From IMG/VR virus record IMGVR_UViG_3300035162_003660, positions 1 through 20,021 of that record: a stretch of DNA of 20,021 bases; one strand, written 5' to 3'. Position numbers and translations under genes: made by a program. This DNA is from a virus. Numbering within the stretch: the stretch's first letter is position 1; each line of letters starts with the position of its first letter. This document shows, one piece after another, positions 1-20,021 of this stretch. The notes under the pieces are model-generated. The model did no database searches and was not told where the DNA came from. It saw only the letters and a program-made list of their open reading frames with translations.

Positions 1-407
1 CACAGACGGTTGTATTCTCTTTCCCTGTGAAGGTAGACAAGGGTGCAGTATTCCGCACCGATATGTCCGCGATTGAACAATTAGAGATGTGGTTGATATA
101 TCAGAAGCATTGGTGTGAACATAAGCCTTCTGTTACGATCTCTGTTAAAGAGCACGAGTGGATGGAAGTGGGTGCGTGGACATATAAAAACTTCGACTTC
201 ATGAGTGGTGTATCGTTCTTGCCTTTCAGCGACCACACTTACAAGCAAGCACCATATCAGGATACTGACGAAGCGGGATATAAAGAAATGCTAGCACGTA
301 TGCCAAAAGATATTAACTGGGCAGACTTGAGTGAATACGAGTTAAGCGACACAACCGTAGGAAGTCAAGAGCTCGCTTGTGCGGCGGGTAACTGTGAGAT
401 AGTATAA
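1..407 (+). CDS. nrdJ: C-terminal part of B12-dependent (class II) ribonucleotide reductase, partial at window start
   Basis: The frame is open from base 3 to a TAA at 405-407 with no start inside the window, so this is the last ~134 residues of a larger enzyme. The GTG at 27 is internal and is not a start. Visible family signatures are EHEWMEVGAWTY, GVSFLPFSDHTYKQAPYQ and a C-terminal GSQELACAAGNCEIV. The last has a CX4C pair three residues from the end, matching the redox-shuttle cysteines of monomeric class II ribonucleoside-triphosphate reductase (Lactobacillus leichmannii type, C731/C736 of 739). Such enzymes reduce ribonucleotides to deoxyribonucleotides using adenosylcobalamin and need no separate NrdB radical subunit. 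In a phage it would supply dNTPs for replication, in line with thyX later in the window. The class I NrdA tail has a different spacing, which argues against that alternative. Confidence 0.85.
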   Translation, partial: QTVVFSFPVKVDKGAVFRTDMSAIEQLEMWLIYQKHWCEHKPSVTISVKEHEWMEVGAWTYKNFDFMSGVSFLPFSDHTYKQAPYQDTDEAGYKEMLARMPKDINWADLSEYELSDTTVGSQELACAAGNCEIV

Positions 408-547
408 TGGATGAATTCAACTACACGTTAGAATGTCCTTCTTGTGATTGTAAAGTAGATATCAGGGTTCGGTTCGAAGACGAGCTACCCTGTTTCTGCC
501 CTATGTGTGGCGAAGATTGTAATGAAATTTGGGCAGTAACAGACTGA
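407..547 (+). CDS. 46-residue zinc-ribbon miniprotein
   Basis: A short ORF starts at ATG 407-409, sharing one base with the nrdJ stop (TAATG), which suggests translational coupling. The product has CPSC near residue 10 and CPMCGEDC near residue 31, a CXXC...CXXC arrangement with two further cysteines, as in a small zinc ribbon. The rest is acidic (DIRVRFEDELP) and there is no signal peptide or membrane segment. Function is unknown. Its position directly after nrdJ makes a reductase-associated or regulatory role conceivable, but nothing in the sequence proves it. The metal-binding pattern makes a real gene likely despite the length. Confidence 0.7.
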   Translation: MDEFNYTLECPSCDCKVDIRVRFEDELPCFCPMCGEDCNEIWAVTD

Positions 548-559
548 CTATATAATTCT

Positions 560-973
560 ATGAACTGGTATTTTGAAGACAAATTGTTTGCGCCTACTGA
601 AGAAGAGTTGTCAGTTTGGCAAGGGTTTGTTTATGAGATAGAAGAAAATGATACTGGAATGAAGTATATCGGTAAAAAATACTTTTGGAAACCTAAGATT
701 CTTCCAGTCACAAAAACTCGAAAGAGAAGAAAGAAAACTCTTGTGCAGAGTGATTGGAAGGATTATTTCGGATCTAACAAACTGCTCAAAGAAAATGTTT
801 CGACAAAAAGTGTTTTTAATTACAACAGAAAGATAATTAGACTTTGCGAAACTAAAGGCGAATGTTCTTATTACGAAGCGTTATATCAATTTCAGTATTC
901 GGTGATATTGAGAGATGATTATTATAACGAATATATTCAATGTAGGATACATTCAAAACACCTGAAAAGCTAA
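560..973 (+). CDS. GIY-YIG-like nuclease domain protein
   Basis: The 137-residue product has VYEI at 24-27 and KYIG at 35-38, the two short strands that name GIY-YIG nucleases, followed by a lysine/arginine-rich stretch (54-60), a WKDYFGS segment (66-72) and a conserved-looking TKGECSYYEALYQF (98-111) whose Glu106 could be the metal-binding glutamate. Proteins of this layout recur in T4-like phages, often as putative Seg-like endonucleases. It is shorter than free-standing homing endonucleases and shows no separate DNA-binding module, so a structural or packaging-related role is equally possible. It sits 12 nt after the zinc-ribbon gene. No clear Shine-Dalgarno sequence is visible before ATG 560. 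Confidence 0.6.
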   Translation: MNWYFEDKLFAPTEEELSVWQGFVYEIEENDTGMKYIGKKYFWKPKILPVTKTRKRRKKTLVQSDWKDYFGSNKLLKENVSTKSVFNYNRKIIRLCETKGECSYYEALYQFQYSVILRDDYYNEYIQCRIHSKHLKS

Positions 974-978
974 ATACT
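970..978 (+). promoter_or_regulatory. Candidate T4-type late promoter element (CTAAATACT)
   Basis: CTAAATACT overlaps the end of the GIY-YIG-like gene and lies 17-25 nt before ATG 995. It resembles the T4-family late promoter core (TATAAATA), which needs no -35 box. The same nonamer also occurs inside the cupin gene near 12063, so in this AT-rich genome the match alone is weak. Confidence 0.3.
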
Positions 979-994
979 ATGATAGGAAAATATT

Positions 995-1435
995 ATGGCT
1001 TATCCAAGAAGAACTAGGGAACCTCATGAAGTATTTGGAGAGTTCACTCAAGCAAAATCTCGAGCAGAAAAGATAGATGTGCTGAAAAAAAATCAAACAG
1101 CAGCTTTGACAGATATTTTACGCGGGTTTTTTGACGACCGTGTACAATGGCATCTCCCTGCAGGCGCACCACCGCCATATACACCCAATGTTCCACAATC
1201 GGTTCCCTCTTCCCTTCTCAAGCAGCATTTAAATTTTAAATATCTTGTCAAAGGTATTAAAACAGCAGACGACCTTCCTCCATTTAAACGCGAAAAACTT
1301 TTTATTGATATGTTGGAGGTTGTTCATCCGGAGGACGCTAAGATTTTAGTGTCTATGATCAACAAAAAATCCCCAGTGAAAGGATTGACGAAAAAAATAG
1401 CACAGGAGGCTTACCCAAACTTAATCCCAGATTAA
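995..1435 (+). CDS. Conserved T4-like phage protein, possibly DUF6433 family
   Basis: This 146-residue protein of unknown function starts at ATG 995 behind AGGAAAA. Its N-terminus is basic (MAYPRRTREPHEVF), the middle is proline-rich (PAGAPPPYTPNVPQSVPSS, about 54-72), and the C-terminal half is helical, ending in KGLTKKIAQEAYPNLIPD. That ending and the HPEDAKILVSMINKK segment resemble a family common in T4-like and cyanophage genomes that I recall as DUF6433; the assignment is from memory and unchecked. There are no membrane segments or catalytic motifs. A candidate late promoter precedes it, so a virion or DNA-packaging role is possible but unproven. Confidence 0.6.
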   Translation: MAYPRRTREPHEVFGEFTQAKSRAEKIDVLKKNQTAALTDILRGFFDDRVQWHLPAGAPPPYTPNVPQSVPSSLLKQHLNFKYLVKGIKTADDLPPFKREKLFIDMLEVVHPEDAKILVSMINKKSPVKGLTKKIAQEAYPNLIPD

Positions 1436-1473
1436 TTATGCATATTCCAAATCGATAACAAGGAGACTTGCCT

Positions 1474-1632
1474 ATGGTAGCAACCCAGATAGAAAGACTT
1501 AAAAAAGACTCTAGGGAACTTGGAAATTATATCCATAAGTTAAACAAAAAAGGGAAACAAGAAGCAGCATATAAGATGACTAAGAAACAAGCGTTCTTAG
1601 ATGCTGCAATAAATCAAGTCACGAGGGGGTGA
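1474..1632 (+). CDS. 52-residue basic helical phage protein
   Basis: ATG 1474 follows AAGGAGA (1460-1466), a strong Shine-Dalgarno sequence at good spacing. The product begins MVATQIERLKKDSRELGNYI, is rich in Lys, Gln and Ala, and reads as one or two amphipathic helices with the repeated patterns GKQEAAYKMTKKQAFLDAA. Short proteins of this style occur beside the preceding family in T4-like phages. Function is unknown. The stop codon lies at the foot of the inverted repeat at 1632-1675. Confidence 0.6.
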   Translation: MVATQIERLKKDSRELGNYIHKLNKKGKQEAAYKMTKKQAFLDAAINQVTRG

Positions 1633-1675
1633 TCCTAATCTAACGGATCCCCACGGTGGGGATCCACTTTAGGAT
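1632..1675 (+). promoter_or_regulatory. Nested inverted repeat in front of the next gene
   Basis: An inner perfect 9-bp stem (GGATCCCCA 1645-1653 with TGGGGATCC 1657-1665, loop CGG) lies within an outer perfect 7-bp stem (ATCCTAA 1632-1638 with TTAGGAT 1669-1675). Neither is followed by a T run, so it does not look like an intrinsic terminator. The outer right arm holds the only AGGA immediately before ATG 1677, so the folded RNA could hide the ribosome-binding region, or it could be an RNA processing or stability hairpin. Confidence 0.65.
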
Positions 1676-1676
1676 A

Positions 1677-1973
1677 ATGCATAAGGAACCAAAAGTGCCA
1701 ACATACGATATGAGAAATGTTAAGACAGGTGAAGTGGAGGAAATGATCATTCCTTGGTCGAAAAAAAAAGAAATGCTCGAGTCAGGAGAATGGGAATCAG
1801 TTCATTTAAAAATGGCGCCAATTGTTACCCACACGGGTAATATTATTAATAAGACATCTGGCGACTGGAAAGACCTCTTAAAGAAAATTAAAGAAGGGTC
1901 AGGAGGTAACAGTGGCTTAACTGCAGAACAAAAACGTACTCATGGGTTTGCTGATAATACTATCAACACATGA
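1677..1973 (+). CDS. Conserved small T4-like phage protein (FmdB-like annotation in relatives)
   Basis: The 98-residue product opens MHKEPKVPTYDMRNVKTGE. It resembles T4-like phage proteins with a PxYxxRNxxTGEV start and a middle SGDWKDLLKKIKE segment, sometimes annotated as FmdB-like regulators, though the zinc cysteines of true FmdB proteins are absent. ATG 1677 is chosen over an in-frame GTG at 1656 because the GTG falls inside the hairpin. AGGA lies only 2 nt before ATG 1677, which is too close for a normal Shine-Dalgarno, so starting efficiency is uncertain; ATG 1710 is another option. The gene overlaps phoH by 4 nt. Function is unknown. Confidence 0.6.
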   Translation: MHKEPKVPTYDMRNVKTGEVEEMIIPWSKKKEMLESGEWESVHLKMAPIVTHTGNIINKTSGDWKDLLKKIKEGSGGNSGLTAEQKRTHGFADNTINT

Positions 1974-2686
1974 AGAAACAATCGCAACAAATGCCTCCTA
2001 TGAGAGCAGTACCAGACATGAAGATTCGTCTGGATCAGATGGACACAATTTCACCTATCACACCCCATCAAGAAGACGCTTGGCGAGCTTGGCGAGACGG
2101 TGATCATCTTGCTCTAACCGGCACTGCTGGTACCGGTAAAACCTTCCTCGCAATGTATCTCGCGCTCGAGGAGGTTATGGATAAGAGCACACCGTTTGAT
2201 ACGTTACATATTATTCGAAGCGTGGTACCGACTCGAGAGATTGGTTACCTTCCTGGCACAATAGCAGAAAAGCTAGATGCATACACGGGTCCATATCGAG
2301 CTACTGCCACAGAGCTGTTTAATGATGTTAAAGCATATGATAAACTAGTCTACAATAATTTTGTTACTTTTGAATCAACTTCCTACATAAGAGGAATGAC
2401 TTACGACAGTAGTATCATACTGGTTGATGAGATGCAGAATCTTAACTTTCACGAACTAGACTCTGTTATAACTCGAGTCGGGCAAGCTACTAAGATTATA
2501 TTCAGCGGCGACTATTATCAGAGCGATTTTAAACAAGAAAAAGATAAAAGTGGCGTTAATCGATTCCTTAGCATATTAGACAATATGAAATCCTTTACTC
2601 ATGTACAGTTTGGATGGGAAGATATTGTGCGGTCGGACTTTGTTCGTGACTACATAATGACTAAAGAATGGATGGGCGTCAAATGA
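1970..2686 (+). CDS. phoH: PhoH-like ATPase
   Basis: This 238-residue P-loop ATPase of the PhoH family has Walker A GTAGTGKT at 51-58, the TREIGYLPG segment at 88-96 typical of PhoH, and Walker B SIILVDEMQN at about 148-157, followed by TKIIFSGDYYQSD (sensor-type strand with GD). The size and single-domain layout match phage PhoH proteins, which are widespread in marine phages. The proposed function is ATP-dependent RNA or nucleic-acid handling; the link to phosphate starvation in phages is unproven. ATG 1970 overlaps the previous stop by ATGA. The glycan cluster begins 1 nt after its stop. Confidence 0.93.
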   Translation: MKKQSQQMPPMRAVPDMKIRLDQMDTISPITPHQEDAWRAWRDGDHLALTGTAGTGKTFLAMYLALEEVMDKSTPFDTLHIIRSVVPTREIGYLPGTIAEKLDAYTGPYRATATELFNDVKAYDKLVYNNFVTFESTSYIRGMTYDSSIILVDEMQNLNFHELDSVITRVGQATKIIFSGDYYQSDFKQEKDKSGVNRFLSILDNMKSFTHVQFGWEDIVRSDFVRDYIMTKEWMGVK

Positions 2687-2687
2687 T

Positions 2688-3311
2688 ATGGAAGCTATAA
2701 TAATCGGCCATGGCCCTAGCTTACTCAATAAACAATACGGCTCTTATATCGATTCGTTCGAATATGTTATAAGACAAAAAGCCAACGCAATAACATATAC
2801 CAAAGAAAACCCTGAACACTATGGTTCTAAGACCTATGCTATTGGCGGGTCAACTGGTCAGTACAATGCAATATCAAAACTGAATAACGTTCAGTGTTGG
2901 GTGTTTATCGACTCTCGAAGAAACCCAGAAGATGATTACGACAACAGGTTTAATAGCGAGACTGTTAAATGTAATCAGGCGCTTTGCCATCGATGGAACC
3001 AAGTCTTTCGTGATATGAGAACTGACGACTGGACAAGAAACGAACAAGAAGCGCAAGCCCATTCTGATCCGAAACTTGGTCACAATCATATGTCTTCGGG
3101 AACACATACACTTCTTTACACTTGTCATTACCTTCGACCTTCTAAGATATATCTCCTCGGTTACGACAATGTGCGCAGCGGCACTTTCGGTTGGTCTGTC
3201 ACAAGAGGCGAGCATTTTAAGAATTACGGCGACCATAGATATGATGTAGAACAAAAAATGCTACCTCTTTTCGAAAAAGAATTTAACACTAAAATAGAAT
3301 TTGTAATATGA
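2688..3311 (+). CDS. Putative glycosyltransferase, sialyltransferase-like (GT29/GT42-type Rossmann fold)
   Basis: The 207-residue product has GHGPS at 7-11 followed by a YIDSFEYVIRQ segment, similar to the (G)NGPS...IDxFDxVxRxN start of GT29/GT42-like transferases. SSGTH at 136-140 then begins a helix leading to IYLLGYDN at 154-161, the S/TG...LGFD element of those families, and late histidines (HFKNYGDH) could be catalytic. It is soluble, with no membrane anchor. It opens the carbohydrate cluster right after phoH. Donor and acceptor cannot be deduced, and sialic acid is not implied because no CMP-sialate genes are present. The protein at 14478 shares the same layout. Confidence 0.6.
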   Translation: MEAIIIGHGPSLLNKQYGSYIDSFEYVIRQKANAITYTKENPEHYGSKTYAIGGSTGQYNAISKLNNVQCWVFIDSRRNPEDDYDNRFNSETVKCNQALCHRWNQVFRDMRTDDWTRNEQEAQAHSDPKLGHNHMSSGTHTLLYTCHYLRPSKIYLLGYDNVRSGTFGWSVTRGEHFKNYGDHRYDVEQKMLPLFEKEFNTKIEFVI

Positions 3312-3964
3312 AAGTTTTTATTGGGTATGACCCTAGAGAAGAAGAAGCGTATCAAGTTGCTCGGGCCTCAATACTTGAACATTCGGACGTTGAAGTAGAA
3401 CCGCTAATCCGGTCCGAGCTAATGGAAAGGGGTATATTTCGTAGACAACACGACCTAAAAGCGTCTACTGAATTTACAATGACACGGTTCCTTGTTCCTT
3501 ATCTAAGCGACTACAAAGGGTATGCTTTGTTTGTTGATTGTGATATTTTATGTAACGCGGATATAAGGTCTATCCTAGACGGTGTGGACGAATCGTGTGA
3601 CGTAAGTTGTGTTCAACACGAATACACACCCAAGGGCGAATTTAAAATGGATGGTAAACTACAGCATGTTTATCCCAAGAAAAACTGGTCTTCAGTTATG
3701 CTCTTTAATAATCAAGCATGCTGGAAATTGACTCCCGACGTTGTCAATATTGTAGACCCCTCTTACTTGCATCAAATGCGGTGGGCAGATAACATAGGTT
3801 CTCTAGATCACACGTGGAACTATTTGTCTGGGTATTACCAAGATATAGATAATCCTAAGATAATTCATTACACTGATGGAGGTCCATGGTTTCCTCAATA
3901 CGAGAACTGTGACTTCGCAGAAGAATGGAAACAAGCGGCAAAATTACTAAAGGAACCCCAATGA
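3308..3964 (+). CDS. GT8-like glycosyltransferase (GT-A fold)
   Basis: The 218-residue product begins MKVFIGYDPREEEAYQVA, a start typical of phage and bacterial GT8-like enzymes. It has a metal-binding DCD at 77-79 (LFVDCDILC), a SSVMLFNN strand near 128, and a C-terminal IIHYTDGGPWF whose His is in the place of the GT8 metal-ligand histidine. This predicts a retaining, nucleotide-sugar-dependent transferase. ATGA overlap with the previous gene and another ATGA overlap with the lysozyme gene show tight coupling. Sugar and acceptor are unknown. Confidence 0.78.
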   Translation: MKVFIGYDPREEEAYQVARASILEHSDVEVEPLIRSELMERGIFRRQHDLKASTEFTMTRFLVPYLSDYKGYALFVDCDILCNADIRSILDGVDESCDVSCVQHEYTPKGEFKMDGKLQHVYPKKNWSSVMLFNNQACWKLTPDVVNIVDPSYLHQMRWADNIGSLDHTWNYLSGYYQDIDNPKIIHYTDGGPWFPQYENCDFAEEWKQAAKLLKEPQ

Positions 3965-4407
3965 ACAGAGAAGAAGTTTTTGAAACATTAAAGATAGACG
4001 AAGGCGTCGAATACCAAATTTATCTTGATCACCTTGGCTATCCAACTTTTGGAGTTGGCCACTTGGTTACGGACAATGATCCAGAAGCAGGGTTGGAAGT
4101 TGGCACAGGCATAAGCAACGAGAGAGTGTGGGAAGCGTTTGAGAGCGACCTTGACACATCAGTCGCGGAATGTCAGGTGCTCTTTCCTGGAGGAGCGTTC
4201 GACGATTTCCCAGAGGAAGTCCAGCAGGTAGTCGTTAACATGATGTTTAATATGGGTCGACCACGTCTTTCTAAGTTCAAAAAAATGTTAGCTGGATTAG
4301 AAAGCGGTGATTTTAAAACAGCAGCACTTGAAGGACGCGATTCGAAATGGTATAATCAAGTAACTAATCGCGCAGAAAGGTTAATGGCTCGGCTGGAGAA
4401 TGTCTAA
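3961..4407 (+). CDS. T4-type lysozyme (endolysin, GH24)
   Basis: The 148-residue soluble muramidase aligns by eye with T4 gene e lysozyme along its whole length: MNREEVFETLKIDEG, IYLDHLGYPTFGVGHL, VVNMMFNMG, and SKWYNQVTNRAERLM near the C-terminus. The catalytic triad is present as Glu14, Asp23 and Thr29 (T4 E11, D20, T26) with the same spacing. It has no signal or SAR segment, so it should need a holin to reach peptidoglycan; none is evident nearby. ATG 3961 (ATGA overlap) is preferred to an ATG at 3925 because it matches the T4 N-terminus. Its place between glycosyltransferase genes is unusual. Confidence 0.94.
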   Translation: MNREEVFETLKIDEGVEYQIYLDHLGYPTFGVGHLVTDNDPEAGLEVGTGISNERVWEAFESDLDTSVAECQVLFPGGAFDDFPEEVQQVVVNMMFNMGRPRLSKFKKMLAGLESGDFKTAALEGRDSKWYNQVTNRAERLMARLENV

Positions 4408-4544
4408 TGGCGCAGGCAATTAGTACAACTAAAGTGCAACACAAGCCCAAAGGTACATCCATCGGTAATGGGCATTTTAACACATCCTCTATGAATAAAA
4501 AGAAAAAAGCGGATTATAAAAAATACAGAGGACAAGGTAGGTAA
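4407..4544 (+). CDS. Small basic conserved phage protein ending in KYRGQGR
   Basis: A 45-residue ORF starts at ATG 4407, sharing one base with the lysozyme stop (TAATG). The product is basic, with HKPKGTSIGNG near 12-22, a KKKK run and the ending YKKYRGQGR. I recognise this pattern (KP..TSIG...KRxxYKxYRGQG) from many T4-like marine phages, where it is a short protein of unknown role, possibly nucleic-acid binding given its charge. Conservation of both ends makes it a confident gene despite its size. It belongs to the phage core rather than to the glycan genes around it. Confidence 0.72.
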   Translation: MAQAISTTKVQHKPKGTSIGNGHFNTSSMNKKKKADYKKYRGQGR

Positions 4545-4549
4545 CTTAA

Positions 4550-4702
4550 GTGGCGAAATATTCAAGATTTGATGCAGATAACAAGAAAAGAAACAAAGAT
4601 AAATATAGAGCCGAACGAAAGAAAGTTCGGCTTGATGATAATGAAAAGAAATTAAATTATGAGAAGATTGATATATCAAGTTTACGTCGGAAAGAAATCT
4701 AA
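4550..4702 (+). CDS. Small very basic phage protein with GTG start
   Basis: A 50-residue ORF starts at GTG 4550 (product MAKYSRFDADNKKRNKDKYR...), 5 nt after the previous stop, with AAGGTAGG upstream. It is rich in Lys, Arg and Asp, with no hydrophobic core to speak of. The KYSRFD start resembles short proteins found beside the KYRGQGR protein in other T4-like phages. Its last 44 nt overlap the start of the next glycosyltransferase in another frame, and a 24-nt hairpin lies inside it. Function is unknown. The long overlap and GTG start lower confidence, but the reading frame is clean. Confidence 0.55.
   Translation: MAKYSRFDADNKKRNKDKYRAERKKVRLDDNEKKLNYEKIDISSLRRKEI
4609..4632 (+). promoter_or_regulatory. 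Hairpin 27 nt upstream of the next gene
   Basis: AGCCGAAC (4609-4616) pairs perfectly with GTTCGGCT (4625-4632) around a GAAAGAAA loop. It lies within the small basic gene and ends 26 nt before ATG 4659. There is no downstream T run, so an RNA stability, processing or translational role is more likely than termination. Confidence 0.45.
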
Positions 4703-5444
4703 GTTATATGACGGGTGTGTTGCTTCTGTAGCAATATATTGTGCGCGACATAACATTGAACACATTGTTCAAAGAGAACCTATCCTTCGTATCAAGCCAA
4801 ATGTCTTTGCAACAAACCGTAGTAAAGAGTCCTATGAAAAGCATGGTGGGTTTCTTCCCATCTACGAAAAAGAAAACGCCTTTGACCATCTGAAAGATTA
4901 TGATCAGATTGCAATTGTCGACGCTGACATTTACATTCGAGAGTCTGCAGAGAATATATTCGAAGACTTCGGTACCGAGCATGCGTTTGGAGCAGTACTC
5001 GAATCATCAATGCCGATTACAAATCAGTATATCGCAAAGATTATTAATTATTCCACAATGCAATATCGAGGTCTTTCTAAGAAACGTAAGTATCGAGAAA
5101 TTGCAAAGATGGGCTATTCTTTTTACAATATGGGATTAATTCTTCTTAACTCTAAACAGTTCGAACCTTTCCTCAAAGGATTGTCTCCAAGAGATTGGAT
5201 AATGCAGGAAGACTTTGTTGATTTTGTTGATGGCCAAGGCGCGTGGAAATGGAGCACAGACCAGACGTTGCTTAATTATTTCCTCTTTAATTCTAAAGTA
5301 CCCACGAAAGATCTTCATTGGAAATGGAATGGTTTGTTTACTGCCAACACAAAGATAAAAGAATGTTCTTTTGTGCATTTTTTCTTAAAGGATAAATTGC
5401 CGGCAGGTGGAGAAAAATTCGAAGAATTGCTTAAGCATATATGA
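4659..5444 (+). CDS. GT8-like glycosyltransferase (GT-A fold)
   Basis: The 261-residue product begins MRRLIYQVYVGKKSKLYDGC, a strand plus helix typical of GT8-like enzymes. It has VDADIY with Asp88-X-Asp90 as the metal-binding DxD, FYNMGLILLNS near 155, a WSTDQTLLNYF acceptor/active-site-like segment, and a C-terminal FVHFFLKDKLP whose His could be the third metal ligand. It is a larger relative of the enzyme at 3308. It overlaps the upstream small gene by 44 nt and the downstream gene by ATGA. Substrates are unknown. Confidence 0.75.
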   Translation: MRRLIYQVYVGKKSKLYDGCVASVAIYCARHNIEHIVQREPILRIKPNVFATNRSKESYEKHGGFLPIYEKENAFDHLKDYDQIAIVDADIYIRESAENIFEDFGTEHAFGAVLESSMPITNQYIAKIINYSTMQYRGLSKKRKYREIAKMGYSFYNMGLILLNSKQFEPFLKGLSPRDWIMQEDFVDFVDGQGAWKWSTDQTLLNYFLFNSKVPTKDLHWKWNGLFTANTKIKECSFVHFFLKDKLPAGGEKFEELLKHI

Positions 5445-6160
5445 AAGCTCAAATTGTCTATACTTCTTCGCACGAAATTTCAAGGAAGTCTGGTTTCGAA
5501 AGTCTGTCTTCCTTTGATTCTAAGAAAGGCTGGGATGTATCTTTAATAGAAGGTATCGTTCGTGAAGACTTTGATGACCTTGTGCAAGGAAATAAGTTTC
5601 GTAATGATTTTGATGTCAAATTTGCCAAGAACGGTCGCCTATGGATGATGAAGAATGGTAACGACCCAGTCTGGAAAACAAAACAAGCTTGTGTTTTTAA
5701 TCATCTATATTTCTGGAAGAAAGTAATAGAGTCTAACGAAACACAGTGTTTTATCGAACACGATATTATCTGCGTTGCTGATGCGGAAGACTACGAATTC
5801 GAAGACTATCTAATACTGAATATGGGCGACGCGTTTACCAATAAAAAATACCCCGTGCAGAAAAACATACGAAATTACCCTATTCCAATGGATAAAAAGT
5901 ATAACAATCTTTTGGATGATAAGAGCTACCCTTTGGTGTATAATAAGAGTAATGAATGGGCGAACGCTTATATGGTTCCTGGAACTGCCTCATATGCAAT
6001 AACACCAGCCGGAGCGAAGAAGATGCTCGAAGCGGCCCTTACAATCGGCCTTGATCAATCTGATTATATACTGAATACAAAGAATTGTAATATTCAGTAT
6101 ATTAATCCTAGTCCGGTTGTTTTCAATACACAATACGTTACAACTAGTTGGGGAATGTAA
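5441..6160 (+). CDS. GT25-like glycosyltransferase
   Basis: The 239-residue product resembles LPS-type GT25 enzymes, with the ACVFNHLYFWKKVIE segment (83-97), which corresponds to the G/A-C-x-x-SH-xxLW element, then CFIEHDII with EHD at 106-108 in the position of the metal-binding ExD/EDD, and PGTASYAITPAGAKKML (186-202) matching the PGTxxYxIxxxGAxKLL motif. A LDQSDYIL segment follows, where the family has its substrate Asp. SHxxLW is changed to NHLYFW, so it is a divergent member. The TAA stop shares its last base with the ATG of the radical-SAM gene. Confidence 0.7.
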   Translation: MKAQIVYTSSHEISRKSGFESLSSFDSKKGWDVSLIEGIVREDFDDLVQGNKFRNDFDVKFAKNGRLWMMKNGNDPVWKTKQACVFNHLYFWKKVIESNETQCFIEHDIICVADAEDYEFEDYLILNMGDAFTNKKYPVQKNIRNYPIPMDKKYNNLLDDKSYPLVYNKSNEWANAYMVPGTASYAITPAGAKKMLEAALTIGLDQSDYILNTKNCNIQYINPSPVVFNTQYVTTSWGM

Positions 6161-7101
6161 TGATTAAGATTCCAGGAGCAGAAGGTAATAATCGCATACC
6201 AATGGTCGCAGTTGATCAGTGGCAAATGATAGAACATAGAAAAAAACAAGAAGCAGAACACTGGGATAAAATTCAGGAAAGGAACGCGCTCAATTCTATT
6301 CTAACAATTGAGATCAATACTACTGAACTTTGTAACCGCACATGTGTATTCTGTCCTCGACACGACCCAAAAGTATATGACAACCGAAACCTTCACCTAA
6401 CGGTAAAAGGCGCTACCATCATTGCAGAGGAACTCGAGCGGTCTTCTTTTGAAGGCAAGATATCCTTCAGCGGGTTTGGCGAGAATCTATTAAACCCTTG
6501 GTTCCCTGAAATCATCGAGGTGTTCCGCAAACATAGACCAAGTAATGTAATCGAATGTAACACTAATGGCGACAAGTTAGACGAGCATTACGCTCGAAGA
6601 ATCTTTGACGCTGGGATGTCTATAATTTACGTCAACCTTTATGATGGTATGGAACAGGTAGACCATTTTGACGAATTGTTCGACCTTGCTGGTATTACTC
6701 AAGAAAAATATAAGTACCGAGTGCACTGGGGCGGTATGGAGAACCATGGCCTCGTGTTAAACAATCGAAGCGGCGTTGTTGACTGGATGGGTATTGACGA
6801 GTCGACAATTGAAGCTGTCAAGGACAAACCCTGCTACTATCCCTTCTATAAGATGTTTGTTGATTGGAACGGTGATTGTATTCTTTGTTGCAATGATTGG
6901 AATAGAGAACAAGTAGTCGGTAATCTTATCACACAAAGCCTTAGTGATGTGTGGTTTGGTAAACCAATGACTAAGATAAGAAACAAACTGAAGAAAGGTA
7001 ATCGTACAGAAAAACCTTGTAATAAATGTAATGTGGACGGCACTTTATTTGGTAAGCCATCCTTTGATTTTATTAACGCATTAGGCGCAAACAATGAATA
7101 A
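6160..7101 (+). CDS. Radical SAM protein with SPASM-like C-terminus
   Basis: The 313-residue product has the radical-SAM CX3CX2C motif CNRTCVFC (Cys58, 62, 65) binding the 4Fe-4S cluster that cleaves SAM, a GFGENL segment near 106 in the SAM-binding GGE position, and a cysteine-rich C-terminus with Cys225, 240, 243, 244, 287 and 290 (NGDCILCCND, PCNKC) that fits a SPASM auxiliary-cluster domain. ATG 6160 is used; an in-frame TTG at 6148 is less likely because GGGGA (6149-6153) is a good Shine-Dalgarno for ATG 6160. The chemistry (sugar or peptide modification) is not deducible. Its setting among glycosyltransferases suggests glycan or glycoprotein modification. Confidence 0.87.
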   Translation: MIKIPGAEGNNRIPMVAVDQWQMIEHRKKQEAEHWDKIQERNALNSILTIEINTTELCNRTCVFCPRHDPKVYDNRNLHLTVKGATIIAEELERSSFEGKISFSGFGENLLNPWFPEIIEVFRKHRPSNVIECNTNGDKLDEHYARRIFDAGMSIIYVNLYDGMEQVDHFDELFDLAGITQEKYKYRVHWGGMENHGLVLNNRSGVVDWMGIDESTIEAVKDKPCYYPFYKMFVDWNGDCILCCNDWNREQVVGNLITQSLSDVWFGKPMTKIRNKLKKGNRTEKPCNKCNVDGTLFGKPSFDFINALGANNE

Positions 7102-7963
7102 CATATTTACCCAAATGAGTAAGAAAAACGAAAAACAAAAAACGTTTACCGTTGACCATCCTTCGTCAGTATGGAAAAAATTCAAGAGTCCTTTTCAGGT
7201 CGCAAATTTCTTAAGCAACCAAGAAAGAATGCTAGATGTAATGAAGCTACTCAGCCCTCGAAAACCAAAGGGTATGAAGAAAGTGCGAATTGGAGAACAG
7301 AATGATGGAGGTTATGTTTTTCTTGAGGACTTATTAACAAACGGCAAGGTCGCTTATTCTATTGGTATCGGTAAGACTGTCAAATTCGAAGAAGCAATTG
7401 AAACATATGGTCATCATATCTGGATGTACGACCATACCGTCGACGGTAGTCGGTTTAAGACACCCAACAGGACAATCCAGAAAATAGGAATTGGTACAAA
7501 TAACAAAGGTGAGTTTCAAACATTAAAAACAATGATTGATAGTAATGGTCATCAAAAAGAAACCAATATGCTTCTGCAGATGGATTGCGAGGGAGCAGAG
7601 TGGGAGGTCTTTGCCAATATGAATTCTGAAGACCTGCTCAGGTTATCTGGCTTCTCTCAGCTTTGTATTGAAATGCATTGGTTTGTCTCCTATTTCTCTC
7701 GAGCAGACTCGACCGATCTTATTCAGAGGGCATTAACAAATCTTCGAAAGAACTTTACGCCATGTCATGTGCACGCGAATAATTGGTCGGGGTTCTATAA
7801 GATTCCACGCGTGCCGCCAATAGCAGAAACCTTCGAAGTTACTTGGGTGCGCAATGATCTTGTAGAATGGGACGACGCCGCCGAAGAAATTTATCCAACA
7901 GAATTTGACTCGCCTTGTAACGATACAAGATATGAAATTGAATTGGGTAACGCACAATGGTAA
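7094..7963 (+). CDS. FkbM/Methyltransf_22-like SAM methyltransferase
   Basis: The 289-residue product has RIGEQNDGGYV at 65-75 and YSIGIGK at 88-94 as the SAM-binding start, MYDHTVDG at 111-118 as the acidic loop, and MDCEGAEWEVF at 163-173, the hallmark of FkbM-type O-methyltransferases, followed by LCIEMHWF near 191. A CHVHANNWSGF segment is also typical of the FkbM/METTL24 group. About 60 N-terminal residues precede the fold. It overlaps its neighbours by 8 and 7 nt. The expected role is O-methylation of a sugar within the glycan made by this cluster, an inference from family and position. Confidence 0.8.
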   Translation: MNNIFTQMSKKNEKQKTFTVDHPSSVWKKFKSPFQVANFLSNQERMLDVMKLLSPRKPKGMKKVRIGEQNDGGYVFLEDLLTNGKVAYSIGIGKTVKFEEAIETYGHHIWMYDHTVDGSRFKTPNRTIQKIGIGTNNKGEFQTLKTMIDSNGHQKETNMLLQMDCEGAEWEVFANMNSEDLLRLSGFSQLCIEMHWFVSYFSRADSTDLIQRALTNLRKNFTPCHVHANNWSGFYKIPRVPPIAETFEVTWVRNDLVEWDDAAEEIYPTEFDSPCNDTRYEIELGNAQW

Positions 7964-8751
7964 AAAACATCGCAATACGTTCGATGTCTATGTGGCGAAA
8001 AGAAGTCCCGTATACGACTCCAGGAGTCGGCGATAGAATACATGCTGTACTGTTCGGACAGAAATATGCAGATGCGCATGAGTGTGATGTTGTTCTACAT
8101 TTAACCTCTGACAAATATGGTAAGCAAGCTAAGAAAGACACATGGGCAGCATTGAGTGAAATGACACGAGGTAAAGTTACTGTCAAAGCGTGGCCGGTCT
8201 GTGGCTTAACTGAACCCGATTGGATCCAATACCTCGAGGCTCAGGGCGTAGAAGAACCACAAACTTATTACTATAAAGACTGGGTGGACCTGCAACCTCT
8301 AGGGCCAGTTAAAGGTATGGATCTTATTGACGCAGACGAATACCTGACAGAATCCCCCGTACTTGAACCCATTGATTGTTCTAGACAAATCAAATTACCG
8401 GCGCGCTATGTAACTATTCAATGGGATTCAGCAGACGGTAGTAGACAATTGTCCCCAATTCTATTGAATAAGATTGAAAATAAGTATAGAATGAAAGGAC
8501 TAGATTTAATAGTAGTTGGAGGAGAAGCTCGGAAAGAGCATTTAAGAACTTCTCTGCAGCATGTAGGGTTCTGTATGGCGCATTCTGAAGGCCATGTTGG
8601 GATTGACTCAGGAATGTTACATATGGCAACACTCTACACACCTTGGGATAAAATAGACGTTTATAATCCAATTGGAAATATTAAAGGCAAATCATCACAC
8701 CATGTGCATCGACTGCAGAAATATGGCGCTAGTGTTAATACATACGTATAA
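7957..8751 (+). CDS. GT9-like (heptosyltransferase-type) glycosyltransferase
   Basis: The 264-residue GT-B-like protein starts with GVGDRIHAVLFGQKYAD (23-39), the N-terminal glycine-rich loop of GT9, continues with YVTIQWDSADGSRQLSP near 148, LDLIVVGGEA near 183, and ends in a donor-binding half with GHVGIDSGMLHMATLY (213-228), the D-SG-xxH-xA element of ADP-heptose transferases. At 264 residues it is shorter than typical WaaC/WaaF enzymes (about 320-350). A GT9 enzyme beside heptose-activation genes is suggestive, but the donor remains unproven. Confidence 0.72.
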   Translation: MVKNIAIRSMSMWRKEVPYTTPGVGDRIHAVLFGQKYADAHECDVVLHLTSDKYGKQAKKDTWAALSEMTRGKVTVKAWPVCGLTEPDWIQYLEAQGVEEPQTYYYKDWVDLQPLGPVKGMDLIDADEYLTESPVLEPIDCSRQIKLPARYVTIQWDSADGSRQLSPILLNKIENKYRMKGLDLIVVGGEARKEHLRTSLQHVGFCMAHSEGHVGIDSGMLHMATLYTPWDKIDVYNPIGNIKGKSSHHVHRLQKYGASVNTYV

Positions 8752-8762
8752 GGAAATGAAAA

Positions 8763-9413
8763 ATGAAAGCTTGGGACGAATACAAATTCGCGAACACTGT
8801 TGAAGAAGCTCAGATTATACAAGAAACCCTTCTCACAAAAGACATTCCCGAAGAAAGCCAAAACTCGTTTAAACGATTGAAGTCGTTAATGCGATATGCT
8901 GCAAAATGTAATTCCGTAAAAGAGATTGGTATATTTCAGGGCAGTTCATTAATGGCAATGATGACTCAAGACAGCGTAAAACAAGGCGTTGGAATTGATA
9001 TTAATCTGACTGCATTTAATGCACATTTGAAACCTTTGTTGACTGAATACTGTAGCCGTACAGGAAAGACATTGAAAACTCACGGTGTCAGTTCTTTGGA
9101 CAAGTCAACTGTAAGTCCTGTTGATATGCTACACATCGACAGTTTACATAAACCCGAGCATTTAAAAAAGGAATTACAAACGCACCACGAGTCAGTATGG
9201 AAATATATTGCGTTTCACGACATAAAACAAAATGACTGGGCGTTGCTCAAAGTTATTGAAGATTTTTGCAGTACAAACTTTCAATGGTCGGTTGTAGAAA
9301 GGTTAACTGGTGGCGGCGCAGGACATGCCGTGATTGCTCGAAACGCGACTGAAGAAGACATGGGAGAAATTCAAAAGAAACCAGCTGGGCCAACAAAACG
9401 TATTAGCAGTTAA
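8763..9413 (+). CDS. Class I SAM methyltransferase (Methyltransf_24-like)
   Basis: The 216-residue product has EIGIFQGSSLMAMM at 54-67 as SAM motif I, GVGIDI at 75-80 as the acidic ribose-binding strand, VDMLHIDSLHKPEHLKKEL at 120-138 matching the DxxxIDGxH-xxxxxxxDL element of Methyltransf_24/cephalosporin-hydroxylase-like proteins, and YIAFHDI at 148-154. AAGGAAA precedes ATG 8763. It is one of three methyltransferases interleaved with GT9-like genes. The last ~80 nt may overlap the start of the next gene if that gene starts upstream of 9415. Substrate unknown, probably a sugar. Confidence 0.8.
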   Translation: MKAWDEYKFANTVEEAQIIQETLLTKDIPEESQNSFKRLKSLMRYAAKCNSVKEIGIFQGSSLMAMMTQDSVKQGVGIDINLTAFNAHLKPLLTEYCSRTGKTLKTHGVSSLDKSTVSPVDMLHIDSLHKPEHLKKELQTHHESVWKYIAFHDIKQNDWALLKVIEDFCSTNFQWSVVERLTGGGAGHAVIARNATEEDMGEIQKKPAGPTKRISS

Positions 9414-9414
9414 A

Positions 9415-10203
9415 ATGGGAATGGGAGATGATATGTTTTTTCTCGGCGAGGCTGAGAAAATCTTTAAAGAAACTGGCCAACTAGTAAGGCCAGTTGGTAG
9501 TGGTAAATCTCCTCTTTTTAATAACGTTGAGTTTCTATCGGACAGCGGAGTAACTGTCAACACAAGAGACACCACTCCAGAAAAAACAGACTATAAAATA
9601 CAGTATATGTGCTCAGAGGAGAGAAGGACTATTCTGGGTAAGAAAATGGTCTGGCGACCATATAAGATTAAACCTTTTCATATTCGATTCACCGAGAAAG
9701 AATTAGAAACCGCAGATAAAATTTTAGAAGAACACAATGTACCAAAAGAGTTTGCTGCGATCAATCCTGACTTTAAAAATACATTCTTCGGTTCGAATAA
9801 AAACTGGGGGTTTAAAAAGTATCAAGAGTTGGTGAATAGATTAGACATACCTTGCGTTCGAATAACACCAAAAGGAATCTACAAAGAACCTTTACTTAAT
9901 GGCGCAATAAATATTGAGAGTGAAGACGTTCGTGTCTCTTTTGCTGTATTGAGAAAGGCGAAGTTTGGTGTAGGTTATATCGGAATGTTTATCCATGCTC
10001 TGGGTGGTATGGGCATTCCCTGCGTTGTCTTGCAGGGTGGTATTGCAAACACTTCACTTGGTGAATATCCTGGCCATATCAATATTGAATATGACCATCC
10101 GATATCACCCTGTGGCAACACTTACGATTGCACCCATTGTGCCGACGCCAATGAATGGATGACAGTTGATATGATTTATAATGCATGTAGGGAATTAATA
10201 TGA
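9415..10203 (+). CDS. GT9-like (heptosyltransferase-type) glycosyltransferase
   Basis: The 262-residue GT-B-like protein opens MGMGDDMFFLGEAEKIF, the glycine-rich GlGD loop of GT9, and contains AAINPDFKN near 123, NWGFKKYQELVNRL near 140, and the C-terminal GVGYIGMFIHALGGMGIPCVVL donor-site region typical of heptosyltransferases (only part quoted as key residues: Gly-Met-Phe-Ile-His-Ala). A tail with C-DCTHC may bind metal. ATG 9415 is 1 nt after the previous stop. The frame stays open upstream to a TTG at 9334, and the residues just before ATG (NVLAVK) look like the first GT9 beta strand, so the true start may be upstream. Confidence 0.75.
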   Translation: MGMGDDMFFLGEAEKIFKETGQLVRPVGSGKSPLFNNVEFLSDSGVTVNTRDTTPEKTDYKIQYMCSEERRTILGKKMVWRPYKIKPFHIRFTEKELETADKILEEHNVPKEFAAINPDFKNTFFGSNKNWGFKKYQELVNRLDIPCVRITPKGIYKEPLLNGAINIESEDVRVSFAVLRKAKFGVGYIGMFIHALGGMGIPCVVLQGGIANTSLGEYPGHINIEYDHPISPCGNTYDCTHCADANEWMTVDMIYNACRELI

Positions 10204-10703
10204 GTGATCACACGATACAATTCGGCGGTAAAATTTACCCTAGACTTCAGCAAGAAGGATTTGCGTCTCAATACGCATTTCCCTTTGCGGCTAAGATCTT
10301 AAAGGGTAAAGGAGTTGATGTTGGCTGTATGAAACCAGAGTGGGCGTTTCCAGGTGCAATACCTGTTGATCTAGACTTTGATGACGAATGGGAAGCTATG
10401 AATCTGCCCGAAGGTGAATTAGATTATATCTTCTCCTCGCATTGCCTCGAGCATCTACCGGATTGGGTTGGAGTTTTAGACTACTGGCATGATCAATTAA
10501 AGGTTGGCGGTCTTCTGTTTTTATACCTGCCCAGTTATCAACAAGAGTACTGGAAACCTTGGCACAATCGCAAGCATGTTAATGTTTTAGAGCCACACAT
10601 TGTCCGTGACTATCTTCAGTCTAGAGGGAGATGGCGCGAAGTCATTGTCACAGATGGATTCGACTTAAATCATTCTTTCTACGCGACTGCCAGAAAAGTT
10701 TAA
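10200..10703 (+). CDS. Class I SAM methyltransferase (Methyltransf_11-like)
   Basis: This 167-residue single-domain methyltransferase has VDVGC at 39-43 as SAM motif I, IPVDLD at 54-59 as the acidic loop, LDYIFSSHCLEHLPDW at 74-89 as the motif II/III region common in Methyltransf_11 enzymes, and GGLLFLYLPSY near 104 as the post-motif strand. It overlaps the GT9-like gene by ATGA and the nucleotidyltransferase by one base (TAATG). Small size and position suggest sugar methylation. The motif I loop carries Cys-Met-Lys instead of the usual Gly-x-Gly, so activity should be tested rather than assumed. Confidence 0.8.
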   Translation: MSDHTIQFGGKIYPRLQQEGFASQYAFPFAAKILKGKGVDVGCMKPEWAFPGAIPVDLDFDDEWEAMNLPEGELDYIFSSHCLEHLPDWVGVLDYWHDQLKVGGLLFLYLPSYQQEYWKPWHNRKHVNVLEPHIVRDYLQSRGRWREVIVTDGFDLNHSFYATARKV

Positions 10704-11164
10704 TGAAACCAACCCCGCTGTATCCAAATCGAGTTGAAGAGCTATGCCTAGATCATAAGGTAAAGATTCTGGTGAACGGTGCGTTTGATATTCTGCACAC
10801 CGGCCACATCGATTTGTTTATGTATGCTAAGTCTCTGGGATATGTAATCTGCGCGCTTGACAGTGACGAGAGAATACGGCAGAATAAAGGAATAGATCGC
10901 CCAGTTAATTCTTTGGAAGTTAGAGCCAAGATTTTGTCTCGTATAGTTGACATTAACGAAATTTGGACATTTAACAGTGACTTAGAATTGATTTATCTTA
11001 TGAATAGAGCAGACATGAGAGTCATTGGTTCTGATTGGAAAGGTAAAGATATTGTTGGTGAAGGTCTGATCGATATTGATTTTTTTGGAAGAGTAAATGA
11101 TGAAGCAACCACAAACACCCTTGAGAATTATATTAATCGGCGAAACTTGTTGGGACACTTATAG
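10703..11164 (+). CDS. HldE C-terminal-type nucleotidyltransferase (heptose-1-phosphate adenylyltransferase-like)
   Basis: This 153-residue cytidylyltransferase-superfamily enzyme has VNGAFDILHTGHIDLF around 24-39, including HTGH (32-35), the nucleotide-binding HxGH. DRPVNSLEVRAKIL and ATTNTLENY match the RPVNxLExRxxxL and STTNxIxxI elements of the HldE/RfaE C-terminal domain. In the standard pathway that domain converts D-glycero-D-manno-heptose 1-phosphate to ADP-heptose. Glycerol-3-phosphate cytidylyltransferase is the main alternative. Here it stands alone, unlike the fused HldE of many enterobacteria. ATG 10703 (TAATG) is chosen over an upstream ATG at 10631. The last 68 nt overlap the kinase gene. 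Confidence 0.82.
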   Translation: MKPTPLYPNRVEELCLDHKVKILVNGAFDILHTGHIDLFMYAKSLGYVICALDSDERIRQNKGIDRPVNSLEVRAKILSRIVDINEIWTFNSDLELIYLMNRADMRVIGSDWKGKDIVGEGLIDIDFFGRVNDEATTNTLENYINRRNLLGHL

Positions 11165-11849
11165 GTCTGGAGCAGTAAATCGAATAAGTCCCGAAGCTCC
11201 TGTGCCCGTTTTAGATTGGTCCGGCGAGGAAACTTCCCAAGAAGGTATGGCAATGAATGTTTGTCAGAACCTTAAAAACCTTGGGGTTGAGGTAGAACTT
11301 CATACAAGGTTTGTTGAACAAAAGATAAGATACTTTAGCGGTCAACATCAGCTGTTGAGAGTAGACACTCCTCTGTTTGGCTGGTCTACCTTTGACCCCG
11401 AAGAAATAGAAGAATGGAACCCAGACGCCATCGTCATCTCTGATTATAATAAAGGGTTTGTGTCCTACGACGCCATAAGATACATTCGTACTAACTATTC
11501 TGGACCGATGTTTATTGATACCAAGAAGCCAGACCTGCAGCAATTTGACGGAATTATTACTAAGATAAATACTGACGAATGGAACCGAAGAGTCAGCGAT
11601 CATCCTGATTCAAACCAATTGATTGTTACGGGTGGTGGTGGTAAGATTACATCTGGCGAAAAAGAATGGTCACCAGAACAAATAGAAATGGTTGATGTTT
11701 GTGGTGCAGGAGATACTTTCTTTGCAGCTTACATTGTCGAATATTTGCAAACGCATAACAAATCAGATGCAATAGAATTTGCTATGAAAGCCGCTGCAAT
11801 TACTGTGCAACATTTAGGAGTCTATGCTCCGACACTGGAAGAGATATGA
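11097..11849 (+). CDS. HldE N-terminal-type PfkB kinase (heptose-7-phosphate kinase-like)
   Basis: The 250-residue PfkB-family sugar kinase has GETCWDTYRSG at 15-25, RISPEAPVPVLDW at 29-41 (a hallmark of HldE/RfaE kinase domains), QLLRVD at 85-90, VISDYNKGF at 113-121, and DVCGAGDTFFAAY at 200-212 with catalytic Asp206. HldE kinase domains have about 310-320 residues; here the segment between NLGVEVELHT and QLLRVD is about 30-40 residues short, so the lid or oligomer contacts may differ. The expected reaction is ATP-dependent phosphorylation of heptose 7-phosphate at O1. It overlaps the nucleotidyltransferase by 68 nt, and its own fold requires this start, so the overlap looks genuine. It overlaps the cupin gene by ATGA. 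Confidence 0.85.
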   Translation: MMKQPQTPLRIILIGETCWDTYRSGAVNRISPEAPVPVLDWSGEETSQEGMAMNVCQNLKNLGVEVELHTRFVEQKIRYFSGQHQLLRVDTPLFGWSTFDPEEIEEWNPDAIVISDYNKGFVSYDAIRYIRTNYSGPMFIDTKKPDLQQFDGIITKINTDEWNRRVSDHPDSNQLIVTGGGGKITSGEKEWSPEQIEMVDVCGAGDTFFAAYIVEYLQTHNKSDAIEFAMKAAAITVQHLGVYAPTLEEI

Positions 11850-12205
11850 CTAGACTAGAAGGGTTTGTAGAAAAGGCGTGGGGTTCAGAATTAATCTGGG
11901 CAACGAACGATCTGTATTGTGGTAAGTTAATGAAGTTCAACGCGGGTTGTTCGTTCTCTATGCACCTACACAAAGAGAAAGACGAGACTTGGTATGTGTT
12001 GTCGGGTAAATTTATTCTTAAATTGATCGACACAAAAAATGCTAGTGTCGCAGAGCAAATCCTAAATACTGGGGATGTGTGGAGGAACGAACCAATGCTT
12101 CCCCATCAACTTTATTGCCTCGAAGAAGGAACTATCATTGAGGTATCAACCCCTGACTCTGTGGAAGATAACTACAGAGTAGCGAAAGGAAAAGGCCGAA
12201 GGTAA
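11846..12205 (+). CDS. Cupin-fold protein, sugar isomerase/epimerase-like
   Basis: This 119-residue single cupin domain has His40-X-His42-X4-Glu47 (MHLHKEKDETWYVLSGKF) and His87 (LPHQL), the four cupin metal ligands, with GDVWRNEP as the second motif. It resembles cupins in carbohydrate clusters, including the C-terminal domain of type II phosphomannose isomerase, so it may isomerise or bind a sugar phosphate. True mannose-6-phosphate isomerase activity cannot be claimed at this length. It starts at the ATGA overlap with the kinase and is followed 5 nt later by the HAD gene. Confidence 0.75.
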   Translation: MTRLEGFVEKAWGSELIWATNDLYCGKLMKFNAGCSFSMHLHKEKDETWYVLSGKFILKLIDTKNASVAEQILNTGDVWRNEPMLPHQLYCLEEGTIIEVSTPDSVEDNYRVAKGKGRR

Positions 12206-12210
12206 ATTAA

Positions 12211-12492
12211 ATGAGATATATTGTCGACATAGACAAAACTATCTGTTTAACATTAAACAGTAATTACAGTGGTTCATTGGCGATAAGAAAACACATTGAA
12301 AAAATAAACTCTTTGTATGACGCGGGTCATGAAGTCATTTACTGGACCGCTCGTGGTGCCACTAGTAATAAGCTCTGGGGGAAATTAACTAGAGAGCAAC
12401 TTGAGGAGTGGGGATGTCGTTATACAGAACTCTGGATGAACAAACCACAATATGATGTGTGGGTAGACGATAAAGCTGATTGGATATTTTAA
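12211..12492 (+). CDS. Small HAD-superfamily phosphatase, possible heptose-bisphosphate phosphatase role
   Basis: The 93-residue cap-less HAD protein has DIDKT with nucleophile Asp6 and acid Asp8 (VDIDKTICL), YWTARG at 44-49 (motif II Thr46), Lys78 in NKP as motif III, and VDDKADW with Asp86-Asp87 as motif IV. All catalytic residues are present in a minimal size. Relatives occur in capsule and LPS clusters. In the heptose pathway a phosphatase (GmhB) acts between the kinase and the nucleotidyltransferase, and this gene lies in the same operon, so it is a candidate for that step. True GmhB is about 190 residues, so this would be a functional replacement and not an orthologue. Confidence 0.75.
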   Translation: MRYIVDIDKTICLTLNSNYSGSLAIRKHIEKINSLYDAGHEVIYWTARGATSNKLWGKLTREQLEEWGCRYTELWMNKPQYDVWVDDKADWIF

Positions 12493-12493
12493 A

Positions 12494-13192
12494 ATGAAAG
12501 TAAAAATTATTGTAATGCACGGAAATGGGATTTCAGAAAGAGGTTATAACGCCTGTCGTCGTAGTGCAAGAAAGGCTAATGGCCCTGCGTTTTGGATGAA
12601 CATATTTAAAGCTATACGCCCATGGGAAATTGAAGACCTGCAACAGAAGTATGGGTTATCATACACATATCCGACGAAAGAACCTAGGATAGATTTATCA
12701 TCAGGCTTGAGTCTTTCACCCTATGTTGGAAGTACAGATACTCGTATCGCTTGTTTCTTTTCTCACTATCTCCTCTGGAAAGAATGCGTGGACACACAAG
12801 AGCATTTTCTTATTCTAGAACATGATGCGGAATTTGTTAACCTAAGTAATTTCGAACATCTTGAGAATTCTAAGTACCAGATCATTGGGATTAACGATCC
12901 TCGAGGTGCAACGCGTCGCTCACAAGAATATCATAACTTGGTGCAAGCAAGCAATTACGCAATTGCTCCTCCTCCATACATTGATGATATACATGTGCCA
13001 CAAGGGCTTGCAGGCAATTCAGCCTACTATATAAAACCCCTTGGTGCACAAAAACTTATTGAGCTTGTTGATCAGCATGGCATTTGGCCCAACGACGCTA
13101 TTATGTGCAAACAACTACTACCTGGACTGTTGGGTCAAATTAAAAACTATTATACAAAAGTGCAAGGGTTAGTTTCAACTACTACTACATGA
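12494..13192 (+). CDS. GT25-like glycosyltransferase
   Basis: The 232-residue product has RIACFFSHYLLWKECVD at 84-100, matching the GCxxSHxxLWxxxV element of LPS GT25 enzymes, LILEHDAEF with EHD at 109-111 in the metal-site position, and QGLAGNSAYYIKPLGAQKL near 169-187 as the G-xx-xYxIxxxGAxxL donor/acceptor region, followed by WPNDAIM. The EHD variant also occurs in the proteins at 5441 and 13189. No membrane segment is present. It starts 1 nt after the HAD stop and overlaps the next GT25 gene by 4 nt, suggesting an old tandem duplication. Confidence 0.78.
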   Translation: MKVKIIVMHGNGISERGYNACRRSARKANGPAFWMNIFKAIRPWEIEDLQQKYGLSYTYPTKEPRIDLSSGLSLSPYVGSTDTRIACFFSHYLLWKECVDTQEHFLILEHDAEFVNLSNFEHLENSKYQIIGINDPRGATRRSQEYHNLVQASNYAIAPPPYIDDIHVPQGLAGNSAYYIKPLGAQKLIELVDQHGIWPNDAIMCKQLLPGLLGQIKNYYTKVQGLVSTTTT

Positions 13193-13839
13193 TGAAATCA
13201 TACGTAATAACTATAAAAGATAATGTTCTTTCTGAGCAAGCTGCAGAAAGATGTATTCGATCGATGCCAGATTTTAACGTATTAAAGTTCTACGGCATTA
13301 CTCCAAAGGACAACCCTCTAGAGATATTGAAAATAGAATCAATACCTGTTTCTGGGTTCCAAGAAAAGTATTCTTATCTTGAGTCTTGCATTGCGGCGTT
13401 TCTTTCTCATTATGCTCTATGGAAAAAATGTGTAGAGGATAAAGTAGAATATCAAATCTTCGAGCACGATGCTTTCTGCGTCGGAGAGTTACCTGAGTTT
13501 ATAAATTATGACAAAGCGATATCTTTAGGCAAACCAAGTTATGGCAACTTCAACACCCCACTAGTGTTAGGAACTAATCCTCTTGTTTCCAAGCGTTACT
13601 TTCCTGGGGCGCATGCGTATCGAATAAAACCAGCTGGCGCTAAAGAGCTGGTCGCGCGCGCGAAGGTTGATGGTGGGCCGACAGACGTTTTCTTACACCT
13701 TGACAAATTCCCTTGGTTGCAAGAGTATTACCCTTGGCCGGTAGTCGCAAAAGACTCTTTCACTACAATACAGAAAACGCAAGGTTGTTTGGCGAAACAT
13801 AATTGGCATGATGGAGTGGGTTATGAAATCGTACGATAA
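13189..13839 (+). CDS. GT25-like glycosyltransferase
   Basis: The 216-residue product has CIAAFLSHYALWKKCVE at 67-83, YQIFEHDAF with EHD at 92-94, and PGAHAYRIKPAGAKELV near 143-159, the same three blocks as its neighbour at 12494. It lacks the C-terminal tail of larger GT25 enzymes. ATG 13189 and ATG 13192 are both possible starts (ATGATGA over the previous stop). The two adjacent GT25 proteins are alike in motifs but not near-identical, so any duplication is not recent. Substrate unknown. Confidence 0.77.
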   Translation: MMKSYVITIKDNVLSEQAAERCIRSMPDFNVLKFYGITPKDNPLEILKIESIPVSGFQEKYSYLESCIAAFLSHYALWKKCVEDKVEYQIFEHDAFCVGELPEFINYDKAISLGKPSYGNFNTPLVLGTNPLVSKRYFPGAHAYRIKPAGAKELVARAKVDGGPTDVFLHLDKFPWLQEYYPWPVVAKDSFTTIQKTQGCLAKHNWHDGVGYEIVR

Positions 13840-14485
13840 AGTATTTGTAACTGGTTGCGACAAAAATACCGAGTGGCAGTTAGAATGGTTCTTAAAAAAC
13901 TTTAAGAAACATAATAAGACAATACCCATCGTCTTCGCCAACTTTGGAGTGTCCGATGAAAAGCGAGAATGGATCTACAAGGTAAGCGCGTTTGATGACA
14001 TTATCGATATTCCTAAGCAACGAATGAATGGGTGGTTTTTAAAACCTAAGACATTGAATCTTATAGATGCTCATAAGCTCTGCTGGCTTGACACTGACTG
14101 TGAGGTCTTAGAAAACGTAGAAGACATATGGAATCATTGCGAACCAGACAAGCTTGGGATGTGCGAAGACAGACCATGGTCTAAACGTTCTGGAGAGAAA
14201 TGGTTTAATTCAGGTGTTATGGCAATTATAGATAAACCAAGAATACTGGGTGCTTGGATTGACGCGTGTGCCAAGAAACCAAAACAAGGCGATCAAGAAG
14301 TTTTGCATTTTATGATGGTTAATCCGATAAACCAGATTACTCATATTAGCCAGTTACCACATATGTATAACTGGCTACGGATTGATGTAGAACACGATTC
14401 AACAGATAGTGTAAATAAAAGAATTATGCATTGGACTGGTGAAAAGGGTAATAACGTGATAAGGAAGAAAATTTATAATGGTTGA
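13823..14485 (+). CDS. GT8-like glycosyltransferase (GT-A fold)
   Basis: The 220-residue product starts MKSYDKVFVTGCDKNTEWQL, has CWLDTDCEV with Asp90-X-Asp92 as the DxD motif, WFNSGVMAI near 131, GDQEVLHFMM near 154, and a C-terminal IMHWTGEKG with the HxxG-type His of retaining GT8-like enzymes. ATG 13823 is chosen because GGAG (13813-13816) lies 6 nt upstream; in-frame ATGs at 13808 and 13811 are possible. It overlaps the neighbouring genes by 17 and 8 nt. Related in motifs to the proteins at 3308 and 4659. Confidence 0.72.
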   Translation: MKSYDKVFVTGCDKNTEWQLEWFLKNFKKHNKTIPIVFANFGVSDEKREWIYKVSAFDDIIDIPKQRMNGWFLKPKTLNLIDAHKLCWLDTDCEVLENVEDIWNHCEPDKLGMCEDRPWSKRSGEKWFNSGVMAIIDKPRILGAWIDACAKKPKQGDQEVLHFMMVNPINQITHISQLPHMYNWLRIDVEHDSTDSVNKRIMHWTGEKGNNVIRKKIYNG

Positions 14486-15236
14486 AAAAGTTTGGCATGT
14501 AATAGGTAACGGCGACCTCGCGGCAGTATACAAATTTAGAGAAAGAGTAGGCAAAAAACTAATCTGTAATATGCCCCCTTTCGAAATGCCCGCTTCCGAA
14601 GTGTATGGCACAGCAATGGTCGACTTCAAGATGATGATGGCGTTGACGGGTGGTTCGGTAAACCTTGATATGTATCCATGGATTTTAGGCACTCGGCCTC
14701 GAATGTGGATGGATGATCCTAAACAATCAAACTTCTATTTAAAATATGCTCCGAATGTTAGAGAGTTTTATACGGACGTACCAAAATACGCAAAGAACGC
14801 CACTAACTTTAATTGTGGAATGATGGCAGTACACTATGCCATTCACAAGAAGAAAGCAGACGTTGTCCATATGTATGGGTTTGATACATTGTTCGATTTT
14901 AATATGCGCTCGATTACAGATCTTTATTTGAACAGTGATCGAGGCAATATAAACAACTTTCGGCTTATAGAGAATTGGAGGCCAGTGTGGAACGGTATCT
15001 TCAAAGAAGCGGAGAAAACAACGGGAACAAAATTTATTCTTCATCACAATCATGACAAGCTTAAAATTACCACCCGCGATAATATGTCTGTTGAAACCTA
15101 TGACTTGAAAGAAGAAAAAAAGAAGAGTAAGATAAAGTCTTCTGGTGAAGAAATTACTAAAGAACAATTTAACAATATGAACCGCCACCAGAAAAGAGCA
15201 TATGAAGCTCAACTTCGTAAAGGGATATTAGGATAG
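14478..15236 (+). CDS. Putative glycan-related transferase with sialyltransferase-like layout and charged tail
   Basis: The 252-residue product has VIGNGDL at 8-14 and an early ICNMPPFE (29-36), then NFNCGMMAVHYAIHKKKADVVHMYGFDTLFD at 110-140 in outline: a Cys-Gly start, a helix, and a strand ending in MYGFD. This matches the G-N-G start and the later SG...LGFD block of the protein at 2688, although sequence identity looks low. Residues 211-230 are Lys/Glu-rich, and the tail ITKEQFNNMNRHQKRAYEA looks like a separate helix, perhaps for partner binding. Assignment to GT29/GT42-like enzymes is tentative. It closes the glycan cluster, 1 nt before the exonuclease gene. Confidence 0.5.
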   Translation: MVEKVWHVIGNGDLAAVYKFRERVGKKLICNMPPFEMPASEVYGTAMVDFKMMMALTGGSVNLDMYPWILGTRPRMWMDDPKQSNFYLKYAPNVREFYTDVPKYAKNATNFNCGMMAVHYAIHKKKADVVHMYGFDTLFDFNMRSITDLYLNSDRGNINNFRLIENWRPVWNGIFKEAEKTTGTKFILHHNHDKLKITTRDNMSVETYDLKEEKKKSKIKSSGEEITKEQFNNMNRHQKRAYEAQLRKGILG

Positions 15237-15237
15237 A

Positions 15238-15894
15238 ATGTTTAAACACGCTCCGGTCGATCTAGGGTACGATGATTTATTAACAGAACAGAAAAACAAT
15301 AAGAGGCATTATCGCTCTGGTTCGAATCTATACCCGTCAATCACAACTGTGTTGAGTATTTTGAGCCAAGAGGGAATCGCTAAATGGCGTGACAAAGTCG
15401 GACACGAAGAAGCGGATAAGATTTCATATCGAGCTGCAACACGGGGTACAGCGGTACACGAAATAATCGAGAAGTACATAAACAACGATCCAGATTATCA
15501 ATCTGGTTATATGCCAAACATTATTGGCAATTTCTTATCCGTTAAGGATGTGTTAGATGAAAGAATCGGTACTGTCTATGGTCAAGAGCTACCACTTTTT
15601 TCTGATCATTTACGCGTTGCTGGGCGGGTCGATTGCGTTGCTGAATTTGACGGCAAGAATTCAATCATCGACTTCAAAACCAGTCGAAAACGCAAGCTAC
15701 GAAAATACACTACCAACTACTTTCAGCAAGAATCTGCCTACGCTATTATGTGGGAAGAACGTACCAGAATGCCAATTACCCAGCTCGTTACCATAATTGC
15801 AGTCGACGATTCTAAACCGCAAGTGTTCATAGAACATAGAGACGACTGGGCTCCAGAACTTCTTAAGACAATAAAACTCTTCGAAAATCAATAG
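15238..15894 (+). CDS. PD-(D/E)XK exonuclease (Cas4/MGME1-like)
   Basis: The 218-residue nuclease has GTAVHEIIEKYI with His74, VAGRVDCVAEFDG with Asp132, IIDFKTSRK with Asp145 and Lys147, and YFQQESAYAIMWEE with Gln163 in the RecB-type QxxxY element. These are the ordered motifs of Cas4/RecB/MGME1-like nucleases, common in T4-like marine phages as putative single-strand exonucleases for replication or recombination. It lacks the four cysteines of true Cas4, so no iron-sulfur cluster is expected. ATG 15238 is 1 nt after the previous stop. Its stop codon lies inside the first promoter repeat. Confidence 0.85.
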   Translation: MFKHAPVDLGYDDLLTEQKNNKRHYRSGSNLYPSITTVLSILSQEGIAKWRDKVGHEEADKISYRAATRGTAVHEIIEKYINNDPDYQSGYMPNIIGNFLSVKDVLDERIGTVYGQELPLFSDHLRVAGRVDCVAEFDGKNSIIDFKTSRKRKLRKYTTNYFQQESAYAIMWEERTRMPITQLVTIIAVDDSKPQVFIEHRDDWAPELLKTIKLFENQ

Positions 15895-15955
15895 CTTACC
15901 TGTGGTTTTATTCCATCGTTTTTCAAGGTATAATTACCTTGTAAGCAAAAAAGGA
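15887..15955 (+). repeat. Direct repeat copy 1 (promoter module)
   Basis: This ~69-bp unit recurs 473 bp downstream at 16360-16427. Over the first 60 aligned positions 51 are identical by hand count, and 7 of the 9 differences fall in the 18-nt promoter spacer. The copy includes the exonuclease stop codon, a promoter and the ribosome-binding region of the next gene. Conservation confined to the functional parts argues for a dispersed promoter cassette. Confidence 0.85.
15905..15934 (+). promoter_or_regulatory. Sigma70/T4-early-like promoter P1
   Basis: A -35-like GTTTTA (15905-15910, within TGTGGTTTTATT) and a consensus -10 TATAAT (15929-15934) are separated by 18 nt. GTTTTA resembles the GTTTAC of T4 early promoters. 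The -10 is centred in a perfect palindrome, AAGGTATAATTACCTT (15925-15940). A start near 15941 would give a leader of about 22 nt with AAAGGACGG before ATG 15963. Confidence 0.75.
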
Positions 15956-15962
15956 CGGAAAA

Positions 15963-16349
15963 ATGATAGCAGTATACCAGTGGCACCTCTCTAACGAATT
16001 GTCTGACCTCATTAATCGTGATGGTTGGATGGCTAATGAAACCACTACGGCTTACGCTGATAAGGGTTGCAGTTGGATGATTGATGATGGTCAATTTGAC
16101 GCTGCTAAGTGGTTTGACCAATATGAATTGGTCGCTACCTGCAAAACGGATGATCCTGAAGAAGCGTTTGTTCTGATGAACCTCTGGAATGATCCTGACC
16201 GAGTTTGCAAAATCGGTGCTCAGGTCGCTTCCTTGTCAATTGGTGATATCCTTGAAGTTGCTGGTGGTAAATTTCTTCTCTGTACTGGTGAGGGTTTCCA
16301 GGAAATCTTTCCTGTAAACGGCCATATCACTAGAGTTGCTGCTGGTTAA
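15963..16349 (+). CDS. Protein of unknown function, first gene behind promoter P1
   Basis: The 128-residue acidic soluble protein starts MIAVYQWHLSNELSDLINRD. It has a C-terminal block SIGDILEVAGGKFLLCTGEGFQEI (key residues: Gly-Asp, then GGKFLLC, then GF), which looks like a small beta-rich domain reminiscent of YodL-like or plasmid-associated proteins where a (S)VGD-xxxxxGxxYxCxxxGF pattern occurs; the resemblance is from memory. It is followed by its own promoter-bearing gap, so it may be a single-gene early unit. No catalytic motif is recognised. Function unknown; a host-takeover role would fit the position but is not shown. Confidence 0.7.
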   Translation: MIAVYQWHLSNELSDLINRDGWMANETTTAYADKGCSWMIDDGQFDAAKWFDQYELVATCKTDDPEEAFVLMNLWNDPDRVCKIGAQVASLSIGDILEVAGGKFLLCTGEGFQEIFPVNGHITRVAAG

Positions 16350-16359
16350 TTTGAAGAAT

Positions 16360-16427
16360 ATCAATAACTTAGCTGTGGTTTTATTTCAGGACTTTACATG
16401 GTATAATTACCTTGTAAGCAAAAAGGA
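16360..16427 (+). repeat. Direct repeat copy 2 (promoter module)
   Basis: Second copy of the unit at 15887-15955, constant offset 473 up to the A run, where it is one base shorter. It fills most of the gap between the genes at 15963 and 16437; the remaining ~10 nt on either side show no other feature. Confidence 0.85.
16378..16407 (+). promoter_or_regulatory. Sigma70/T4-early-like promoter P2
   Basis: GTTTTA at 16378-16383 and TATAAT at 16402-16407 have the same 18-nt spacing as P1. The -10 again sits inside a palindrome, GGTATAATTACC (16400-16411). AAAAAGGAG (16420-16428) is an excellent Shine-Dalgarno for ATG 16437. It probably drives the run of short genes that follows. Confidence 0.75.
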
Positions 16428-16436
16428 GTTAGCGTA

Positions 16437-16664
16437 ATGAATAGAGCAACTGTCGCAGTCAGGTCTGTCTTAATAGGTAAAAAGTTTGATATCAGTTTTC
16501 CTATTGATGGCATGTTTCGGATTGATTTTACAGAGAAAAGTAAGTATGGTGTTTACCAGCTGCCTCTCACCTTGAAGAATAAATTCTTAAAGGGCGTCCC
16601 GCTGACAAATCTTCCTGAAGAGCAGATTTCTGTTATAAAAAAACTAATTGAAGAGGTGGCGTAA
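16437..16664 (+). CDS. Small protein of unknown function
   Basis: The 75-residue product starts MNRATVAVRSVLIGKKFDIS and ends with a helix (LPEEQISVIKKLIEEVA). The first part alternates hydrophobic residues as in short beta strands (FDISFP, FRIDF). It is first behind promoter P2, with a strong Shine-Dalgarno sequence, and its TAA overlaps the next ATG by one base. I do not recognise the family. Confidence 0.7.
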   Translation: MNRATVAVRSVLIGKKFDISFPIDGMFRIDFTEKSKYGVYQLPLTLKNKFLKGVPLTNLPEEQISVIKKLIEEVA

Positions 16665-16849
16665 TGGATCGAGTTAAATTAAAACATGAAGTGGGTTCGG
16701 TGTACATCCCTTTGGATCGACGTCGCAAAGCTGAACATAGGTTTGAAGGCGCGGAATTCGATGAAACTTTTATGCAAGGCGTCATTGGTTCTTTTATCGG
16801 TTCAATGGTTATCTTTGGAACCCTGTTCGCAATCGTGGTGATTTTATAA
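16664..16849 (+). CDS. Small protein with C-terminal membrane segment
   Basis: The 61-residue product has a charged N-terminal half (VYIPLDRRRKAEHRFEGAEF) and one predicted transmembrane helix from about residue 38 to the C-terminus (GVIGSFIGSMVIFGTLF and following Ile/Val). With no signal peptide, a tail-anchored inner-membrane topology with the N-terminus inside is likely. It overlaps both neighbours by one base (TAATG). Unknown family; small early membrane proteins of phages sometimes act in superinfection exclusion, but no specific match is seen. Confidence 0.65.
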   Translation: MDRVKLKHEVGSVYIPLDRRRKAEHRFEGAEFDETFMQGVIGSFIGSMVIFGTLFAIVVIL

Positions 16850-17034
16850 TGGGTAACGAAATGTTTATTTTTCTGGACAAGCTGCGAGAGAGTGGTACAA
16901 TCAACATGTTTGGTGCACCCAAACTTCTGGAAGAGACTTTCGGTTTGAGTAAGAAAGAATCCAGAGAAGTATTCAAAGCGTGGACCGAAGCGTTCCAAGC
17001 AAACAATACCTTCCCCGCCAAAGAGGAGAAGTAA
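16849..17034 (+). CDS. Small helical protein of unknown function
   Basis: This 61-residue protein is mostly helical. GAPKLLEETFGLSKKESREV (about 22-41) followed by FKAWTEAF looks like a helix-turn-helix-sized unit, with FGLSKKES as a possible turn, and short phage proteins with a LxxxFGLxKxExxxVFxxW pattern are familiar from other marine phages. No HTH assignment is claimed. It starts at a TAATG junction. The end is followed by AGGAGAAGTAAGTAA, whose AGGAG serves the next gene. Confidence 0.65.
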   Translation: MGNEMFIFLDKLRESGTINMFGAPKLLEETFGLSKKESREVFKAWTEAFQANNTFPAKEEK

Positions 17035-17038
17035 GTAA

Positions 17039-17290
17039 ATGAATCCAGTAGATCTAAATGGTAAGTCCTCAGAGGAATTATGTGATTTGCTTCACGAGTT
17101 ATGCAAGACACATGATTGGACATTCATGATGTCAGACTACTCTCGTTCTTATCACAAAGGACAATTTCATGCAGACCAGATCGAGGCTGTTGGTCGGCGT
17201 CTAGATAATTTAGGGTTCGGTCTGACTGCCAAATACATCATCGATGGGTGGAAACCGAACAGTTTAAAAAAACGAGGATATTTAGTCTAA
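17039..17290 (+). CDS. Small protein of unknown function
   Basis: The 83-residue product starts MNPVDLNGKSSEELCDLLHE and contains two likely helices and the block FHADQIEAVGRRLDNLGFGL. It is soluble, with no known motif. AGGAG at 17024-17028 lies ahead of ATG 17039. It is a regular member of the short-gene run; no family recognised. Confidence 0.65.
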   Translation: MNPVDLNGKSSEELCDLLHELCKTHDWTFMMSDYSRSYHKGQFHADQIEAVGRRLDNLGFGLTAKYIIDGWKPNSLKKRGYLV

Positions 17291-17326
17291 GATGGATACC
17301 TTTTTCAAAATAACGCTGGGTGTTGT

Positions 17327-17584
17327 ATGAACGATTTCTTCTTGAAGGAGAAAGATCTTAGGGAGTTGATGATTCGTTATCTCGATTCGCTCGTATTGGA
17401 GAAGCATATTTTGACGAAAAGCACGCTTGATAAGTACAAGTTCAGATTAGAACTTGGCGAAAAGTTAACGTCCAAAGAGTTCACGGTAATCGCCAAGTTT
17501 TTAGATCGTGATAGTCGAATGACTAAGCGTGAACTTCGCGAGTACTTTGATCTCATTATCGAGAAGAAAGGAAAAAAGTTTTAA
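17327..17584 (+). CDS. Small helical protein of unknown function
   Basis: This 85-residue Lys/Glu/Leu-rich protein begins MNDFFLKEKDLRELMIRYLD and is predicted almost wholly helical, with a basic end (IIEKKGKKF). The Shine-Dalgarno sequence is weak (CTGGG). A 12-codon mini-ORF at 17292-17330 ends in an ATGA overlap with this start and may couple its translation. No family recognised. Confidence 0.65.
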   Translation: MNDFFLKEKDLRELMIRYLDSLVLEKHILTKSTLDKYKFRLELGEKLTSKEFTVIAKFLDRDSRMTKRELREYFDLIIEKKGKKF

Positions 17585-17618
17585 AAAACAGTGTAAAATA
17601 TACCGATGGAGATAATAC

Positions 17619-17819
17619 ATGAGTGAATTAATAACCAACCCAAAAGCGTACCTGAACGGTTCTTATGTTAACTTTGAACGCAACGGTAAACGTGCGACTG
17701 GTTTTGTTTCGGAAGTCTTTGACGAAGGTTTTGCTGTGGACATGGTAGTCCACGACGACAAGGGTTTTCCTGGTCATAACACCGACTATACCATTTTCGT
17801 TAAGGATGCGTTTGCATAA
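17619..17819 (+). CDS. Small protein of unknown function, beta-rich
   Basis: The 66-residue product has a YVNFERNGKRATGFVSEVF segment followed by FAVDMVVHDD, a pattern of short strands like a small barrel that could bind nucleic acid or a ligand. GGAG (17608-17611) precedes ATG 17619. The 34-nt gap before it has TAAAAT and TATACC, but no convincing -35 box. It joins the next gene by a one-base TAATG overlap. Confidence 0.65.
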   Translation: MSELITNPKAYLNGSYVNFERNGKRATGFVSEVFDEGFAVDMVVHDDKGFPGHNTDYTIFVKDAFA

Positions 17820-17998
17820 TGAATTTAAGAGAAATGTTTAAAGATGAGGTACTCGAGCAATTGGTGCTCGAACATCTAAAAGAGGATCTTGAATGCGTAA
17901 TACCGGAGGATCGTCCACTAGTAAACGCATTACATGTTGTGATCGCATATTACAGTGTACCTGGAACTTATATGGAAGGAGCATTTGATGGACAATAG
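17819..17998 (+). CDS. Small acidic protein of unknown function preceding thyX
   Basis: The 59-residue product starts MNLREMFKDEVLEQLVLEHL, an amphipathic acidic helix, and ends YYSVPGTYMEGAFDGQ. It starts at a TAATG junction and its last 11 nt overlap thyX; the thyX Shine-Dalgarno (AAGGAG, 17976-17981) lies within its coding sequence. No family recognised. The clean chain of overlaps on both sides supports it as a real gene. Confidence 0.6.
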   Translation: MNLREMFKDEVLEQLVLEHLKEDLECVIPEDRPLVNALHVVIAYYSVPGTYMEGAFDGQ

Positions 17999-18671
17999 TG
18001 GAGTAAGTTTAGTTGGTATGACAACACCTAGTGCGTCTACTGGATGTCATACCGCTGCAGAGTTAGTAGCATATGCAGCAAGAGTAAGTAACCCAAACAA
18101 TCAAAACAATACGAAAACAGCAAAGAAACTGTTGAAGTATCTAATTAAAGAAAACCATTGGTCGCCTTTCGAAATGGTTTCAATCACGATGGAGATTAAA
18201 ACGACTCGAGATATTAGTCGTCAGATCTTACGACATCGTTCATTTTCTTTCCAAGAATTCTCTCAACGATATGCTGTCAGTGAATCGTTTGTAACAAGTC
18301 GAGAAGCTCGCAAACAGCACCCTACCAATCGCCAGTTAAGCCAGAAAGACGAAGATCCAGTTGTACAAAGTAAAGCACAGGAAGTCTTTACAGAGATGCA
18401 AGCAGAGGTCTCTCGAGTCGCCAAAGACTACTACGAGATGGCACTTAACACTGGCATTGCTAAAGAACAAGCCCGTGCTCTGCTTCCAGAGGGACTCACA
18501 GAGACGACTTTGTATATGTCTGGTACCTTGCGCTCTTGGGTTCATTACTGTGAACTTCGAAGAGGACACGGCACTCAGGCTGAACATATGAAAGTCGCGG
18601 ATAAATGTTGGGAAATAATTGGTGTACATTTCCCAGATGTTGTAGCTGCATTGGAACCAAGTAATGACTGA
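17988..18671 (+). CDS. thyX: Flavin-dependent thymidylate synthase ThyX
   Basis: The 227-residue enzyme methylates dUMP to dTMP using methylenetetrahydrofolate, FAD and NADPH. The ThyX signature RHRX7S is present at 82-92 (RHRSFSFQEFS), preceded by TTRDISRQIL and followed by RYAVSESFV. QARALLPEGLTETTLYMSG and LRRGHGTQAEHM match the C-terminal substrate and FAD contacts. ATG 17988 with AAGGAG 6 nt upstream is chosen over an upstream ATG at 17955. In a phage it supplies dTTP and pairs functionally with the class II reductase. It overlaps the next gene by 8 nt. Confidence 0.95.
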   Translation: MDNSGVSLVGMTTPSASTGCHTAAELVAYAARVSNPNNQNNTKTAKKLLKYLIKENHWSPFEMVSITMEIKTTRDISRQILRHRSFSFQEFSQRYAVSESFVTSREARKQHPTNRQLSQKDEDPVVQSKAQEVFTEMQAEVSRVAKDYYEMALNTGIAKEQARALLPEGLTETTLYMSGTLRSWVHYCELRRGHGTQAEHMKVADKCWEIIGVHFPDVVAALEPSND

Positions 18672-18855
18672 TTATCCAGAAGGTGTTTATGGTTGGGTTT
18701 TTAATTACGATGAGGTAGAATATAAACTTCGTTGTAAACAAAAGATGTATTGGAAAACTTATAAGTTCAAAGCGACAGACGTGCAGCTGATTGATAAAGC
18801 TGTTGATAAAGAAATGAGACAGACTATCGCAGATAGTCTTAATTTGGAGTTGTAA
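18664..18855 (+). CDS. Small protein of unknown function
   Basis: The 63-residue product starts MTDYPEGVYGWVFNYDEVEY, rich in Tyr, Trp and Lys, with a C-terminal helix (VDKEMRQTIADSLNLEL). It overlaps thyX by 8 nt and the next gene by one base. No motif recognised. The overlap chain is the main support. Confidence 0.65.
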   Translation: MTDYPEGVYGWVFNYDEVEYKLRCKQKMYWKTYKFKATDVQLIDKAVDKEMRQTIADSLNLEL

Positions 18856-18998
18856 TGAAGCAGTTCTTTGAGGAAGTAAAAGAATCCTTTAAGGTTCGAA
18901 AAATCTATCAGGCGCGGTGGGTATGGTACCACACCATACTCGCGGTAGAGCTGTTAATTATCATTTTTGTTTTACTAGGAATCCTTGTTAAAATATGA
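18855..18998 (+). CDS. 47-residue single-span membrane protein
   Basis: The product starts MKQFFEEVKESFKVRKIYQA, then RWVWYHTILAVELLIIIFVL forms one transmembrane helix (about 25-46) near the C-terminus. Near-identical patterns (VRKIYQARWVWYHTILAVE) are familiar from many marine T4-like phages, so it is a conserved phage membrane peptide of unknown role. It is bounded by a TAATG junction upstream and an ATGA overlap downstream. A 7-bp hairpin (18921-18927 with 18933-18939) lies in the coding region. Confidence 0.7.
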   Translation: MKQFFEEVKESFKVRKIYQARWVWYHTILAVELLIIIFVLLGILVKI

Positions 18999-19600
18999 AT
19001 ATCTTTGACCTTGATGATGATCCAAAGAAGTGCGCTATAGAACACAACGACGCGCATGTTGTTAAAATGTGCACAGAGTACGCACAGCTAATGTCTACTG
19101 CTCATCGTATCCTCGATGGAACTCTTTGGTATGGTAAGTCGGCGACTGGTAGAAAGATCAAAAGATATTATCTAGAGAACGATTCGTTCAACAAGACTAT
19201 CTATCTTGCTTGTCATAACAATCATCCTTCTAACATATGGCTTCGTCAAAGTGAAGCCAATTATAGGTGGCTATATACAATGTGGTCATATTTACTCGAA
19301 GAATATACCTATCGATATGACAGACAACACGGTGCGGGTAAATTAAAAGAATATCTATTTTGGTCTCCTACAAATATTCCTAAAGACGTCGGTCTAACAA
19401 ATGTTACTCCTGCCATGGGAAACTTTCCGGATTGCATTGTTGAAAATGATTCTGTAGAATCTTACAGAAATTATTACTGGGAAGCCAAGCGCAACCTAGC
19501 AAAATGGAAACGAAGAAGCCCACCCGATTGGTGGATTCAAAGAGAACAAGTAGAGTATAACTTGTTAGAGAAAGAACTTTTTCAGGAGCCAGTACATTGA
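18995..19600 (+). CDS. Conserved T4-like phage protein, distantly like Pyr_excise proteins
   Basis: The 201-residue product starts MNIFDLDDDPKKCAIEHND, followed by HVVKMCTEYAQLMSTAHRIL, blocks shared by a family found in very many T4-like phages (MNIFxLDxDPxxCAxxHxDxHxVKMxxE). HPSNIWLRQSEANYRWL and ESYRNYYWEAKRN are further conserved stretches. The N-terminus recalls pyrimidine-dimer DNA glycosylase (Pyr_excise) proteins, which also begin with a short MNIF/MRLW strand and an H-x4-HL element, but the function is not established. It starts at an ATGA overlap and is followed by a TTG-start gene with a TTGA overlap. Confidence 0.7.
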   Translation: MNIFDLDDDPKKCAIEHNDAHVVKMCTEYAQLMSTAHRILDGTLWYGKSATGRKIKRYYLENDSFNKTIYLACHNNHPSNIWLRQSEANYRWLYTMWSYLLEEYTYRYDRQHGAGKLKEYLFWSPTNIPKDVGLTNVTPAMGNFPDCIVENDSVESYRNYYWEAKRNLAKWKRRSPPDWWIQREQVEYNLLEKELFQEPVH

Positions 19601-19908
19601 ACGGTAAAGGAAGTAAGCCGAGACCGCTAACAGTGTCTCAGAATGAATTTGATGCACAGTGGGATCTTATCTTTGGAGGCAAAGGTATGAAATATGATGA
19701 ACATAAACGTAAAGTGAACATTACCGAAGAAGTGAGTAAACACTGGTCGGAAAACGGCAGGAAAGAAGCTGTTGTGATGAAGAGCGAATTAGGCTATTCG
19801 GTTGACCTGTATGAACGGTCACGTTTCGTTAGAACGGTAGAATGTTTTGATAAGTCACTGAATTTTGCAGAAGACGTTGCAGAGAACTTTTGTTTGGGGA
19901 TGATATAA
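19597..19908 (+). CDS. Conserved small phage protein with TTG start (GKGSKPRP motif)
   Basis: The 103-residue product starts (TTG) MNGKGSKPRPLTVSQNEFDA. GKGSKPRP-x-VS-xxxFxxxWDxIFG is a familiar N-terminal pattern of a small marine-phage family, so the TTG start is preferred to ATG 19687, which would remove it. CAGGAG (19583-19588) is 8 nt upstream, and TTGA overlaps the previous stop. Residues from about 31 on (KYDEHKRKVNITEEV...) may be a second unit, since many relatives end soon after the first motif. Function unknown. Confidence 0.65.
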   Translation: MNGKGSKPRPLTVSQNEFDAQWDLIFGGKGMKYDEHKRKVNITEEVSKHWSENGRKEAVVMKSELGYSVDLYERSRFVRTVECFDKSLNFAEDVAENFCLGMI

Positions 19909-20021
19909 TGAAAATCGTAGTTGCAGGTTATGGCGCAGTTGGCGTCGCCATCGAACGATGTTTGAGAGATACCGAGGCTGATGTTTATATTGATGACCCC
20001 GCGAAAGGCCATTATTACTTA
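19908..20021 (+). CDS. Start of a UDP-glucose/GDP-mannose dehydrogenase-like gene, partial at window end
   Basis: The first 38 codons are visible, starting MKIVVAGYGAVGVAIERCL with GYGAVG (7-12) as the Rossmann GxGxxG, then ADVYIDDPAKG, where the acidic residue at the end of the second strand marks NAD preference and DP matches phage UDP-sugar dehydrogenases. Such enzymes make UDP-glucuronate-type sugars, but the catalytic part lies outside the window. Other NAD-dependent Rossmann enzymes remain possible. It starts at a TAATG junction. Confidence 0.6.
   Translation, partial: MKIVVAGYGAVGVAIERCLRDTEADVYIDDPAKGHYYL

Follow-up and report, generated by a model that had tools for sequence, protein, structure and literature searches.

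Four consecutive genes in a fragment of a T4-like phage quite probably direct the synthesis of a nucleotide-activated heptose from sedoheptulose 7-phosphate, with a cupin, a short HldA-like kinase, a capless HAD phosphatase and an HldC-like nucleotidyltransferase (NTase) as the enzymes predicted from sequence for its four steps. We further consider it probable that the cupin is a sedoheptulose-7-phosphate isomerase, non-orthologous to the usual enzyme and found in phages and DPANN archaea, and that such phages carry genes for every step from sedoheptulose 7-phosphate to NDP-heptose. GmhA is, to our knowledge, the one known enzyme family for the committed first step towards heptose. It is being pursued as an antibacterial target (PMC11056994).

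The operon, its setting and its relatives

The window (the whole stretch of DNA analysed, a complete 20,021-base IMG/VR record) is a fragment of a marine T4-like phage. Its PhoH and exonuclease match those of cyanophage-like Kyanoviridae at 46-60% identity, and the best core-gene match is Phage C48C1 (60%), for which no host is recorded. The initial annotation had described four consecutive genes here. All four ORFs exist and overlap or nearly do so (Table 1), and the motifs quoted in it are found: HTGH, RPVNSLE and ATTNT in the NTase, RISPEAPVPV and DVCGAGD in the kinase. The NTase start sits within the stop codon of the preceding methyltransferase gene (TAATG), the reading frames of NTase and kinase overlap by 68 nt, and the cupin start overlaps the kinase stop (ATGA). 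Such overlaps among the four ORFs are typical of translational coupling. The methyltransferase gene occupies the same place in S-T4 and Sf-CH8 (55-56% identity) and is probably an accessory gene for sugar or glycan methylation.

Table 1. Predicted genes of the operon and the methyltransferase gene that precedes it
Feature	Position	Strand	Remarks
Class I SAM methyltransferase	10200..10703	+	PF13489, 37 bits; directly 5' of the NTase gene and coupled to it
HldC-like nucleotidyltransferase (NTase), predicted heptose-1-phosphate nucleotidylyltransferase	10703..11164	+	153 aa
Short HldA-like PfkB kinase, predicted heptose-7-phosphate 1-kinase	11097..11849	+	250 aa
Cupin, predicted metal-dependent sedoheptulose-7-phosphate isomerase replacing GmhA	11846..12205	+	119 aa
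Capless (C0) HAD, predicted 7-phosphatase replacing GmhB	12211..12492	+	93 aa

A glycan cluster extending from about 3.3 to 15.2 kb surrounds the operon and contains GT25 and GT8-like glycosyltransferases, a radical SAM/SPASM protein, and FkbM-like and other methyltransferases. Two GT9-like transferases had also been reported just upstream, but neither 7957-8751 nor 9334-10203 gave a useful Pfam or PDB sequence match; the lone GT9-like trace was a match of 7957-8751 to heptosyltransferase I with E = 0.057.

All four genes are retained in two metagenome contigs (L002/L003) at 78-89% amino acid identity, and the gene set is present in 31 phage records from isolates or single cells and in about 80 IMG/VR loci, a conservation far above chance. 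The NTase precedes the kinase in most cyanophage relatives. A kinase-profile search of IMG/VR confirmed at least 579 loci; neighbourhood counts were made on the best 80. Among these best 80 viral loci, some of which end at contig ends, the kinase is accompanied by the NTase in 76, by the cupin in 73 and by an HldD-like epimerase in 66. With TIGR02197 the HldD-like epimerases from isolate phages reach about 180-218 bits (below its cut-off of 274.6 bits), against about 50 with GalE; HldD was found neither in the window nor in L002/L003. In 15 viral loci a true GmhB homolog is encoded some 1 kb upstream of the kinase.

Because the NTase, the cupin, the HldD-like epimerase and GmhB keep company with the kinase in relatives, a function of this module in heptose activation is well supported by gene content. 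The central proposal of the initial annotation, an HldE-type kinase and nucleotidyltransferase forming such a module, is strongly supported in that HldD-like epimerases and GmhB homologs are placed alike in relatives. Its description of the pair as a split HldE holds insofar as the two proteins are separate; their separation is, however, ordinary, separate HldA and HldC being established (Burkholderia, PDB 4e84, 5x9q). Might the genes instead be non-functional cargo? Sullivan et al. (2010) left 'stuffer' DNA open as an explanation for cyanophage LPS genes (PMC3037559). For the present genes this is very improbable, given that very diverged phages share invariant catalytic residues and that gene order, overlaps and the exchange of partners (GmhB or mini-HAD) are kept.

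Kinase, nucleotidyltransferase and phosphatase

The best curated model for the window kinase is TIGR02198, at 105 bits versus 41 for the ribokinase model, and the same model was best for all 15 family members tested. No member reaches the TIGR02198 cut-off of 345 bits, a gap for which a deletion accounts in part. The whole phage family is indeed short, the window kinase having about 65 residues fewer than HldA; in a profile alignment some 29 residues are missing between two aligned segments and some 19 more further on. A profile of 93 phage kinases scored 114 bits with HldA in the PDB and 52 bits with the best ribokinase. When an AlphaFold (AF2) model of the kinase (pLDDT 94.9) was searched with Foldseek, the seven best matches were all HldA (E 3e-19 to 9e-17) and the next came at 4e-12. 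The RxSPEAPVP core, which is the substrate-lid motif, SDYxKG, and the catalytic motifs NxxE and GAGD are invariant or nearly so in the 93 phage kinases.

The initial annotation had named a phylogeny joining the kinase to fructokinases/ribokinases, and the NTase to glycerol/ethanolamine-phosphate cytidylyltransferases, as evidence against its reading. Judged by this, the trees give a mixed answer. In our kinase tree the phage enzymes form a clade of their own (support 99/100) that falls within the HldA/HldE radiation and not with ribokinases, a placement with weak support (75/65). The NTase tree is compatible with an HldC grouping and with a glycerol/ethanolamine-phosphate cytidylyltransferase grouping alike (AU p 0.545 and 0.501).

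The window NTase scores 74 bits with TIGR02199 versus 41 with the glycerol-3-phosphate cytidylyltransferase model and matches PHROG 7878 (E 4.5e-30). HldE domain II had the best E-value for 15/15 members tested, none of which reached the NCBIfam equivalog cut-offs. The HxGH signature, the KG(x)xRP(V/I)N loop and the (S/T)T(N/x) signature are all present. Against the PDB, the family profile scores glycerol-3-phosphate cytidylyltransferase (93 bits) and HldC (91 bits) alike.

It could be argued from this ambiguity that enzymes of the heptose pathway have been recruited to a substrate other than heptose, yielding an NDP-pentose, -hexose or -polyol (for instance a CDP-glycerol-like compound or NDP-lyxose). 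The absence of some 29 HldA residues from the kinase, the similarity of the cupin to lyxose isomerase (see below) and the lack of HldD in the window would be in keeping with such a product. We nevertheless consider it unlikely, as in most relatives HldD-like epimerases and GmhB occupy the same position, HddA-type heptose kinases share the same cupin, and the 93 phage kinases keep the core residues of HldA.

The window HAD has the four HAD motifs and no cap, and its DxDxT motif, T46, K78 and DD motif are invariant across the family. Its nearest types are EcbF/BcbF-like HADs (PDB 9iqw, profile E 1e-19). It is not an ortholog of GmhB, since a phmmer search with E. coli GmhB matches other phage loci and not the window HAD. 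In RefSeq and PHROGs the HAD goes under the name 'phosphoheptose isomerase', the cupin under 'cysteine dioxygenase'. The former name was rejected, for the protein shows the motifs of a HAD and lacks an SIS domain.

Mini-HADs of this type occur in 8 of the best 80 of at least 579 viral loci and in every one of 14 further loci surveyed. A count over 94 viral loci gave 22 with the mini-HAD, 15 with GmhB and none with both (0/37 phosphatase-bearing loci; p = 0.018, relatedness uncorrected); the other 57 carry neither nearby. In SynMITS9220M01 a mini-HAD is fused to an HldC-like NTase in a 250-aa protein, and the fusion gene adjoins genes for a GmhA-like isomerase, an HddA-type kinase and an SDR epimerase. 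This fusion amid heptose-related genes supports a 7-phosphatase function for the HAD. The suggestion in the initial annotation that the HAD substitutes for GmhB is in part supported, by the mutual exclusion and by the NTase fusion, and it is plausible from these comparisons that the mini-HAD fills the GmhB slot of the heptose operon.

The cupin as candidate isomerase

A GmhA search of the 20-kb window found none, in agreement with the earlier statement that no GmhA-type isomerase is visible. Does the phage then borrow the isomerase of its host, or make a non-standard heptose, as the initial annotation had it? Both suggestions are probably wrong, the cupin, which that annotation had passed over, being the best candidate isomerase in view of its fusions and its mutual exclusion with GmhA.

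The cupin is found in 35 of 50,697 phage records. These include 31/31 isolate or single-cell phage records that bear the kinase; the other four are SynMITS9220M01, two Bellamy records and AG-345-E15, and in these the cupin is flanked by HddA-like and HddC-like genes. The two routes to heptose, Hld and Hdd, differ in kinase and NTase and have the isomerase and the 7-phosphatase in common. Since the cupin is present with both routes, it should act at a step common to both.

Of 50 virus contigs searched none yielded GmhA, and of 19 other records one did. At 176 kinase loci, among which viral ones dominate and relatedness is uncorrected, 98 have the cupin only, 24 have GmhA only and none has both. 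Gene fusions point the same way. In seven DPANN archaeal genomes (L214-L218, L221, L222) HldA ends in the cupin as its C-terminal domain, and in four others from that phylum (L233-L236) this position is taken by GmhA; in a further DPANN locus (L211) a single 504-aa protein fuses GmhB, cupin and NTase. Among 279 Nanobdellota genomes, GmhA occurs in 1/16 of those with a kinase-linked cupin versus 44/61 of the other kinase genomes (p = 2e-6, relatedness uncorrected).

The metal site of the cupin, HxH(x)4E plus H87, is well conserved in 87 members: H42, E47 and H87 are invariant and H40 is nearly so. K27, K45, E99 and D108 are invariant too. The family profile matches the D-lyxose isomerase 2y0o (E 3e-6), another cupin. 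The sugar and metal ligands of D-lyxose isomerase are K62, H75, H77, K86, E88, H143, E156 and D163, and activity is abolished by changing K86, E156 or D163 (PMC8378251). Via 2y0o the first seven of these ligands align with phage K27, H40, H42, K45, E47, H87 and E99, so that K45 and E99 correspond to the essential K86 and E156; for D163 there is only the invariant D108, two positions off in the alignment. As a small control, the two other best PDB alignments have a residue other than Lys two before the metal Glu. The likeness to the lyxose isomerases (2y0o, 7nzo-q) lies in the metal site and, D163 apart, in second-shell residues (YCxK, HxH, KxE, H, ExS), and these enzymes carry out aldose-ketose isomerization at the same C2 configuration (mannose/fructose, lyxose/xylulose). 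The phage cupin differs from them in size (119 aa versus about 175-200) and in its predicted substrate, a C7 sugar phosphate, and the match is a weak one.

Lyxose and xylulose, mannose and fructose, and D-glycero-D-manno-heptose and sedoheptulose are related by the same aldose-ketose change, and because these changes are equal the chemistry fits a cupin acting as isomerase. Other searches were less specific. The Pfam families Lyx_isomer and MannoseP_isomer were matched by 28/87 and 56/87 cupins at E up to 0.01, the window cupin itself matching them only at E < 0.1. Foldseek returned cupins in general (oxalate decarboxylase, quercetinase, CapF); the phosphomannose isomerase of Thermococcus and lyxose isomerases were within the top 50 matches, not first.

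Several marine alphaproteobacterial genomes carry GmhA, and one Prochlorococcus genome tested lacks it. With a host of the former kind, a heptose could be made with host GmhA while the cupin acts later, for example on the NDP-sugar; cupins are often sugar-nucleotide epimerases or isomerases, and the Foldseek matches are unspecific. We hold this division of labour to be rather unlikely. It would leave unexplained why cupin and GmhA are mutually exclusive at the 176 loci and in the 77 archaeal genomes with a kinase, and why both occur fused to one and the same end of HldA. Were the cupin to act on the NDP-sugar, moreover, one would not expect GmhA to be missing from archaea that own the complete pathway; the Prochlorococcus genome tested has no GmhA either. 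Distribution, GmhA exclusion, HldA fusions, archaeal genome counts and residue matches together are why we regard the cupin as probably the isomerase.

Predicted route and comparison with known systems

In the route that we propose, the cupin would isomerize sedoheptulose 7-phosphate in place of the usual GmhA, the short HldA-like kinase would, by homology, phosphorylate C1, the capless HAD would remove the 7-phosphate as GmhB usually does, and the HldC-like NTase would yield an NDP-heptose, most likely ADP-heptose. Related phages would then epimerize the product via their HldD-like enzyme. Because the window lacks HldD, its product may stay a D,D-heptose, or the epimerase may lie beyond the 20-kb fragment. 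Glycosyltransferases of the cluster would presumably put the heptose on a host surface glycan during infection, with a benefit that might be, for example, a block to superinfection or an altered host surface. Both superinfection protection and host-surface change have been proposed for phage glycan genes (PMC7824862, PMC7029224).

If this is correct, a second, unrelated isomerase family would alter how heptose pathways are recognized in genomes, and the two widespread phage annotations noted above would be corrected. Phages of this kind would then be independent of host LPS enzymes for NDP-heptose and could carry a complete heptose route into hosts having none.

The module itself is not new, having been in cyanophage genomes since P-SSM2, unassigned or mis-annotated, and the idea that the cupin may be some sugar isomerase is already published. 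Sullivan et al. (2010) pointed out that three cyanophages have T4-GC 304, 305, 307 and 308 together, as LPS genes with a possible functional link (PMC3037559). Cyanophage clusters with PfkB kinases, HIGH nucleotidyltransferases, cupin sugar isomerases and HAD phosphatases were described by Iyer et al. in 2021 (PMC7824862). Heptose is mentioned in neither paper. Our literature search found no published assignment of the module to heptose with its HldD and GmhB partners. In the same search, which covered few subscription papers, we found neither a link between this cupin and GmhB or a sedoheptulose 7-phosphate isomerase nor a replacement of GmhA by a cupin.

Among known systems, the ADP-L-glycero-beta-D-manno-heptose pathway (GmhA, HldA/HldE1, GmhB, HldC/HldE2, HldD) has the same set of steps, with homologous kinase and NTase; the likeness extends to epimerase and GmhB homologs in relatives only. 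The window departs from it in having a cupin for GmhA and a capless 93-aa HAD for GmhB, in its shortened kinase, and in the lack of HldD on the fragment. The cyanophage 'LPS gene' cluster T4-GC 304, 305, 306, 307, 308 (P-SSM2, S-SM2, S-SSM7, S-CAM1/3, P-TIM68) consists of the same gene families as the window, where, in contrast, the cupin precedes the HAD and no epimerase adjoins. SynMITS9220M01, certain genes of which its authors called heptose-related (PMC7378029), shares the cupin with the window and carries HAD and NTase as a fusion; unlike the window it uses GHMP-type HddA kinases, and its one true GmhA is in a second cluster, which is without a cupin.

The phosphatase step and the mini-HAD family

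The core of nucleotidyltransferase, kinase, cupin and HldD has no recognised phosphatase nearby in 57 of the 94 kinase-bearing viral loci surveyed (for example L110, L121 and L155); in these modules the 7-phosphatase step may be carried out by host GmhB or by an unrecognised enzyme. The mini-HAD family occurs in 227 phage records, mostly outside heptose modules, and in one phage it is fused with an HldC-like nucleotidyltransferase (see table). Public annotation gives 'phosphoheptose isomerase' as the name of the HAD, and the cupin is listed there as 'cysteine dioxygenase' (PHROG 1238 and PHROG 7851; e.g. PSSM2_311 and PSSM2_312 of NC_006883). Both names look wrong.

Neighbouring genes

The radical SAM/SPASM protein of the window is 96% identical in the related metagenome contigs L002 and L003, a conservation far above that of adjacent genes. 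The TPP enzyme and zinc alcohol dehydrogenase adjoining the kinase in two phages suggest an additional variant of the sugar pathway. Upstream of the module, 20 of the 94 loci carry a family of about 315 residues; judged by eye it looks like a heptosyltransferase, and a Pfam search of it gave no match.

Genes accompanying or fused to module components
Feature	Location	Context	Annotation
Radical SAM/SPASM protein	window 6148-7101	within glycan cluster	
E1/transketolase-like TPP enzyme and zinc alcohol dehydrogenase	L005:11975-13183, L007:8847-9992	immediately before kinase, S-SM2 and P-TIM68	
~315-aa family (example)	L104:8703-9662	upstream of module	
SynMITS9220M01 protein 206	L020:12001-12753	mini-HAD fused with HldC-like nucleotidyltransferase	hypothetical

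Cellular bins and archaeal fusions

Short phage-type kinases also occur in bacterial and archaeal bins (L023-L033, of which L031 is a contig of Prochlorococcus AG-409-P03), and in a kinase tree they fall among phage sequences. Leaving L031 aside, these contigs are probably misbinned or infecting phages.

DPANN archaea have an HldA-cupin fusion (L214-L218, L221 and L222) or, instead, an HldA-GmhA fusion (L233-L236); an NTase-GmhB fusion is likewise found among them. In L211, GmhB, cupin and NTase share a single 504-residue ORF. Heptose activation in archaea looks modular, and seems to have been scarcely described so far.

Follow-up and report, generated by a model that had tools for sequence, protein, structure and literature searches.

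The repeated segment and the genes around it

The locus lies within a window of 20,021 nt (the whole stretch of viral DNA that was analysed), and all the features described here are on the + strand. A PD-(D/E)XK exonuclease gene (15238..15894; 218 aa; PF12705 and phrog_298) is followed by two ORFs whose function is not assigned, one of 128 aa (15963..16349) and one of 75 aa (16437..16664). Further upstream (2688-15236), a reading of the translations by eye only suggests an extended series of ORFs of glycosyltransferase, methyltransferase and sugar-nucleotide type. A repeat search of the 20,021-nt window returned a pair of direct repeats (15883-15951 and 16356-16424), each 69 nt long, spaced by 473 bp and identical at 59/69 positions (86%), which bears out the ~68-bp repeats at this spacing described in the initial annotation. 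No longer repeat is present in the window and this pair exceeds the others by far, the best match to copy 1 elsewhere in the window, on either strand, reaching 34/69.

Between the two copies, the -35-like GTTTTA (15905..15910 and 16378..16383; 6/6), the -10 block GGTATAAT (8/8), the N7 segment TACCTTG (7/7) and the leader core TAAGCAAAAA (10/10) are identical, while the inner spacer between -35 and -10 retains 9/16 positions, with about half changed, and the upstream flank 7/21. The -10 TATAAT is found at 15929..15934 in copy 1, with GG immediately before it, and at 16402..16407 in copy 2; the putative leader and initial transcribed region of copy 1, TACCTTGTAAGCAAAAAAGGA (15935..15955), and the leader of copy 2, TACCTTGTAAGCAAAAAGGAG (16408..16428), both include a Shine-Dalgarno sequence. 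The earlier proposal that only promoter parts are constrained holds for the -35, the -10 and the leader, with a diverged spacer, but it left out the 13 nt at 15886-15898 / 16359-16371, which precede the -35 and agree at 11/13 positions. This upstream end, where both blocks fit the IHF consensus, is the most informative part of the repeat.

These two blocks, AATCAATAGCTTA (15886..15898) and TATCAATAACTTA (16359..16371), each match WATCARNNNNTTR at 9/9 positions and lie 43 nt before TATAAT, the first one overlapping the stop codon of the exonuclease gene. An A-tract (AAAA, 15873..15876) is located at -13..-10 from the consensus of site 1, in the same register as in lambda H' and H2, and an A/T tract (TTAA, 16346..16349) accompanies site 2. 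As read from the sequence, the order of the module is IHF site, weak -35, TATAAT, TAAGCAAAAA leader, Shine-Dalgarno sequence and small gene. The cassettes are missing from the listing of a sigma70 promoter scan, because GTTTTA is far from TTGACA. Additionally, the hairpin check of the window found no terminator-like hairpin adjoining either copy, in agreement with the absence of a stem-loop noted initially.

The genes behind the repeats are indeed unrelated, as had been proposed, since the 128-aa and 75-aa genes fall in separate BLAST groups. We found no relatives of the 75-aa protein, and near and distant BLAST comparisons of this region with phage records gave no match. The 75-aa gene is absent from the related record G001, where copy 2 leads directly into the next gene; in the window, this indel is bounded by an 8-bp repeat, GCGTAATG (left copy at 16432..16439, right copy at 16659..16666).

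Cassette copies and gene order in related phages

The cassette family was searched for with the pattern GGTATAAT-N7-TAAGCAAAAA, which was designed without the upstream block. Related contigs (at least a dozen records) carry the cassette, which precedes unrelated genes across the family, and G001 also has both repeat copies. In G004 (a 131-kb relative, T4-type by its Gp23 match of 496 bits), at least ten cassettes with an assigned gene share a single strand, nine of these clustering in ~15.5 kb, and the T4-type late motifs TATAAATA of this genome form a set distinct from the cassettes. By major capsid protein, the closest named phages are C48C1 (65%), Melnitz (60%) and HTVC008M (59%). Used as a query, the consensus cassette gave weak matches only, and a pattern scan of bacterial genomes yielded a count that we estimate to be about the chance expectation, so the cassette does not seem to be a general host promoter type. 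Based on these comparisons, the repeats are copies of a predicted promoter cassette that is employed repeatedly in an uncultured group of T4-type phages.

The alignment between the window and G001 switches in identity between 15941 and 15962, inside the cassette leader: identity is 85% in the exonuclease gene and 53/69 positions (~77%) in promoter 1, but ~97-100% over 15962-16399 and over the 128-aa gene together with promoter 2 (the DNA of the 128-aa ORF being 97.4% identical and its flanks not). Between G001 and L125, promoter 1 agrees at 65/69 positions and the gene at only ~60-86%. The order of promoter-gene units also differs among phages of the clade, with the MSTRATY unit beside the MIKSDL unit in six records and after MNQRMKK in L211. 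To judge from these comparisons, the gene blocks between cassettes are swapped among phages, presumably by recombination. The initial suggestion that new genes could be captured together with a ready promoter is plausible; what can be seen is the exchange of existing units and the presence or absence of one gene.

The IHF-consensus element upstream of the promoter

The 13-bp IHF consensus is given as WATCAANNNNTTR (PMC7581858), and every copy of the family that was found had AATCAATAACTTA or a similar sequence upstream. We assembled a set of 33 non-redundant clade promoters, with -35 GTT[TG], TATAAT, a Shine-Dalgarno sequence and an ORF as sole criteria; the set covers one promoter class and several of its source records are fragments. 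In this set (13/33 of which comes from records fetched by an element-containing pattern), the consensus WATCARNNNNTTR is matched at 8/9 or more positions in 32/33 promoters, and perfectly in 23, against a background for the same threshold of 0.6% of random positions and of 5/307 at other TATAATs. In the records not fetched via the element (the window, G001, G003, G004, G006 and G007), all 19 of 19 promoters have the site, 13 of them in its perfect form. The geometry is also constant: the site sits at -43/-42 from TATAAT, with hardly any other offset, and the -35 GTT is exactly 19 nt past the first base of the site in 32/32 cases.

Across the aligned sites, C, A, T and T are invariant and the variation tracks the IHF consensus, in which G is also permitted at position 6. 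The promoters of one ortholog pair, G004:77427 and G006:10211 (93% identical proteins), carry AATCAATAACTTA and TATCAGCTAGTTG, respectively, which differ only at positions that are degenerate in the consensus. An A/T 4-mer is present at -13..-10 in 29/32 sites (background 0.117) and, among the lambda control sites, which we take to be H', H2 and H1, the first two have A-tracts in the same register and H1 does not.

A wider viral set was fetched with TCAAYAACTTA-N26-30-GTATAAT, and the two flanking consensus positions outside this pattern were scored; they fit in 48/65 viral versus 18/94 bacterial matches (p=5e-12). Many of these viral matches carry different -35 boxes, so the arrangement may extend beyond the clade. 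The IHF-promoter pattern is found eight times in G004, three times in G003 and twice in G001, and pattern search found it at chance level or absent in T4, RB49, RB43, KVP40, Aeh1, S-PM2, phiM12, phiM19, HTVC008M and C48C1; since these named T4-type phages are without the arrangement, it is not a property of T4-type phages as a whole. No gene of PF00216 (the IHF/HU family) was found in the phage records, so the host would have to supply the protein.

The element was also observed elsewhere. In FelixO1 (L407, NC_005282), AATCAATAACTTA, a perfect IHF consensus, occupies 11235-11247, 21 nt upstream of a TTGACA promoter-like sequence; Salmonella IHF mutants resist FelixO1 and Aji_GE, and the role of IHF in this is unexplained (PMC8744999). 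The same A-tract plus AATCAATAACTTA precedes an orthologous gene in the Aeromonas phages 4L372D (L402 1514-1526) and phiA047 (L403 806-818), whose genus is unrelated. In L147, L158, L159, L168, L169 and L185, a TGTAC/TATAAT promoter is preceded by two AAATCAATAACTTA with ~30 bp between them, so that the element occurs there in tandem.

Interpretation and comparison with known systems

The explanation that we favour (with a probability of about 0.74) is an early-type sigma70 promoter module with a site for host IHF, recombining between its copies. In the proposed mechanism, host IHF, whose presence is assumed, would bind WATCARNNNNTTR roughly between -55 and -43, with the A-tract near -67, and would sharply bend the DNA, thereby helping RNA polymerase at a promoter with a weak -35 (GTTTTA) and a perfect -10 (GGTATAAT). 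The transcript would then begin near TAAGCAAAAA and lead into the Shine-Dalgarno sequence of the small gene. Homologous recombination between module copies would swap gene-plus-promoter blocks, since a genome holds many copies whose leaders are almost the same. The nucleotide data show directly that the module recurs, that its site fits the consensus in a constant register and at a fixed spacing, where the breakpoint falls and that gene order varies; IHF binding, an activating and not a repressing effect, expression early in infection and the host bacteria, which are probably proteobacterial, are inferred.

An unlikely, though not negligible, alternative, in part compatible with the favoured explanation, is that the cassette is a genuine PeSL, a promoter joined to a stem-loop terminator, which lost its hairpin in both window copies. 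A PeSL is defined by its stem-loop, and those of T4-type phages were reportedly described by Arbiol in 2010 and Comeau in 2014. PeSLs (PMC4503421) are repeated early-promoter cassettes that lie between small genes of T4-type phages and shuffle gene blocks. The present cassette resembles them in being a predicted early-type sigma70 promoter (its timing deduced), intergenic and carried by T4-type phages, in its near-identical copies (two in this 20-kb window, ten or more in G004), in the apparent shuffling of gene blocks (leader breakpoint and varying unit order) and in the terminator hairpin fused to it in some relatives, a hairpin with a T run adjoining or inside the cassette being present in 7/35 members, compared with 6/600 control windows. 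Nevertheless, the stem-loop is absent at the window copies and in 28/35 sampled members, what is conserved beside the promoter is here the IHF-consensus site at a fixed distance, and RB49 and T4 are, by pattern search of their records, without such an IHF-like site. The PeSL-like mobile cassette of the initial annotation is thus upheld in its recurrence and shuffling, but not in its defining stem-loop.

Among the hairpins observed, a terminator-like one (TGCCC-TTCG-GGGCA-ATTTTT) lies within the -35/-10 spacer of the cassette in L100 (G004:77168) and L165 (~10949-10995). In L135, L144, L211 and L213 a terminator is located upstream of the cassette and its T run seems to replace the IHF A/T tract, so that one sequence may serve both as terminator and as IHF site.

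We regard it as improbable that the element is recognised by a different activator, whether of the phage or of the host, or that it is a specialised UP element for alpha-CTD, its likeness to IHF sites being coincidental. In the NNNN part TAAC predominates (T23 A24 A28 C27 of 32), a bias that speaks against IHF in being tighter than its consensus requires, so a different protein is conceivable; early promoters need their factor at once, which a virion-borne or non-IHF host protein could supply, and the phages are themselves without an IHF/HU gene. However, the departures TATCAGCTAGTTG, AATCAGGCACTTA and AATCAAAGGCTTA fall where IHF tolerates change, the A/T tract keeps the register of the lambda IHF sites, and UP elements are A/T tracts without invariant CA and TT. 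The presence of AATCAATAACTTA in the unrelated Aeromonas phages and in FelixO1 also points to a widely shared host protein.

That a single promoter was recently duplicated in place, and that the repeats signify nothing more, has hardly any probability left: the window copies are the closest pair within the window and share even the N7, but recent tandem duplication is ruled out by the cassette family, with its unrelated genes, its dozen or more related records and both copies in G001, and the motif, which might have been unique to these two places as the initial annotation envisaged, has at least ten copies in G004 and many relatives. A functional role for the -10 quasi-palindrome CAAGGTA-TAAT-TACCTTG, as the operator of a repressor or as a hairpin in the RNA, is just as improbable and was rejected, as its 7-bp arms, perfect in copy 1, are broken on one side in copy 2, lost in L007, L008 and most members, and show neither conservation nor covariation; anti-Shine-Dalgarno pairing (CCTT/AAGG) in the leader is lost in variants such as AATATCA and AGATCTA.

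Returning to the IHF-assisted module, we give even odds to the broader proposition that a lytic T4-type lineage wired host IHF into nearly all of its early-class promoters, that IHF is a host factor required for infection, and that the module acts as a recombination joint for small early genes; the novelty claimed for the module is relative to the open-access literature. If true, about a dozen IHF-promoter modules of fixed geometry in one T4-type phage would tie lytic early expression to a host nucleoid protein. Promoter-borne IHF sites would also be a testable explanation for the FelixO1/Aji_GE resistance of Salmonella IHF mutants, and the module would be a clean case of promoter cassettes serving as gene-exchange joints.

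Among known systems, C48C1, Melnitz and HTVC008M are the closest relatives by major capsid protein, but C48C1 and HTVC008M are without the IHF-promoter pattern and in Melnitz the bare IHF consensus is at control level. IHF at early promoters is already known from the temperate phages Mu and lambda. For lambda PL, PMC2753651 (citing Giladi 1998) places IHF at a phage early promoter; the likeness would lie in an IHF bend aiding such a promoter, a likely mechanism by analogy, but PL is a single promoter and our scan found no 8/9 match in 35400-35850, whereas the site here is canonical. Phage Mu Pe has an upstream IHF consensus site in the same orientation, with a positive effect (PMC3820752), and so shares with the module both the position upstream of a phage early promoter and the orientation. 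Mu, however, is a temperate phage with a single such promoter and a site much further upstream, whereas here many promoters of T4-type phages have the site abutting the -35.
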